This document shows positions 1-64,000 of a DNA stretch of 64,000 nt, piece by piece. The translations under genes were made by a program, and so were the position numbers. Below the pieces are notes generated by a model. It saw only the letters and a program-made list of their open reading frames with translations, ran no database searches and was not told the origin of the DNA. Each line of letters opens with the position of its first letter. The stretch's first letter is position 1. The stretch comes from Caldithrix abyssi DSM 13497 (GTDB lineage: Bacteria > Calditrichota > Calditrichia > Calditrichales > Calditrichaceae). The DNA lies in NCBI RefSeq assembly GCF_001886815.1, contig NZ_CP018099.1, positions 3,718,501 to 3,782,500 of the forward strand, written 5' to 3'.

Positions 1-2316
1 CTTCTCAGCTTTTCCCTCACCGCTCAGGCGCAGGACTATTATGTTATAGCGTCCCAACCGGATGCTGATAGTTCGGAATACTTTTATGAAGAAGGCGCCA
101 CGCTTTACATGACCGTTTATTCCCAGAATCTTGATTTCAATAACATGAAAAAGATGAAATGGGAAATCGAGAAAGATATGGATTATGGGCATGAAGATGG
201 TATGGAGGATGATTCTGGAATGGATTTCGAAGGCGTCTTCACCAACAATATGGATGGTTCTTTCAGCGCCTCTTTCGATCTTAGCCAACTGCCCATGGCT
301 GGTCTGTGGAAATGGAAAGCGGAGCTTGAAGACGAGCACGGCAATGAGGTTAAATTTAAAGCCGCTTTTAGCTACATCAACCCGAGCGATGATTCGGTAC
401 ATCAGTACCTGGAGTTGAAAGGTATCATTTCTGAAATTAACGGCGACACTCTATTTATTGGAGATTACGCTTTCGTTGTGGATTCAAACACTGTAATCAT
501 TGGCCACGAAGACAACATGCTCAATTTTTCAGACCTTATGGTCGGCGATTATGTAGAAGTTGAAAGCCGTGGACTGTATGACAATGTTTACCTTGCCATC
601 AAGATCGAACTGGAAGATAAAGATGATTATGAAGACGATGGCCATCATGAAATGGAATTCAAGGGAAAAATCGAATCTATTACAGACTCCTCTATCGTTG
701 TGAATGGCAACCAGTTTAAGATTACTGCTCAAACCATAATCCGTAACCGTCATGAAATGACCATTCAGATCGGTGATCTGGCTGTGGGCATGTTTGTTGA
801 AGTAAAAGCCAGGCTTATGAATCGAGAAATGATCGCCCTTAAAATTGAGATCGAAGATTATGATGATCACGCCTATAAGTTTGAAATTGAAGGTATGATC
901 GATTCTTTAAATACGAATTATTTGATCATCGGCGGACAAAAAGTTTACTTCGATTCGACCACGGTTGTTAAGCTCAGCCACCACGACATGGGCAGCGTAA
1001 GCGATTTACAGGTAGGTCAATATGTAGAAGTTAAAGTCATATTAACGGCTGACGGCGCCTTATGGGCCATTAAAATTGAAATTGAAGATTCTGACAATTA
1101 CAGTCAGGAAATCAAGTTTAAAGGCGTAATTGATTCGGTTGGCGTTAACTTTTTGATTGTCTCCGACAGACTGGTTTACGTGGACGACAGCACAGAAATT
1201 TACTGGGCACACAATGTAAGCATGAGCTTTAGCGAACTGCAAAAAGGACTGGTTGTTAAAGTTGAAGGCATTCTGCAAAATGACGGCAGCATTCTGGCTC
1301 AAGAAATCAAAGTAAAAGAACTGTGGAATAATTACATAGAAGTTGAAGGCGTGGTAGAATCTATCGACGCTGATGGCTTTACCGTCCAGGGCGTTTACTT
1401 TTACGTGGATTCGACCACCCTGTTTTTCACCAGCCACTATCAGATTTTAACTTTCAACGACCTCAAAACAGGCGATTGGGTGGAAGTTAAAGCGCTTCCG
1501 ATGGCCGACGGTTCATTGGTGGCTCTTAAAGTTCACGTGGAAGATGGCGATAAAACGCACCTCAGCGTTACCGGTGAAATTCAATCCATCACCATGGATT
1601 CGATTCGTGTGAATAATCTGAACTTTGCCATTGACTCCAGCACCATCGTCTATGATTTGCAGGATGCTCAGGTTGATATCTCTGCGCTGAAGGTCGGTCA
1701 GATCGTTGAAGTAAAAGCATTGATTTTGCAAGACGGAACTTTCCAGGCCGTAAAGATCGAAATTGAATACGATCCCGACATGGTTTCTGTAACCAGTTCT
1801 CTGGGTGGAAAGACCGAATCCAGCATCATTATTCTTAACACGGAATACACTATTACCTCTAACACCGTCATTCTGGACAGCAGCTTTAATGTAATCGATT
1901 ACACCTCGCTGCAGCCAGGTGATGAGGTAACGGTTTGGGCCGTTTCCAGCTCGGGCGGCAATGAAGCGCTGCAAATTCAAACGCTTTCTACTTCAAGCGT
2001 TACAGCCATCGAAAATCAATCTCAGGTTATTCGTGGTTTCGAATTGAAACAGAACTATCCGAACCCGTTCAACCCCACCACCACCATTGAGTTCTCTTTG
2101 AATCAAAGCGGTTTCGAAAAAGTTAGTCTGACCGTTTACAACATCCTTGGCAAAAAGGTTAAAACTCTGTACAATGGTGTGCTGGATCGCGGCACCTACC
2201 GTTTCGAATGGAACGGAACCAACGAAGCCAACCAGCCTGTTGCCTCTGGCCTGTATTTCTACAGACTGCAGGTTAAAAACCAGGCTTCCGTAAAACAAAT
2301 GATTTTAATCAAATAA
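1..2316 (+). CDS. Secreted DUF5666-repeat protein with C-terminal T9SS-type sorting domain (5' partial)
   Basis: The reading frame is open from the first base, so the gene starts before the window. The first visible residues end a signal peptide (hydrophobic stretch, then ...TAQAQD). Seven consecutive repeats of about 75-81 residues begin near nt 418, 661, 889, 1120, 1345, 1570 and 1795. Each runs 'KGxIxSI....I.V', 'D..T.I', 'L..GxxVEVKA', 'A.KIEIED', which matches the small beta-barrel DUF5666 family. The region is rich in Asp, Glu and His (GHEDGMEDD), so metal binding is possible but not shown. The last ~90 residues carry NYPNPFNPTTTIEFSL and end in KQMILIK, a type A sorting domain that in Bacteroidota and relatives directs export by the type IX system. 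A surface or secreted location is therefore inferred; the biochemical role is unknown. A strong terminator follows. Confidence 0.85.
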   Translation, partial: LLSFSLTAQAQDYYVIASQPDADSSEYFYEEGATLYMTVYSQNLDFNNMKKMKWEIEKDMDYGHEDGMEDDSGMDFEGVFTNNMDGSFSASFDLSQLPMAGLWKWKAELEDEHGNEVKFKAAFSYINPSDDSVHQYLELKGIISEINGDTLFIGDYAFVVDSNTVIIGHEDNMLNFSDLMVGDYVEVESRGLYDNVYLAIKIELEDKDDYEDDGHHEMEFKGKIESITDSSIVVNGNQFKITAQTIIRNRHEMTIQIGDLAVGMFVEVKARLMNREMIALKIEIEDYDDHAYKFEIEGMIDSLNTNYLIIGGQKVYFDSTTVVKLSHHDMGSVSDLQVGQYVEVKVILTADGALWAIKIEIEDSDNYSQEIKFKGVIDSVGVNFLIVSDRLVYVDDSTEIYWAHNVSMSFSELQKGLVVKVEGILQNDGSILAQEIKVKELWNNYIEVEGVVESIDADGFTVQGVYFYVDSTTLFFTSHYQILTFNDLKTGDWVEVKALPMADGSLVALKVHVEDGDKTHLSVTGEIQSITMDSIRVNNLNFAIDSSTIVYDLQDAQVDISALKVGQIVEVKALILQDGTFQAVKIEIEYDPDMVSVTSSLGGKTESSIIILNTEYTITSNTVILDSSFNVIDYTSLQPGDEVTVWAVSSSGGNEALQIQTLSTSSVTAIENQSQVIRGFELKQNYPNPFNPTTTIEFSLNQSGFEKVSLTVYNILGKKVKTLYNGVLDRGTYRFEWNGTNEANQPVASGLYFYRLQVKNQASVKQMILIK

Positions 2317-2346
2317 AACTAAAATTTGGCACGCATGATAGCGCCC

Positions 2347-2390
2347 ATAACCTTACTCACCGCTGATGGTGAGTAAGGTTATTTTTAAAT
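2347..2390 (+). terminator. Rho-independent terminator after the DUF5666-repeat gene
   Basis: A perfect 15-bp stem (2347-2361 pairing with 2368-2382) with a 6-nt loop is followed by TTTTT. It lies 31 nt after the stop codon of the upstream gene. An ATG at 2366 falls inside this hairpin, which argues against using it as the start of the next gene. Confidence 0.85.
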
Positions 2391-2407
2391 ACGAAAGAGG
2401 AGTTGAT

Positions 2408-3097
2408 ATGCGGATAGAAGAGTTACATTTAATCGATAACAGTATGCCCTCTCTGCTGGAACTTGCGAATTATCTGCATCAAAAAAAGGATGCCTTTGAA
2501 CTGCTCACGAAATTCATGCAGCAACTTGAGATGTCTATTAACAAAACATCGTTTACACACAGCGCCCGCGTGGCCCTGCTGGCTGAAACATTGGGCACCG
2601 CTGTTAATCTTTCTGCCAATGAATTATATTTATTAAAAAGGTCTGCCTATTTACATGATATAGGGAAAATATTTTTACCCGTGAAATTATTTCAAAAAAA
2701 AGAAGAATTGAATGCCAAAGAATGGAAGATGATTCGTCTGCATCCGGAATTAGGCGCCTCTCTCATCAGACAAATTCCTCACCTAAAACCCTTGCTGGCA
2801 GGAATCTTATTTCATCATGAACGGTATAATGGAAGCGGCTATCCCTTTGGCTTAAGTGAACAACAAATCCCTTTAATAAGTCGCATCATCGGCCTGGTAG
2901 ATTGTTTTGAAGCATTGATCGCTCCAAGACCTTACCACACTCCCTTAACTTTGCAACAGGCATTAAGTACAATGGAAAAACAAAAAAATCAGGGGCTGTG
3001 GGATCCGTATTTATTTGAAGTGTTTGTAGAGATAACCACCGATTCAGATTATTTTGTGGATAAACGTCCCGTTGATATTAACCTGGTCAAAAATTAA
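2408..3097 (+). CDS. HD-GYP-type phosphohydrolase domain protein
   Basis: A 229-residue protein that is almost entirely one HD-GYP domain. The metal-binding HD is at residues 83-84 (YLHDIGK), a second His is in RLHPELG, and HHERYNGSGYP at 136-146 contains the HHExxxGxGYP signature. A VDCFEAL...RPYH segment follows, as is usual in the family. HD-GYP proteins hydrolyse cyclic-di-GMP or other cyclic dinucleotides; the substrate here cannot be read from the sequence. No receiver or GAF domain is attached. I chose the ATG at 2408 because AAAGAGGAG lies just upstream; an in-frame ATG at 2366 is inside the preceding terminator. The 3' end overlaps the converging DUF5683 gene by 11 nt. Confidence 0.85.
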   Translation: MRIEELHLIDNSMPSLLELANYLHQKKDAFELLTKFMQQLEMSINKTSFTHSARVALLAETLGTAVNLSANELYLLKRSAYLHDIGKIFLPVKLFQKKEELNAKEWKMIRLHPELGASLIRQIPHLKPLLAGILFHHERYNGSGYPFGLSEQQIPLISRIIGLVDCFEALIAPRPYHTPLTLQQALSTMEKQKNQGLWDPYLFEVFVEITTDSDYFVDKRPVDINLVKN

Positions 3098-3941
3098 TAG
3101 ACAGGGTAATGCTTTGCCTGTCGAATGTCGTTATTGAAACGCGAACACTTTGTCTTTCATAATTACTCCACATTGCATCAAAAACAGAAGAAAGCCACAC
3201 ACCAGCCGTTACAATAACTCCGGCCTTTCTTAATTTGTACCATCTGTTATAATCATCATAGGCCGCATCCAATTTCGTAATATCATCAACAGCCCTGTAC
3301 TTTTGGTGATAATGGTTTTCAAGAATGGCGGCGCTGGCAGTGGCCGCCGATGCCACAAGGAAGCTCGAAAAAAACAGCGCGGCTCTCTTTTTTTGCCCTT
3401 TGTAGTACTGCCCCCAGCCAGGGAGAAACACAGAACGAAGGCTGGCCGCGGGCCTTTTGTCAGAGATAAAAACATAGCGAATGGCCGCCGGTTTTTCTTT
3501 AAACCTCCCCTGCTTAAACTCCTTTTTCAACGCATTGTAATAGGCAATAATTTTAGGCGAAGTGGTAATCGGATCAAATTCGTAACCGGGATCTAACTCA
3601 AGAATGGTTAAAAACTGAACTCTGGCCGAATCCAGTTTCCTTAAATTAAAATACGCAAAGCCCAGATATTTGTGAATTTCAATCAATTCGTCGGGCGTAA
3701 ATGAGCTTGCATCCTTAAGTAATTGCTGGCCATAGGAAATGGTTTTTTCAAATTCAAGGGATTCGTAATACGCTTTTAACGGCGCTAATGGTTGTGAGTG
3801 GGCAGTAGTGGTGGCAATAAAAAAAAACATCCACAGTAGTAAGATTTTACCGGGCGTAAATAATTTTAAAAACGGCCTGATTGTACGGCGATCGAACCAC
3901 CAACCAGTAGATCCCTGAAGAAACGAGCTGTCCTTTTTCAT
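3087..3941 (-). CDS. DUF5683-domain membrane protein with TPR-like N-terminus
   Basis: After a hydrophobic N-terminal segment (KILLLWMFFFIATTTAHSQ) comes a helical region with a TPR-like pattern (ELIEIHKYLGFAYFNLRKLDSARVQF). A C-terminal part then contains LPGWGQYYKGQKKRAALFF and two hydrophobic stretches, the hallmark of DUF5683, a Bacteroidota/Calditrichota envelope family of unknown function. The start is uncertain. The ATG at 3941 overlaps the upstream Kelch gene by about 95 nt and has a weak ribosome site. The ATG at 3830 lies just past the Kelch stop but leaves a very short signal sequence. Cotranscription with the Kelch gene is likely from the overlap or close spacing. Confidence 0.7.
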   Translation of the reverse strand: MKKDSSFLQGSTGWWFDRRTIRPFLKLFTPGKILLLWMFFFIATTTAHSQPLAPLKAYYESLEFEKTISYGQQLLKDASSFTPDELIEIHKYLGFAYFNLRKLDSARVQFLTILELDPGYEFDPITTSPKIIAYYNALKKEFKQGRFKEKPAAIRYVFISDKRPAASLRSVFLPGWGQYYKGQKKRAALFFSSFLVASAATASAAILENHYHQKYRAVDDITKLDAAYDDYNRWYKLRKAGVIVTAGVWLSSVFDAMWSNYERQSVRVSITTFDRQSITLSINF

Positions 3942-5103
3942 TTTGAGCCTGCCAGATAAAATGTTTACTGCCTCCCGTTGCCATACCATTGAACAACGAC
4001 TTAATGTGTTGCCCTTTCAGATTATAAATATCTATCCGATACGAAGCAAGTCGGGGAAGCGTAACATCAATGGAAATTTGCCCGTTAAATGGATTGGGGT
4101 ATCCGTTTATTAAGATTTCCGAGCGAGGCAACCTAAAGCCGGGAGCAGGCTCCTCGATGGCCGTGGCCGTTTCTACAAAGATATCAACAGTGGAAATAGG
4201 CTTACCTGTAGTAGGGTCATATCCTCCGATTACAAAAATCGTGTCATTAAGACAAACGCCGGTAAGACCGCTGCGCGGCGCGGGTAACGAAGGTCCTGTG
4301 GACAGTGACTGGGTGCGCACATCAAATATTTCGACTAAGTCGGTTTTGCCGGAGGCGGTTTCCCCTCCTATTAAAAATATACTGTCGCCCTTTACAACCG
4401 TCGCACCATAGGCCCGGGCCTGAGACAAAGCAGGAAGGTCTTCCCATCCGCTGTGCGGCGGCGATGCCTTCCACCTGTAGCTGTTTTCGTTCATTCCGAA
4501 ATAGTAGCCGCCAAACATGTAAAAAATATCGTCCAGGCTGGCGCCAAAATGCGCAACGCGCGGAAAGGGACATTTTTCTCTCTCTTCGATCCATTCATCG
4601 TTTGCTTCGTCGTACCACTCAATTTTCTTTGTTATTTCGTATTCATTTTCCTGACCGCCAATGATATAAATATGGTTATTGATAATTACCGCCACATGGC
4701 CTTCTCGCTCATCGTGAATATCTTGCACATCTTGCCACTCATTTTGCACAGGGTCATAGACCTCTACATAGTCCAGCACTTCGCTTGATCCGCGCCCGCC
4801 TATGAGATAAATCTTCCCTTGAAAGACTACAGCCGATGCGTTGTAGCGCTCTTCCTCAAAAGGCGGCAACGCGTCTTCAATCCAGGCATTTTGTGCTGGA
4901 TCATAGCAATCAACCGTATTTAACACCCTGTTATCCAAAGACTTACCGCCCAGAACATAAATTTTGCCATCCAGCACTACGCTGGCCGCTCCTGCACGAG
5001 GCGTGTTTATCGGAACAAATGATTTCCACTCGCCTCCCCATACGATGAGCGGAAAAATTACCTGAAGCATAAAAATAATGGTCAGATATTGTATTCTTTT
5101 CAT
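3847..5103 (-). CDS. Secreted Kelch-repeat protein with T9SS-type sorting domain
   Basis: A 418-residue protein with an N-terminal signal peptide (MKRIQYLTIIFMLQVIFPLIVWG). Six Kelch motifs follow, each with GG...V..YDP (GGKSLDNRVLNTVDCYDP, GGRGSSEVLDYVEVYDP and so on), consistent with a six-bladed beta-propeller. The last ~85 residues (GYPNPFNGQISIDVTL to the end) are a sorting domain like those in the proteins at 1-2316 and 47465-48952. Kelch propellers usually bind protein or sugar partners; no catalytic residues are evident. It is followed at once by the DUF5683 gene on the same strand. Confidence 0.85.
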   Translation of the reverse strand: MKRIQYLTIIFMLQVIFPLIVWGGEWKSFVPINTPRAGAASVVLDGKIYVLGGKSLDNRVLNTVDCYDPAQNAWIEDALPPFEEERYNASAVVFQGKIYLIGGRGSSEVLDYVEVYDPVQNEWQDVQDIHDEREGHVAVIINNHIYIIGGQENEYEITKKIEWYDEANDEWIEEREKCPFPRVAHFGASLDDIFYMFGGYYFGMNENSYRWKASPPHSGWEDLPALSQARAYGATVVKGDSIFLIGGETASGKTDLVEIFDVRTQSLSTGPSLPAPRSGLTGVCLNDTIFVIGGYDPTTGKPISTVDIFVETATAIEEPAPGFRLPRSEILINGYPNPFNGQISIDVTLPRLASYRIDIYNLKGQHIKSLFNGMATGGSKHFIWQAQNEKGQLVSSGIYWLVVRSPYNQAVFKIIYAR

Positions 5104-5157
5104 TAAAGTTTTTCCCTTTGTTTGATACCTGCTGTAATCCCCTGCAAAAATAGTGCC

Positions 5158-6759
5158 TTATTTTTTTAATTGAATCCTTTTTTCTATTTTTTCCCCCGAT
5201 TTTACAGTAATGGTATCAGTGTAAATCTTAAAATTCGGGTTTTTTATGGTCAAGCGGTATCTGCCAGCAGGAATCCTGATCTGCAATGGCGTTATGCCTT
5301 TAAGAGAGTCGTCAATAAAAACCTTACCCCAGGGAAAAGCGCTTATCTGTAAAATGCCCACTTTGGGTTTTAAACGAAAAATCAACGTGTCCTCCTGCCC
5401 GGGACTAATCCTGATTTTTTGAACCAGGCTCTGGTAATTTGGATTTTTCAGCGCCAACGTGTATTCTCCGGTCTCCAGCTCTATAGGTTTGTTCAAAGGC
5501 GTTGTATCCACCAGACGATCGTCAATGAACACCTGAGCCCACGGCGTACAAAATATCATCAGCCTGCCGGTTGTCGCTTCAGGAAGTTCTTTCACCGCTT
5601 GCGGTTCTTTTTTCGCAGGCGGCTGGACAACACGCCTTTCTGGCAGATGGTTTTTAATGGAGTCGGCAGCCGCAGCCGCCCGCCATTCTTCTTTCACCTT
5701 TTTAGAGTCGGGCACGAAAGGCGATTGCGCACTGTCCGCCACAATAACGGCATTGGACTGTGACGGCGTCCTGTTTTCAGATGTCCGAAAGTAATTAAGA
5801 AAAAAAAGTAAAAGCGCGCTTAAAAACACGGCGCCAAGGATCAGCGGAATGGTTTTTTTTATCGATTTTTGCAAAACTGGTTTTTTTTCCGCGCTCCCGC
5901 TTTTTTTAAAGGACTCAGGATTCTTAAGAAAACTTAAAAACTGTTCCTGATCGATCACCTCTCTTTTAAGCTGCGCATGGTTCAGCATGGTTTGCAGTGA
6001 AGATAAGCGCCGCTCCGCTTTTTTTTCCAGCATGGAATTGACCAGTTGATCGAACCAGAGAGGGCAGTCCTGACGCAAATTCTTTAATGGTTCCGGTTTT
6101 TTAGTCAGCACATTGTTCAATGTATCCACAATGTTCTGCCCCAGAAAGGGATTATGCGCCGTAGCTGTCTCGTAAATCGTAACGCCCAGACTAAAAATGT
6201 CGCTTTTGGGATCGAGTTTTTTACCGGTGGATTGCTCGGGCGACATGTAAGCCGGAGTGCCGACGGCAGCATGCTGAAGGGTTAGGTTGGGAAGGTCGGC
6301 GCTGGTCGCCAGTCCAAAATCGGTTATTTTTACCGAACCGTCGTCTCCAATCATGATATTGGCCGGCTTAATATCGCGATGTAAAACCCCATTTTGATGG
6401 GCAAAGTGCAGGCCTTTGGCCACCTCATATAAAATAAAGTAAATAACCGGAAGCGGTAAAGGGTGTAATTTTTTGATAACTTCGTTTAAGGGACGGCCTT
6501 TAACAAATTCAAAGATCAAATAAAACGAGCCCTCAGCGTCGCCAAAGTCGTAGATATTTACAATATTGGGATGATTAAGCCGGGCGCAAATTCTGGCTTC
6601 GCGCTTAAAACGTTCCAGCAAATCGGGATGATCGTGAATGTTTTCGTTCAGCACCTTCAAAAACACAGGACGATCCAGGACCGTCTGACGTCCCAGATAA
6701 ACCGTTGCAATGGGCCCCCGGCTGATTTCCCGGATAATTTCGTACCCTTCAAGCTTCAT
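5158..6759 (-). CDS. Hanks-type Ser/Thr protein kinase with one TM helix and two PEGA domains
   Basis: The N-terminal ~270 residues are a eukaryote-like kinase with the ATP-anchoring Lys in FLKVL, catalytic loop HRDIKPANIM, DFGLA, and GTPAYMSPEQ. The glycine-rich loop is degenerate (ISRGPIATVYLG). A TM helix near residues 300-320 (IPLILGAVFLSALLLFFL) precedes a linker and two PEGA repeats at the C-terminus (VFIDDRLVDTTPL and VFIDDSLKGITPL), which would lie outside the membrane. The start codon overlaps the end of the upstream sigma-54 activator gene by 11 nt, so the two are probably translationally coupled and may act in one signalling route. The phosphorylation substrate is unknown. Confidence 0.9.
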   Translation of the reverse strand: MKLEGYEIIREISRGPIATVYLGRQTVLDRPVFLKVLNENIHDHPDLLERFKREARICARLNHPNIVNIYDFGDAEGSFYLIFEFVKGRPLNEVIKKLHPLPLPVIYFILYEVAKGLHFAHQNGVLHRDIKPANIMIGDDGSVKITDFGLATSADLPNLTLQHAAVGTPAYMSPEQSTGKKLDPKSDIFSLGVTIYETATAHNPFLGQNIVDTLNNVLTKKPEPLKNLRQDCPLWFDQLVNSMLEKKAERRLSSLQTMLNHAQLKREVIDQEQFLSFLKNPESFKKSGSAEKKPVLQKSIKKTIPLILGAVFLSALLLFFLNYFRTSENRTPSQSNAVIVADSAQSPFVPDSKKVKEEWRAAAAADSIKNHLPERRVVQPPAKKEPQAVKELPEATTGRLMIFCTPWAQVFIDDRLVDTTPLNKPIELETGEYTLALKNPNYQSLVQKIRISPGQEDTLIFRLKPKVGILQISAFPWGKVFIDDSLKGITPLQIRIPAGRYRLTIKNPNFKIYTDTITVKSGEKIEKRIQLKK

Positions 6760-8221
6760 CGAGCATGCCCCACTCTTTCATGTGGTAATAAAGCCAGCGA
6801 CGAGAGACGCCCAAAATCTGCGCCGCTTTTGTCCGATTGCCCTCGGCAAGTTTTAAGGTTTCTACCACGGCGTAGTGCGTAATCTCTTTCAGTGTTTTGC
6901 CAATCGGAATGGGCGTTGACTGCTGACGCAGGTTAAAATGTTCCGCTTTAATCTCCGAATCTCTGCACAGAATAACCGCCCGTTCAATGGCGTTTTCCAG
7001 CTCGCGAACATTTCCCGGCCAGGGGTACTCTTGCAGCAGGCGCAAAGCGTCGGCGCTAAAACCTTTAATCTCCTTTTTGTTCTTTTCGGCATATTTCTTC
7101 AAAAAATGGTTGGCCAGTAAAGGAATATCCGATTTGCGCTCACGCAGCGGCGGCATTTTAATGTTAATAACATTCAGACGGTAATAAAGGTCTTCACGAA
7201 AATTGCCATTTTGCACCTCTTCCCACAGGTCTTTGTTGGTTGCCGCTACAATGCGTACGTCAACCTTTCGGATTTGATTTTCTCCGACGCGTTTAAATTC
7301 GCCTTCCTGCAAAACGCGCAATAATTTGGTTTGAATGGGCAAAGGCACATCGCCAATTTCATCCAGAAACAGCGTGCCGCCGTTCGCTTCTTCAAATAAG
7401 CCGGGTTTATCGTCAACCGCGCCGGTAAAAGCGCCACGTTTGTGTCCGAACAGCTCACTTTCCAGAAGGTTTTCCGAAAGGCTGCCGCAAAAGATGGGAA
7501 TAAAAGCTTTGTTTCTTCTGGAAGAATGGGCGTGCAGGGCGCGGGCCACCAGCTCTTTTCCTGTTCCGCTCTCCCCTTCGATGAGCACAGAAGCAGAAGT
7601 ATCGGCCACGTCCCGAATCATCTCCAGAACAGTCAAAATAGGCTTGCTCTTTCCGATGATCTCCGGAAAGGCCCGCGAAAGAGAAACCTGCCGCTTCAGG
7701 CTCTTGTTTTCGTTCTGCAGTTTCTCCAGAATTTTGGCGTTGCTCAGCGCAATGGTCGCCTGGGTGGCAAAGGTCTTTAAAAAATCCAGACTCTCTTCGT
7801 CAAATTGATTAACCTCCGCCCGGCTGTCCATGTAAATGGCCGCAATAATCTTACCCTTATCGATCAATGGCGTACAGATAACCGATTTAATCTGCTGAAG
7901 GATAATGCTGTCTGCCCCGGAAAATCTTTGATCCGTCTGGGCATCGATGCTTAAAATGGGTTCTCCCCGTTCCAGAACGCGGTTGACGATGCTGGATGAA
8001 AAACCACGCATCGATTCAATCGTTTGACTGCTGATGTTGCGCGCGGTGACCACAGTAAAATCACCGTCATCGGAGTGTTTCATCAAAATAAAACCACGCT
8101 CGGCATTTAAAGCTTCCATGGCCAGGTCCATGATGCGATCCAGCAGATGCTGGCTTTCGTGAATGGAATTTATCTCTTCGCTGATTTTTAACAGGGTTTT
8201 GAACGAATCTTTTACGCCCAT
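6749..8221 (-). CDS. Sigma-54-dependent transcriptional activator with GAF sensor domain
   Basis: A 490-residue enhancer-binding protein. An N-terminal GAF domain covers about residues 1-165. A central AAA+ domain has Walker A GESGTGKE, the sigma-54 contact loop GAFTGA, Walker B LFLDEIGD and the R-finger region. A C-terminal Fis-type helix-turn-helix reads NRTKAAQILGVSRRWLYYHM. There is no receiver domain, so control probably comes through GAF ligand binding or phosphorylation by the kinase encoded immediately downstream (11-nt overlap). It lies 19 nt after the lipoprotein gene at 8240-9196. Targets were not identified; no clear -24/-12 promoter was recognised nearby. Confidence 0.92.
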   Translation of the reverse strand: MGVKDSFKTLLKISEEINSIHESQHLLDRIMDLAMEALNAERGFILMKHSDDGDFTVVTARNISSQTIESMRGFSSSIVNRVLERGEPILSIDAQTDQRFSGADSIILQQIKSVICTPLIDKGKIIAAIYMDSRAEVNQFDEESLDFLKTFATQATIALSNAKILEKLQNENKSLKRQVSLSRAFPEIIGKSKPILTVLEMIRDVADTSASVLIEGESGTGKELVARALHAHSSRRNKAFIPIFCGSLSENLLESELFGHKRGAFTGAVDDKPGLFEEANGGTLFLDEIGDVPLPIQTKLLRVLQEGEFKRVGENQIRKVDVRIVAATNKDLWEEVQNGNFREDLYYRLNVINIKMPPLRERKSDIPLLANHFLKKYAEKNKKEIKGFSADALRLLQEYPWPGNVRELENAIERAVILCRDSEIKAEHFNLRQQSTPIPIGKTLKEITHYAVVETLKLAEGNRTKAAQILGVSRRWLYYHMKEWGMLDEA

Positions 8222-8239
8222 AGAACTCTCTCTCCCATA

Positions 8240-9196
8240 TTATGGAATTTGAAATGCGCCTTCTTTGGAGCTGCTGGTGTTGCCGAATTCATCCACCAGA
8301 TAAATGCGCCACAAGTAGTCGCCGGGGGGCAGTGAATTTATCAGCTCCAGCTTAGTCTGATCGGATGGCAGACCATCCATCGTTTTTACAATGCTGATTA
8401 CCCCGTTGTTTATTTGAAAAATTTCAAGTTTATAATGAAAAGGAAAGGTTAAATAGACGGACTGCCATTGAAATCGTATGGTATCTCCGGAGATGGTATG
8501 CAAGCCCACTGGCGAAATCAACTGCACCGTTTGTTCAATAATCCTGGTTAAAAACACGGGGCCCGAACGTTTTCCAAAGCCGGCATCGTCTTCCACAACC
8601 ATTTCAAAAGCTTTGCCGATCAGCTGGTTAACATGCTGTACATTGAACTCTCCTGGCGTTTGCCAGGCATAAAATTCGCCGGCGTCCGCGCCCGGTAAAA
8701 GCGTATCGCGAACCCCCAGTTCGGGCACGTTGTAATAAGCCAGGCTCAGGTCGCCAATGCCGTCGGGATCGGTAGCCCTGATGTAAACCTGCACAAAATA
8801 GGCATCTTCAACCGGAAACCACCGGGCCTGATGATGGGTCGTAATCCTTATCTCTAAAAACTGCGGAAGCCGGTCGACTTTAAAAGTAAGACTCGTATTC
8901 CTTTTTAAAAACATTCTAACCGAATCTTTGCTGAAGTTCTGCCCCCCCACAATGACGGTGTAGCTATCCGGCTTCAAATGCGTAAACTCAAAGCGACCCT
9001 GCGCGTCAGAATAGGTTAACAGATTCAACTTTTTTAATTGCACGGGCACCATTTCCAGCGGAAGATGGGGAGCGTAAAAAGTGTGCACGCTACCTTCAAG
9101 CGTTAATCCATTTTGATTTTCCAGAGGATTGTCGCGCGGCGCATCCCCCAGACAACCAAACAGGAATAAAATTGCAATAAGAAAAAAACGTTTCAT
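8240..9196 (-). CDS. Lipoprotein with carboxypeptidase-regulatory-like beta-sandwich domain
   Basis: A 318-residue lipoprotein: the signal sequence MKRFFLIAILFLFGC has a lipobox Cys at residue 15. Residues ~30-110 (LEGSVHTFY...GRFEFTHLKPDSYTVIV) resemble the CarboxypepD_reg-like fold. The remainder looks like extracellular beta-domains (LISPVGLHTISGDTIRFQW, LPPGDYLWRIYLVDEFGNTSSS, fibronectin-III-like). It is the first gene of a likely three-gene unit with the sigma-54 activator and the PEGA kinase (19-nt gap). An envelope sensing or structural role is inferred only. Confidence 0.75.
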   Translation of the reverse strand: MKRFFLIAILFLFGCLGDAPRDNPLENQNGLTLEGSVHTFYAPHLPLEMVPVQLKKLNLLTYSDAQGRFEFTHLKPDSYTVIVGGQNFSKDSVRMFLKRNTSLTFKVDRLPQFLEIRITTHHQARWFPVEDAYFVQVYIRATDPDGIGDLSLAYYNVPELGVRDTLLPGADAGEFYAWQTPGEFNVQHVNQLIGKAFEMVVEDDAGFGKRSGPVFLTRIIEQTVQLISPVGLHTISGDTIRFQWQSVYLTFPFHYKLEIFQINNGVISIVKTMDGLPSDQTKLELINSLPPGDYLWRIYLVDEFGNTSSSKEGAFQIP

Positions 9197-10003
9197 AACT
9201 TAAATTTACAAAAAATTGCATAGGTGTGCAAAATTGTAACAAGCAGAAACAGGTTCCTCCAGTTAGAGCGCCTGCCGCAGCTCAGCAAATTTTTGCTCGA
9301 TCAATTCTAATTTTTTCTCTCATCTGTTTCTTATCTCTAAGACAGCAAAGCCGCAACCAAAAACATTTTTGCAGGAATTTAAGTAACCACTGAGCGCACA
9401 GAGAAGTCTCAAAGGGCGCAAAGAATGTTAAAAATTAAAAATAGTTTCAATTGCCCTCGCCCCCTTTCCAAGAAAAAGAGTCTGGGAGAGTGGGAAGAAC
9501 TGTTCGTTGGAAATTTTTCTCCAATGATGTTCAATATTTGCGTATTTGTAAGTTTCTATTCAACCATTCAACTAATTAACTATTCAACCAATCCAGCGGC
9601 ATAAAAATTTTCGCTCCCCAGGGCGGGACGGATATTTCAAGGGCAGTATTCAAGGCAGGCGGCATTCTAAGCGCTACTCAATTCCAACAGCTCTCGAATT
9701 CCAGCCAGCGTAAAACCGTGCTTCTTTGCCTTTAAAAAGTCAGGATAAGAGTTCGCTCTAAAATAAGGAAGATTTGTCATTTCGAATGAGGATAAAAATT
9801 GTAAAATACCAACAAAGTCATTCTACCATTTAAAGGTTCCCGAGTGTACAAAATGGTCAACGCCAGGCGCGTTAAACTATCGATATCTCTTTGTGGCTAC
9901 TCCAGGTTAAATTTTTTCCATCAAATAATGAACAGTTAAGTTTAACAAAATTCTGACGAATGAATTATACGATAATTCATGTTAAATAAAAATACTGGTA
10001 ATC
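9197..10003. repeat. 807-bp intergenic region holding a dispersed repeat (family A, reverse copy)
   Basis: The stretch 9335-9560 is a copy of a dispersed repeat whose other copies lie at about 12395-12555 and 22363-22585 in the opposite orientation, with a diverged piece at 22897-22990. Shared cores include TTTTTGCAGG, AAGGGCGCAAAGAAT and GATGTTCAATATTTGCGTAT. The segment 9560-9590 (CCATTCAACTAATTAACTAT) is also mirrored near 12270-12297 and 39668-39697. No convincing gene is present apart from a short MerR-like fragment at 9667-9780. Confidence 0.7.
9667..9780 (-). pseudogene. Possible MerR-family regulator remnant
   Basis: A 37-codon frame contains KAKKHGFTLAGIRELLELS. This resembles the 'LGFSLxEIRELL' helix of MerR DNA-binding domains, and PYFRANSYPDF precedes it. 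There is no recognisable ribosome site and the rest of a MerR protein is missing, so it is at most a decayed fragment. The match is short and could be chance. Confidence 0.3.
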
Positions 10004-12190
10004 ATGAATAAGCGGTTCACTTCTTTTTCTTTCCCTGCGGTATTCTTTTTTTTGCTATTAACGCTTTGTTTTTCACTCCTTTTAGCGCAAGAAGATGTCC
10101 CGGCGCCCGGGAATCGCATTAAAAAGCAAATTGAAAAGATCAAAAATGATACCGAAATTACAAGTCAGCAGCTTTCACAGTTAAAAAATAAGATTGCCCT
10201 GCAAAAAAGATACGATCTGATTCTGAATCTGATCATTTTTTTAACCGTTATCAATTTTCTTGCCCTCTATTTTTATTTTAACAATAAGCGCAGAAACTGG
10301 CTTTTTTTTAACGACATTCTCAATTCGTTAAACTATCCGCTTTTCGTATTTAAAGCGGACAATCACAAAATCGAATTAGCCAATTTTGCGGCAGAAAAGA
10401 ACTTTCCTCATAAGGCTTATTTTGAAGAAATACATGATGAAGAAAAATTAGTGATTGAGGAATGGTTAGACCGCTTAATTAACAAGCGTCAGGCCGTAAT
10501 GCACGAAGTAGCCCGGGCCACTCCGGAAGGGCATATCAAATATTATCAGATCTATCTCTATCCACTTGTCAATCGCCGGGGAAAAGTAGCCCATATTGTA
10601 GAGTATTGGGTTGATACGACCATTCAAAGGCGGGCTCTGGAGCGTTTGCTACGCAGTAAACAGGCGTTGGAGCAATCCAAGCAGGAATTTGAAAAAGTCA
10701 TCTCTTCCATTCCCGACGCCATTTATAGCGCCCTGGTGGATAAAACTGGAAAAATTTTAGACAGTTATTACTCTCCGGTGATCGAAAAAATAACAGGCTA
10801 TCCTCCTTCATATTTTAATGGCGATAAAAATAACTGGTCAAAAATTGTGCATCCCGAGGATTTACCGGAATTAAGGAGCCGCAATAAGCGGGCGTTTCTT
10901 GAAAAGCAAAACGAAACGCGAACCGAATACCGCATTATTCACAAAGACGGCAGCATTCGCTATATTCGCAGCGCGGTAACTTTAAATTTTCTGGAAAATG
11001 GCCTTATTCGCGTAGATGGCGTTTTGATGGATGTTACCGAGATAAAAAAAACAGAGATGGAGTTGATGAAAATCCAGAAACTGGAATCGGTTGGCGTACT
11101 GGCGGGGGGAATCGCCCATGATTTCAACAACATTCTTACGGCGATTCTCGGAAATATTTCGCTGGCGCGTATGATCGCCAAAGACAACGCACAAATAGAA
11201 AGCCGCCTGGTCGAAGCGGAAAAAGCCTGCCTGCGCGCTAAAGATCTTACGCAGCAACTGTTAACCTTTTCCAAAGGCGGCACCCCGGTTAAAAAGGCGA
11301 CCTCGCTGGCAGATATGTTAAAAGAAGCCACTACCTTTTTGCTACGCGGTTCGAATATCAAACCTGAATTTGAAATACCTGAAAACCTGTGGCTTGTTGA
11401 TGCCGATGAAGGCCAGCTGGCACAGGTCATCAACAACCTGGTCATAAACGCCAAACAGGCCATGCCCAACGGTGGAAAATTAAACATCAAGGCTTACAAC
11501 TATTTTTATGACGGACGATCCGATTTACCTTTAAAGCGCGGTAGATATGTCTGTTTTTTGGTGGAAGATCACGGCGTGGGCATTGACGAAAAAAGTCTGC
11601 AACGCATATTTGACCCATATTTTACCACCAAAAAAACCGGCACAGGCCTTGGCCTGGCCGTGACCTTTTCCATTATTAAAAAACACAGCGGTTACATTAC
11701 AGCCCAATCAAAAGTTGGTCAGGGAACCACCTTTTATGTCTATTTACCAGCCTCTGATAAAAAAGCCGACAAAAAGAAAAAAACGGCAGAAACCTATTCC
11801 AGATTAAAGGGAAAAGTTTTGTTGATGGACGACGAAGAGCTGATTCTTGAAATTGGAAAGGAAATTTTAAATAATTTCGGATTAAATGTAGCTCTGGCCA
11901 AAAACGGTGAGGAAGCGGTGCAAATATATGTAGAGGCATTAAAAAAGGCACAGCCATTTGACCTGGTTATTTTAGACTTAACGATTCCCGGTGGAATGGG
12001 CGGCAAAGAGACCATTAAAGCTTTACAAAAGGTTGACCAAAATGTTAAGGCCATTGTCTCCAGTGGATATTCCACCGATCCGGTGATGTCCAACTTTGCT
12101 TCTTATGGTTTTAAAGGCATGGTTATAAAGCCCTATCGAATGTCAGAGATGTACACGACAGTAAAGTCCGTTTTGAGCGACTCCAACTAA
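10004..12190 (+). CDS. Membrane-bound hybrid histidine kinase (PAS-PAS-HisKA-HATPase-REC)
   Basis: A 728-residue protein. An N-terminal hydrophobic signal sequence (cleavable or anchor) leads into a short coiled-coil-like stretch (IKKQIEKIKND...). A TM helix lies near 75-92 (LILNLIIFLTVINFLALYFYF). Two PAS regions (~100-210 and ~225-345) are followed by the phospho-acceptor box GGIAHDFNNIL with His372, the N-box NNLVINAKQAM, G boxes DHGVGID and GTGLGLAV, and a C-terminal receiver (MDDEE, phospho-Asp658 in VILDLTIPGG, Lys in VIKPYR). Such fused receivers often act as intramolecular phosphate sinks. No response regulator is adjacent. The gene stands alone between inverted copies of dispersed repeat A. 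Confidence 0.92.
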   Translation: MNKRFTSFSFPAVFFFLLLTLCFSLLLAQEDVPAPGNRIKKQIEKIKNDTEITSQQLSQLKNKIALQKRYDLILNLIIFLTVINFLALYFYFNNKRRNWLFFNDILNSLNYPLFVFKADNHKIELANFAAEKNFPHKAYFEEIHDEEKLVIEEWLDRLINKRQAVMHEVARATPEGHIKYYQIYLYPLVNRRGKVAHIVEYWVDTTIQRRALERLLRSKQALEQSKQEFEKVISSIPDAIYSALVDKTGKILDSYYSPVIEKITGYPPSYFNGDKNNWSKIVHPEDLPELRSRNKRAFLEKQNETRTEYRIIHKDGSIRYIRSAVTLNFLENGLIRVDGVLMDVTEIKKTEMELMKIQKLESVGVLAGGIAHDFNNILTAILGNISLARMIAKDNAQIESRLVEAEKACLRAKDLTQQLLTFSKGGTPVKKATSLADMLKEATTFLLRGSNIKPEFEIPENLWLVDADEGQLAQVINNLVINAKQAMPNGGKLNIKAYNYFYDGRSDLPLKRGRYVCFLVEDHGVGIDEKSLQRIFDPYFTTKKTGTGLGLAVTFSIIKKHSGYITAQSKVGQGTTFYVYLPASDKKADKKKKTAETYSRLKGKVLLMDDEELILEIGKEILNNFGLNVALAKNGEEAVQIYVEALKKAQPFDLVILDLTIPGGMGGKETIKALQKVDQNVKAIVSSGYSTDPVMSNFASYGFKGMVIKPYRMSEMYTTVKSVLSDSN

Positions 12191-12683
12191 GAACCGCGTA
12201 TTTAGGATACTTCCTCTGGAAGATCTAGTCCCGCCCGCGCGGGATTTGAAAATTTTTGTGCCGCAAAAATGGTTGATTAGTTGAATGGTTGAATGGTCGC
12301 CGGCCTGTCATTCCATTTCTCGCCTTTGCACGAAACTGGCCAGCGCAGGAATCACTTACACCGTTGGGAATAACTCACACGCTCAACAGTCCCCTCTCCC
12401 AGACTTTTATTCTTGAAAAGAGGGTGAGGGGAATGGAAACTATTTTTAATTTTTAACATTCTTTGCGCCCTTTGAGACTTCTCTGTGAGCTCTGTGGTAC
12501 TTCAATCCCTGCAAAAATGTTTTTGGTTGCGGCTTTGCTGCCTCAGGTTCTTATCGCATTGATTTTCTGGATTAAGATTGTGACGCTTATTACATCAAAA
12601 CTTTTCAAAAACTATTTAAAACAATAAAATTTCTTTGTATATTAGGTTATCCCAAAATACAGGTATTTTGAGGAAAGGAAACG
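12191..12683. repeat. 493-bp intergenic region with dispersed repeats A and G
   Basis: The stretch 12395-12555 is a copy of repeat A, inverted relative to 9335-9500 (CTTTGCGCCCTTTGAGACTT, GTTTTTGGTTGCGGCTTTGC). The stretch 12205-12300 holds a second shared block (GGAAGATCTAGTCCCGCCCG, GATTTGAAAATTTTTGTG) that recurs at 28997-29060. No ORF of interest was seen. Confidence 0.7.
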
Positions 12684-13235
12684 ATGAAAATTTACACGGG
12701 AAGCGGAGATACTGGTTTAACGCATCTGGTTGGCGGGCAACGCGTATTAAAATCGACTTTACGAATAGAAACCTATGGCACGCTGGACGAGCTCAATAGC
12801 TTTATCGGGCTTTTGCAGGCTAAACTGGTGAATGCCGAAATTAAAAAACTGCTGGCCAGAATCCAGGCTCAGATATTCACTCTCTCGTCAGAGATTGCCA
12901 CTCCAGATGAGATACAGCGTTCCAAGTTTAAAGAGAAGATCGATGAAAAAGAAATACATTTTTTGGAACAAACCATCGATCAATATTCTGAAAAATTGCC
13001 GCCGCTAAAATCATTTATTTTGCCAGGCGGCGGAGAAAAAGGCGCTCTGTGCCATGTTGCCAGAACCATTTGTCGTCGGGCAGAACGCAATTTAATACGC
13101 TGGGCCCAGGAAGAGGACATTGAGAAAAACTGGATTATCTATTTGAATCGGTTAAGCGATTTGTTGTTCGTACTCGCCCGCTATCTCAACTTTCAGGACG
13201 GCCGACAGGAGATCACCTGGAAGGGTTTGCGTTAA
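12684..13235 (+). CDS. PduO-type ATP:cob(I)alamin adenosyltransferase
   Basis: A 183-residue protein matching the PduO/EutT-like corrinoid adenosyltransferase fold along its whole length. It has the N-terminal nucleotide motif TGSGDTGLT, then RIETYGTLDELNSFIGLLQ, and C-terminal RTICRRAERNLIRW...YLNRLSDLLFVLARYLN, including the RRxER and NRLSD signatures. It transfers the 5'-deoxyadenosyl group of ATP to cob(I)alamin, giving coenzyme B12. GAGGAAAGG precedes the ATG. No other cobalamin genes are nearby, so it likely serves salvage or maturation for B12 enzymes elsewhere. Confidence 0.9.
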   Translation: MKIYTGSGDTGLTHLVGGQRVLKSTLRIETYGTLDELNSFIGLLQAKLVNAEIKKLLARIQAQIFTLSSEIATPDEIQRSKFKEKIDEKEIHFLEQTIDQYSEKLPPLKSFILPGGGEKGALCHVARTICRRAERNLIRWAQEEDIEKNWIIYLNRLSDLLFVLARYLNFQDGRQEITWKGLR

Positions 13236-13499
13236 GTTGCAATAAAATGAAATTAAATTAATTCCGCCGCTTAACTTTAGCGGAAATAATTTCCAGTAAA
13301 TAATAAAACGCTATTAAAAATCAGAAAAATTAAATTTTTAAGAAGAAAGGAGAATACGCTAAACGATTAATTTTCAACATGACCAACTTTGAATCTGCTT
13401 TTTGCTTGTCCAAAAAGCAAGCTGGCATGATATTTGTGCTTTTTTAGATTAAAAAAATGTTATTAATAGGTTTAACTAAAAAATATACAAAGGGGAATT

Positions 13500-13757
13500 A
13501 TGGAAAAGCATGTTTTGGATAAGCCGTTTGTCAAGGTTGAACCTGAACTTTGCAAAGGATGCGGTATTTGTATTGAAGCCTGCCCGCCGCGGGTTTTAGA
13601 ATTTCACAGCAACTTTAATACCAAGGGCTACCATTACGCATATTATCTTGGTGATGGTTGCACCGGCTGTGGCGTTTGTTTTTACGCCTGTCCCGAACCG
13701 GAAGCGATTACGGTTTACAAAAAAGGCTATGAATACGTTGGAGAGGAGGTGGCTTAA
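13500..13757 (+). CDS. vorD: 2-oxoacid:ferredoxin oxidoreductase, ferredoxin-like (delta) subunit
   Basis: An 85-residue two-cluster ferredoxin with [13 protein letters not shown] and [13 protein letters not shown]. It is the electron-transfer subunit of a Vor/Kor-type oxidoreductase, passing electrons from the TPP site to external ferredoxin. It is the first gene of the cluster: its stop overlaps the start of the alpha-subunit gene by 1 nt (TAATGG), and AAAGGGG precedes its own ATG. The 264-bp upstream gap is AT-rich and probably holds the promoter. Confidence 0.9.
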
Positions 13758-14812
13758 TGGGTAAAATACTGGTTAAGGGCAACGATGCCATTGTACGAGG
13801 CGCCATCTTAGCCGGCTGTCGCATTTATTTTGGATATCCGATTACGCCGGCCAGTGAAATTGCCGAAACGGCAGCTATGTATTTGCCCAAAGTAGGCGGC
13901 ACCTTTTTACAGGCCGAAAGCGAAGTAGCCTCCATAAATATGGTTTACGGCGCGGCCAGCGGCGGCGTGCGCGTGATGACCGCCTCTTCCAGTCCTGGTA
14001 TTAGCTTAAAACAGGAAGGCGTTTCTTACGCTGCCGGCGCAGAACTGCCGTGCGTTATTGTCGATATCATGCGCGGCGGCCCCGGTTTGGGCAACATAGC
14101 CCCGGAACAATCCGACTACAATCAGGTGGTAAAAGGCGGCGGGCATGGCAATTACAAATGTCCCGTTCTGGCGCCCAATAGCGCGCAGGAAATGTCCGAT
14201 TTTGTTCAATTGGCTTTTGATATCGCCGAAAAATATCGTACGCCTGTTTATGTGATAGCAGACGGCTATATCGGCCAGATGATGGAACCGGTGGAGTTTG
14301 GCGAACCTAAAACCGATCTTCCGCGTTTCGACTGGGCGGTGTACGGCGACGCCGAAAGCAAACACAATTTGATCTCCAGTATTTATCTGGAACCGGATGA
14401 ACTGGAAGAACATAACCGCAAACTTCAGCGCAAATACGCCGAAATCGAAAAAAATGAAGTGCGCTTCGAAGACTTTATGTTAGACGACGCGGAAATGGTG
14501 CTGATGGGTTACGGTATTGTATCGCGCGTGATTAAAACGGTTGTTGAAAAATTACGCGAAGAAGGGTTTAAGGCAGGAATGCTACGCCCCAAAACGTTGT
14601 TCCCCTTCCCTAAAAACAAAATAGCCGAGCTGGCCGACCGCGTTAATAAATTTTTGGTGGTTGAAATGAGCAACGGCCAGATGGTCGATGACGTACGCCT
14701 GGCTGTTAACGGCAAATGTCCGGTGGAATTCTACGGCCGGATGGGGGGCAATGTGCCGACCATGAAAGAAGTATTCGAACACGCTAAAAAACTAATGGAA
14801 GACAGGGGGTGA
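13757..14812 (+). CDS. vorB: 2-oxoacid:ferredoxin oxidoreductase, alpha subunit (VorB-like)
   Basis: A 351-residue subunit with [31 protein letters not shown], the [16 protein letters not shown] segment and [17 protein letters not shown], typical of the pyrimidine-binding subunit of VorB/KorA proteins. Together with the ferredoxin subunit and the beta-gamma fusion it oxidatively decarboxylates a 2-oxoacid (branched-chain 2-oxoacid or 2-oxoglutarate) to the acyl-CoA with reduction of ferredoxin. Which substrate is used cannot be settled by eye. The next gene starts 3 nt after the stop. Confidence 0.9.
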
Positions 14813-14815
14813 GCC

Positions 14816-16249
14816 ATGGCAGATAAAGTATTAAGAAAACCCAGAAGTTTTTACGATTTGTACGAAAGAAATCCCAGCGCCGATAAAAAAATGCCGCACT
14901 ACTGTCCGGGCTGTGGCCATGGCAATGTACATAAATTCATCGCCGAAGCGCTGGATGATTTTAATGTGGCCGACAGAACTATTTTTATCAGCCCCGTGGG
15001 ATGTTCGGTTTTTGCCTATTATTATTTTGACACGGGCAACATTCAGGCTGCCCACGGAAGGGCGCCGGCGGTGGCCACCGGCATTAAACGCGCTCATCCC
15101 CATAGCATTGTTATCAGCTATCAGGGCGACGGCGATCTGGCAGCCATTGGTACGGCGGAAATTTTGCATGCCGCCAATCGCGGCGAAAACATTACCGTGT
15201 TTTTCATCAATAACGCCATTTACGGCATGACCGGCGGTCAAATGGCGCCGACCACCCTGATTGACCAAAAGACAACCACCACGCCCTATGGCCGAAAACC
15301 GCAAAACGAAGGCTTCCCTGTAAAAGTCGCCGAACTGATCAGCCAGTTAGAAGCGCCCGTTTATGTGGAAAGGGTGGCCCTGTTTGATAATAAACACCGG
15401 GCAAAAGCGCGTATGGCCGTGCGTAAGGCCATTAAAAACCAGGTGGACAATCTGGGCTTTTCGCTGGTTGAAATCCTATCGCCCTGCCCTTCCGGTTGGA
15501 AAATGGATCCGGTCGATTCGCTGAAGTGGATCGAAGAAGAAATGGTAAAGGTCTTTCCGCTGGGCGTCTATAAAGACCTGACCAAAGAAGTGGAACCTTA
15601 TGAAATTCATGAGTTCAAACCGGATGCCGAAGAAATCAAAGAATTATTAGGCCTAAAAGAAGAAACCAGGTCTTTCAAACGCCTGGATGTGCCGCAAAAG
15701 TATCGCAATCCCGAAATTAAAATTGCCGGATTCGGCGGACAGGGCGTGCTGCTGTTAGGCGCGGCGCTGGCTCAGGCCGGCATGCTGCAAGATTACCACG
15801 TTTCCTGGCTGCCCTCTTACGGTCCGGAAATGCGCGGCGGTACGGCCAATTGTCACGTGAATATTCGCGAAATCGAGATCGGTACGCCGGTGGTGGCCAA
15901 TCCCTCTATTTTAATTGCGCTGAACCGGCCGTCGCTGGAAAAATTTGAGTCCGATGTTCAACCTGGCGGCGTAATCATTTACGACAGCTCGCTGATAGAT
16001 ATTACGCCGTCGCGAACGGACGTTGAGGTGCTGCCCATTCCGGCAACCAAAATGGCCGACGAGCTGGGCAACACGCGTATCGCTAATATGGTTGTGCTGG
16101 GCGCCATCGCCGGTTACACGAATTTCTTCGATCTCGATACCCTGTTTGAAACATTAAAGGCAGCTATTAAACGCAAAAAACTGATCGAAATCAACCGTAA
16201 AGCCGTGGAAACCGGCTACAAGTTTGGCCTCGAACACCGCAAACCTTAA
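14816..16249 (+). CDS. 2-oxoacid:ferredoxin oxidoreductase, fused beta (TPP) and gamma subunits
   Basis: A 477-residue fusion. Residues ~1-280 are the TPP-binding beta subunit: CPGCGHGNVHKF, SPVGCSVFAYYY, AHGRAPAVATGIKRA, the GDGDLAAIG metal site and NNAIYGMTGGQMAPT. Residues ~298-477 are the gamma subunit: IAGFGGQGVLLLGAALAQAG, PSYGPEMRGGTANCHV. In many organisms these are separate genes (vorA and vorC). One continuous frame with no stop links the two domains through KRLDVPQKYRNPE. It is the last gene of the three-gene oxidoreductase operon and is followed by a terminator. Confidence 0.9.
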   Translation: MADKVLRKPRSFYDLYERNPSADKKMPHYCPGCGHGNVHKFIAEALDDFNVADRTIFISPVGCSVFAYYYFDTGNIQAAHGRAPAVATGIKRAHPHSIVISYQGDGDLAAIGTAEILHAANRGENITVFFINNAIYGMTGGQMAPTTLIDQKTTTTPYGRKPQNEGFPVKVAELISQLEAPVYVERVALFDNKHRAKARMAVRKAIKNQVDNLGFSLVEILSPCPSGWKMDPVDSLKWIEEEMVKVFPLGVYKDLTKEVEPYEIHEFKPDAEEIKELLGLKEETRSFKRLDVPQKYRNPEIKIAGFGGQGVLLLGAALAQAGMLQDYHVSWLPSYGPEMRGGTANCHVNIREIEIGTPVVANPSILIALNRPSLEKFESDVQPGGVIIYDSSLIDITPSRTDVEVLPIPATKMADELGNTRIANMVVLGAIAGYTNFFDLDTLFETLKAAIKRKKLIEINRKAVETGYKFGLEHRKP

Positions 16250-16275
16250 AAGCTGCTTTTCAAGTTCGTAAAACG

Positions 16276-16330
16276 ATCCATCCCCTTGAACGCTGTTTTT
16301 GCAGCAGACGGGGGATGGATTTTATTTTTT
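16276..16330 (+). terminator. Rho-independent terminator of the vor operon
   Basis: A 10-bp stem (ATCCATCCCC at 16276-16285 with GGGGATGGAT at 16311-16320) is followed directly by TTTATTTTTT. It lies 27 nt after the beta-gamma gene. The loop carries a second small hairpin (GCTG...CAGC). Confidence 0.85.
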
Positions 16331-16780
16331 ATTTACTATTTGTTATTTTTTATTTGGACTGGTCATTGCAAACGAAGTAAAAAATCTTTTAACTCCAATA
16401 AAAAACTGACAATTAAAGACTTTCTTACTGGAATAGTAAAAAGGATGAACTCATCCATAATCCACCATTCGCAATTCGGGCACAGCCTCCCGCTCCGCGT
16501 GATAATTTTTAATTCGTAATTCCCACAAAAACCCTCCCCTTTAGCATGATAATTGGTGATTAGTCGTCTCGCCCACCCGCTACTTTGTTGCTTCATCCTG
16601 CTTTTCTTATTTTTGAGAAAATAGTGAACCATTTCACCAAACATTGAGAAAACATTCTCTTTAGTAAAATGACCCTCTTTTTGCAAAATGATTGAAATTA
16701 TTCAATTTCCACCAATGCAATTCCCTTTCTTTTATTTGGTACACGGTTTGCTTAGAATACATATCTAAATCAGAGGAGCC
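16331..16780. other. AT-rich intergenic region before the rnf operon
   Basis: Contains AATTCGTAATTC-like low-complexity sequence and short frames without coding character. The rnf promoter probably lies near its end. No RNA gene or clear operator was recognised. Confidence 0.5.
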
Positions 16781-17212
16781 ATGGAAACGATTAAAGAAAC
16801 GGGTAAGATCATTGCGGTTAATGAAAATTTTGTAACCGTCGCAGTACAATCTCCGACAGAGGATTGTCATTCCTGCGCCATGGCTACTTTATGCACTGGC
16901 GGAGAAGAGGGACAGAGACAGATCGAAATTTTAAGGCAGCAGATTGATTTTGCGCCCCGGCCCGGCCAAAAAGTGGAGTTGTGTTTCGACAGGGTGCTGG
17001 AATACTCGATACTGCTCTACCTGATCCCCATGGCGTTTTTTCTTGCGGCTCTATGGCTGGCTTATGCCGTCTGGAATGTTTCCAGCGAGCTGTACCTGTT
17101 CCTGTTCAGCATGGGCGGACTGGGGGTTGGATTTTTTGCGCTGCGCATTGTGAATAATTTAATAAATAAAAAAGGTGTGAATTTGCAGATCAAACTGGTG
17201 GGAGAAAATTGA
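16781..17212 (+). CDS. rseC: RseC/MucC-family membrane protein of the Rnf cluster
   Basis: A 143-residue protein with an N-terminal soluble part carrying Cys residues (DCHSCAMATLC) and two hydrophobic helices (ILLYLIPMAFFLAALWLAYAV and LYLFLFSMGGLGVGFFAL), as in RseC/MucC proteins. In E. coli RseC works with the Rsx (Rnf) complex in SoxR reduction. Here it heads the rnf genes and its stop overlaps the rnfB start (TGATG), so a role in Rnf assembly or redox function is likely. AGAGGAG precedes the ATG. Confidence 0.85.
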   Translation: METIKETGKIIAVNENFVTVAVQSPTEDCHSCAMATLCTGGEEGQRQIEILRQQIDFAPRPGQKVELCFDRVLEYSILLYLIPMAFFLAALWLAYAVWNVSSELYLFLFSMGGLGVGFFALRIVNNLINKKGVNLQIKLVGEN

Positions 17213-18024
17213 TGTTCGAAATATTACTGCCTGGCGTTATTCTGGCCGGATTTGCTTTAATTTCTGCCTCGGGCTTGTTTGTCGCTTCCAAAAAATTTTA
17301 CGTTTATGAGGATCCGCGCATCGATCAGGTGGAAGCGCTACTGCCCGGCGCCAACTGCGGCGGCTGCGGCCTGGCGGGATGTCGTTCGCTGGCCGAACAC
17401 ATGGTAAACCAAAAAACAGTTGAGCCGCCGTGCCCGGTGGCCGAAGCTGCCATCATGCAGCAAATTGCCGAATTGTTGGGGCTGGAAGCGAGCGTCCAGG
17501 AAAAACAAGTGGCTACTTTACTCTGCAATGGAACGCACGAAAACACGCGCGACGCGCTGGAGTATCATGGCATTCATGATTGCTGGGCGGCGATGGTGGT
17601 AACGGATTCGATTAAAGACTGCGCCTTTTCCTGTCTGGGTTTGGGCTCCTGTGTTGCAGTGTGTAATTTTGGCGCCATGCGCATTGAAAACGGAATTGTG
17701 GTGATCGACGAGGAAAAATGCACGGGCTGCGGAATTTGTATCGCGCACTGTCCCAAAAACTTACTGCTTTTACGACCGGTTTCTGCGCAAACGGTGGTTG
17801 TGTGTTCCAATACCGACCGCGGGCCAGAAGCGCGAAAGGTCTGCAAAACGGCCTGTATCGGCTGCATGAAATGTCAAAAAGTTTGTCAGCATCAGGCTAT
17901 TTTTGTGCAAAACTTTTTAGCGCGCATTGATTATGAAAAATGCACCAATTGCGGCGATTGTGTGGAAGCCTGTCCGACCAACGCCATAGAAATGCGGGGG
18001 CAAGAAGTTTATGTTACAGCTTAA
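17212..18024 (+). CDS. rnfB: Rnf complex subunit B (Fe-S)
   Basis: About 270 residues: an N-terminal TM helix (ILLPGVILAGFALISASGLFVA), then the 4Fe-4S motif GANCGGCGLAGC...PPCPVA. Further ferredoxin-type clusters follow (CTGCGICIAHCPKN, CIGCMKCQKVCQHQAI, CTNCGDCVEACPT). It accepts electrons from ferredoxin at the cytoplasmic face and passes them into the complex. I place the start at the ATG at 17212 rather than the TTG at 17209. The end overlaps rnfC by 14 nt. Confidence 0.93.
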   Translation: MFEILLPGVILAGFALISASGLFVASKKFYVYEDPRIDQVEALLPGANCGGCGLAGCRSLAEHMVNQKTVEPPCPVAEAAIMQQIAELLGLEASVQEKQVATLLCNGTHENTRDALEYHGIHDCWAAMVVTDSIKDCAFSCLGLGSCVAVCNFGAMRIENGIVVIDEEKCTGCGICIAHCPKNLLLLRPVSAQTVVVCSNTDRGPEARKVCKTACIGCMKCQKVCQHQAIFVQNFLARIDYEKCTNCGDCVEACPTNAIEMRGQEVYVTA

Positions 18025-19342
18025 AACTTTTCCGAAAGGCGGCATTCATCCGCCCCATCAAAAACATTCTGCTCAGTCTCCGATCATCTTCGGAGAAATC
18101 CCGGAAACATTGCTTATTCCGGTTAACCAGCATATTGGGCGGCCTTTAACCGTGGTCGTTAAAAAAGGAGACAGCGTAAAACGGGGCGACCTATTAGCCA
18201 AATCAACAGGATTTATCTCCTCCAATGTCCATGCTCCGGTAAACGGCAAGGTATTAAAAGTCTTCCGCTTTCCGTTGCTGGGCGGCGCCATTGGCGAGGT
18301 TATTCAAATTAAGCCCGATGAAGCCGGCAAAAATTACGCCGAAGTGCTGGCCGCTGACTCGCAGCTTACGCCGAATTTTGAAACCATCACCGCCGATGAG
18401 ATTCGCAAAAAGATTGAAGAAGCGGGCATCATTGGCATGGGCGGCGCGGGATTCCCGACGCATGTTAAACTTTCTCCGCCGCCGGAGAAGAAAATCGACG
18501 CTCTGATTATTAACGGCGCCGAGTGTGAGCCCTACATTACGGCCGATCACAGAGTGATGGTGGAAAAAGCGGCCGAAATTGTGCAGGGCATTAAAATTCT
18601 ACAAAAACTTTTTAATGACATAACCGTGTACATCGGCATTGAAGAAAACAAACCCGATGCGCTTCAGATAATGGATCAGGCGGTCGCTCAGGTAGGCGGG
18701 ATTTTTGTTGTGCCATTAAAGGCTAAATATCCGCAGGGCGGCGAAAAACAGCTCATTAAAGCCGTGCTGAATCGCGAAGTGCCGTCCAAAGGCCTGCCCA
18801 TGGATGTGGGCGTTGTGGTGCAAAACGTGGCCACCGTGCTGGCCATTCGTGATGTCTTTTACCACAATCGGCCGCTGATGGAACGGGTGGTGACCATTTC
18901 TGGCAACGTGGTTGAAAATCCGGGTAATATCTTATTACCCATTGGAACGCCGGTTTCGTACATCGTGCAAAAATTTAATATTGCAACCGATCGCGTGCGT
19001 TTGCTGATTTCAGGCGGTCCGATGATGGGACGCACCTGCCATTCTTTTGAAAGTCCGATTGGCAAAACGACCTCTGCCCTGCTCTTTTTTGACGACAGCG
19101 CTTTTGTCGAACGGGTCGAAGACCCTTGTTTGCGATGCAGTAGCTGTATCAGCGTTTGTCCGATGGGGCTGGACGTCGCCATTTACGCACAGATGATCAG
19201 GGCAAATAAAATTGAAGAATACGTTAAAGCGCACATTATGGATTGCATTGAGTGTGGAAGCTGTACCTATGTTTGCCCTGCCAATCGCAGGCTGGTACAC
19301 TGGATGAGGTTGGGGAAAAGAATCATAAAAAGAGAGAATTAA
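18011..19342 (+). CDS. rnfC: Rnf complex subunit C (NADH/FMN, Fe-S)
   Basis: A 443-residue peripheral subunit. The NADH/FMN-binding fold appears as IIGMGGAGFPTHVKLSPP and INGAECEPYITADHR, followed by PQGGEKQLIKAVL. Two 4Fe-4S motifs lie near the C-terminus (CLRCSSCISVCPMG and CIECGSCTYVCPANRR). It exchanges electrons with NAD(H). The usual N-terminal Gly-rich segment (GGIHPPHQKH) is present. It is translationally linked to rnfB by overlap, and rnfD starts 2 nt after its stop. Confidence 0.95.
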   Translation: MLQLKTFPKGGIHPPHQKHSAQSPIIFGEIPETLLIPVNQHIGRPLTVVVKKGDSVKRGDLLAKSTGFISSNVHAPVNGKVLKVFRFPLLGGAIGEVIQIKPDEAGKNYAEVLAADSQLTPNFETITADEIRKKIEEAGIIGMGGAGFPTHVKLSPPPEKKIDALIINGAECEPYITADHRVMVEKAAEIVQGIKILQKLFNDITVYIGIEENKPDALQIMDQAVAQVGGIFVVPLKAKYPQGGEKQLIKAVLNREVPSKGLPMDVGVVVQNVATVLAIRDVFYHNRPLMERVVTISGNVVENPGNILLPIGTPVSYIVQKFNIATDRVRLLISGGPMMGRTCHSFESPIGKTTSALLFFDDSAFVERVEDPCLRCSSCISVCPMGLDVAIYAQMIRANKIEEYVKAHIMDCIECGSCTYVCPANRRLVHWMRLGKRIIKREN

Positions 19343-19344
19343 CT

Positions 19345-20310
19345 GTGGAAGCTAAAAAACTGTTAATCATGGATTCCTCTCCGCTGGGAACCGTGGGCGA
19401 GTCCACGCGCAAAATCATGTATTCGGTGGCGCTTTCCCTGGTTCCGGCGCTGGCCGTTTCTGTATGGATGTTTGGCTGGGAAGCCGTTCGCGTGCTTGTT
19501 TTGACCAGCATCTTTTGCGTTGGAATGGAAGCGATTATTGCCAAGTTTTCCAGACAAAAGATCGACTACATGGATGGCAGCGCGCTGGTAACGGGTATTT
19601 TGCTGGCCATGAACGTGCCTTCTAACGCTCCCTGGTGGTTGCTGTTCATCGGCTCGCTGGTGGCCATTGTGTTAGGCAAACAAGTTTTTGGCGGGCTTGG
19701 ACAAAATATCTTTAACCCCGCTCTGGTGGCGCGCGTCTTTTTGCTGATTTCCTTTCCGTTGCAAATGACCACCTGGCCGCTGCCGCAGGTGTTCGACGGG
19801 TCAACCGGGGCCACGCCGCTGGGTATTTTAAAAACAGAAGGCGTGGGCGCCATTGCCAAATTAAACGTGGGCGACCTGGCCATGGGACACATGGGCGGTT
19901 CGCTGGGCGAAATTTCTGCGCTGGCGCTTCTGGTAGGCGCAGCCTTCCTTTTTTACAAAAAATACATAACGTGGGAAATTCCCGTGACCTTTATTGGCAC
20001 GGTATTCGTCTTTACGGGCATCTTTTACGCGATTAATCCTGCCCAGTATGCCAGTCCGGTGTTTCACATGTTCACCGGCGGTTTGTTTTTAGGCGCGTTG
20101 TACATGGCTACAGACATGGTTACTTCGCCTTTAAGCTTTAAAGGCAAGTTAATCTTTGGCTTTGGTTGCGGTTTTTTTACGGCGTTGATTCGTTTATTCG
20201 GAAGTTATCCGGAAGGCGTGTCTTTTGCCATCTTATTTATGAATGCCTTTGTACCTTTGTTAGATCGCTATTTTCCGGAGAAAAAATTTGGGATGGTGAA
20301 CAATGGATAA
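19345..20310 (+). CDS. rnfD: Rnf complex subunit D (FMN-binding membrane protein)
   Basis: A polytopic membrane subunit with GQNIFNPALVARVFLL and the covalent-FMN motif DGSTGATPLGIL, whose Thr carries flavin in characterised RnfD/NqrB proteins. I start it at the GTG at 19345, 2 nt after rnfC (VEAKKLLIMDSSPLGTVGESTRK), giving 321 residues. A longer frame begins inside rnfC at 19252 but its extra residues are unlike the family. It likely forms part of the ion-translocating path. Confidence 0.92.
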   Translation: MEAKKLLIMDSSPLGTVGESTRKIMYSVALSLVPALAVSVWMFGWEAVRVLVLTSIFCVGMEAIIAKFSRQKIDYMDGSALVTGILLAMNVPSNAPWWLLFIGSLVAIVLGKQVFGGLGQNIFNPALVARVFLLISFPLQMTTWPLPQVFDGSTGATPLGILKTEGVGAIAKLNVGDLAMGHMGGSLGEISALALLVGAAFLFYKKYITWEIPVTFIGTVFVFTGIFYAINPAQYASPVFHMFTGGLFLGALYMATDMVTSPLSFKGKLIFGFGCGFFTALIRLFGSYPEGVSFAILFMNAFVPLLDRYFPEKKFGMVNNG

Positions 20311-20887
20311 ACAGGAAAGCGGATTTAAAATCATCAGTGTGCTGGTGCTGATCGCCTTTTTTGCGGCAGCCCTGCTGGCTTATGTGAACAAGATTACGCG
20401 CGAGCCCATTGCCCGCAACATGAAAGAGGAAACGCGGCACGCCGTGCGAATTGTGCTTAACAGTTTGGGCCATATAGAATACCCGGACGATCCCCTGGCT
20501 AAAAACTTAAGCTCGTTTCAGGCTAAATATTTCCCTGCCAGGGATTCCACCGGTAAAGTTATCGGCTACGCCGTCATCGTAAATGCCCCCAATGGTTTCA
20601 GCGGTGATTTTGAAATGATGATCGGCATCGATTCCACCGGCAAAGTTCTGGACACGTACGTGCTCAATCACAAAGAGACGCCGGGGCTTGGCGACAACAT
20701 GAAAAAAGAAGACTTCAGGAAACAATTCCGCGGTCGGACATTGGATAATACCAAATGGGCTGTTAAAAAAGACGGCGGCGATATTGACGCCTTGACGGCC
20801 GCAACCATTACCTCGCGGGCTTTTACATCCGGCGTAAAACGGGCTTTAATGGTGTTTCAGGCGCTTAAAGAGGAAAAAGAAAAATGA
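20303..20887 (+). CDS. rnfG: Rnf complex subunit G (FMN-binding)
   Basis: A 194-residue subunit with one N-terminal TM helix (IISVLVLIAFFAAALLAYV) and an external FMN-binding domain. KETPGLGDNM and DALTAATITSRAF match the family; the Thr in ATITS is the usual covalent FMN-phosphate attachment site. It overlaps rnfD by 8 nt and rnfE by 4 nt, as expected for one transcript. Confidence 0.93.
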   Translation: MDKQESGFKIISVLVLIAFFAAALLAYVNKITREPIARNMKEETRHAVRIVLNSLGHIEYPDDPLAKNLSSFQAKYFPARDSTGKVIGYAVIVNAPNGFSGDFEMMIGIDSTGKVLDTYVLNHKETPGLGDNMKKEDFRKQFRGRTLDNTKWAVKKDGGDIDALTAATITSRAFTSGVKRALMVFQALKEEKEK

Positions 20888-21486
20888 ACATCAAAGAAAA
20901 ATTCATCAAATCGTTTTTCGTAGAAAATCCGGTTACCGTATTATTGTTAGGGCTTTGCCCCACCCTGGCCACCACAACTTCTGCTGAAAATGGCATTGGA
21001 ATGGGGCTGGCTACCACCTTTGTGCTCATCTGTTCCAATGTGGTGATCTCCATGCTGCGCAATATTATTCCTAACCGCGTGCGCATTCCGGCGTACATTG
21101 TGGTTATTGCCACCTTTGTGACCATTGTGGATATGAGCATGCAGGCAACGGTTTACAATCTGCACAAAACCTTAGGACTGTTCATTCCTTTAATTGTGGT
21201 TAACTGTATCATCCTGGGACGGGCGGAAGCCTTTGCCTCTAAAAATTCGATTGGCCATTCTTTTCTCGATGGTCTGTTCATGGGGCTGGGCTTTACCTTT
21301 GCGCTGTTTATTCTGGGCAGCGTACGCGAAATATTAGGTTCTGGCGCCTGGCTGGGCATGCAGTTGATTCCCGAAAGCTGGAGTACCATTCTGGTGTTTG
21401 TGCTGGCTCCCGGCGCATTTCTTTCACTGGGATTCATTTTAGTGGCCATGAACAAGGTTTCCCGCTTGCTGGAAGGGGGTAAATGA
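20884..21486 (+). CDS. rnfE: Rnf complex subunit E
   Basis: A 200-residue integral membrane subunit of the NqrD/RnfE family. It starts at the family-typical FFVENPVTVLLLGLCPTLATTT and has VNCIILGRAEAFAS. It forms a pseudo-symmetric pair with RnfA in the membrane. It starts within the rnfG stop (AAATGA) and ends overlapping rnfA. Confidence 0.93.
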   Translation: MNIKEKFIKSFFVENPVTVLLLGLCPTLATTTSAENGIGMGLATTFVLICSNVVISMLRNIIPNRVRIPAYIVVIATFVTIVDMSMQATVYNLHKTLGLFIPLIVVNCIILGRAEAFASKNSIGHSFLDGLFMGLGFTFALFILGSVREILGSGAWLGMQLIPESWSTILVFVLAPGAFLSLGFILVAMNKVSRLLEGGK

Positions 21487-22064
21487 TGGCAGAAATGGCA
21501 TTGATCATCGTTAGCGCAGTTTTCGTCAACAATGTTATTTTTTCTCGGTTTTTAGGCCTTTGCCCGTACTTTGGCGTATCAAAAAAATTGGATACGGCGG
21601 TGGGCATGTCCATGGCCGTGATTTTTGTTTTAACCCTGGCCGGAGCCATCACCTACATTATTCAAACTTATGTGCTGGAGCCGCTGCACATCGGCTACCT
21701 GCAAACCATCGCCTTTATTCTGGTTATCGCTTCGCTGGTTCAGCTGGTGGAAATCGTTATGAAAAAAATAGCGCCGGCGCTTTACCGGGCGCTGGGTATT
21801 TTTTTGCCCTTAATTACCACCAACTGCGCCATTCTTGGCGTTTCCATTCTGGCCGTGCAAAGTAAGTTTGATCTGATCAGAACAATTATCTTCTCTTTTG
21901 GTTCGGCGCTGGGCTTTGGATTGGCGCTGGTTATTTTTTCCAGCGTACGCGAGGCGCTGGAAACGCGCGACATCCCAAAAGCTTTCCAGGGCGCGCCCAT
22001 TTCCATGATTGTCGCTGGCATCCTGGCCATGGCTTTTATGGGCTTTACCGGAATGGTGAAATAA
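21483..22064 (+). CDS. rnfA: Rnf complex subunit A
   Basis: A 193-residue integral membrane subunit of the NqrE/RnfA family: NNVIFSRFLGLCPYFGVSKK at the N-terminus and LPLITTNCAILGVSI in the middle, with six hydrophobic segments. It completes the set B-C-D-G-E-A. A terminator lies about 40 nt beyond the stop, so the transcript probably ends here. Confidence 0.93.
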   Translation: MMAEMALIIVSAVFVNNVIFSRFLGLCPYFGVSKKLDTAVGMSMAVIFVLTLAGAITYIIQTYVLEPLHIGYLQTIAFILVIASLVQLVEIVMKKIAPALYRALGIFLPLITTNCAILGVSILAVQSKFDLIRTIIFSFGSALGFGLALVIFSSVREALETRDIPKAFQGAPISMIVAGILAMAFMGFTGMVK

Positions 22065-22105
22065 AGAAAGTATTTTTTGGTGCTCCTCCTAAAATACATG
22101 ACCAG

Positions 22106-22140
22106 CCCACCTGCTAACGCGGGTGGGTTTTTTGTTTTTT
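22106..22140 (+). terminator. Rho-independent terminator of the rnf operon
   Basis: CCCACC (22106-22111) pairs with GGTGGG (22122-22127) across a short loop and is followed by TTTTTTGTTTTTT. Confidence 0.8.
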
Positions 22141-23410
22141 AACCGTTAAACTATGAGTTCAGTATAAAAACCACGAATTTCACGAATGGACACGAATATA
22201 TTTTATGTAATTTAAATAAAAACAATAGGCCAATTTAAATGAATTTGGATAACAATACCTTTTTAGAGTGGACTCAACTATCTTTATGCCAAACGACATC
22301 AAACGCTGGATTGCCTCATTTTTTAACCTGCAAAATAATTGTGATGCTATGGGTAGTGGTTAAATAGAAATTTACCAATACGCAAATATTGAACATCATC
22401 GGAGAAAAATTTCCAACGGACAGGGCTTCCCCTTTTCCCAGAGCTTTTATCCCTGGAAAGCGGGTGACAGGCAATTGAAATTATTTTTAATTTCATATAT
22501 TCTTTGCGCCCTTTGTGCTTCTCTCTGTGCTCTGTGGTTGCTTAAATTCCTGCGGGAATGTTGTTGTTTGTGGATGTGCTGCCCTGGGAGTTCGAAGGTG
22601 GTTTTTGAACCTTGATTAAAAGGATTACAGGATTGCCTTGATTTTATGCACTATATGCGACTTTATTCTGCAAATTTAATGAAAAAGTTAAAAAGCAAAA
22701 AAAGCAAATCATGGTAATCCAAAAATCAAGAAAATCCTGGTTCAAAATTTATTTTTTCACCGGCCGGTCATTTCGAATTCCCATCTGGCTGGATACGAAA
22801 ATTATTGTGCTGTTTTAAAAACTCATCCCCCAGCCCTTTCTCTTTAAAAAAGAGAAGGGGCGTCGATTTTGCCGGCATGATGAGTTTTTTACTTACATGT
22901 TGAATAATTATTTTTATTTTTTCTTTGCGTACTTTGTGACTTCTTTGTGCTCTTTGCGGTTAGTTTTGGTTGCGGCTTTGCTGCCTTAGCTTGCGTCTTA
23001 AATGTTAAATAATTTTCTGCGATTATTGGCGTAATCTGCCAGAAAATTACTTTGCGCGCGTTGCGGTTTTGCTACCCTGGAAGTTTGGAGGTAGTTTTTG
23101 AATTATGATTAAAAGGATTACAGGATTGCCTCGATTTTATGCACTCTTTGCGACTTTATTCTGCAAATTTAATGAAAAAGTTAAAAAGCAAATCATGGTA
23201 ATCCAAAAATCAAGAAAATCCTGGTTCAAAATTTATTTTTTCACCGGCCGGTCATTCCCCATTCCCGCCCCGGGGAAGATAAACCATATCCCCCAATAAA
23301 AGCAATCTATCTTTTAAAGTATTAATTTTTAGGCCCGGCACAAACTGAAAACATGAAATTTAAATTTTTTCAAAAAAAAAAATTTGCAAAAAGCTCATTT
23401 TTTTGTAACT
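22141..23410. repeat. 1.27-kb gene-free region made largely of repeats (A copies and direct repeat B)
   Basis: The stretch 22363-22585 is a copy of repeat A, and 22897-22990 is a diverged copy. The stretches 22579-22772 and 23070-23256 are two near-identical direct copies of another repeat (B). Each B copy has outer inverted ends TTTTGAACC/GGTTCAAAA (the second copy is slightly decayed) and inner imperfect inverted repeats around AAGGATTACAGGATT and TGGTAATCC. The stretch 22800-22870 has the CTCATCCCCCAGCC block that recurs at 29067-29080. A 64-codon frame inside the second B copy lacks coding character. Confidence 0.75.
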
Positions 23411-23439
23411 TTGACTGACTGGTCAGTATCAAATTATGA
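23411..23439 (+). promoter_or_regulatory. Putative promoter and TetR operator
   Basis: TTGACT (23411-23416) and TTATGA (23434-23439) are spaced by 17 nt, like -35 and -10 boxes. The inverted repeat ACTGAC-TG-GTCAGT (23414-23427) overlaps the -35 box and spacer. Its place 34-59 nt before the TetR gene suggests that the regulator represses its own operon here. Confidence 0.6.
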
Positions 23440-23472
23440 AACTGAAGAGTTTTACAAAAAAAGGAACGAATC

Positions 23473-24066
23473 ATGATCGGAGAATTGACGCCTTTACAAA
23501 AGGAACGACAGGATAAAATTTTGCAGGCCGCGGCCCGCTATTTTGCCCGCGTCCATTTTCATGAGGCTGACATGGATTCCATCGCCCGCGATGCCGGCGT
23601 GGGTAAGGGCACGCTTTATCGTTATTTTAAAAACAAAGAAGACCTTTACCTAAAAACCATTCAATACTTAAGCGTTCAGGCCTTTGAACATCTGCACGAA
23701 AAGGCCGGACAAGCTTCATCCTTTAAGGACTATCTGGAGACCATCATCGACACGGCCATTGACTATTTTGTGCAGCATCCCGACACCTTTTCCATGGTGC
23801 TGATGTCCAATCTGGCGCGCATTCCCGCCGTATTGCAAGCCATGGAACAGGCGACCGGAAAGTATTTCCACAGCTTTAAAAATCACATGGAACAAGCCAT
23901 TGCCAGCAATGAAATTTTGCCGCTGGATGCAAAAATCGTTTACAGTACGCTGTTTGCGATGATCATCAATGCGGTGCATTCCATTCTGCTGCGTCGGAGC
24001 GGCGATGCGGAAACTTTTAAACAAACCATCAAAACCATTCTGTTACAGGGACTAATAAAGGAATGA
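23473..24066 (+). CDS. TetR/AcrR-family transcriptional regulator
   Basis: A 197-residue regulator. The N-terminal helix-turn-helix reads RQDKILQAAARYFARVHFHE...IARDAGVGKGTLYRYFKNKEDLY, followed by an all-helical ligand/dimer domain. It is the first gene of an efflux operon; its stop is 8 nt before the TolC-type start. It probably represses the operon through the palindrome at 23414-23427 until a toxic ligand binds. Confidence 0.92.
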   Translation: MIGELTPLQKERQDKILQAAARYFARVHFHEADMDSIARDAGVGKGTLYRYFKNKEDLYLKTIQYLSVQAFEHLHEKAGQASSFKDYLETIIDTAIDYFVQHPDTFSMVLMSNLARIPAVLQAMEQATGKYFHSFKNHMEQAIASNEILPLDAKIVYSTLFAMIINAVHSILLRRSGDAETFKQTIKTILLQGLIKE

Positions 24067-24074
24067 GGTGTGCC

Positions 24075-25532
24075 ATGAAACGGAACTATTTGTCTTACGT
24101 CATACTGTTTTTGCTTTTCGCAGGAATACATTTGGGTCAGGCGCAGACGCTGACCCTGGACGAAGCGATCGATCGGGCTTTAAAAAACAATGAGCTCATC
24201 AAACGTCAGGAAGAACGACTCATCCAAAAAGAACATGCCAATCTGGAAGCCTGGGGAAATTTTTTACCACAGGTCAAAGTAGAAGCCGGCTACACTCACC
24301 TGAACAAGCCATTGGAAATCGATTTAAACTTTTTGCGCGAGGGCCTTTTACAACTTCAAACCAGCGATCAGGTAAAAATGGCCAATTTGCAAAGCCTGAT
24401 CTTAAACGGTCGGCCGTTAACCGACGCTGAACTGGCTCGGGTTCAGCAGCAGGCCTACCTTGCTCTGGATGCGGCTCTACCGCCTTTTGCCCTGGCATTC
24501 AAAGATCAGGATTACAAAAGCGCAACCTTATTGGGCGTCCAGCCTCTTTTTTTAGGCGGAAAGCTGATTGCCGCTAAAAAATTTGCTTCGTCTGAATTGC
24601 AGGCCAGCAAACAGGAACTTTACAAAACCAGAAACGACGTCATCCAGCAGGTCGTAAAAAACTACCTGGCCGTCGTTTTAATGAACGAAGTGGTCAAGAC
24701 GCGCCAGAATGTTTTACAGGCTATGTTGCGCCATCAAACCCAGGCCCAAAAATTGTTTGCTCAGGGATTGATTTCCAAAAGCGACGTACTGCGCGCACGG
24801 GTTGCCGTGGCCGAGGCCAGACGAAACCTATTTGATGATCAAAATAACCTGGAACTGGCCGAAATTGCCCTGCGGCACAGTCTTGCCCTGGATGACCAAA
24901 CGCCCATCGTGATTAACGACTCGCTGGTTTACAAAGCATTGAACGATTCGCTGGAAACGTTTTTACGGCTGGCCAGAGAAGGTCAACCTGTTTTAAAACT
25001 GCTCTCTTTTAAAGAACAGTCTGCCGCGCAAAAATTTGCAGCAGAACGCGCCGAGTTTTTGCCGCAGGTGGCCGCTTTTGGTAAATACGAAATGTATCCC
25101 GAATACCTTTCCATTCTCGAACCGCGCTGGGCTGTTGGATTTCGCTTACAGATTAACCTCTTCAATGGTTTTAAAGACTACAACAAGCTGCAGGAGGCCA
25201 GACATCTGAAAAAAGAAGTTCATCTTTTAAAAACACATACGCAGCGACAAATCGATTTATGGGTGCAAAAGGCCTACCGCCAGATGCGTAATGCGGAAAC
25301 GCGCTATCTGCAACTGGCTTCAGACATTGCGCTGGCGCGTGAAAATCTTCGTTCGCAGCAAAAACGTTTCGAGGCGGGGCTGGGCACTTCGCTGGATGTA
25401 ATCGACGCCAATTTGATCCTGGAAAAAGAACAAATTGCCCGCCACCAATCGCTATTTGATTACTACCAGTCCATGGTTGAACTCTTTGCCGCCGCTGGAA
25501 ATCCGGCAAAAATCAAGGAAATCTGGAAATAA
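24075..25532 (+). CDS. TolC-family outer-membrane efflux protein
   Basis: About 485 residues with a signal peptide (YVILFLLFAGIHLGQAQ) and the TolC/OEP architecture: two copies of a long coiled-coil plus beta-strand unit (LTLDEAIDRALKNNELIKRQ at the start, ENLRSQQKRFEAGLGTSLDVIDA near the end). I prefer the ATG at 24075 because GAGGTG lies just upstream. It forms the outer-membrane channel for the HlyD adaptor and the two permeases that follow. Confidence 0.9.
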   Translation: MKRNYLSYVILFLLFAGIHLGQAQTLTLDEAIDRALKNNELIKRQEERLIQKEHANLEAWGNFLPQVKVEAGYTHLNKPLEIDLNFLREGLLQLQTSDQVKMANLQSLILNGRPLTDAELARVQQQAYLALDAALPPFALAFKDQDYKSATLLGVQPLFLGGKLIAAKKFASSELQASKQELYKTRNDVIQQVVKNYLAVVLMNEVVKTRQNVLQAMLRHQTQAQKLFAQGLISKSDVLRARVAVAEARRNLFDDQNNLELAEIALRHSLALDDQTPIVINDSLVYKALNDSLETFLRLAREGQPVLKLLSFKEQSAAQKFAAERAEFLPQVAAFGKYEMYPEYLSILEPRWAVGFRLQINLFNGFKDYNKLQEARHLKKEVHLLKTHTQRQIDLWVQKAYRQMRNAETRYLQLASDIALARENLRSQQKRFEAGLGTSLDVIDANLILEKEQIARHQSLFDYYQSMVELFAAAGNPAKIKEIWK

Positions 25533-25547
25533 TGGAGGAATCGAATC

Positions 25548-26537
25548 ATGAAAAACTTAAAGGATAAATTACTGTGGTTTGTGCCGTTGACCATTATTGT
25601 GGTTGCGCTGCTGTTTATTTTAATCAATACCTTTGCCCATCACGAGGTCATCGTTACGGGCATGGTAGAGACCAAAGAGATTGACGTTGCTTCCAAAATT
25701 CCAGGACGAATCGACTCATTGCTGGTGCGGGAAGGAGAGCAGGTTAAAAAAGGACAGCTGCTGGCCACCCTGCAGAGCAAGGAAATAGACGCCAAAGTAT
25801 TGCAGGCTAAATCGGTAATGGAAGCGGCCCGCGCCCAATACGAAATGGCGCTTAATGGGGCGCGTCCCGAAGAAAAAGAGGCCGTGCAAAAACTGTATTT
25901 ACAGGCCAAACATCAGTTCGAGTTTGCCCGCAAAACCTATCAACGCATGCAAAAGGTTTACAAAGACAGCGTGGTCGCCCAGCAAACCATGGACGAAATC
26001 GAGTTCAAATACAGGGCGGCCAAAGAACAGATGGAAGCCGCTCAGGCCAAATATCAAATGGTGCTTAAGGGAGCGCGCCAGGAGCAGATTAAAGCCGCAG
26101 AGGCGCTTTTTCATCAGGCAGAAGGCGCCTATCGTGAAGCGCTGGCCTACAAAGAGGAAACCCGTTTGTACAGTCCCATTGACGGGCAGGTGCAAACTTT
26201 AGTGGCAGACGCCGGCGAAATCATTGCCGCCGGCTACCCGATTGTGACCTTAATCGATCCTGCGGATAGTTGGGCGGTCTTTCATCTGCGTGAGGACCAA
26301 CTTGCCGGGATAAAAGAGGGACAAATTGTAAAAGGCTTTGTACCGGCCTTAAAAAAAGAGTTAGAATTTAAGATTACCTATCTGGCCGACATGGGCGACT
26401 ATGCCACCTGGCGAGCAACCAATCAAAAAGGCGATTTTGATTTAAAAACCTTTGAAGTGCACGCCCGGCCGGTTAAGGCCGTGGATGGACTGCGTGCAGG
26501 AATGACGGTGCAATTCAAAATTGACGAGATTAATTGA
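25548..26537 (+). CDS. HlyD/EmrA-family periplasmic adaptor protein
   Basis: A 329-residue membrane fusion protein: an N-terminal TM helix (LLWFVPLTIIVVALLFILINTF), a split lipoyl/biotinyl-like domain (VASKIPGRIDSLLVREGEQVKKGQLLA and LYSPIDGQVQTLVADAGE) around a long helical hairpin, then beta-barrel segments. It bridges the inner-membrane permeases and the TolC-type channel. GGAGG precedes the ATG. Confidence 0.92.
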   Translation: MKNLKDKLLWFVPLTIIVVALLFILINTFAHHEVIVTGMVETKEIDVASKIPGRIDSLLVREGEQVKKGQLLATLQSKEIDAKVLQAKSVMEAARAQYEMALNGARPEEKEAVQKLYLQAKHQFEFARKTYQRMQKVYKDSVVAQQTMDEIEFKYRAAKEQMEAAQAKYQMVLKGARQEQIKAAEALFHQAEGAYREALAYKEETRLYSPIDGQVQTLVADAGEIIAAGYPIVTLIDPADSWAVFHLREDQLAGIKEGQIVKGFVPALKKELEFKITYLADMGDYATWRATNQKGDFDLKTFEVHARPVKAVDGLRAGMTVQFKIDEIN

Positions 26538-26553
26538 GCATCTGGAGGAGGCC

Positions 26554-27747
26554 ATGTCATTTACCATCATAAAAGCAATCATGCGGCGCGAATGGCAGAG
26601 GATCAAATCCAGAAAAACACTCTGGGCTTTGATTCTGGTCATGCCTTTCGTTGTCTTTTTCAGTCTGGCGCCCATTTACGAACGTCAGGCTGTAAGAGAG
26701 TTGCCGCTGGGCGTAATAGATCACGACCGCTCCACCCTGTCGCGCATCATTGTGCGCAGTCTGGAAAGCAGCCCGACCTTTGCGCTGTATGGTTACTATG
26801 ACGACTTACAAACAGTGGAAAAAGATTTTAAAAAGGGGAAACTACAGGCCGCTATTGTCATTCCTGAAAATCTGGAGAAAGATCTTAAATCGGGCAAAAG
26901 CGCCCATGTCGTCTTTCTCAAAAATTCCGCTAATATTATTGTGGGCAATGTGGCCTACAAGGCTGCCATGACCACGCTACAAACGCTTTCGATTGGAATG
27001 GAGATGAGAAAGTTTCAGGCTGGCGGCGCCAGTTCCGCTCAGGCGCTGGAAAGAGCGCACCCCATTGCCATTGAAACCCTGCCCCTGTACAACCCCTTTT
27101 ACAATTATGAAACCTATTTAGTTGGCGGATTGTTGCCCATCATGCTTCAAATGGTGGTGTTAATCGCCTCGGTACTGGTTTTTAGCTCCGAACTTAAAGA
27201 AGGCACCGTGCGGGAGCTGTGGCGCATATCTAAGGGAAACATGCTGAACATCGTCGTCGGAAAATCGCTGCCCCATTTATTTTTACATTTAAGCAATGTG
27301 TTTCTGCTGACAGGCATTGTTTTCACGATTTTTCAGATTCCCGTCCAGGGTTCTCTTTTTCTGCTTCTCGCTTACCTTTTTCTGTTTGTGGTGTCCGTTT
27401 TTTTTGTAGGCATGTTTATTTCCTGTCTCTTTCGCAATAACGTGCTGGCAACCGAAGCGGCCATCTTCATCAGCACGCCGGCGTTCATTTTTACAGGCTA
27501 CACCTTTCCGCTGGAAGCGATGCCCTGGCTGCACCGCTTTTACGCCAGCTTGCTGCCCTCTACTCATTTTATGACCGGCTATCTCAAAATTTTTAGCATG
27601 GGCGAGGGCTGGCACGGCGTTTTACCGGAAGCAAGCGCTCTTTTTCTTTTTCTGCTTATTGGATTTGGCGGCACCTTACTGTTGATGTTTTTCCGGAAAA
27701 AGCAGATGACAGCAACGGGAATGAAAAAATTGGAGGCCACGCCATGA
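26554..27747 (+). CDS. ABC-2-type transporter permease
   Basis: About 397 residues with the YhhJ/YbhR-type layout: a TM helix after the N-terminus (LWALILVMPFVVFFSLAPI), a large external domain, then five to six hydrophobic helices and the LPSTHFMTGY segment. The start is placed at the ATG at 26554, preceded by GGAGGAGG. It overlaps the next permease gene by 4 nt (ATGA), so the two probably form a heterodimer. No nucleotide-binding subunit is encoded beside it. Confidence 0.88.
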   Translation: MSFTIIKAIMRREWQRIKSRKTLWALILVMPFVVFFSLAPIYERQAVRELPLGVIDHDRSTLSRIIVRSLESSPTFALYGYYDDLQTVEKDFKKGKLQAAIVIPENLEKDLKSGKSAHVVFLKNSANIIVGNVAYKAAMTTLQTLSIGMEMRKFQAGGASSAQALERAHPIAIETLPLYNPFYNYETYLVGGLLPIMLQMVVLIASVLVFSSELKEGTVRELWRISKGNMLNIVVGKSLPHLFLHLSNVFLLTGIVFTIFQIPVQGSLFLLLAYLFLFVVSVFFVGMFISCLFRNNVLATEAAIFISTPAFIFTGYTFPLEAMPWLHRFYASLLPSTHFMTGYLKIFSMGEGWHGVLPEASALFLFLLIGFGGTLLLMFFRKKQMTATGMKKLEATP

Positions 27748-28931
27748 AAATCTCACAGACAAAACTGCTACAGGCCTTGCGCAGAGAGGTTGCCATCCTC
27801 TTTAAGGATGTGGACATTTTACTCATCGTGCTTGTTTCTCCATTATTTTACGCCCTGTTCTACGGAACGGTTTATGTCCACAAAGTAGAAACCGATATAC
27901 CGGTCATTGTTATCGATCAGGATAACAGCGCGCTTTCCAGAAAACTGATTCGCAGCCTGGACGCCAGTCAAAACCTGTTGGTGGTGCGCGTTACTCAGGA
28001 CGCGGTAGAAGCTAAAAGCGCCATCGAAGACTGGCAGACGCAGGGCGCCATCTGGATTCCAGCGGATTTTTCTAAAACTTTAAAAAGCGGCAGGCAGGCG
28101 CATCTCAAGGTGTATTTAAACACCAGTCGTTTTTTGCCTTCCAACGACATCAATCGCGCCGTTCAGCAAACAGTGGCCACTCTGGCTGCCGGGGTGCGCC
28201 TCCGTTATTTTCAGGCCAGGGGATTGAATTTTGATCAGGCTACTGAACAAATTCAGCCCCTGCGCGTGGATGATCGCAATCTTTTTAATGTGCGGCAAAG
28301 TTACGGTGATTTTCTTATTCCCGGCGTGCTGGCGTTGATTTTACAACAAACGTTGTTGTTTGGCCTGGCCATGTCCGTAGCCCGGGAATTCGAATTAAAC
28401 AGCTTTGAAGAGTGGCAAAAAACAAGCAAGGACAATACCCTGTTAATGTTTGCGGGCAAAGGAATTTTTTACTTTACTCTTTACCTGGCCTATAGCCTTT
28501 TCTTTTTCAGCGTTATTTACGGCGTTCTGCATCTACCGTTTCATGGACGCTACGGCACGTTTTTGCTTTTGACGGCTTTATTTTTATTGAATGTTACCCT
28601 GTGGGGCATGATTATCGGCTCTTTTTTCAGGAGCAAGATTGTAGCCTTACAGACACTGGTGTTTAGCAGTTATCCGTTGTTTCTACTTTCTGGTTTTAGT
28701 TGGCCGCTGCAAAGCATGCCCTGGTGGCTTAAAAACTTAAGCACGCTTCTGCCATCGACTTCCTATTTTTTAGCCATGCAGCGCGTAACGGCCATGAACG
28801 CAGGGCCTGCCGATATCGTGCGGGAGTTACTCCACCTGCTACTTTTATTTGTGCTGAGTACCAGCCTCGCTTATTGGCGATTTCAATATTTACAAAAAAG
28901 TGTGCCATTGGGGGCGAGTGTTAGAGTGTAA
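27744..28931 (+). CDS. ABC-2-type transporter permease
   Basis: A 395-residue paralogue of the preceding permease with the same architecture: TM1 (ILLIVLVSPLFYALFYGTVYV), an external domain (VIVIDQDNSALSRKLIRSLDAS), a C-terminal helix bundle and LPSTSYFLAMQR. It is the last gene of the TetR-TolC-HlyD-permease-permease operon. Operons of this type normally use an ATPase; none is found here. Confidence 0.88.
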   Translation: MKISQTKLLQALRREVAILFKDVDILLIVLVSPLFYALFYGTVYVHKVETDIPVIVIDQDNSALSRKLIRSLDASQNLLVVRVTQDAVEAKSAIEDWQTQGAIWIPADFSKTLKSGRQAHLKVYLNTSRFLPSNDINRAVQQTVATLAAGVRLRYFQARGLNFDQATEQIQPLRVDDRNLFNVRQSYGDFLIPGVLALILQQTLLFGLAMSVAREFELNSFEEWQKTSKDNTLLMFAGKGIFYFTLYLAYSLFFFSVIYGVLHLPFHGRYGTFLLLTALFLLNVTLWGMIIGSFFRSKIVALQTLVFSSYPLFLLSGFSWPLQSMPWWLKNLSTLLPSTSYFLAMQRVTAMNAGPADIVRELLHLLLLFVLSTSLAYWRFQYLQKSVPLGASVRV

Positions 28932-29080
28932 GGGTTTAGAGGTTTAGTGGTTTAGGGTTTTAGTGGCTTAGGCGTTTTTGTAGGGGCGAAGGAGTTTAGA
29001 AGACTTTCTTTGAAAGATCTAATCCCGCCCGGGCGGAATTTGAAAATTTTTGTGCTGTTTTAAAAACTCATCCCCCAGCC
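28932..29080. repeat. Dispersed repeat blocks beside the IS insertion
   Basis: The stretch 28930-28995 (GTTTAGAGGTTTAGTGGTTT...TTTTTGTAGGGGCGAA) recurs in reverse at 49510-49556. The stretch 28997-29060 matches 12205-12260, and 29050-29080 (GTTTTAAAAACTCATCCCCC) matches 22810-22838, where the sequence continues without an IS. The insertion therefore lies in repeat DNA. Confidence 0.6.
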
Positions 29081-29113
29081 GGGGCTGTCCCAAAAGTCGA
29101 TGAAAGTAAATTT

Positions 29114-29340
29114 TTATACAAAACATATTTTGGCGTTGAAGAGACAAGATGAATATTTAACAACTATTTTTTCCTTAATTTCTATAAAAAACTGCTCTAA
29201 CGATATTAAAATGGTATTTTTTTGGCCTAAATTTTGACACTGGCTTGCCCGGTTTAAATTAAAAAAGATGTTAGCGCTATACTTATACATCTCGTTAACT
29301 AAACCGTACTCTTTCATCTGATTAAACATCTTTTTTAAAT
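29114..29340 (-). pseudogene. Severed 3' end of the IS1182-type transposase gene
   Basis: Joining the sequence across the ISL3 element (removing one TTTTAAAT copy) restores an open frame: ...VAYNLK from the large part continues directly into KMFNQMKEYGLVNEMYKYSA here. This ~72-codon piece is the original C-terminus. It now lacks its own promoter and is probably untranslated. Confidence 0.85.
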
Positions 29341-30628
29341 GGCTCTACTGGGATTCCTGTGGAAAAAGGTCTAATTTACCAAGAAAGAATAGTATTGCTA
29401 TCCTAAAATTTTCAAATTTTCTAAAGCCTCTACCAACTGTTTTTATCTCCTGTATCTTGCCGTTCAACCATTCGGCTACTGAATTATCTATCTGATATCT
29501 TATATAGTTTAATAAGCCATCTGAATGAGCAATGAGCATTTTTGCTACTTTAATCATTTTATTTAAAGAACGTTCCTTAATATCCTGATACCATTCCGCA
29601 AAAAAGAATTTCGCATCATTTATTGTTTCACTCCTAAAGAATTCTTTGAAGTTCTCTTTGGCCGCCCAAGCCTGGGAAGTGATAAGGTTAAGTTCTTGAA
29701 TTTTTCTGAAACGCGATAATTGCTTGTCCGTCATATTTTCCGGATTCTTTAAAAATAAATATTTACTTTTCACTAAGGTTTTATCATTAGATTTTTGTAA
29801 TTTACGGGCTTCCTCTCGTCTGGTTTTATCCACTCCATCATTTAAATACTTCATTATATGAAATTTGTCATGCACTATGGAAGCATTGGGAAGCTCCTTT
29901 TGAACAGCTTTAATAAAAGCTTTCCACATATCCATACTGACCGCTTTGAGGCCCTCCTTTTGTTTCTCTGTTAATCCCTTGTTTATTAACGAACTGGCAG
30001 AGCTTGTTGTGCGGCCTTCACTTACATCTATTACACGTCTTCTTTCACTATCGGATAATACGCTTACATAAGTATGACCTCTTTTCATACTCTTCTCATC
30101 TATCCCGATATATTTAATGTCCTCTTCCGTTCGGCGTGATAGCCCGCGTTCCACTGCTTTGCTCATTATATGATGAAGCATATCAAAGCTGATCCGTAAA
30201 AGTTGCGCCGTTTTGCTCTGGTTTTTGGAGGCCAGTAATAACTCAATAGCAAAACGTTCAAATAATAAAGTCGTTCGACTCGACTTTTCTGCCCAAGGTA
30301 CTTTGATCGTTTTTACTCCATGTTCCTTGCATTTAATGCGGGGTACTTTGCAGACAATATAGGTCTTCATTTGGCATGTATCCAAATGCCGCCAACGACG
30401 TTTTTCGCGATGATCATAAATATCATATTCCACTTCGCATTCGGGACAAAAACCTTTTTTTGACTTATAGATAATCTCTATTTCTACTTCCTCATTCGCA
30501 ATATCTAAGTCAACTTTAGACACTTCCCAGGGATGCGAAAGTCCCAAAATCTGTTTAAATAATTCTTTATCTTTCATAAACTCAATCTAAGGATTATTTT
30601 TGTTTTTCACAAAAATCCCAGTAGAGCC
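29341..30628 (-). mobile_element. ISL3-family insertion sequence
   Basis: A 1,288-bp element with perfect 15-bp inverted ends (GGCTCTACTGGGATT at 29341-29355, complement at 30614-30628); similarity extends to about 26 bp. It is flanked by the perfect 8-bp direct repeat TTTTAAAT (29333-29340 and 30629-30636), the target duplication size expected for ISL3 elements. The intact duplication suggests a fairly recent insertion. Confidence 0.95.
29345..30577 (-). CDS. ISL3-family transposase
   Basis: A 410-residue transposase of the ISL3 family. It has an N-terminal zinc-finger-like part (CPECEVEYDIYDHREKRRWRH...CKVPRIKCKEHG), a helix-turn-helix region, then the DDE domain (YIGIDEKSMKRGHTYVSVLSD, AVSMDMWKAFIKAVQ, and the C-terminal NSVAEWLNGKIQEIKTVGRG with the catalytic Glu region). 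It is full length with no frameshift. The gene fills the element, and its stop lies inside the left inverted repeat. Confidence 0.95.
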   Translation of the reverse strand: MKDKELFKQILGLSHPWEVSKVDLDIANEEVEIEIIYKSKKGFCPECEVEYDIYDHREKRRWRHLDTCQMKTYIVCKVPRIKCKEHGVKTIKVPWAEKSSRTTLLFERFAIELLLASKNQSKTAQLLRISFDMLHHIMSKAVERGLSRRTEEDIKYIGIDEKSMKRGHTYVSVLSDSERRRVIDVSEGRTTSSASSLINKGLTEKQKEGLKAVSMDMWKAFIKAVQKELPNASIVHDKFHIMKYLNDGVDKTRREEARKLQKSNDKTLVKSKYLFLKNPENMTDKQLSRFRKIQELNLITSQAWAAKENFKEFFRSETINDAKFFFAEWYQDIKERSLNKMIKVAKMLIAHSDGLLNYIRYQIDNSVAEWLNGKIQEIKTVGRGFRKFENFRIAILFFLGKLDLFPQESQ

Positions 30629-32170
30629 TTTTAAATTATACGCTACTGCTATTATACCAAATTCTGTTTTTACTTTATCTAATCCTCTTAATAAAAAGCC
30701 CCTTATTCCAAGATTATGCTTTATTTGTCCAAAAATTGTTTCTATCTCCGAACCTCGTTTGCTGATTAATTTTCTTCCTTCTTCCGTATTCAATCGAGAA
30801 CGAACCTGCTTTTTATAATCATTAAGCATGACATTTACTCTAACAACACGCGCAGTCTGGCCCTTATAGCACTTCTCTTTCAATACACAGCCTTCACAAC
30901 TCTCACTACGGTAAATACGATGCTTTACTTTAAATCCCGTCGACGTAACATTTTCCTGTTCTCCAACATATTCTAAATACCGACCGGCAGGACATTCATA
31001 GCGATCTAATTCAGGATCATACCGCATGTTATCTATCAAAAAAGGATTCTCTTTGTATGACTTCTTTTGCTCTTTGTAATAACTACTGTATTTGATATAA
31101 GCTTCTACACCTTCTGATTCCAAATATGCATAATTCTCCTCACTTCCATAGCCTGCATCGCCTATTACTCGATTTGGTTGCCTACCATAACAACGCTTGT
31201 ATGACTCCATAAAGGGCTTTAATAATACGCTATCATTCGCGTTCTGATTTATCGTATAATTCACTATAAATTGATTCTCACTTCCTACCTGAACATTATA
31301 ACTCGGAAGCAAATCCGTATTATTATGATGATCCCGCTTCTTACTCATAAAGGTAGCATCCGGGTCCGTCTGGCTATAGCTATTCCTACCATTTAGAAGC
31401 TTTCGTTGCTTTTCATATTTACGTTGGCGCGGTAAATAATCCTTCTCTATTTTATTTTTTGCTCTCTTTAATTCCTTATTGTCCGGTTCCTTTTTTAACC
31501 GCTCATTCAATATATCAACTATTTGTTCAATCTGATGAGAGCTTAAAGTAACATCCTCTCCTAATTCTCCTAAATCTTTATTACCGTATAAACGATTCTC
31601 TAAATCATTCTCGTTATCTATCTTCTTTAGTAATTCCTTTAGCTTCTCTTGAAGTACTCTCTGGTAACGGTCTACATTCTTCTTCCAGACTGCCTTGTAT
31701 TTATTCGCATTCGCCTGAAATTTGCTCCCGTCTATAAAAAGATCATTTAATTCGATATAGCCCAACTCCAATAATTGCTCAACTACATAGGTGAATACTT
31801 CCTCTATTTTTCCCTTCAATCGTGATGAACGAAAACGATTTATCGTCCTAAAATCCGGACGACTGTTCCCTGATAACCACATGAAATGAATATTCTCTCT
31901 TAAGGCCTTAGCTATCTGGCGCGAAGTAAATATCTTCTGCGTATAGGCATAAATGACTACTTTTAATAGCATCCGCGGATGATACGCGGCCCGACCGCCT
32001 CCTTTGTATTCTTTAATTAAAAAATCAATATCCATCTTGTCTATGATGGCATTGATAAACCGAACCATATGATTGGGGTCTATGAGCTCATCTAATGAAG
32101 GCGGAAGAATAGTAAGTTGGTTTTGATCGGTAGTTTTAAATGGGATTTTCCGACAACGTTTTGGCTTCAT
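30587..32170 (-). CDS. IS1182-family transposase with ISL3-derived chimeric C-terminus
   Basis: A 527-residue frame. It starts with the family-typical LPPSLDELIDPNHMVRFINA and contains RPDFRTINRFR, LFIDGSKFQANANKYK, a central VIGDAGYGSEENY and SKRGSEIETIFGQIKHN, so the DDE residues all appear to be present. The last 14 residues (from GSTGIFVK) are read from the end of the inserted ISL3 element. The native ~72-residue tail is cut off and lies at 29114-29340. Whether the truncated enzyme is active is unknown. Confidence 0.9.
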   Translation of the reverse strand: MKPKRCRKIPFKTTDQNQLTILPPSLDELIDPNHMVRFINAIIDKMDIDFLIKEYKGGGRAAYHPRMLLKVVIYAYTQKIFTSRQIAKALRENIHFMWLSGNSRPDFRTINRFRSSRLKGKIEEVFTYVVEQLLELGYIELNDLFIDGSKFQANANKYKAVWKKNVDRYQRVLQEKLKELLKKIDNENDLENRLYGNKDLGELGEDVTLSSHQIEQIVDILNERLKKEPDNKELKRAKNKIEKDYLPRQRKYEKQRKLLNGRNSYSQTDPDATFMSKKRDHHNNTDLLPSYNVQVGSENQFIVNYTINQNANDSVLLKPFMESYKRCYGRQPNRVIGDAGYGSEENYAYLESEGVEAYIKYSSYYKEQKKSYKENPFLIDNMRYDPELDRYECPAGRYLEYVGEQENVTSTGFKVKHRIYRSESCEGCVLKEKCYKGQTARVVRVNVMLNDYKKQVRSRLNTEEGRKLISKRGSEIETIFGQIKHNLGIRGFLLRGLDKVKTEFGIIAVAYNLKGSTGIFVKNKNNP

Positions 32171-32384
32171 GGTTTTTATTTTAAATTTAATATTTTCAAG
32201 TTATTAATGCAAGTTATTTTATGTGCTAAAGACAATAAATAGAACCAATTTAAATCTTGTTTTTATTCATGTTTTTTTGTTGAAATCTTTTACCTTTTCC
32301 ATAATTTCGTATCACATTTACCAATAAAATTATATTTAAAAACCTGCATATTTATACATCTTGATTTACTTTTGGGACAGCCCC

Positions 32385-33127
32385 GGCGTAAATAGAGCCG
32401 GTTTGCTGAACTTTGGTTTCAGAATAATTTGTTTAATCTTTTTCTGCGATGATTGGCGTAATCTGCGAGAAAATTACTTTGCGCGCGTTGCTGTTGATTT
32501 TGGTTGAGGCTACGCTGTCTTAGCCGTTTTTTTAATTAATGTTTGTTTTACTTGTACCAAGGTTGCTGCTCGCCAAAGCGAATTTTTCAGGAAAATCCTT
32601 CGCCCTTACTGTTTTCCCTCGCCATTTTTTGAGAAAATTTCTCCTCGCCCGTGGGACGGGCTCGTCGAAATGACAGAGGAGAAAGGCTTCTGCTATTCCG
32701 AAGAATGTCTCCCACTCTTTAATTGCCCGCTTCACTACTCCTCTTCGGTTAAGCTCAGGGCAGGCATACCGCACTGGCGGGATAAATTTTAAATTGTAAT
32801 CCATCCATCCTCGAAAAGGACATTTGCTCGAACTATTTCCACTGCCCCGCGTTTATTGTTTTTACTTTCTGAGTTTTTTTACTCAAATTGCAAAAAAAAT
32901 CTTTTTACCGTTAAATGAATAAAAATCAATTTTATTAAACGAAATGGTCATTAATCAACGCCAAAATTCGCCCAAACTCTATTGTCAGTCCATGAATATT
33001 TTTTCATTTCTATTTCTCAAACGCCTGGCAACCATTGACAAAAATTATTAGAACGGTGGATTGCAAAAAATAATCTTTGTAATTTATGCCTGACCAATTC
33101 CTTTAAAATCAATGGAAGGGAAAAATT
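32385..33127. repeat. 743-bp intergenic region with degenerate repeats before the ammonia-lyase gene
   Basis: The stretch 32430-32525 resembles 23010-23065 (GCGATGATTGGCGTAATCTG, AGAAAATTACTTTGCGCGCG). A 90-codon frame at 32532-32804 reads like translated repeat DNA and is not accepted as a gene. The last ~250 bp are AT-rich and probably carry the hutH promoter; GGAAGGG precedes its ATG. Confidence 0.5.
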
Positions 33128-34651
33128 ATGGCTATTGTACTGGATGGTAAATCTTTGACCATTGAAAAACTGGTTCGTATTGCCCGTTTTAACGAAAAGG
33201 TTGAACTGGCTCCAGAGGCCCTGGAGCGCATCAAGGCCTGCCGGGCCATGCTAGAGAAAAAAATCGCCGCCCGTGAAGTGATGTACGGCATCAACACGGG
33301 CATTGGTGAATTTTCCGAGGTTGTTTTAAGCGACGAACAGGTTGAACAATTTCAGAAATATTTGATTTACAACCATGCAGCGGGCATTGGCGAGCCTGCG
33401 CCTATTGAATATGTGCGCGCTGCCATGGCCGGACGCATTAATGTGCACGCTAACGGTCGGTCAGGCGTTCGACCGGAAATCACTTTAACGCTGATCGAGA
33501 TGTTAAACAAGGGCGTTACGCCGGTTGTTTGTCAAAAAGGTTCCGTGGGAGCCAGCGGCGACCTGGCGCCCATGTCGCAAATTGCCTTATTGCTTTTAGG
33601 CGAGGGAGAAGCCTTTTACCAGGGGCAGCGTTTGCCGGGTAAAGCGGCCATGGAACGGGCCGGCATTAAAATTCCCGGGTTAAAGGCAAGAGACGGGCTG
33701 GCCACAATCAATGGCTCCAATCTGTTAACGGCCATGAGCGCCCTGCACCTGTACGATATGGATCGCTGGCTGCGTCAGGCAGAAATCGCCGCGGCCATGT
33801 CTCTGGAAGCGCTGCTGGCCAATTTAAAGCCTTACGACGAACGACTGCACAAAGTGCGCGGATTTGACGGCGCGGTGCGCAGCGCTCGCGCCATTCGCCA
33901 GTGTTTGCAAGGCAGCGACCTCTATTCCGGAAAAATTAAGCAGCGCGTTCAGGATGCCTATTCCATGCGCTCCACCCCGCAGGTCATCGGCGCGGCCAGA
34001 GACGCCATCCGGTATGCTCGAACTCAGGTGGAAATCGAATTGAACGGCGTGGGCGACAACCCCGTCTTTTTTGTAGAAGACGAGCTAACCCTGACCGGCG
34101 CTAATTTTCAGGGCACGCCCGTTGCGTTACCCATGGACATGGCTGGCGCGGCTGTTACCATGGTCAGCGTCATGTCCGAACGGCGCATGAACCGCCTGAA
34201 CAACCCGGCGTTAAGCGCGGGCCTTCCACCGTTTTTAACAAAGGGCGCCGGCATGTTTTCCGGTTTGATGCTCAGCCAGTACACGGCAGATTCCTTAATC
34301 GTCGAACAGCGTATTCTTTCGGTTCCGGCAGCTATTCAATCCATTCCCGCCGCAGCCGATCAGGAAGATTTTGTCTCCATGGGCATGAACACAGCCATTA
34401 AAAACGCTCAAATACTGGACAACGCTTACGGCATTCTGGGAATAGAATTTATGGCCGCCGCTCAGGCCCTCGATTTCCGTCAGCACCAGTTTGGCAGAGG
34501 CGTGCAAACGGCTAAAAAAATCATTCGTAAATATGTGCCGTATCTGGATGAAGACCGGCCGCTCTACCCCGATCACACCAAAATGAAAGCGCTGGTCAAA
34601 TCCGGTGAAATTCTGGAAGCGGTGGAATCGGAGGTGGGCAGTTTAAGATAA
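33128..34651 (+). CDS. hutH: Histidine/aromatic amino acid ammonia-lyase
   Basis: A 507-residue MIO-dependent lyase. The Ala-Ser-Gly triad that cyclises to the electrophilic prosthetic group is at residues 142-144 (GSVGASGDLAPMSQIAL). NTGIGEFSE and the late active-site stretch QEDFVSMGMNTA are also present. Length matches bacterial HutH. The substrate-selecting segment reads YNHAAGIGEP; its His favours histidine, but related lyases acting on tyrosine or phenylalanine exist. No hutU, hutI or hutG is adjacent, so use in a full histidine degradation operon is not supported here. Confidence 0.85.
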   Translation: MAIVLDGKSLTIEKLVRIARFNEKVELAPEALERIKACRAMLEKKIAAREVMYGINTGIGEFSEVVLSDEQVEQFQKYLIYNHAAGIGEPAPIEYVRAAMAGRINVHANGRSGVRPEITLTLIEMLNKGVTPVVCQKGSVGASGDLAPMSQIALLLLGEGEAFYQGQRLPGKAAMERAGIKIPGLKARDGLATINGSNLLTAMSALHLYDMDRWLRQAEIAAAMSLEALLANLKPYDERLHKVRGFDGAVRSARAIRQCLQGSDLYSGKIKQRVQDAYSMRSTPQVIGAARDAIRYARTQVEIELNGVGDNPVFFVEDELTLTGANFQGTPVALPMDMAGAAVTMVSVMSERRMNRLNNPALSAGLPPFLTKGAGMFSGLMLSQYTADSLIVEQRILSVPAAIQSIPAAADQEDFVSMGMNTAIKNAQILDNAYGILGIEFMAAAQALDFRQHQFGRGVQTAKKIIRKYVPYLDEDRPLYPDHTKMKALVKSGEILEAVESEVGSLR

Positions 34652-34792
34652 TCGCCGCTGCTTTATTGATCGAATAAATTTTTAGTCTGGCAGGTCGCTC
34701 GGGATTTTCCACCCTTTTTTACTTGCACAAAAGGACGTGAACGCTCACCAGCGTAATGCGCCTTGCTGAAGCCATGTGCCGGCCGCGTTATA

Positions 34793-35926
34793 TTAAACTT
34801 GCTCAATCTTTTTTCCCTGTAAAAAATCTTCCACCATTTTCACACGTTTTTGAATGGATGGATGGGAGTGGAAGAAAAACTCCACCAGCGGATGGGGTTG
34901 TTTATCGCTTAAATTCTGCTCGCTCAATTTTAACAAAGCGCTGGCAAAGGCCCGCGGATTGCTGCTGTGCCGCAGGGCGTACAAATCGGCCTGCCGTTCG
35001 TAATGCCTGCTCAGGGCATTGCTCAGCGGTGAAACCAGCAGCATGTAAACAGTAAGGATGATCGCAATCAATGGCAGAGCCGCCAGGTCTGCGGGACCGG
35101 TAAAGCCCATGCGCGTTAATAAATCCCAGTAAATAAGATGGGCCAGATAAAACCCGACAAAGGTTTGCAGCGTTCCGGCGGCCATCAATCGGTACAGATG
35201 TTTGTGCACAAAATGGCCCACCTCATGGGCAAAAACCGCCTCAATTTCATCATGCGTAAAATTTTCCAGCAAAGTGTCGCCAATGATAATGCGTCGCGAT
35301 TTACCCAGTCCGGTAAAAGCCGCATTAGCCTTTTTGGTGTCTTTGCTCATGTTAAAACGGAAAATGCCTTGCAGATCAAACTTGCCGATTTTAGCCAGAC
35401 GCTCCATGCGCTTTAAAAGCTCATCGTCTTTTAGGGGCTCAAACTTGTAAAACAAAGGAAAAATCAACTGCGGCGCCAGTCGCCCCAGCAAAACCGAGAA
35501 TAAAAAGATCACCACACTGAGCCAGAACCACCAGCTTTGCGGATAATTAAGCAGTAAAAAGTAAAAGGCCAGCGCCAGCGGCAAACCGATCGCCAGGCCG
35601 ACCAGATTTTCTTTTAATTTTTCTTTTATCCAATCCCATAAAGTCTGGTTGGAAAGCTGGTAGCGGTGTTCCAGAATAAAACCGCTGTAAAATTCAAACG
35701 GAAAGGTAAACAGCGAAAGCCCGAAACCCGCCACCGCCATAAAAAGCAAAAAGCGCAGGTAGGCATTTTCTGTTAGCTGATGCGTCCAGTCGCGCAATTC
35801 GGCCGAATAGCCGGTAGTCAAAAACAAAACCAGCAGCAAAAAACTTAAAACGGATTCGCTTATGCTAACGATTAATTTAATGCGTTCATAACGCTTGGCC
35901 TGTTGTTCCCTTGTTAATTCTTGCAT
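34793..35926 (-). CDS. M48-family membrane metalloprotease (Ste24-like)
   Basis: A 377-residue integral membrane protease. Zinc motif HEVGH is at residues 234-238 (EIEAVFAHEVGHFVHKH), with the third-ligand region RHYERQADLYAL. It has several TM helices in the N-terminal half and two more after the zinc site. GLGKSRRIIIGDTLL is family-typical. Bacterial members degrade membrane or envelope proteins. It converges with hutH and diverges from the lysW operon. Confidence 0.9.
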   Translation of the reverse strand: MQELTREQQAKRYERIKLIVSISESVLSFLLLVLFLTTGYSAELRDWTHQLTENAYLRFLLFMAVAGFGLSLFTFPFEFYSGFILEHRYQLSNQTLWDWIKEKLKENLVGLAIGLPLALAFYFLLLNYPQSWWFWLSVVIFLFSVLLGRLAPQLIFPLFYKFEPLKDDELLKRMERLAKIGKFDLQGIFRFNMSKDTKKANAAFTGLGKSRRIIIGDTLLENFTHDEIEAVFAHEVGHFVHKHLYRLMAAGTLQTFVGFYLAHLIYWDLLTRMGFTGPADLAALPLIAIILTVYMLLVSPLSNALSRHYERQADLYALRHSSNPRAFASALLKLSEQNLSDKQPHPLVEFFFHSHPSIQKRVKMVEDFLQGKKIEQV

Positions 35927-36188
35927 GGCATTAATCCTGCTTCTTAATGTTCCGGTGTTCTCTCGCCTTTGTCAAATATCATTCCTGCGCATGGGGCGCT
36001 CTTTTCAGTCAACCCTGCATGTCATTCCCGCGCACACGGAGATCTCCCTCATCCACATAAAGGAGTCGGCTCCATGCCTCACCTCTGTGCGTGATCTTTA
36101 TGTTCTGGTCTCAGGATCATTGAATCTTAATTTATGAAGGAAACACAAAATCCACAAAAACATTTAAAAACAAAAACAAGAACCAGTG

Positions 36189-36226
36189 TATAATTATAAC
36201 CTCATTAAAAAATTTCTTTTTTAATG
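36189..36226 (+). promoter_or_regulatory. Possible lysW-operon promoter region with AT-rich hairpin
   Basis: A consensus -10 hexamer TATAAT (36189-36194) lies within the palindrome TATAATTATA, so it reads the same toward the divergent protease gene. A perfect 10-bp stem, CATTAAAAAA-TTTC-TTTTTTAATG (36203-36226), follows. A -35 box is not evident. The leader to lysW would be about 180 nt. The rest of 35927-36383 shows no gene. Confidence 0.35.
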
Positions 36227-36383
36227 CGTCGTGCTATGCTCTCTATCTCAAGGAATCATCTACTGAATGATGTTCCGTCTTACTTTTAAATTTATAATAA
36301 TTTGCATTTTTATAATATTTTATTATTTTCCTGCTAATTTTCAAACAGTCCAAATCAATCAGTTAAAACAAAGAGAGGGGAGA

Positions 36384-36560
36384 ATGATGACACAACCGGC
36401 AACATGTCCCGTGTGTGACGCCATCGTCGAGTTAGAAGAAAACGTTGAGCTACACGAGCTAACCACCTGCCCGGATTGCGGCAGCGAATTAGAAGTCGTC
36501 GCTTTGCAACCTCCAACGCTGGAAGAGGCTCCACAGGAAGAAGAAGACTGGGGAGAATGA
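36384..36560 (+). CDS. lysW: LysW amino-group carrier protein
   Basis: A ~58-residue acidic zinc protein with two CxxC knuckles (CPVCDAIVE and CPDCGSELEV) and the hallmark C-terminus EDWGE. The side-chain carboxyl of its last Glu becomes amide-linked to the amino group of 2-aminoadipate (or glutamate), protecting it while LysZ, LysY and LysJ act. GAGAGGGG precedes two consecutive ATG codons (36384 and 36387); either could start. A longer frame from 36267 adds a hydrophobic stretch foreign to the family. It heads the operon, with homocitrate synthase starting 3 nt later. Confidence 0.95.
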   Translation: MMTQPATCPVCDAIVELEENVELHELTTCPDCGSELEVVALQPPTLEEAPQEEEDWGE

Positions 36561-36563
36561 CTC

Positions 36564-37715
36564 GTGGTTAAAATTTTAGACACAACCCTGCGCGAGGGCG
36601 AACAAACGCCGGGCGTCTATTTTGATGGCCACATCAAGCTGGCCATCGCCGATCTGCTGGATGAAATCGGTATCGATATCATCGAAGCCGGGCATCCGAT
36701 GGTAACGCCGGAAATCCACGAGGCTGTGTACCAGCTTGCACGCCATGGTTACCGCGCAAAAATCGCCGCTCATGCCCGTTCACTACAACGGGATGTGGAT
36801 CTGGCGCTGGAATGCGGCGCGCAATTCATCGGCATTTTTTACAGCGTTGCCAGCGAACGGCTGGGGCAGGTTTTTCGTAAAGATTTAAACAGCGCCATCG
36901 ATCAAATCGTTAACGTTATTCGTTACGCTAAAAATCAAAATCCAGATTTGTTGATCCGCTACACGCCAGAAGACACGGTGCGCTCGCCATTTGAGAATGT
37001 CGTGCAGGCCTCCTGCGCTGCGGTAGAAGCCGGCGCGGATATCATCAGCGTGGCCGACACCACCGGCTTCATGGCGCCCGGCACGGAGCACAACATGTAC
37101 GATTTTATCGCGCGGCTGAAAGACGCCCTGGCGCAAAGCGGCCATCAACCGATGATTGCCGTTCATTGCCATAACGATCGCGGGCTGGCTCTGGCCAATG
37201 CGCTGGACGGCTACCGGGCCGGCGCGGAAATCATCGATGCCAGCGTATTGGGACTGGGCGAACGGGCCGGCATTGTCGATCTGGCTCAACTACTGCTGGC
37301 TTTGAAAGAGGTCTTTCAGGTGCAAAACAACTGTCGTCTGGAAAAACTTTTGCCCCTTTACCAGCTGGTCAGTCAATATGCCGGACTGCCCATTCCGGAC
37401 AACTTCCCCATTGTTGGTCAAAATGCCTTTACGCATTGCGCCGGCGTTCACACTCATGCCGCCGTGCAAAATCCCGTTCATTACCAGAGTCTGGACCCTT
37501 CGCTGGTCGGACGCAATATGTCCGTCGCTCTTGACCACATGTCCGGCATTTCTTCCGTACAATGGGCTTTAGACCAACTGGGCCTCGAATACACCACCGA
37601 CCTCCTCAAGCGTATTTTAATCCACATAAAACAGATCGGCCAGAAAGGTCGCACCGTTGATTTTCATGAGCTTAAGCACCTGGTTGAATGGTGTAAAAAG
37701 CATCCTTTAAAGTAA
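36564..37715 (+). CDS. Homocitrate synthase
   Basis: A 383-residue member of the isopropylmalate/homocitrate synthase family. The N-terminal DTTLREGEQTPGVYF holds the catalytic Arg and metal-binding Asp, IRYTPEDTVRS follows, the metal site is HCHNDRGLALANAL, and GLGERAGIVDL comes next. The short C-terminus lacks the LeuA regulatory domain. It condenses 2-oxoglutarate and acetyl-CoA, the first step of the aminoadipate route to lysine, which fits its place between lysW and lysX. The start is GTG, 3 nt after lysW. Confidence 0.88.
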   Translation: MVKILDTTLREGEQTPGVYFDGHIKLAIADLLDEIGIDIIEAGHPMVTPEIHEAVYQLARHGYRAKIAAHARSLQRDVDLALECGAQFIGIFYSVASERLGQVFRKDLNSAIDQIVNVIRYAKNQNPDLLIRYTPEDTVRSPFENVVQASCAAVEAGADIISVADTTGFMAPGTEHNMYDFIARLKDALAQSGHQPMIAVHCHNDRGLALANALDGYRAGAEIIDASVLGLGERAGIVDLAQLLLALKEVFQVQNNCRLEKLLPLYQLVSQYAGLPIPDNFPIVGQNAFTHCAGVHTHAAVQNPVHYQSLDPSLVGRNMSVALDHMSGISSVQWALDQLGLEYTTDLLKRILIHIKQIGQKGRTVDFHELKHLVEWCKKHPLK

Positions 37716-37771
37716 AAATAAATTCCGAAGAACGACATCGCGGTAAACATTAAAAACACAGGGAGATTCCC

Positions 37772-38620
37772 ATGCGTGTAGGATTTTTACATTCAATTAT
37801 TCGCAAAGACGAAAAATTTTTAATCGAAGCATTCCGCAAACGCCCAAACGTGGAACTGGAAATGATCGACGACCGGGAAATCGTTTTTACCATGGGTAAA
37901 AACGGATTTGCTCTGGATGTGGTTATCGAAAGAGCCATTAACCACTCGCGTGCGCTGCATGCTTTAATGCTGTTCGAAAGCGCGGGCGTAAAATGCGTTA
38001 ACACGGCTCAGGTTGCATTAACCTGCGGCGATAAATTACTGACCTCCCGGGCTATGGCGGCGCACAATGTTCCGCAACCACCAGTAAAAATCGCCTTTAC
38101 AGAACAATCGGCCATTAAAGCCATTGAAGAGATGGGCTATCCGGTGGTCATCAAACCGGCGGTAGGCTCCTGGGGGCGGTTGATCTCCAAAATCAACGAT
38201 CGGGACGCCGCCGAAGCCATTTTAGAACACAAAACGATTCTGGGCAGCTACCACCATTCCATCTTTTACATTCAAAAATACGTGGAAAAAAACGGCCGCG
38301 ATATCCGCTCGTTTGTGGTGGGCGATGAATGTATTGCCGCCATTTATCGCCGCTCCGACCACTGGATCACCAACACGGCGCGCGGCGGCCAGGCATCTAA
38401 CTGTCCGGTAACCGATGAAATCGCCGAAATTTCGCTTAAAGCAGCCCGGGCGGTTGGCGGCGGCGTACTGGCCATCGACCTGTTCGAAACCAACGACGGC
38501 TTATTGGTTAACGAAGTGAATTACACCATGGAATTCAAAAACAGCATTGACACCACCGGCGTGGACATTCCGGCCAGAATCGTGGATTACGTTTTAAAGA
38601 TCGCAAAGGAGGCGGCATGA
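37772..38620 (+). CDS. lysX: LysX, ATP-dependent ligase joining 2-aminoadipate to LysW
   Basis: A 282-residue ATP-grasp ligase (RimK/LysX type) with [55 protein letters not shown] and [11 protein letters not shown]...[14 protein letters not shown]. It attaches the amino group of its substrate to the C-terminal Glu of LysW. The substrate could be 2-aminoadipate (lysine) or glutamate (arginine); the adjacent homocitrate synthase favours aminoadipate. The stop overlaps lysY by 4 nt. Confidence 0.92.
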
Positions 38621-39663
38621 GCGCTATTACGGTTTCCATTGCAGGCGCTTCCGGTTACGCCGGCGGCGAGCTACTGCGTCTTTTATTGTTTCATCCCGAT
38701 GTGCGCATCCAGCAGGCGACCTCGGAAAGACATTTTGGTCAATTTGTGCACAAGGTTCATCCGAACTTGCGCGGGCAAACCACCTTAAAATTTTGCGGTA
38801 TGGATGATTTACAACCCTGCGACCTGTTGTTCCTTTGCCTGCCCCATGGCGAAGCGCAAAAACGGATCGAGCACTTTTCGCAAATTGCGCCGCGCATTAT
38901 CGATTTGAGCGCCGATTTTCGTTTGCAAAATCCCGACGCTTACGCCAGATGGTACGGCCAGTCGCATCTACGTCCGGATTTACTCGGCCAGTTCGTGTAC
39001 GGCATTCCCGAATTGCACCGACAACAAATGCAAACGGCGCGCTTTATTTCCAGCGCAGGCTGCAATGCTACGGCCGCCATTCTGGCCCTCTACCCCCTTT
39101 TTAAAGAGGGCCTGGCGCAAGCTAATCAGGCGATCATTGAAGTTAAAGTCGGTTCCAGCGAGGCAGGCAACCGGCCTAACGAAGCATCGCACCACCCCGT
39201 TCGTCATGGCTGCGTGCGTTCGTTTAAGCCTACGAGACATCGCCATGCGGCCGAAATTGAACAGGAATTAAGTTTTAATGAAGCGATGACCGCCCATTTT
39301 TCGGCCACAGCCATCGAAATGGTGCGCGGCGTTCTGGCCACGGCGCACGTCTTTTTAAACCGCAAGCTCAGCGAAAAGGACATCTGGAAAATCTACCGCA
39401 GCTATTACGCTTCCGAGCCTTTTGTGCGCATTGTGAAAGAACGCGACGGACTTTACCGCTATCCGGAGCCCAAACTGGTGGCCGGCACAAATTTCTGCGA
39501 CGTGGGGTTTGAACTGGACGGCTCGACCAATCGGCTGGTGGTAATCAGCGCCATTGACAATTTGATGAAGGGCGCAGCCGGACAGGCCGTACAGGCTTTT
39601 AATATTATGCACGGCCTGCCCGAAACGCGGGCGCTGCAGTTTCCGGGTCTGCATCCAGTGTAA
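38617..39663 (+). CDS. lysY: LysY, [LysW]-aminoadipyl phosphate reductase
   Basis: A 348-residue ArgC-like NADPH-dependent reductase: Rossmann motif [14 protein letters not shown] and active-site Cys in [12 protein letters not shown]. The long conserved stretch that follows the Cys includes [17 protein letters not shown] and [13 protein letters not shown], typical of LysY rather than plain ArgC. It reduces the LysW-bound acyl phosphate to the semialdehyde. It is followed by a 149-nt gap before the amidotransferase-like gene, the only sizeable gap in the operon's second half. Confidence 0.92.
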
Positions 39664-39812
39664 ATTGGAGACTGGTTGATTAGTTGAATGGTTGAATGGT
39701 TCCTCCTTCTGTCGTCCTTTATTATGGGGTGAAAAGAAGAGGGAGCTTTTTAAAACACAAAACAGATTTTGAAATTTTTAGGTGTATTTCGTGGCTAATG
39801 GAAGGGGTAAAC

Positions 39813-40454
39813 ATGTGTCGTATTTTGTACTACGAAAGTAAAAGGCCAGAAAAACCACAGGCCCTTTTGAACGACTTTGCCCGCATGGCGCAGAACAGCG
39901 TGGAATATCAGGGGCACGGCTGGGGATGTGCCTGGCAAACGCCGAGGGGCTGGGACTTTTACTGGAGCATTCGTCCCGTATGGGAAGATGATTTTTCGGC
40001 CATCCCTGCAACGCGTCGCCTGCTGGCACATGCCCGCAGCGCCTTTCGCGATCAGGGAATTGCCATCGAAAACAACATGCCTTTTTACCGGCAGGATACG
40101 GTCTTTGTCTTTAACGGTGAACTGCACGGCGTTCGCATTAAAGAAAACGGGCGCATCGGCGCGGAAAAGTTATTCAGCTTTATTTTACGTTTTAAAAAGC
40201 AAGATTTGCTGACCGCCGTGCGCAAGGCCCTGCCCGTCATTTTAAAACGTGCGCGATATGTCAGCGCTCTTAATCTCATCATGGCCGATTCCAGGCAAAC
40301 GGCGCTGGCTTCTTTTTTTAATGAACGGGGCGCTTATTTTACCATGCGCCAGTTTCGTTCAGAAGAAGGCCTGATTGTTTGTTCGGCTCCCCTGTCTGAT
40401 GATAAAAACTGGAAACCCATCGCAAACGGAACCATTAAGGAGATCAGGCGATGA
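39813..40454 (+). CDS. Class II glutamine-amidotransferase-like Ntn hydrolase in the lysW operon
   Basis: A 213-residue single-domain protein. The chosen ATG (39813, after GGAAGGGG) puts Cys at position 2 (MCRILYYES), the N-terminal nucleophile of class II amidotransferases after Met removal. A longer frame from 39696 would bury it. GHGWGCAW (34-41), LLAHARSAF with Arg75, and FVFNGELHG with Asn101/Gly102 match the substrate-carboxyl Arg and oxyanion-hole positions of YafJ/EgtC-like proteins. No synthase domain is attached. It overlaps lysZ by 4 nt, so it is an integral operon member. Such enzymes cleave gamma-glutamyl amides. LysW-gamma-lysine is such an amide and no lysK is present, so a releasing role is inferred (see findings). 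A regulatory or glutaminase role is the alternative. Confidence 0.85.
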   Translation: MCRILYYESKRPEKPQALLNDFARMAQNSVEYQGHGWGCAWQTPRGWDFYWSIRPVWEDDFSAIPATRRLLAHARSAFRDQGIAIENNMPFYRQDTVFVFNGELHGVRIKENGRIGAEKLFSFILRFKKQDLLTAVRKALPVILKRARYVSALNLIMADSRQTALASFFNERGAYFTMRQFRSEEGLIVCSAPLSDDKNWKPIANGTIKEIRR

Positions 40455-41242
40455 TGATTATTAAAATCGGCGGCGGCTCTGCCATCAACCTGCAGGGAAT
40501 TGTTGAGGACCTGGCGCAAATCGACGGTCCCAAAATCATTGTGCACGGCGCCAATGCCCTGCGCGACGAACTGGCCCAAAAACTGGGCATGGCCCCCAGA
40601 GTGATAACTTCGGCCTCCGGATATGCCAGCGTGTACTCGGACGCTAACGCTCTGGATGTGATGATGATGGCTTACGCCGGCCTGCGCAACAAGCGGCTGG
40701 TGGAATTGTTTCAGCGACAGCAAATCAACGCCATCGGCTTAACAGGACTTGACGGCCTGTTGATTCGCGGTCGTCGCAACCGCGGCATTCGCGTAAAGGA
40801 GAACGGTAAAATTAAACTTTTACGCGATTTTTCGGGTAAACCGCAGACGGTAAACAAAACACTCCTGATCCTGTTGCTGGAACAGGGCTATTTGCCGGTC
40901 ATCACCGTGCCCATTGCCGATGAAAATGGTTTTGCCATCAATAGTGAAAATGACGATATTGTGGCTTTGTTGCAGTCGGCGTTGCAGGCAACAACCATCG
41001 TCCAGCTCATCGAAGCGCCGGGTTTTTTGGAGAATCCGACCGATCCGGATTCCGTTATCTCCCGCTTGACCATCAGGGAGTTGCGTGTGCGCGAACAACA
41101 GAGCGCCGGACGAATAAAACGCAAGTTGCACGCTCTGGTCAAAATTTTTGAAAGCGGCAAACCGCGCGTCATCATTGCCGATGGACGCGTTGAACATCCT
41201 GTTAAAAACGCTTTAAACGAGAAAGGAACCGTGATCCAATGA
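40451..41242 (+). CDS. lysZ: LysZ, [LysW]-aminoadipate kinase
   Basis: A 263-residue amino-acid kinase family protein (ArgB-like) with KIGGGSAINL, IIVHGANALRDEL and ISENDDIVALL-like nucleotide/phosphate segments (here INSENDDIVALLQSAL). RRNRGIRVKENGKIKLLRDF and SAGRIKRKLHA resemble LysZ proteins. It phosphorylates the free carboxyl of the LysW-bound substrate. It is overlapped by 4 nt on both sides (amidotransferase-like gene upstream, lysJ downstream). Confidence 0.92.
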   Translation: MMIIKIGGGSAINLQGIVEDLAQIDGPKIIVHGANALRDELAQKLGMAPRVITSASGYASVYSDANALDVMMMAYAGLRNKRLVELFQRQQINAIGLTGLDGLLIRGRRNRGIRVKENGKIKLLRDFSGKPQTVNKTLLILLLEQGYLPVITVPIADENGFAINSENDDIVALLQSALQATTIVQLIEAPGFLENPTDPDSVISRLTIRELRVREQQSAGRIKRKLHALVKIFESGKPRVIIADGRVEHPVKNALNEKGTVIQ

Positions 41243-42408
41243 AGGCCTTTCAGGAAATGGAAGATCAATTTTCGCTTCCACTGTTTAATAAAAGAGGATT
41301 AACTCTGGTGCGTGGAGAGAATGCGCTGGTGTGGGATATTGAGGGCAGGCGCTACATCGATTGCGCCGGGGGACACGGCGTGGTGAACGTGGGCCATGCC
41401 AACCCGCGGGTGGCTGCGGCGCTGGCTGAACAGGCGCAGACTTTAATAACCTGCACCGGTAGCTTTTACAACGATAAACGCGCTCTGCTTTTAAAAAAGC
41501 TAATTGAAATTACGCCTGCCAGCCTTGACAAAGTATTTCTGTGCAACTCCGGAGCTGAAGCCGTGGAAGCGGCGCTTAAATTTGCCCGACTTACCACGGG
41601 CAAAACGGATTTTGTCTGCGCCCGTCGCGGTTTTCACGGCCGCACCATGGGCGCCCTGAGCGCTACGTTTAATCCTAATTACAAAAAGGATTTTGAACCG
41701 CTTGTTCCCGGTTTTACCTTTGTGCCTTTTAACGATTTTTCTGCGCTACAAAAGGCAATAACCGATCAAACAGCCGCCGTGTTGTTAGAAGTGGTACAGG
41801 GCGAAGGCGGCGTCCACATTGGGCGCAAGGATTATTTTGAAAACGTGCAAAAACTCTGTAAAGAACGGGAAATCCTGTTAATCATTGACGAGGTGCAGAC
41901 TGGATTTGGCCGCACGGGGAGAATGTTTGCCAGCGAATACGTCGATCTACAACCAGATATTCTCTGCCTGGCCAAAGGCATTGCCGCAGGCGTACCCATG
42001 GGAGCTATGTTATGTTCCGCAAAAATAAAGGCCAGTCCCGGAAAACACGGCAGCACCTTTGGCGGCAATCCGCTGGCCTGCGCCGCCGGACTGGCCGCCA
42101 TCGAATTTATCGAAGAACACAATCTGCCTCAACAGGCATTTGAAAAGGGGCAGTACTTTAAAAAGCATTTTAAAGGCAGTGAATTGGCCGTGGTCAAAGA
42201 AGTACGGCAGATCGGACTGATGATTGGCATCGAGTTGAAGAAAAAAGCGCAGCCCTATATTAAAGCTTTGCAGGAACAAGGCGTTATTGTGATTCCGGCA
42301 GGCCCAAAGGTTGTGCGGCTATTGCCCCCTTTGACCATTGAATATGAATTGCTGGATGAGGTGATCGACAAGTTAACCGATGTGCTCGGGCAGACGACCT
42401 TGCAATAA
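41239..42408 (+). CDS. lysJ: LysJ, [LysW]-lysine/ornithine-forming aminotransferase
   Basis: A 389-residue class III PLP aminotransferase (ArgD/LysJ type): NSGAEAVEAALKFAR, FHGRTMGALSAT, IDEVQTGFGRTG, the PLP Lys in CLAKGIAAGVPMGAML, and HGSTFGGNPLACAAG. It converts the LysW-bound semialdehyde to LysW-gamma-lysine (or ornithine). It is the last gene of the operon. The next 600 bp hold no gene, and the releasing carboxypeptidase LysK is absent. Confidence 0.92.
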   Translation: MKAFQEMEDQFSLPLFNKRGLTLVRGENALVWDIEGRRYIDCAGGHGVVNVGHANPRVAAALAEQAQTLITCTGSFYNDKRALLLKKLIEITPASLDKVFLCNSGAEAVEAALKFARLTTGKTDFVCARRGFHGRTMGALSATFNPNYKKDFEPLVPGFTFVPFNDFSALQKAITDQTAAVLLEVVQGEGGVHIGRKDYFENVQKLCKEREILLIIDEVQTGFGRTGRMFASEYVDLQPDILCLAKGIAAGVPMGAMLCSAKIKASPGKHGSTFGGNPLACAAGLAAIEFIEEHNLPQQAFEKGQYFKKHFKGSELAVVKEVRQIGLMIGIELKKKAQPYIKALQEQGVIVIPAGPKVVRLLPPLTIEYELLDEVIDKLTDVLGQTTLQ

Positions 42409-43006
42409 GCTGGACTAACATTTACAGCAGGACCCGGGTCACCGGCTACAACAACGGGCGAGTAGCTTCGTAACAAAACTCTCCAGTACTTTATTTCTTA
42501 AAATCCTAAATCCGAATTTCGAAATTCGAAACAATTTTCAAAATTCAAATGACAAAAATTCAAAACAGGGTTGTGAAGAAGCGTTTTGAACATTCGAAAA
42601 TTTGGTGATTGGAATTTGTTTAGGATTTCGAATTTCGTGCTTCGAATTTTGAGATCCACGTTAGTAATCATCCAAACTTTTCAAAAAAAATTTGACTTTA
42701 AAATTTTTTTTAAATTAAATTTAGAACGTCAGCTATTTTTTCGCCACGGATGACGCAAACCTCAAAAGGATTTATAAAAATAATTTTTGAGGGACTGTAA
42801 ATTGATGTTAATCTTTGACATCAAATTTTTACGATTTTTCTTTCTTCATTTCAGCAAAATTATTTTTGCATTGGTGACCGTTAGTACCCCCCCCAATTTG
42901 CAAACGATGGTTTCTAAAAACTACTGTTTATGATTATCTTTTCTTTGACCGTTACCCGCCGTAAATTACCAATAGCCGTAACTTTAAAACCAAAAGGAAT
43001 TATACC
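42409..43006. repeat. 598-bp gene-free region with palindromic AT-rich repeat C (first copy)
   Basis: The stretch 42497-42655 matches 49087-49243 in the same orientation (AAACAATTTTCAAAATTCAA, ATGACAAAAATTCAAAACAG, TTGAACATT.GAAAATTTGG). The block is itself an imperfect palindrome (AAATCC..AATTTCGAA at one end, TTCGAATTT..GGAT at the other). The rest is AT-rich, ending with a run of C at 42889-42895 and the leader of the next gene. Confidence 0.7.
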
Positions 43007-44056
43007 ATGATACCCAACAGCAAAAAAACCGATTCCTTTTTCCTTTCTCTTTTGTCTTTTGTCTTAATTCTTTCATCCTGCCAAAAGGCTACAGAGCCAA
43101 TTAGCGATAATTTCAGGTCGGACACCACCAGCCATAACTTTACATGGACGGCGGACACCATATTTGCTGAAGACGCTTACCAGATATACTTATATGATAT
43201 TTGGGGAAGGGATGAAAACAACGTTTGGGCGGTTGGTCACAGTGATAGGTTAAAATACCGTATATGGCATTATGACGGTAAAAAATGGAGCAATGTTTAT
43301 GTGCCAGCATTTTACCACGTGCCTACATATAGAGAAATATTCGGCTTCAGCGAAAACGATTTCTGGGTAGTGGGTTATGGGGTCAAAACGAATCTCGATA
43401 CCGCTGTTGGCTACATTTTACACTACGACGGAGAATGGCGACGTATGGACAATTACGATTTGCCGATTTGTTTTGCTGTATGGGGAACATCTTCAGATAA
43501 TATGTATTTTGGATGTTATAATGGCGTAATTGCTAAGTATGACGGAGAAAAATTTATTAAATATAAAACGGGAAGAGATATACAATTTCGTTCAATATGG
43601 GGTTTCAACGATACTACGATTTTCGTGATGGGTACTGAAATTGAAAAAAATAATAAGTATTTCGCCGTTTTATATAAATATACGTACAACCGATTTACTT
43701 TTTTAGATTCATCCAGACATTTTGATAAAGGTTTCGGTATGGATTTATGGGGCTATGATATGGACAATTTTTATTCGGCAAAAGATGGAGTTTATAAGTA
43801 TAATAATGGTAGATGGATACGAGAATTCAAATCAACAACAATTTATACAATTTTTGGTAACGCACCTAACAATGTGTTTGCGGGAGGTTTTCTAAGTACG
43901 TTTTATCATTATAACGGCGATAACTGGGAAAAAATAAATTTTGGCGATGACTTAATAGACACAATAAGAGGTATCTGGAGTAATGACGATCATGTTTTTG
44001 TAATACAACATCTGGGATATTATTCCAGAATACTGCATGGCGTAAGGAAAAATTAA
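43007..44056 (+). CDS. Lipoprotein with repeated WG-x-NN-x-W/VG propeller-like motifs
   Basis: A 349-residue protein with a lipoprotein signal (LLSFVLILSSC). A motif of about 45-55 residues recurs: 'IWG.DENNVWAVG....HYDGKKW' (IFGFSENDFWVVGYG, VWGTSSDNMYFGCYN, IWGFNDTTIFVMGTE, DLWGYDMDNFYSAKDG, IFGNAPNNVFAGGFL, GIWSNDDHVFVIQ). This suggests a beta-propeller exposed outside the cell. No catalytic motif is seen and the function is unknown. Codon use looks more AT-rich than in the neighbouring lys and pyr operons, in keeping with an accessory origin. Confidence 0.7.
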   Translation: MIPNSKKTDSFFLSLLSFVLILSSCQKATEPISDNFRSDTTSHNFTWTADTIFAEDAYQIYLYDIWGRDENNVWAVGHSDRLKYRIWHYDGKKWSNVYVPAFYHVPTYREIFGFSENDFWVVGYGVKTNLDTAVGYILHYDGEWRRMDNYDLPICFAVWGTSSDNMYFGCYNGVIAKYDGEKFIKYKTGRDIQFRSIWGFNDTTIFVMGTEIEKNNKYFAVLYKYTYNRFTFLDSSRHFDKGFGMDLWGYDMDNFYSAKDGVYKYNNGRWIREFKSTTIYTIFGNAPNNVFAGGFLSTFYHYNGDNWEKINFGDDLIDTIRGIWSNDDHVFVIQHLGYYSRILHGVRKN

Positions 44057-44060
44057 ATAA

Positions 44061-44125
44061 GGAGGTGGTGCTTATGATTGTAGAAAAAATATAAGCCCGG
44101 ATTATGTTGCCGCATAACCCGGGCT
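44061..44125 (+). other. Strong ribosome site with six-codon frame and hairpin
   Basis: AAGGAGGTGG (about 44059-44068) precedes ATG at 44074, which opens a frame of only six codons (MIVEKI, stop at 44092-44094). A stem-loop overlaps the stop: AGCCCGG (44094-44100) and TTATG (44102-44106) pair with CATAA (44113-44117) and CCGGGCT (44119-44125). No T-run follows. It could be a leader peptide with attenuator or the remnant of a lost gene. Confidence 0.4.
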
Positions 44126-44242
44126 GTCCAGCAATAAAATAATGCGGGAGCGTATGATAACGCCGCACATTACTTTAAGCCATAGGCAAATTATACCTCC
44201 CGCTCAAATTTGTCAAATTATTTATTGAATGTAGGAGGTGTC

Positions 44243-45000
44243 ATGTTGCCTAAAAATTTGATCCGCTTATTTTTTATTTATGTACTATTTTTATCATTTT
44301 TTTTAAATGAATTACACGCAAATAGTTATATAGAAATAAACAGCAGTACAACATATGCTGTATGCCGATATAAAGACACAAACGGCACATGGTCTTATAA
44401 TATGCCGAATGTTCATGATATTGGCCGACATAACGGTTCTAATCAAAATAATTCTAATTCTGATTCCGATATCTATCGTTCGATTTATTATTTTGATTTA
44501 TCGGAATTAGACGAGGACGCTATTATTCAATCTGTTTCGTTGTCAATTCAATCAGGCTATTTTGAAAATAATTATTCAATGGAAATAGGTTCATATTTTG
44601 AAGATCCAAATAGTCAGTCCGAAGAAGAAATATGGAACAAGGCAGATGATGGCTATTTATACTATGATAATGTGGGATATGCAGGCGGTGATCTTTCAGA
44701 AAACAATGATTTGAAAGACGATATACAGAACAGCCTGCCAGATAGAAAATTTTTTATCGCAATTATTAGCAAGGCCGAAGACACGAATCTTTCTTATTGT
44801 GATAATATAACGCTTACGCTTAAAATTCATTTTTTAGACCAGGTGGATGTAACGGTAATTAACACTTTTGAAGGCGGTAGTTTTAAAATGGACGGTATCG
44901 TTTATGATAGCGGCATTACTTTAACGCTAACAGAAGATGAAATTCATTCATTCGAAAACTGGGATCAAACTTACAATGGCGTTGATTATATCTTTAAGGC
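44243..45000 (+). pseudogene. Large secreted T9SS-sorted protein gene, 5' fragment (cut by IS256-type element)
   Basis: Starts at an ATG after AGGAGGTG with a signal peptide (LIRLFFIYVLFLSFFLNELHA). A rod-like domain resembling the DNRLRE-type follows (DIYRSIYYFDLSELDEDAII), then a repeat unit ending SFENWDQTYNGVDYIFKA. The frame runs 55 nt into the IS and stops. Removing the IS and one target-duplication copy continues the frame exactly into KWTNLTTGEVYTG at 46465. The intact gene would have spanned to 48952, about 1,081 codons. Confidence 0.85.
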
Positions 45001-46455
45001 AGTCAAGCCTAATTTTTTGTGTAAATTCCTTCCTAACCAAGGACCAGCGGTGTAACCGGAATGGAGCGTAGCGGAATGGAGGTTACACCGCGTTCGCCAT
45101 TTCGTAGACCTCTGTCTTTACATCCCTGCCTCTGCATGAACGCACGCAGTCAGGCTCCTTTTTTCCTTCTACTTCATTCTCAATACTCATATTTAAATAT
45201 CTTCGACCACTTTGCCATTCCTCCGATTTCTCCATGCATATTGCTCCTATCAAACGAATACAGGATTCATCATTTGGGAATATTCTTACAACTCTACTGC
45301 GCCTTTTTATCTCTTCATTTAGCCGTTCTATCATATTGGTCGACTTCATCTTCTTTCGATGCTCTATGGGCAAACTGTAAACTGTGAAACAAAATTCTAT
45401 CTCTCTATCTAACCAGTCTGCTACCGACGGCTTCTTATCCTCTAATTTCTTTACTAGCCCTTCTTTCCTTTCTCTGGCCGATTTAATTTCCGGCGCATTA
45501 AAAACATCTCTCAACATCTCTAAATATTCCTTGCTATTCTTCTTGCCTATTTTATCCATAAAATTGCGAATAAAATGGACTTGACATCGTTGCCATCTTA
45601 TGCCTTGAAATTCTCGCTTTACCGCTTTTACAAGTCCCTTATGATCATCTGATACAACATAGCTTAAGCCTTTTAATCCCCGCTCTTTTAATTTCCTAAA
45701 TATCTCACTCCATGTATCCTCTCGCTCGCTATCTCCTATTTCTACCGATAGTATTTCTCTATAACCTTGCGCATCGATCCCTATTATCACAAATACCGCC
45801 TTCCCAATTACTCCGGCTTCTGCTTCTCGTATGTTCTCATATCGTGCATCTATAACTAAATAAGGATATGATTTATCTAAGGGGCGGTTACGCCATTTAT
45901 TAATATTCTCATCCAATTCTTTTGATAAGTTACTGATTGTGCTTTTTGATATCTCCGTTCCACATAAGTGCTCCACTATTCGTTTTACTTTCCTGGTGGA
46001 TACCCCCTGAAGATACATCTCTACTAGGGATAACACCAAGGCCTTCTCATTTCGTTGATAACGTCTGAAAAGTTCTGTCTTAAAATTTCCTTCCCTATCT
46101 CTTACTACTTCTAACTCTATCACACCTACACGCGTCTTTAATGTCCTTCTGTATATCCCATTACGGTAGCCTTTGCGATGCTCTGTACGCTCATAACGTC
46201 CTGCTTGTATATAATCCTCAAACTCTGATTCCAATATCTTCTGTAAATTTTCTTGAACGATTCTTCTTAAAAAATCTTCATCTTCTAGTAAAATATTTTG
46301 AATTTCTCTCACCAAACCATTATCTTTTCTTTGTGTCTTTGCCATATCCTTTCCTTTCTTTTTTTTTCTTTTTTTTTTTTGAAAAAAATCAAAGTTAGGA
46401 AGGATGTGGCAATTTTTCACTTTTTTCTTTTTTACACAAATTTAAGGACTTGATC
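45001..46455 (-). mobile_element. IS256-family insertion sequence
   Basis: A ~1,455-bp element flanked by the perfect direct repeat CTTTAAGGC (44992-45000 and 46456-46464; 8 or 9 bp, the size expected for IS256). Its ends are imperfect inverted repeats of about 25 bp sharing TCAAG near the tip and TTTGTGTAAA further in. It lies inside the coding sequence of the secreted-protein gene. Confidence 0.92.
45083..46345 (-). CDS. IS256 (mutator)-family transposase
   Basis: About 420 residues. The start is set at the ATG at 46345 (MAKTQRKDNGL), which follows GAAAGGAAAGGAT; an upstream in-frame ATG at 46420 adds a Lys-rich extension read from a low-complexity tract. Mutator signatures are present: RNGIYRRTLKTRVGVIELEV, VIDARYENIREAEAG with the first Asp, YVVSDDHKGLVKAV with the second, WQRCQVHFIRNF, and STNMIERLNEEIKRR with the catalytic Glu region. 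It is full length and apparently intact. Confidence 0.93.
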   Translation of the reverse strand: MAKTQRKDNGLVREIQNILLEDEDFLRRIVQENLQKILESEFEDYIQAGRYERTEHRKGYRNGIYRRTLKTRVGVIELEVVRDREGNFKTELFRRYQRNEKALVLSLVEMYLQGVSTRKVKRIVEHLCGTEISKSTISNLSKELDENINKWRNRPLDKSYPYLVIDARYENIREAEAGVIGKAVFVIIGIDAQGYREILSVEIGDSEREDTWSEIFRKLKERGLKGLSYVVSDDHKGLVKAVKREFQGIRWQRCQVHFIRNFMDKIGKKNSKEYLEMLRDVFNAPEIKSARERKEGLVKKLEDKKPSVADWLDREIEFCFTVYSLPIEHRKKMKSTNMIERLNEEIKRRSRVVRIFPNDESCIRLIGAICMEKSEEWQSGRRYLNMSIENEVEGKKEPDCVRSCRGRDVKTEVYEMANAV

Positions 46456-46464
46456 CTTTAAGGC

Positions 46465-47461
46465 TAAATGGACTAACTTAACCACTGGAGAAGTATATAC
46501 CGGCAATCCCGTTGACATTTCTTTTACTTCCGACGCTACCCTGCGCGCCGAATTTGCCGAAAAAGTGCACATTATAGTTAAAAACAGACATGACGGCGGT
46601 CAGCTAAAAGTGGACAGCGATACACATAACTCCGGCGCGGAGTTTGATTTTGAAAAATACAGTTTGCACGATTTCGAGTCCTGGGAACAAACCTACGGCG
46701 GTTTTGATATGAAGTTTAAGGATGGAACAAAATGGGAAATGACAGAAAGAACATATAATACCGCCCTGATTGAAGATCATGAAGTTACAACAGCCGGTGA
46801 CTACATAGCTCAATTATATCAGCAATACCATTACACGGCAGATAATTATTTTATCAATGGCGGCAGCGGCGGCACGATTATTATTAACGGAGAATCTAAA
46901 ACAATTACCACCCCCGATCCTTATTCGGGCAACACGTTGGAAGATGACCCGTTTACTGTTGAATCACCACAACAAACACAAACTGTTAATGGCCGTACTA
47001 TTACATATAATTTTGTATATTGGGAGGACGGCAGCACTGATAATCCAAGGAATCTAACACCAAATAATCATTTTGATATTGTGGCTAATTATAAAGGACA
47101 TATGTTTTCCAATAATTCCTATGCAACAGGATACAACAATGGTCGTAGAATTTACAAATCAAGTGATGGTACTATTTATATGGTTTATGAAGACAACGAC
47201 GATATCTGGTTTACCTCTTCAACTGATGGCGGTAAAACCTGGAGTAAAGAAACACGGCTTGATTCCAATACAAAAACCTCACTCAATCCCTCAATAGCCG
47301 GAACATTGGACATGCTGTTTGTTACCTGGTTTGATCAAACCGATTTGAACATTAAGTTACGCAGATTCAATATCAATACTTCGCAATGGTACAATGCACA
47401 AACTGTGGCTTCAGTGAATTTTGGAGATGCGATTAAACCAGCTCCGGCCATTGCCGTTTAG
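46465..47461 (+). pseudogene. Large secreted protein gene, middle fragment (ends at in-frame TAG)
   Basis: Continues the 5' fragment in the same frame after the IS256 element. It contains a second copy of the unit seen before the IS (VHIIVKNRHDGGQLKVD...FESWEQTYGGFDMKF) and then a BNR/sialidase-like propeller region (YKSSDGTIYMVYEDNDDIWF, SSTDGGKTWSKE). It is ended by TAG at 47459-47461; translation beyond this codon in the same frame gives EVVGNEYNVYIAFH and stays open to 48952. No ribosome site or proper start exists at the new 5' end. Confidence 0.85.
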
Positions 47462-47464
47462 GAA

Positions 47465-48952
47465 GTGGTGGGCAATGAATACAATGTGTACATTGCATTC
47501 CATAGAGAGAAGATGAGCGATAACTTTCAACCAACGGGCATTCACGAAATCGTTTGTTACAAAAATACGGATCAAAATTTTGATCAGTGGAATGTAATTT
47601 TAGGCCCCTTTGAGGGTAGTAATCCTTCCCTTAGCCATAGCAAAACAGGCAGCAACGGCGATATTGGTCTGGTCTGGGATCATAACGGAAAGATTTATTT
47701 TAAAGGCACGAATTATTACGGAAACTGGACGGCTACGCAACAGATTTCCGATGATCTATGGTATCATCAAGATAATTGCAAACCGAATCTTTCTTACACT
47801 TCTGGCATTGCCCATATTGTGTGGGAAGGTTTTCATGCCATAACCGAAATGCCGACCGGTTATTATCGCTATTTCAAAGTTGATGAAGAACGTTTAAGCG
47901 ATTTAACGGTTCTACCATCCCACGGAGCCGATGTGCATCATTTGTCGGTTTCTTCCAAACAATATGCAGATAATACCACGGCTTACGATTACACGGTGGT
48001 TTACGAAGGCGATGGCATTGTTAAAGTGACGCAAACTTCAGATAATTTTGAAGAAGAAAATTTCGGCGATGGACAATATCCAAACATCACCGAACACGAT
48101 ATGATTCGCAGTGTGTGGACCAAATACAACGATGCGCCCTATCTTCTCAAAACCGATTACGTGGAAAGTTCCGGCGGCGGCATCAGCCCAATCATCATTA
48201 ATCCCACTCCAGTGATTGACTACGTTATTTCCGCCAACCAAAACAACAGCGTGGAAGGTACGATTACCTTGGAAGTAGAGGCGGTTAAATTTAATCACGA
48301 CACGGTGTATTTTGACAATGCTCTTAAATCAAAAACCTGGATCGTAACGCAAGATTATATTCCGCTGGAAATGGATTTGAAGGTGCGTTTTCACAATGTT
48401 TACAATGGATTTAATGACGAAGATGTTCTTTATTCGTTGGTTTTTGAAGACTCCACACAGGGCGAAATCTTTTTAACCAATTTAAAATACAAAGAATTAC
48501 CAGCGCCCAATGGAACCGATTTCGAAAAATTCTTTAAGGTAACCACCATTGTAAATCTGGCAGGCAAAACGGGAAAAATCTGTTTAAAAACCAATGGCCT
48601 TACGCCTGCTTTGATTACCAAGCGTCTGGATGTTTTCAGTCAGAGCCCTTTGAACAAATCCAGGCCCGTAAACGCTGTAATTCCCAAGACCTTTGCCTTG
48701 CGTCAAAACTTTCCCAATCCTTTTAATCCTTTAACTCATATTACTTTAGAATTACCGCAAGAGGCAAAAGTGGGGTTGAGCGTTTACACGATCAATGGTA
48801 AAAAGGTGCAAACGTTGTTAAAGGGCCAACAAGCCGCAGGAATTTACGAAGTTGTTTTTGACGGACGCAACCTGGCCAGCGGGGTGTACATTTACCGCCT
48901 GACCACAGACAAAGGCTTTGCGCAGTCCAAAAAGATGACACTTATTAAATAG
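47465..48952 (+). pseudogene. Large secreted protein gene, 3' fragment with T9SS-type sorting domain
   Basis: In frame with the middle fragment but separated by one TAG. It carries the remainder of the propeller region (NEYNVYIAFHREK, GLVWDHNGKIYFKG) and a beta-rich domain. The C-terminal sorting domain is NFPNPFNPLTHITLEL...GVYIYRLTTDKGFAQSKKMTLIK, alike in pattern to those at 1-2316 and 3847-5103. A GTG at 47465 could start a separate 495-residue frame, but no signal peptide would remain, so export is unlikely. Confidence 0.8.
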
Positions 48953-49556
48953 AATTCAAAATTTTGAATTTTGAATGTTGAATTAAAATTGATATCTGTT
49001 TAAACAAGAAAGTGAAATTGTTGTGAGCCTCTGGTTCGAAAGGGCTGGGGGCTTTTTTTACCACAGAGGACACGGAGGAAAATAAAATTTTAAATCCGAA
49101 ATCCGAATATCGAAACAATTTTCAAAATTCAAATGACAAAAATTCAAAACAGTGTTGTGTCGTGGCGTTTTGAACATTTGAAAATTTGGTGATTTGGATT
49201 TGTTTAGTATTTCGGATTTCGTGCTTCGAATTTTTAAATCCGCCTTGCACTTTACGCAAACCACTAAAATCAAGTCCATCCTTCAATCCCATTAATCCCG
49301 GTTCAAAACCTTTCCTTCGGCTACGCTCCCTTCGGCTCCGCTCAGGGCAGGCCTTCGACTTCGCTCAGGAAGCGGAAGTACGGTTGCTGAGCGTAGTCGA
49401 AGCAACCGTTGATTGTGAAGGAACTTTCATCGGCTACGCTCCCTTCGACTTCGCTCAGGGGGCGGTAGGTAACGGTAAGGAAGGAAAAATGACGGGGACG
49501 CCGGCGGCTTCGCCCCTACAAAAAGCCTAAACTCCTAAACCGCTAAACCGTACACT
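48953..49556. repeat. 604-bp gene-free region: repeat C (second copy) and REP-like palindromes
   Basis: The stretch 48954-48990 is AT-rich (AATTTTGAATGTTGAATT), like the flanks of the gene at 63270-63632. The stretch 49087-49243 is the second copy of repeat C. The stretch 49318-49462 contains at least five variants of CTTCGACTTCGCTCAGG or its complement, a REP-like palindrome. The stretch 49510-49556 is the reverse copy of the GTTTAG-rich block at 28930-28995. No gene is supported. Confidence 0.7.
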
Positions 49557-50351
49557 CTACCCCGAAGTTAGAACGCGGCGGCCGGAGGCGTCGCGGTGGA
49601 TCTTGCCCAGCTCAGTCACCTCTTTAAGATCGTTTTGATTGAGTACCGGTCCTTCCACACAAAGGCGCACGCCGGAATCGTCTAAAACACACTGGCCGCA
49701 AATGCCGATGCCGCACTTCATGTAGCGCTCCATGCAAAACTCGTAAGGAATACCCGGCGGATCGATCAGTTCTTTAACTTTAACAAACATGACCTCCGGA
49801 CCGGCGGCGTACACAAATTCGATTTTTTCGTTTTTAATGATGTCCATTAAATCATCGGTCACCAGGCCCTTTTTTCCGGCCGAGCCGTCATCGGTGGTAA
49901 CATAACAATTGGACGAACGCTTTTTAAAATCCTCAAGAAAAATCAGCTCGTGAGCGGTGGCTGCGCCCAGCAAGCTGACAAAGCGCAAACCTCGAGCGTT
50001 CAATTCATGCGCCAGAATGCGCAATGGCGCGATGCCAATCCCGCCGCCAATCAACAGGGCATTATCGTGATGCGTAAAGCTCCGTCCGAACGGCCCGCGG
50101 ATGCCCAGTCTGTCCCCCACCTGCAGTTCCATCATGGCGCTGGAAAACGGCCCGTACGCTTTAACCGAAATTTCCAGCCAATCATCGTCCAGGGCCGATA
50201 CGGAGTAAGGTTTTTCATCCACGCCCGGCAGCCACACATTAACAAACTGCCCGGCGCGGGCGTCCATCATGCGTTCGAAATAAAAACTCTTTACGCCGGG
50301 ACCATGTTCAACAATCTTTAAAATCGGGAAGGTTTGCATCAAGTCACTCAT
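49557..50351 (-). CDS. pyrK: Dihydroorotate dehydrogenase electron-transfer subunit
   Basis: A 264-residue iron-sulfur flavoprotein of the ferredoxin-reductase fold: FAD part GQFVNVWLPGVDEKPYSVSA, NAD part ALLIGGGIGIAPLRILAHEL, and a C-terminal 2Fe-2S site (ERYMKCGIGICGQCVLDDSG..LC). It passes electrons from PyrD to NAD+. The start at 50351 (MSDLMQTF) overlaps the pyrD stop by 8 nt; an upstream extension to 50468 would lie in pyrD and is rejected. It is the last gene of the pyr cluster. Confidence 0.93.
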   Translation of the reverse strand: MSDLMQTFPILKIVEHGPGVKSFYFERMMDARAGQFVNVWLPGVDEKPYSVSALDDDWLEISVKAYGPFSSAMMELQVGDRLGIRGPFGRSFTHHDNALLIGGGIGIAPLRILAHELNARGLRFVSLLGAATAHELIFLEDFKKRSSNCYVTTDDGSAGKKGLVTDDLMDIIKNEKIEFVYAAGPEVMFVKVKELIDPPGIPYEFCMERYMKCGIGICGQCVLDDSGVRLCVEGPVLNQNDLKEVTELGKIHRDASGRRVLTSG

Positions 50352-51273
50352 GGGCAAGGCCTCGAATTTCTTCAATGGAATTAAATCCGTATTTTTGCAA
50401 ATAACTCTGGATTCCGTCAGCAACTTTGCGGAACACTTCAATACCCTGGTAGTACACGGCCGTTCCAATACCGATTAAGGTGGCGCCGGCCAGAATCAAT
50501 TGAATGGCGTCCGCAGCAACGGTTACGCCCCCGGTGCCAATAATGGGAATTTTCACCGTGCGGTAAACCTCGTACACCGATTTAACGGCGATGGGCAGAA
50601 TGGCCGGCCCTGAAACGCCTCCGGTTTTATTAGAGAGGATCGGTTTACGCACATCAATATCAATCAACATGCCCGGGCCCACGGTATTAATGGCCGTAAT
50701 GGCGTCGGCGCCGTTTTCTTCGCACACCCTTGCTAAACGCCCCATGCCCGGGCCGTGCGGCCCCAATTTGATCGAAACCGGAATGGAGCCGGCATGTTTT
50801 TTTACGATTTCCGTCACACGGGCCGTATCGCTCAGGCTGTCGCCAAAAGGTTGCCCAAATTCGGAATGCACATTGGGGCAGGAGACATTCACTTCAATTA
50901 AATCCGGCTCAGCCTCCACAGTACGCTGGGTTACTTCGGCAAATTCATCAATGGTTCGACCGAAAATGGAGGCAAAAATCGGCGCTTCGCTTTGTTGTTT
51001 AAATTTACGGATTTCTTTCACCATTTCATCAATGCCCGGATTGGAAAGTCCGACGGCATTGAGCAAACCGTGCTCAAAGGGAATAATGCTCGGATTTTTG
51101 TGCCCTTTACGCCAGTCTTTATTAAAAGATTTGGTGGTAACCGCGCCGGCGCCGCCCACTTTAATCACACGGCGCATGGAAGAGGCGGTTAATCCCAAAA
51201 TTCCGGAGGCCAGCACCGTGGGATTTTTTAATTTTAGATTTAGAAAATTTACGCCGTCCATGGATCGTCTCAT
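50344..51273 (-). CDS. pyrD: Dihydroorotate dehydrogenase, class 1B catalytic subunit
   Basis: About 309 residues with KNPTVLASGILG, the catalytic-Cys loop NVSCPNVHSEFGQ, a KLGPHG FMN/substrate segment and the phosphate-binding PIIGTGGV. It oxidises dihydroorotate to orotate and, with PyrK, forms the NAD-linked 1B enzyme. The ATG at 51273 overlaps the pyrI stop (ATGA); a second ATG at 51261 is also possible. Confidence 0.93.
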   Translation of the reverse strand: MRRSMDGVNFLNLKLKNPTVLASGILGLTASSMRRVIKVGGAGAVTTKSFNKDWRKGHKNPSIIPFEHGLLNAVGLSNPGIDEMVKEIRKFKQQSEAPIFASIFGRTIDEFAEVTQRTVEAEPDLIEVNVSCPNVHSEFGQPFGDSLSDTARVTEIVKKHAGSIPVSIKLGPHGPGMGRLARVCEENGADAITAINTVGPGMLIDIDVRKPILSNKTGGVSGPAILPIAVKSVYEVYRTVKIPIIGTGGVTVAADAIQLILAGATLIGIGTAVYYQGIEVFRKVADGIQSYLQKYGFNSIEEIRGLAHE

Positions 51274-51749
51274 TTTATTAATGGTTGTAGTTCCGAGAGC
51301 TCGAAAATACGTTCGCAATAGGCGCATTTAACTTTTTTGGATTCCGGATCAACCGCCTCGAACAGGGTTTCGCTCTCTTTTTCCAGATTGGTGACACAAT
51401 TGGGATTTTTACACCGCAACAGATTTTTGATGACTTTGGGCGCCTGCACAACCACTTTGCTGTACACCTCGTATTCTTTGATGGCCTTAATGGTAACGCC
51501 CGGCACCACAATGGAGATGTGCTGGATGATCTCAGGCGCCAGAAATTCGAGCTGCAATTTAATCAGGTCTTTGCGCCCCATCTTCTGGCTATCGTAATTG
51601 ATGCCCAGAGTTACCGGGACCTCTTTCATCTCTTCATAACGGCTGATAATTTCCAGAATTTTAACCCCGTCGCCGGCAGGAATATGATCGATCACGATTC
51701 CCGCTTTGATTTTGGGAATCATCAACATCTTATCATTCTTTTTGCTCAT
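51270..51749 (-). CDS. pyrI: Aspartate carbamoyltransferase regulatory subunit
   Basis: A 159-residue PyrI: an N-terminal nucleotide-binding domain (IKAGIVIDHIPAGDGVKIL) and a C-terminal zinc domain with four Cys (CKNPNCVTN...CAYCERIF). It gives allosteric control of PyrB by ATP and CTP in characterised enzymes. It overlaps pyrB upstream and pyrD downstream by 4 nt each. Confidence 0.95.
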   Translation of the reverse strand: MSKKNDKMLMIPKIKAGIVIDHIPAGDGVKILEIISRYEEMKEVPVTLGINYDSQKMGRKDLIKLQLEFLAPEIIQHISIVVPGVTIKAIKEYEVYSKVVVQAPKVIKNLLRCKNPNCVTNLEKESETLFEAVDPESKKVKCAYCERIFELSELQPLIK

Positions 51750-52666
51750 AGCTCAACTCCCAGATGTTTCAATAAAATAGCCTGACGCATGATGACGCCG
51801 TTGCGCGCCTGAGGGAAATAGCCTGCGTATCTGGTTTTGTCCACATCGTAGGCAATTTCGTTGACGCGCGGCAGCGGATGCAAAACGCGCAAGTGAGGAC
51901 GCGCGCCCTCTAACATGGCGGCCGTTAAACGGTACGAATCTTTCACCTTCTCATATTCCAGCAGATCCGGAAATCGTTCGCGCTGGATGCGCGTCATATA
52001 CAACACATCGCATTTGGCAATTACCTCTTCCAGATGATTGGTTTCGTAAAACTTAAATTTTTCTGGTTGATCGCTCATCTTAAAATAGCCGGGCAAACGC
52101 AGCGACTCCGGAGCCACCAGGTAATATTCAGAAACGCCGAACTTCATCAGGGCGCGAATCAAGGAATGAACAGTGCGCGAGTATTTCAGATCGCCCACAA
52201 AAGCAACGGTAATATCCGCTATTTTGCCCAGGTCTTTTTCGATAGTGTACAGATCGAGCAGGGTTTGTGTGGGATGCTGGTTGGAGCCGTCGCCGGCATT
52301 GATGACCGGCAAATCGGTGGTCTGAGCGGCCAGACGCGCGGTGCCCTCCCCCGGATGCCGGATTACCATGATGTCACAGTAATTTTCCACGGTGTAAATG
52401 GTATCCACAAACGACTCGCCTTTAGAAACCGAGGTGGCCGATTGTTCGGCAAAACCGATGACGCTGCCTCCCAGACGATGCATGGCCGATTCAAAACTTA
52501 GCCGCGTTCTGGTGCTCGGTTCAAAAAACAGCGCCGCCATAATTTTGCCCGGCAGCTTCTTCACAAGGCGTTCCGGCGGCGTCGCTTCCACTCGATGCGC
52601 CAGTTCAATATAGGCTTTGATTTCATCGACCGTCAGGTCTTCCATTGAAATAAGATCTTTTTTCAT
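51746..52666 (-). CDS. pyrB: Aspartate carbamoyltransferase catalytic subunit
   Basis: A 306-residue ATCase: carbamoyl-phosphate motif FFEPSTRTRLSFESA, VIRHPGEG, GSNQHPTQTLLDLYT, RIQRERF and HPLPRVNEIAYDVD. It catalyses the first committed pyrimidine step. It is separated from pyrF by 174 bp, so a second promoter may lie between 52667 and 52840; none was clearly recognised. Confidence 0.95.
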   Translation of the reverse strand: MKKDLISMEDLTVDEIKAYIELAHRVEATPPERLVKKLPGKIMAALFFEPSTRTRLSFESAMHRLGGSVIGFAEQSATSVSKGESFVDTIYTVENYCDIMVIRHPGEGTARLAAQTTDLPVINAGDGSNQHPTQTLLDLYTIEKDLGKIADITVAFVGDLKYSRTVHSLIRALMKFGVSEYYLVAPESLRLPGYFKMSDQPEKFKFYETNHLEEVIAKCDVLYMTRIQRERFPDLLEYEKVKDSYRLTAAMLEGARPHLRVLHPLPRVNEIAYDVDKTRYAGYFPQARNGVIMRQAILLKHLGVEL

Positions 52667-52840
52667 GGGCTCCCTCTGCTTTGCTTCGGACGTTAATACA
52701 TTTTCCTAATTATTTTCAAATACTTCTTTTCCTCAAACAAATCACTTTTCGCTTTTTGCTAAAATAAAACGCTTTTAAAAATGGCGGCAAACTGCCCAAA
52801 AATCTCTGGCCATTTTTATCAATAGGCGCCTTTAATCTGT

Positions 52841-53530
52841 TTAAACCTTCAATTCCTTTTGCACACCATCCAGATAATCCAGCGGATCTTTAGCACCCAA
52901 CAGCGCACGGCCCACGATCAGGTAATGCGTGCGAAGAAAGCCGAACTGCGCCGGATCGCCGCCCTGTTTACCAAAGCCGGGGGAATAGAATTCTGCCTGC
53001 CCGGCATCGGGCAATTGTTGGACAACCTCGCGCACGGCATCCGGCTTGGTCAGCGGCACCACAAAACGCCTTACGCCCAGCGACGCCGAACGGCTGTAAA
53101 TATCCAGTACGGCCCGGTCATCCAGATAACCGCCTTCCGAAACACGATAGCGGGCATGGGTCATAATTCCGCCCACAATGACCTTTAACTCTTCTTCCTT
53201 AAGCGCCTTTACCCACGCTTCCAGGGTGGCCGGCCCGGCCTGCGGAAACAAAATCACCTCATCTACACCGCTGTGCTTCATGACCTGTGCAAAACGTTTG
53301 CCCATGTCCGGGATGTCGGTGGCCGCCTTCTGATGGTCGTAAATGATCGGCTTGGCGGAAAAACGGCGGATGGTCTCCACAACCTCTGGCAGGCCGTGCG
53401 TTAATCCGGCAATAAAGCCCAGTTTATAGCCATAAATCAATTCGTGTTGATCAATTGTTTGCACCAAATGTTCAATTTGATTCAAATCGCTGGTGTCCAG
53501 GGCAGGAATCAATTTACGTACGTTCACCAC
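52841..53530 (-). CDS. pyrF: Orotidine 5'-phosphate decarboxylase with variant active-site loop
   Basis: A 229-residue beta/alpha barrel with PALDTSDLNQIEHLV at the start. The usual DxKxxD catalytic motif appears instead as DHQKAATDIPDMG, with one extra residue on each side of the Lys. VGGIMTHARYRVSEGG and YSPGFGKQGGDP (phosphate-binding) follow. The start is GTG, directly after the pyrE stop (TAAGTG), so the two are coupled. The assignment rests on the fold pattern and the position in the pyr cluster. Confidence 0.85.
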   Translation of the reverse strand: MVNVRKLIPALDTSDLNQIEHLVQTIDQHELIYGYKLGFIAGLTHGLPEVVETIRRFSAKPIIYDHQKAATDIPDMGKRFAQVMKHSGVDEVILFPQAGPATLEAWVKALKEEELKVIVGGIMTHARYRVSEGGYLDDRAVLDIYSRSASLGVRRFVVPLTKPDAVREVVQQLPDAGQAEFYSPGFGKQGGDPAQFGFLRTHYLIVGRALLGAKDPLDYLDGVQKELKV

Positions 53531-54175
53531 TTAAGCTCCCATGTAAAATTTTTCTAACAGTTCAAAGCGATTATCATTTTTTCGTTTGAGGTACTGGATG
53601 ATGTCCTGTAAGTTGATGATCGATTCCAGCCGCACACCAGGCAGACCCGTTTGCTGGTTTTGCGTCCGGCGATCGACTGTCACCAGAATCCCCTCAATGG
53701 CCGTCCGAAAGTGATTTTTCAACAACTCAATGGCTTCCAGTTTAGTGCCGCCGGTGGTCAATACATCGTCCATAATCAGCACATGATCGTCGGCCCCGGG
53801 CTGGTAACCCACAAATACGCCGCCTTCGCCGTGCTGTTTTATTTCTTTACGGCTGTAAAAAGTTTGCAGATTTTTCTGATACAGTTCGTAGTAGGCCACC
53901 GCCGTAGCCGTGACAATCGAAATCCCTTTGTATGGCGGACCGTAAAGGGCTGTTGTTTGTGGGAAAACGTCGTGAATCTTTTGAGCCAGAACCTGTCCCA
54001 GCGTACGATAACCGTTACCCGAATGAATATCGCCAATATTAATAAAAAAGGGGGATTTGATTCCCGATTTGAGAGTAAACTCCCCAAAACGCAGAGCTCT
54101 TTGTTCAATTAAAAAATCGATAAATTGCTCTCCGGCAAAATCCGTTGGCTTAGATGGCCATTCCTTTTGTGTCAT
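53531..54175 (-). CDS. pyrE: Orotate phosphoribosyltransferase
   Basis: About 214 residues. PRPP motif VLIMDDVLTTGGTK, LYGPPYKGISIVTA, FYSRKEIKQHGEGG and FTLKSGIKSPFFINIG are all characteristic. I place the start at the ATG at 54175 (MTQKEWPSK, after GGGAAG); the longer frame to 54211 lies in pyrC. It overlaps the pyrC end by 26 nt. Confidence 0.93.
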   Translation of the reverse strand: MTQKEWPSKPTDFAGEQFIDFLIEQRALRFGEFTLKSGIKSPFFINIGDIHSGNGYRTLGQVLAQKIHDVFPQTTALYGPPYKGISIVTATAVAYYELYQKNLQTFYSRKEIKQHGEGGVFVGYQPGADDHVLIMDDVLTTGGTKLEAIELLKNHFRTAIEGILVTVDRRTQNQQTGLPGVRLESIINLQDIIQYLKRKNDNRFELLEKFYMGA

Positions 54176-55424
54176 TGACAAACTTCCCTTTCCGATATTT
54201 AACAATGCCATTAACCATGGTCATTTCTACTTTCCAGCGAAAATCAAAGTCTTTGTAAAGATTATTCCCCGTTTTCGAAATCACCTGCGCCTCCTGCTGG
54301 TTTCGATCAAAGCGTTTAACCATCACCAGGTCTGCCCAGTTGCCCTCCTTAATGCCGTCCCGCCCCTGAATGGCGTAACAGTGAGCGCTGCCCTGAGCAA
54401 TCAAGTGATTGAGCTGCCTCCATTTGATCACCCCCTCGTCGATCAAATAGAGTAATTGGGGCATTAACCATTCGATGCTCGCAATGCCCGATGGCGGATT
54501 TGCGCTTTGCTTTTCGGCCAGTGTGTGAGGCGCATGATCGGTGCCAATAAAATCAATCACGCCCTCAGAAAGCCCCTGCAGCAAAGCCTGCCGGTCGTCT
54601 TCGGTACGAATGGGCGGATTGACCTGCAGTGTGGTGCCGTATTTTAAATAGTCATCCTGTGTAAAAAACAGATAATGCGGACAGGTCTCGCCCCAAACGT
54701 CAAAGCCCTCTGCCTTCATTCTCCCTAACCATTGCACCTCGTCTCTGGTGTTCATGTGGCAGATAACCACCCGCGGTCTTTTTTGGTCTTCCAAATTTTT
54801 CAAGGCCTGCTCAATTTTCTGCAAAGCGCCGGTAATGGCTTCGCGCGGTCGCCATTCGTGGTGCGCTAATTTCTTTTTCTGTTCGTGCAAAAAGAAGGTT
54901 TCGTCCTCGGCGTGAATCGAAACCACGGGGTAATACTCAAACAATTGCAAAAGGGCGGATTTGCTGGTAATGGCCGGCAGGGAAGACGATTTTGCCATGT
55001 AAATTTTTACCGACTTCACCAGATTGTCTGTTTCAACGAAGCGTCCCTTTACGGCGTGCAGCATGATGCCCCAGTTGACCAGTGATTTAGCTGCAAATCG
55101 TTTGCGTTTTTCCATAACCCGGGAGTGGTTGGTGGTCGGCGGCCGATTATTGGGCATATCGATCACAGTGGTTACTCCGCCCTTGAGCGCCGCACGTGAG
55201 GCATTACGAATGCCTTCTTTGTACATCTGACCCGGTTCGCGAAAATGCACATGGGGATCGATGGCCCCCGGTAAAATAACGCAGCCGCGCACATCCAGCG
55301 TAAAATCGCTTTTAGGGGGATTTGAAGAACGGCCCAGCCTGACGATCCGGCCGTTCTCGATTTCTATGTGGCCCTCTTCAAAGTAGCCTTCCGCCGTTAA
55401 CCAGCGAGCGTTTTTAAGAATCAT
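54150..55424 (-). CDS. pyrC: Dihydroorotase
   Basis: A 424-residue amidohydrolase with DPHVHFREPGQMYKEG, MPNNRPPTT, SIHAEDE, ICHMNTRDE and GTDHAPHT metal and substrate motifs; KIYMAKSS precedes the central region. It cyclises carbamoyl-aspartate. It is the first gene of the pyr cluster; upstream lies the hairpin array at 55453-56351, so the transcript start is probably close to or within the repeat-containing region. Confidence 0.93.
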   Translation of the reverse strand: MILKNARWLTAEGYFEEGHIEIENGRIVRLGRSSNPPKSDFTLDVRGCVILPGAIDPHVHFREPGQMYKEGIRNASRAALKGGVTTVIDMPNNRPPTTNHSRVMEKRKRFAAKSLVNWGIMLHAVKGRFVETDNLVKSVKIYMAKSSSLPAITSKSALLQLFEYYPVVSIHAEDETFFLHEQKKKLAHHEWRPREAITGALQKIEQALKNLEDQKRPRVVICHMNTRDEVQWLGRMKAEGFDVWGETCPHYLFFTQDDYLKYGTTLQVNPPIRTEDDRQALLQGLSEGVIDFIGTDHAPHTLAEKQSANPPSGIASIEWLMPQLLYLIDEGVIKWRQLNHLIAQGSAHCYAIQGRDGIKEGNWADLVMVKRFDRNQQEAQVISKTGNNLYKDFDFRWKVEMTMVNGIVKYRKGKFVNDTKGMAI

Positions 55425-55452
55425 TTACCTTTAGCTTTCCATTTAAGTTTTT

Positions 55453-56351
55453 TAACTCTCCCTCTTTTCTGTGAAAGGGGGGAGTTCCTATGTAAAATCT
55501 TCCCCAAAACAACAATGTCCAGGTCTCTTTCACAATCTACCTCTTAATGGTCAAATCAGCTCTTCAGTTAAGTAAAATTTTTCTGGTTTGTTAGATTCCC
55601 AACTCACCTCCTCTAACTCCACCTATCTTCAACGAAGAGAGGGGGATGGGGGGTGAGTTCTTATGGAAAATCTTCCCCAAAACAACAATGTCCAGGTCTC
55701 TTTCACAATCTACCTCTTAATGGTCAAATCAGCTCTTCAGTTAAGTAAAATTTTTCTGGTTTGTTAGATTCCCAACTCAACCCCTCTAACTCCACCTATC
55801 TTCAACGAAGAGAGGGGGATGGGGGGTGAGTTCCTATGGAAAATCTTCCCCCAAACAACAATGTCCAGGCCTCTTTCACAATCTACCTCTTAATGGTCAA
55901 ATCAGCTCTTCAGTTAAGTAAAATTTTTCTGGTTTGTTAGATTCCCAACTCAACCCCTCTAACTCCACCTCTCTTCTGCGAAGAAAAGGGGATAGGGGGG
56001 AGTTCCTATGTAAAATCTTCCCCAAACAACAATGTCCAAGCCTCTTTCACAATCTACCTCTTAATGGTCAAATCAGTTCTTCAGTTAAGTAAAATTTTTC
56101 TGGTTTGTTAGATTCCCAACTCACCCCCTCTAACTCCACCTATCTTCAACGAAGAGAGGGGGATGGGGGGTGAGTTCTTATGGAAAATCTTCCCCCAAAC
56201 AACAATGTCCAGGTCCCTTTCGCAATCTACCTCTTAATGGTCAAATCAGCTCTTCAGTTAAGTAAAATTTTTCTGGTTTGTTAGGTTCCCAACTCACCCC
56301 CTCTAACTCCCCCTCTCTTCAACGAAGAGAGGGGGATGGGGGGTGAGTTCC
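55453..56351. repeat. Tandem array: six hairpins separated by five near-identical spacers (unit 171-173 bp)
   Basis: The marker AACAATGTCC occurs at 55511, 55684, 55857, 56028 and 56201, giving periods of 173, 173, 171 and 173 bp. Each unit has a ~110-bp spacer and a hairpin. The last hairpin (56290-56349) is the most perfect: AACTCACCCCC pairs with GGGGGTGAGTT, and inside it CCCCCTCTCTTC pairs with GAAGAGAGGGGG. A first hairpin lies at 55453-55488 before the first spacer. Each spacer holds the same 15-codon frame (MVKSALQLSKIFLVC; one copy has A to V) without a ribosome site. Related single hairpins lie at 56818-56872 and 60312-60362. Confidence 0.9.
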
Positions 56352-56366
56352 TTTGCTCAATCTGTC

Positions 56367-56725
56367 TTATTTCAAATATTCCTTAATTTTTTTAATTACT
56401 AAACCTAAATTTTCTTCTACTTCCTCATTTTTAAATCGAAGTACCTTAAGACCTTTAAGTTCCATTATCTCGGTGCGTATCTGATCATATTCCTTCTGTC
56501 TTAAATGAACTCCACCATCAATCTCAATTACCAATTTCTTTTCACTACAATAAAAATCCGCAAAAAAAAACTTTTTCTTCCATTTATTTCATATTGGATC
56601 GGATGTTGACGTAAAAATTTCTTCCCTTCCAGCCTTCGATTTCTCAAAGCTTCCCATAATATTAGCTCATATTTTGTTTGATTCTTCCGCAATTCCCGAA
56701 CGAATTGTTTAATTTGAGTTCTCAT
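56367..56725 (-). pseudogene. DUF559 endonuclease-like gene, frameshifted at a T9 tract
   Basis: The first 55 or so codons (LRKNQTKYELILWEALRNRR, FLRQHPIQYEINGRKSFF) match the start of DUF559 proteins, a restriction-endonuclease-like/Vsr-related fold. The frame then ends early (IFIVVKRNW). Adding one T to the nine-T run at about 56571 restores FADFYCSEKKLVIEIDGGVH...YDQIRTEIMELKGLKVLRF...KKIKEYLK, ending at 56367. This includes the DUF559 core (DFYC, IDGGVH, LRF.NEEV), about 119 residues in all. It sits 16 bp from the hairpin array. Confidence 0.8.
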
Positions 56726-56766
56726 TGTTTTGTGGTTTGTTTTTCAACTCACCCCCTCTAACTTCC

Positions 56767-56784
56767 GGGGCTTTCCCATAAGTC
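56767..56784. mobile_element. Possible solitary IS1182-type terminal repeat
   Basis: GGGGCTTTCCCATAAGTC resembles the terminal repeat of the IS at 29083 (GGGGCTGTCCCAAAAGTC; 3 differences in 18) and is likewise preceded by CCGG overlapping its first bases. It interrupts a CTCACCCCCTCTAACT hairpin-type sequence. No transposase or second end is seen here. Confidence 0.35.
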
Positions 56785-56909
56785 AAAGACAATGTATTTT
56801 TTTAAATTTTTTCTTTCTCTCACCCTCTTTAACTCCCTCTCTCCCGAAAATCGGCAGGGGGAGTTCCCTTGCCCGCTTTCCCTAAAAACTCAGGCAATTG
56901 CTTTTATAG

Positions 56910-58343
56910 TTACACTCTATTTGACTGCAACTTTTCTTTTTCAATGGCTTCCAGCACTTCCTCACCCGCTCCGGTTGGATACTGTCCCGAAAAGCAGGCG
57001 TGGCAAATGGGTAAGTCCTTGTACAAATCGATCAAATCTTCCAGGTCCTGGTAAATGACGGCATCTGCGCCCAGGTACTGACGAATTTCATCCACATCGT
57101 AATGGGAGGCCAGAATTTCCCGTTTGACGGACATATCGATTCCATAAATACAGGGATGCTTGACCGGCGGCGATGCGGAGATAAAATACACTTCTCTGGC
57201 GCCGGCAGCGCGCAGCATTTCCACAATACGCTTGGAGGTGGTTCCGCGAACAATGGAATCATCCACCACGGCAACCTTTTTACCTTTAACAATATCGCGA
57301 ATGGGATTCAGCTTGCGGCGCACCATCTGTTCCCGCTCCTTTTGGCCCGGGGTAATAAAGGTGCGGCCCATGTGGTGGTTTTTTGCCAGTCCGCGTCGGT
57401 AAGGGATGCCCAATTCTTCGGCCATGGCCGAAGCAAAAAAGTAGGCAGAGTTGGGCACATCGATAATAATATCCGGCTGCAGATCGCTCTCCTTAATCTT
57501 TTGGGCCAGTCTTTTTCCCATGCGAACGCGTTCGCTGGCCACCAGCCGATTGTGAATCACGGAGTCCTCCCGCGCGAAATAGATGTACTCAAACACGCAA
57601 AAAGCCTGCCGTTTAGTCAAACCGATTTTGGAGTGAATTTTGCGCTCTTCATCGATAAACACCATTTCGCCGGGTTTCAAATCGCGGATTTTTTCGTAGC
57701 CCAAAAAATCGAAGGTGGTGCTTTCCGAAGCAAAGCCGTAAATCACGCCTTTATCGGTAAACTTCCGTCCCATGACCAGCGGCCGAATGCCAAAAGGATC
57801 GGTAAAGGCCAGCAAGCCCTTATTGGCAATAATGGTAATGGCTGAGTACGCGCCCTGCACAATACGCTGAACGCCCTGAACTGAATCGAAGATGTCCTCT
57901 ACCGTTAAATGGCGCAAATCCTTTTGTTCCAGTTGCGTGGCCAGCGTGTACAGAATTAGAGCCACATCGTTGGAGGTATCCAGCAGGCGGTGGTGTTCTT
58001 CGTAAAGCTTACGCCGCAGTTCATTAAAGTTAACCACGTTGCCATTGTGTACCATGGCCAAACCGTAAGGATAATTAACGGCAATGGGCTGGGCATCCAC
58101 CGCTTCGGTAGAACCAATGGTGGAATAGCGTACGTGTCCCAGACCGATTTCGCCCTTAAAACGATCCAGGGGGAGATTTTTAAAAACCGTGCTTACAGAG
58201 CCGTTACCCTTGTGCATTTTAAATGAACCGTTAAACACCACCAGACCGGCGGAATCCTGCCCGCGGTGCTGCAATGTTTCCAGACCGTTTATGATATCCG
58301 CGGCCACATCTTCGTAGCCGTAAACGCCTATTACGCCGCACAT
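56910..58343 (-). CDS. purF: Amidophosphoribosyltransferase (iron-sulfur type)
   Basis: A 477-residue enzyme with Cys2 as N-terminal glutaminase nucleophile (MCGVIGVYG; no long propeptide), LETLQHRGQDSAG and MVHNGNVVNFNELR. The PRPP domain has VAVVDDSIVRGTTSKRIV. Cys residues in FCVFEYIYF, HPCIYGID and ICHACFSGQYPTG correspond to the 4Fe-4S ligands of the B. subtilis-type enzyme. It makes phosphoribosylamine, the first purine step. It starts 9 nt after the purN stop. Confidence 0.95.
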   Translation of the reverse strand: MCGVIGVYGYEDVAADIINGLETLQHRGQDSAGLVVFNGSFKMHKGNGSVSTVFKNLPLDRFKGEIGLGHVRYSTIGSTEAVDAQPIAVNYPYGLAMVHNGNVVNFNELRRKLYEEHHRLLDTSNDVALILYTLATQLEQKDLRHLTVEDIFDSVQGVQRIVQGAYSAITIIANKGLLAFTDPFGIRPLVMGRKFTDKGVIYGFASESTTFDFLGYEKIRDLKPGEMVFIDEERKIHSKIGLTKRQAFCVFEYIYFAREDSVIHNRLVASERVRMGKRLAQKIKESDLQPDIIIDVPNSAYFFASAMAEELGIPYRRGLAKNHHMGRTFITPGQKEREQMVRRKLNPIRDIVKGKKVAVVDDSIVRGTTSKRIVEMLRAAGAREVYFISASPPVKHPCIYGIDMSVKREILASHYDVDEIRQYLGADAVIYQDLEDLIDLYKDLPICHACFSGQYPTGAGEEVLEAIEKEKLQSNRV

Positions 58344-58352
58344 TCTATCTTT

Positions 58353-58949
58353 TTACTCCTGATTTTGTCGATTAAATTCTCCGCTAAAAACCTTTTTTAA
58401 CGCTTCGCTGTAAAATTGGTGTTCCACCTTTAAACCGCGTTTTTCAACCTCTTCCAGGGTGGTTGCCCCGCGTAAATCAACGGTGCGCTGGGCAATGATC
58501 GGGCCGGTATCAACGCCTTCGTCCACAAAATGCACGGTAATTTTGGTTTCCGCAAGTTTATTTTCGAAGGCCCATTCGTAAGCGCCCACCCCTTTAAACT
58601 GATTGGTATCGGCCGGATGGATGTTGATAATACGATTTTTGTATGCGCGCACAAACAATGGGCTGAGGATGCGCATAAATCCGGCCAGCACGATGTAATC
58701 GACGCGGTATGGCTTAAGGAGTTCGATGACTTCCCGCTCAAAATCGGCTCTGTTTTTACCTTTAGAAGGAATGACAGCAGTGGGGACGCCATACTTTTCG
58801 GCTACTGCCAGCCCCTTCGCCGTTGGTTTATTGGAAAAAACCAGCGCCACTTCACACACATCTTTTAAAATACCCTCTTTTACCTGTTTTAAAATGGCTT
58901 CCATGTTGCTGCCGCGTCCGGATATAAAAATGGCAATGCGTTTTTTCAT
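58353..58949 (-). CDS. purN: Phosphoribosylglycinamide formyltransferase (folate-dependent)
   Basis: A 198-residue transformylase with IAIFISGRGSNMEAIL, VLAGFMRILSPLFV, the catalytic NIHP and a distal VHFVDEGVDTGPIIAQ, so the Asn-His-Asp set is present. The loop after NIHP reads ADTNQFKGVGAYEWA instead of the common SLLPxxxGxH form. It overlaps purD by 4 nt and is followed by purF. Confidence 0.9.
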   Translation of the reverse strand: MKKRIAIFISGRGSNMEAILKQVKEGILKDVCEVALVFSNKPTAKGLAVAEKYGVPTAVIPSKGKNRADFEREVIELLKPYRVDYIVLAGFMRILSPLFVRAYKNRIINIHPADTNQFKGVGAYEWAFENKLAETKITVHFVDEGVDTGPIIAQRTVDLRGATTLEEVEKRGLKVEHQFYSEALKKVFSGEFNRQNQE

Positions 58950-60193
58950 TGGCGCAACCCCTTTTTGCCGATATCTTTTCGATAGTACATCCGATCAAAA
59001 TGAATTTTTTCCACCTCGGTGTAAACGCGTTCAATCGCCTGTTCCAGCGTCGGGGCATGGGCAACCACGTTAAGCACGCGACCGCCGGCCGTGACAATCT
59101 GCCCGTTTTCCTTTCTGGTGCCGGCATGAAAAATCAGCGTCTCTTCGCCAACCTGATCCAGGCCGGTAATGATCTTCCCCTTTTCGTAAGCGCCCGGATA
59201 GCCGCCAGAGGCCAGCACCACATCCACAAAGTAGCCGTCATTCTTCTCCACCGATACCGTATCCAGTTTTTCTTCGAGACTGGCTTCGATGAGCGTCAGC
59301 AGATCGCTTTTTAAAGCCGGTAAAATAACTTCTGTTTCCGGATCGCCAAAGCGCACGTTGTATTCCAGCAACTGCGGTCCGCGATCGGTTAGCATCAAAC
59401 CAAAGTAAAGAACCCCGTGGTAATCCAGTTTTTCGGCCTGCAAGCCTTTCAGTGTTGGCAGAACGATTTGCTCCTGTACCTGTTTAAGCACCTGCTCGGT
59501 ACAAACAGGCACCGGACAGTAGGCGCCCATTCCGCCGGTGTTCGGCCCTTTATCGCCGTCGAAAACCGGCTTATGGTCTTGCGAAGGGGATAACAACTTA
59601 ACAGTTTTTCCGTCCGTAATGCCAATAATCGATAACTCCTGCCCGCTGAACTTTTGTTCAATAAAAAAAGGCGCTGTGTCGCCATAACGCCTTTTTAATT
59701 CTTCCAGAGCTGTGTACGCTTCGGCCGTGGAATTACAGACAAAAACGCCCTTTCCGGCAGCCAGTCCGTCGTACTTAATCACCAGTTGACCGCCAAGCTG
59801 CTCGATCACCTGTTCGATATCGTCGCCGTCTTCCAGCAGCCAGAAGTCGGCGGTGGCCACACCGTACTTTTTCATGAATTTTTTGGCAAAGATTTTAGAA
59901 CTTTCCAGTTGAGCGGCGCGCTGATCCGGCCCAAAGACGCGCACCTTTTTATTTTTAAAGAAATCGACCACGCCGTTGGCCAGCGGGTCTTCGGGCCCGA
60001 CGACAATTAATTCAATGCCTTCATCAAGACAAAAAGTTTCAATGGCTTGAAAATCGTTGGGTGCAATGGACACATTGTTCCAGGTACCGCCGTTACCGGG
60101 CAAACAAAAGATATTTTTCTGTCCCACACTTTGGGCTAATTTCCAGGCCAGGGCATGTTCCCGACCGCCAGAACCGATTATTGCAATTTTCAT
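58946..60193 (-). CDS. purD: Phosphoribosylamine-glycine ligase
   Basis: A 415-residue ATP-grasp ligase. The N-terminal IGSGGREHALAWKL is typical; GPEDPLANGVVDFF, VIKYDGLAAGKGVFVC, GPNTGGMGAYCPVP and EYNVRFGDPETEVILP follow. It makes glycinamide ribonucleotide. It is separated from purB by 243 bp containing one hairpin related to the 55.4-56.3 kb array. Confidence 0.95.
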   Translation of the reverse strand: MKIAIIGSGGREHALAWKLAQSVGQKNIFCLPGNGGTWNNVSIAPNDFQAIETFCLDEGIELIVVGPEDPLANGVVDFFKNKKVRVFGPDQRAAQLESSKIFAKKFMKKYGVATADFWLLEDGDDIEQVIEQLGGQLVIKYDGLAAGKGVFVCNSTAEAYTALEELKRRYGDTAPFFIEQKFSGQELSIIGITDGKTVKLLSPSQDHKPVFDGDKGPNTGGMGAYCPVPVCTEQVLKQVQEQIVLPTLKGLQAEKLDYHGVLYFGLMLTDRGPQLLEYNVRFGDPETEVILPALKSDLLTLIEASLEEKLDTVSVEKNDGYFVDVVLASGGYPGAYEKGKIITGLDQVGEETLIFHAGTRKENGQIVTAGGRVLNVVAHAPTLEQAIERVYTEVEKIHFDRMYYRKDIGKKGLRQ

Positions 60194-60311
60194 GGTACGT
60201 CCTCTTGTTCAAGAAGTTTTTTAGTCATTAACAGGAAACCGCGACTCTGACAAGTAGAAGTTCAAAGCCGCAATTTAATTAAATTCTGCGCATTTGCAAA
60301 ATTCAGATTCC

Positions 60312-60362
60312 CGCCCCTGATCCCTCTCTCTTCAACGAATAGAGGAGGATGGGCGAGAGTTC
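60312..60362. repeat. Isolated hairpin related to the tandem array
   Basis: CCCTCTCTCTTCAACGAATA followed by GAGGAGGATGGGCGAGAGTT is a diverged copy of the array hairpin (same TTCAACGAA loop). It lies between purB and purD in an otherwise gene-free 243-bp gap. Confidence 0.6.
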
Positions 60363-60436
60363 CTTACCCCAATCCTTCCAAAATCACCCCGTCAATTTCT
60401 CGCTCAAAATCTTCCATTTACTAGATCAACATGCGC

Positions 60437-61822
60437 TTAAAGCGCCTTCTCCGCCTCCTCGATCACCAGCTGACAAATGCGCGGCGCATCGCCAACATAA
60501 GTGGTAACATCAAGCGCCAGCAGTTCCTGTTTGACCTCTTCACGTACCGGAAGTCCTTCGATGAACTTTTGCAGATCATCCTCGCTAATCGTACGACCGC
60601 GCGTCATCTCTTTTAACAGGTTGTAAGGGTCTTCCACTCCTTCACGGCGCAAGATGGTCTGGATTGGTTCGGCCAGCAGTTCCGGGTGACGTTTCAGTTC
60701 GCTCAAACAGTAGGCGCGATTCACCTGCAAGCGGCTCAATCCGCGCAGGGTTTCCATTAAGGCCAGATGTCCATGAGCCAGCGCCACCCCGATGTTGCGC
60801 GTTACGGTGCTATCCGAAAGATCGCGCTGCAGGCGCGAATTGCCCAGCTTATCCGTAATGCCGTTAAGCAAAGCCAGCGCCACCTGCAAATTGCCCTCGC
60901 TATTTTCAAAGTTAATGGGATTCACCTTGTGCGGCATGGTGGAAGAACCCACTGCGCCCGGATCGGCTTCCAGCAAAAAATAGCCGAGGGTCAGGTACAG
61001 CCACATGTCGCGATCCAGATCGAGCACAATATTGTCCAGCAGTTTGGTCAAATTTAAGTAGCGCGCCCAGCCGTCATGATCTTCGATCTGCGTGGTCACC
61101 AGATTAGCCTCAAACCCCAGTTCTTGCAAAAAGTTACGCGAAAATGTCAGCCAGTCGTAGTCGGTAAAAGCGGCCTTAAAAGCCGAAAAGTTGCCTGTGG
61201 CGCCGTTCAGTTTGGCCGGAAAACGAAAGCCTTTTAAATCTTTGTACACGCGGAACAGGCGATTGAGGTACACCGCCAGTTCTTTTCCGGCCGTGGTGGG
61301 CGAGGCCATCTGGCCATGCGTGCGCGCCGGAAAGGGCACATCCTTCCATTTCTTGACAAATTCTAACAACTGCCGAAGTAGTTTTTCCAGAAGGGGCAAT
61401 TGTTCGTTGTGCAAATATTCGCGGAACAGCAGCGAATAGGCCAGATTGTTCACATCTTCCGAAGTTAATCCGAAGTGAATCATGTTCGGATTACGCAACT
61501 CCAGACTCTGGCGCAAAAAGACCTCGCAGGATTTCACATCGTGGTTTAACTTCTGCTCGATCTCCTTAATACGCCGGTAATCATCTTTGGAAAAATGGCT
61601 TAAATAAAATTCGATTTTCTGCCGTTCGGCCTGATTCAATCCGGGAAAGAGACCGGTGGAGTCCAGCGCTTTTAAAAAATGCAATTCAATTTGCACGCGG
61701 GCGCGCATCAGGGCAAATTCCGAAAAATAGGCGCTCAGATGCTGCAGGCGGCCGGCGTAACGTCCGTCCAGCGGCGAAATGGCAAAAGCCCGTTTAGCGT
61801 CCTCTGAGTTTTCTATCGGCAT
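60437..61822 (-). CDS. purB: Adenylosuccinate lyase
   Basis: A 461-residue lyase of the E. coli PurB type: AISPLDGRYAGRLQHLSAYF at the start, IHFGLTSEDVNNLAYSLL, and the fumarase-superfamily signature GSSTMPHKVNPINFEN. It acts on SAICAR and adenylosuccinate. The start overlaps the purC-purE fusion by 29 nt, so it is translated from the same message. Confidence 0.93.
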   Translation of the reverse strand: MPIENSEDAKRAFAISPLDGRYAGRLQHLSAYFSEFALMRARVQIELHFLKALDSTGLFPGLNQAERQKIEFYLSHFSKDDYRRIKEIEQKLNHDVKSCEVFLRQSLELRNPNMIHFGLTSEDVNNLAYSLLFREYLHNEQLPLLEKLLRQLLEFVKKWKDVPFPARTHGQMASPTTAGKELAVYLNRLFRVYKDLKGFRFPAKLNGATGNFSAFKAAFTDYDWLTFSRNFLQELGFEANLVTTQIEDHDGWARYLNLTKLLDNIVLDLDRDMWLYLTLGYFLLEADPGAVGSSTMPHKVNPINFENSEGNLQVALALLNGITDKLGNSRLQRDLSDSTVTRNIGVALAHGHLALMETLRGLSRLQVNRAYCLSELKRHPELLAEPIQTILRREGVEDPYNLLKEMTRGRTISEDDLQKFIEGLPVREEVKQELLALDVTTYVGDAPRICQLVIEEAEKAL

Positions 61823-63179
61823 CGATTAAGTCCTTTTTCATTTGCTGAATTTCGTTCATGATTTGCTCGCGCAGCGCCGGTAAATTTAAGCAGCGTACGG
61901 CAAACTGCGCCGCATTTTTGGGATCGATTACCGTGGCCGCCGGCGTATTGGACGGCATCATCAGCGAAGAGTTGACATTCACCATCAGGTCGGTCTTGTC
62001 GGAAAAAGGCGGACAGTTGATCACCGGGATGGTTAAATTAGCTGCCAACGCGCCGCCCAGGCCGTTGGAACGTCCGGCAATGGCCACCACAACGCCTGGC
62101 TCTACAGAAAGGTTGTAATCTTCCACTACCTGCGGAATGCGTTCGCCGTTCTTGTGCGCCGACACCACGCGCAGTTCGCTAAAAACGCCGTACTTTTCAA
62201 CCTCTTTTTGCATTTTACGGGCGTGCGCCTCATCCGAAGGCGAACCCATCACAAAGGCCACAAATCCGGGTTTGATCAAACCGGCCTTAAGCAGATTTTT
62301 GTACACCCGCTGCCGCACATCTTCTTCGGTGTCGGGCAATTCGCTGCCGGTAATCATGCGGAAGATTTCGCGATAGCGACGTGTGGTTTCGGCAACGACC
62401 TCGGGCGGCAGCTCCGCAGGATACCGACCGTCTTTTTTGTTTTGCAACAGGTACGAACGCACGTACTCCTTGTCCAGCTGCTCGGCGTTTTCTGGATGGT
62501 TTTCGTAATCTTCTTTAGACCAGAAGCGCGACGAATCCGGCGTGTGGATCTCATCGATTAAAACCAACTGGCCATCGACCAGCCCAAATTCATATTTGGT
62601 GTCCACCAGAATGATGCCCCGTTCGGCCAGGAATTCGGAGCCGCGTTTGAACAATTTCAAACTAATTTCTGCCATTTTCTGGTAGGTTGCCGCATCCACC
62701 CAGCCTTCTTTTACCAGGTCTTCTGCGGAGATCTCCCGATCGCTCTCTTCCTTGGTCGTGGGCGTTACAATCGGCTGGGGAAAGGCCTGGTTCTTTTTCA
62801 TGCCATCAGGAATGGGCACACCGGAAACCTGCCGTTTCCCCTTCTGGTAGCCGCGCCAGGCCGAACCGGTCAAATAACCGCGCACAATCATCTCGACTTT
62901 AATCGGTTTTGCCTCGCGTACCAGCGAAATGTTAGGATCGATTAGTTTGACAAAGTGATTGGGCACAATGTCCTGGGTCTTTTCGAACCAGAAAGCGGCC
63001 AGCGAATTGAGCACCGCCCCCTTGCCCGGAATGGCTGTTTTGAGCACACTGTCAAAAGCCGAAATGCGGTCGGTGGCCACAATCAACCGATGCTCGGCAT
63101 CGACGCGAAAACTCTCGCGCACCTTACCGGAATGGATCTTCTCTAATTGCGGGGTAATGAGATTGGTTAAAACGCTCAT
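61794..63179 (-). CDS. Fused SAICAR synthetase / class II AIR carboxylase (PurC-PurE)
   Basis: 461 residues. The N-terminal ~295 are SAICAR synthetase (KIHSGKVRESFRV, ATDRISAFDSVL, MIVRGYLTGSAWRGYQKG, LVDTKYEFG, DEIHTPDSSRFW). The C-terminal ~160 are PurE (FVMGSPSDEAHARKMQ). The PurE part has SAHK and IAGRSNGLGGALAAN, as in the CO2-using class II enzyme of animals (PAICS), not the SAHRTP/GGAAHLPGM form of common bacterial class I PurE. The domain order equals that of PAICS. With class II no PurK is needed. Confidence 0.92.
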   Translation of the reverse strand: MSVLTNLITPQLEKIHSGKVRESFRVDAEHRLIVATDRISAFDSVLKTAIPGKGAVLNSLAAFWFEKTQDIVPNHFVKLIDPNISLVREAKPIKVEMIVRGYLTGSAWRGYQKGKRQVSGVPIPDGMKKNQAFPQPIVTPTTKEESDREISAEDLVKEGWVDAATYQKMAEISLKLFKRGSEFLAERGIILVDTKYEFGLVDGQLVLIDEIHTPDSSRFWSKEDYENHPENAEQLDKEYVRSYLLQNKKDGRYPAELPPEVVAETTRRYREIFRMITGSELPDTEEDVRQRVYKNLLKAGLIKPGFVAFVMGSPSDEAHARKMQKEVEKYGVFSELRVVSAHKNGERIPQVVEDYNLSVEPGVVVAIAGRSNGLGGALAANLTIPVINCPPFSDKTDLMVNVNSSLMMPSNTPAATVIDPKNAAQFAVRCLNLPALREQIMNEIQQMKKDLIDADRKLRGR

Positions 63180-63269
63180 TGTTTTCTCCGAAATTTTGAA
63201 TGTTGAATGATGAATGTTAAATTGTTTTTTAGAAAAATGTTCTCCATTTTAGTCATGGGCATTAAAAAT

Positions 63270-63632
63270 TCACTTTTTCTTGGTTTCCAAATTCCTTGCT
63301 GTCGTTTTGACGATTTTTGTTAAAATATTTATTATTTCATCAATTTCTGTTAAATAAGATTCCAAAGATATTTTCACCAGATCACTTTCATTTAAAAGAC
63401 GCAACCAGTATTTTGTTTCCCTTGCTTCCTTTGATGCAATGGACATTTTACTTAAAAAATCCTTCTTACTTTGAGCAGCCGTTGCTTCCACGATATTTGC
63501 ACCAATACTGGTTCCACAACGTAATAATTGTTTTGAAATGACAAACTCTTTATTTGCTTGAAGCTTTTGGTAAAGTTTAATAATGTTTAACGAAAAAGCA
63601 AATGAGCGTTTTTGAATCAAATTTTCTTTCAT
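63270..63632 (-). CDS. Four-helix-bundle protein (23S rRNA intervening-sequence / S23 family)
   Basis: A 120-residue all-helical protein matching the four-helix-bundle family (SFAFSLNIIKLYQKLQANKE, QLLRCGTSIGANIVEATAAQ, SKMSIASKEARETKYWLRLL). Members are found inside rRNA intervening sequences and scattered through genomes; the function is unclear. Here it lies between purH and the purC-purE fusion, with AT-rich flanks that are roughly inverted (63191-63224 AATTTTGAATGTTGAATG; 63638-63675 its approximate complement), which suggests insertion as a mobile cassette. Confidence 0.85.
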   Translation of the reverse strand: MKENLIQKRSFAFSLNIIKLYQKLQANKEFVISKQLLRCGTSIGANIVEATAAQSKKDFLSKMSIASKEARETKYWLRLLNESDLVKISLESYLTEIDEIINILTKIVKTTARNLETKKK

Positions 63633-63673
63633 TTCATCAATTCAAAATTCAAAACTCAACATTCAACATTTCA

Positions 63674-64000
63674 TTAGTGTTTAAAATGCCGCAGACCGGT
63701 AAAGACCATGGCAATGCCCAGTTCATTACATTTTTCAATAACCGATTTATCGCGGATCGATCCGCCGGGCTGCACAATGGTTTTAATGCCGTAAGACGCG
63801 GCGATCTCCACATTGTCCGGAAAGGGGAAAAAGGCGTCGGAAACCAGTACGGCCTTTTCCATTTGTTCTTTAATGTACCGCTCCCGTTGCGCGTCTTCGC
63901 CCGTAAATTCATTTTTCAGATTTTCCCGGCTGCGTTCCAGGGCCAGACGCGTGGAATTCACGCGATTGGGCTGGCCGCAACCCATGCCCAGTAATTGCAG
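63674..64000 (-). CDS. purH: Bifunctional AICAR transformylase / IMP cyclohydrolase, C-terminal part
   Basis: The frame is open to the window edge; only the last ~108 residues are present. [60 protein letters not shown] and FTGLRHFKH match the end of the transformylase domain. It completes purine ring closure with IMP formation. It is upstream of the other pur genes on this strand. Confidence 0.93.

Follow-up and report, generated by a model that had tools for sequence, protein, structure and literature searches.

Intrastrand-triplex repeats, now called TM and earlier PIT, have been described from more than 260 genomes, E. coli included (Holder et al. 2015, PMC4666352). These motifs are dispersed and intergenic and combine a C-rich arm, a G-rich arm and a mirror-like third arm; triplex formation in vitro was demonstrated for the E. 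coli motif only, and Holder et al. never found mobility genes around the TM repeats of E. coli (PMC4666352). A comparable set of small dispersed palindromes is formed by the REP/RAYT (TnpAREP) systems, known as REPtrons, BIMEs and REPINs, in which palindromes occur in tandem clusters, one small enzyme gene encoding a Y1/HuH transposase is flanked by palindromes, and enzyme and palindrome families co-vary. REP families carry GTAG (or CGTC) tags as defined in PMC3733652. On the enzyme side, the DUF559 protein YcjD of E. coli was earlier assigned to the PD-(D/E)XK superfamily (PMC1189080), and the Caulobacter DUF559 protein VsrA (CCNA_02930) causes an SOS/DNA damage response in cells lacking the methyltransferase ScmA and has been interpreted as a mismatch-repair enzyme that serves a methyltransferase (PMC12907096).

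We analysed a stretch of 64,000 nucleotides from Caldithrix abyssi DSM 13497 (contig NZ_CP018099.1, positions 3,718,501 to 3,782,500; hereafter the window), in which a row of hairpins lies between purF and pyrC. In our view this array is probably the hairpin field of a decayed and locally amplified two-part selfish element, made up of a DUF559 nuclease gene between cognate C-rich hairpins of the TM/PIT type.

Tandem Repeats Finder reported the array at window positions 55477-56352 with a period of 173, 5.1 copies and 94% matches, and reading of the sequence resolved it (55454-56349) into five full hairpins of 57-59 nt and one degenerate hairpin, separated by five spacers of 114 nt each. Starting from the pyrC end, the array comprises the degenerate hairpin (55454-55486), spacer 1 (55487-55600), hairpin 1 (55601-55659; 59 nt, imperfect inner stem), spacer 2 (55660-55773), hairpin 2 (55774-55832; 59 nt, imperfect), spacer 3 (55833-55946), hairpin 3 (55947-56003; 57 nt, the most diverged), spacer 4 (56004-56117), hairpin 4 (56118-56176; 59 nt, imperfect), spacer 5 (56177-56290) and hairpin 5 (56291-56349), which has a perfect 13-bp inner stem in addition to its outer stem. 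Spacers were mutually 92-98% identical and hairpins 83-98% identical, and one unit was 2 nt shorter than the others. Hairpin 5 folded at -44.7 and -46 kcal/mol on the two strands (z of -6.8 and -6.0 against shuffled sequence), while the inner hairpins tested folded more weakly (-26 to -28 kcal/mol, z -1.9 to -2.7), owing to inner-stem mismatches that they have in common. The initial annotation had counted six hairpins, which is correct if the degenerate one is included, and had reported single diverged hairpins elsewhere; these are present near 56818 and at 60321-60374, the latter, located between purD and purB, being a lone and diverged copy of the array hairpin. The genome-wide search for the unit that it had proposed returned five spacer copies, all of them in the array and none elsewhere. 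A CRISPR array was rejected, as the spacers are here the conserved part and do not differ from one another. A 15-codon frame in each spacer had been taken for a probable by-product of unit homogeneity, which nothing in our results contradicts and which our explanation does not need.

The 173-bp period exceeds early short reads, so that units could have been wrongly multiplied or collapsed during assembly. We give this explanation next to no weight, as the units differ from one another in both spacers and hairpins and in the length of one unit, the genome is a single contig of 4.98 Mb, and PCR closure was used to finish the assembly (PMC5317091).

The initial annotation had missed a DUF559 (PF04480) nuclease gene, which occupies 56367-56725 on the minus strand, between the array and purF. 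Hairpin 5, the array hairpin nearest to this gene, begins 17 bp past its stop codon. With its two reading frames joined the gene scored 111.1 bits to PF04480 against a curated cut-off of 20.6, and the frames taken singly scored 68.6 and 37.7 bits. One frameshift near a T run breaks the gene, which is thus either a pseudogene or a case of sequencing error; the catalytic-type motif IEIDGGVH is intact in its second half. On the 5' side of the gene we found the left half (AACTCACCCCCTCTAACTTCC, 56746-56766) of the hairpin seen at the array end, and this half-hairpin is fused to the left part of an abundant repeat of about 190 bp (GGGGCTTTCCCATAAGTCAAAG..., 56767-56868), which is joined in turn to the right arm of a hairpin (56855-56868). 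With this DUF559 neighbour, the amplified hairpin becomes an instance of a general nuclease-hairpin unit.

The array stops 29 bp short of the start codon of pyrC and is capable of strong folding. It had been proposed that it could act on the pyr operon as an attenuator, through DNA structure or as a source of small RNAs. Comparison with relatives speaks against this role. Four relatives share the purF-pyrC gene order, with gaps of 332 (G001), 127 (G002), 115 (G003) and 36 bp (G005) in comparison to 1485 bp in Caldithrix abyssi, and neither a DUF559 gene nor an array was found in any of these four gaps. The unit is thus specific to one lineage, which argues against a conserved regulator of pyr. 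An Rfam search of the array region returned nothing at E up to 0.1, and the other DUF559 arrays of the genome stand beside genes unrelated to pyr, leaving a pyr regulatory array as a very improbable explanation. The suggestion of recent local amplification, on the other hand, is borne out by spacers that are nearly identical and unique to the array and by relatives that share the gene order and lack the array. The window-type hairpin itself was dispersed in the DUF559-bearing relatives G001, G007 and G008 and rare or absent in several relatives without DUF559. Two copies of it lie about 170 bp apart in the sister species G002, which has no DUF559 match, on the contig that also carries pyrC and purF (L072, G002:C379:24115-24337). 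An unrelated triplex-type hairpin (GACCCCCCTCTTTCCCCCCTGACAGGGGGGAACTTAAAAGGGGGGTC) was seen in the purF-pyrC gap of a further relative (L239, G004).

Three DUF559 loci were found in the Caldithrix abyssi genome, namely the window gene, L031 and L032, and all three adjoin tandem hairpin arrays, each of its own sequence. The L031 gene is an intact DUF559 gene with hairpins on both sides in a tandem array of a sequence unlike that of the window array, and the four copies of its hairpin in the genome are all located at this gene. In L032 the DUF559 domain is part of a longer protein, and short C-rich hairpins stand in a row next to the locus.

The most abundant hairpin family of the genome travels in a different setting, inside the repeat of about 190 bp and not with a DUF559 gene. 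The ends of this repeat are inverted (GGGGCTGTCCCAAAAG / CTTTTGAGACACCCCC) and enclose a triplex-type hairpin at its centre. It occurs in at least 40 places (L002-L030) and is probably a MITE; the sequence at window 56767-56868 is a damaged copy of it. Its hairpin is also present, in other surroundings, in short tandem arrays with a period of 371-390 bp (G000:C1 2767415-2767810, 2848594-2849393 and 2862536-2862931). Additionally, an insertion element of about 2.3 kb encoding a DruA domain (PF14236) together with the DNA-binding domain of a Tn5-like transposase (PF14706) was situated exactly in the loops of abundant hairpins at five sites and in both orientations (G000:C1 near 433103, 518542, 2106442, 842103 and 2414822; L247-L251), flanked on each side by a 7-8-bp loop repeat (GATTTTC, GAAAATC, CCGAAATC). 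An IS110-family element (PF01548) splits a hairpin of the abundant type at G000:C1 1911101 (L252) and to the right of 842103 (L250).

The window hairpins share with TM/PIT repeats the C-rich arm, the G-rich arm and the mirror third arm, the window hairpin GAGAGGGGG-ATG-GGGGGTGAG being one mismatch from mirror symmetry. Among 208 DUF559-flanking hairpins, 105 had a mirror third arm matching at 8 of 9 positions or better, in comparison to 59 for a direct-repeat control (p 2e-6). The window hairpins differ from the described motifs in that their copies are tandem and that a DUF559 gene lies between hairpins here, whereas no mobility gene was reported near the TM/PIT motifs. The published TM repeat 9 of E. 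coli K-12 (1351204-1351239) is located between fabI and ycjD (1351407-1351760), whose product YcjD belongs to DUF559 (167 bits). Of 5426 E. coli genomes, 3365 carry ycjD, and the strains lacking it that were looked at showed no clean empty site, as an efflux operon fills the interval, an arrangement that has been read as operon loss (PMC12817139).

The association of DUF559 genes with hairpins was then surveyed across bacteria with genes chosen regardless of their flanks, drawn from 80 loci of named genomes of many phyla, from loci of 98 genomes and from 40 further loci. A generic hairpin score, set beforehand, placed strong hairpins within 250 bp on each side of 54 of 77 DUF559 genes in the first set in comparison to 5 of 400 neighbouring genes; the other sets gave 8 of 26 DUF559 genes, and 17 of 40 in comparison to 1 of 117 neighbouring genes. 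A stricter definition of C-rich hairpins, set after examples had been seen, placed them on both sides within 300 bp of 104 of 141 DUF559 genes (74%) and of 6 of 498 neighbouring genes (1.2%; odds ratio 230, p 2e-79). Terminators are an unlikely source of these hairpins, which stand on both sides of DUF559 genes and so rarely on both sides of their neighbours. Hairpin density was 7.9 per kb in the 100 bp next to the DUF559 domain and dropped to about 0.1 per kb at distances above 1 kb, and about a quarter of DUF559 genes lacked hairpins on one side or both. In one 2.6-Mb genome (G154) we counted fifteen DUF559 matches, many of them broken. No paper linking DUF559 with palindromes was found in a literature search whose coverage left out most subscription journals and preprints.

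Hairpins within a locus resembled each other more than hairpins of different loci did (0.77 versus 0.47; 0 of 2000 permutations), and DUF559 identity predicted hairpin similarity (Mantel r 0.53, and 0.51 after GC correction; 0 of 999), a correlation that may be due in part to shared host ancestry. In G027 the hairpin that flanks the DUF559 gene on both sides was dispersed about 128 times, with a count of 0 for the reversed control. Among 250 distant genomes, at least two exact TM-type hairpins (CCCTCTCCC...GGGAGAGGG) occurred in 21 of the 52 with DUF559 in comparison to 17 of the 198 without (p 3e-7).

These distributions bear on an explanation in which TM/PIT hairpins spread by other means and DUF559 genes are carried between them, the hairpins acting as insulation or as landing sites, so that the nuclease plays no part in dispersal. 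It is in keeping with genomes that are rich in TM-type hairpins and have no DUF559 match (G176, for example, with 103 copies), with the Caldithrix abyssi hairpin family that spreads inside a MITE-like repeat and with the use of hairpin loops as insertion sites by other elements. Landing sites, however, would require neither that the flanking hairpins of a locus match each other nor that they track DUF559 similarity, and genes of the related Vsr family, which are small nucleases too, had C-rich hairpins on both sides in 0 of 30 cases. We therefore hold passive carriage to be unlikely.

The spacing of the hairpins has to be weighed against a further explanation, in which they serve as operator or methylation sites of a Vsr-like repair or restriction-type enzyme that regulates or protects itself, with dispersed copies as by-products. 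The tight distances between hairpin and domain, with medians of about 47 bp upstream and 36 bp downstream, would suit such sites, as would the tie of Caulobacter VsrA to a cytosine methyltransferase (PMC12907096). An operator, however, needs neither hairpins on two sides, nor copies dispersed far from DUF559 genes, nor arrays of several units, and all three were observed; self-regulation or self-protection consequently appears to us a decidedly weak candidate.

The predicted structure of the DUF559 domain from a relative (L079; mean pLDDT 84) was closest to 3HRL of Neisseria (Z 16.5), followed by the homing endonuclease I-Bth0305I in its catalytic domain (Z 12.0) and by Vsr (Z 9.9), and the DUF559 sequence profile also finds 3HRL and I-Bth0305I. 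Invariant residues of the family are D, E-x-D-G and H, and by its modelled fold and conserved acidic residues DUF559 is classed as a Vsr-like PD-(D/E)XK nuclease. This predicted fold, together with the DNA damage provoked in vivo by VsrA, indicates that DUF559 proteins plausibly cut DNA in cells. There are also differences: VsrA was assigned to mismatch repair, Vsr genes lack the hairpins, and I-Bth0305I was described as a mobile-intron enzyme whereas DUF559 genes are free-standing between palindromes. Homing logic as in I-Bth0305I would suit a gene that lies between copies of its target.

The arrangement resembles REP/RAYT systems, in that palindromes are dispersed, clustered in tandem and placed on both sides of a single small enzyme gene with which they co-vary. 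The enzyme is here a PD-(D/E)XK nuclease (PF04480) in place of a Y1/HuH transposase, the palindromes have a third arm besides their C-rich and G-rich ones, and by reading no GTAG (or CGTC) tag was found beside the five window hairpins. As both enzyme class and palindromes differ, membership in REP/RAYT was rejected, while the likeness in working stands.

Some observations count against the two-part element that we favour, namely the DUF559 genes without hairpins on one or both sides, the TM-rich genomes without a DUF559 match, the abundant hairpin family housed in a MITE-like repeat and the L031 hairpin confined to its gene. On balance, the comparative evidence points to the following course of events for this element. 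The DUF559 nuclease would recognise its own hairpin, probably in an extruded, triplex or cruciform state, and would nick or break the DNA there. Repair by copying from a hairpin-bearing locus could then spread hairpins, sometimes together with the gene, in a homing-like manner, and repeated break repair or replication slippage at the hairpins adjacent to the gene may amplify hairpin and spacer in tandem. The Caldithrix abyssi copy would have entered the purF-pyrC gap and grown to six hairpins, after which the gene would have been lost to the frameshift and the 5' hairpin to another repeat. A more general proposal, which we advance tentatively and consider about evenly poised with a slight lean to doubt, is that DUF559 nucleases are the mobility enzymes of bacteria-wide TM/PIT-type palindromic repeats, cutting the cognate hairpin so that repair copying spreads hairpins and gene.

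If this proposal is true, DUF559 and its hairpins would constitute a second, independently evolved counterpart of REP-RAYT that is based on a PD-(D/E)XK enzyme, represented in E. coli by ycjD with the TM repeats. TM/PIT hairpins have been known from hundreds of bacterial genomes without an agent for their spread, and no role has been agreed on for the widespread DUF559 nucleases; should the two belong together, both puzzles would become directly testable in E. coli. The array in the window would show the remains of such a unit, a dead gene beside an amplified row of hairpins.
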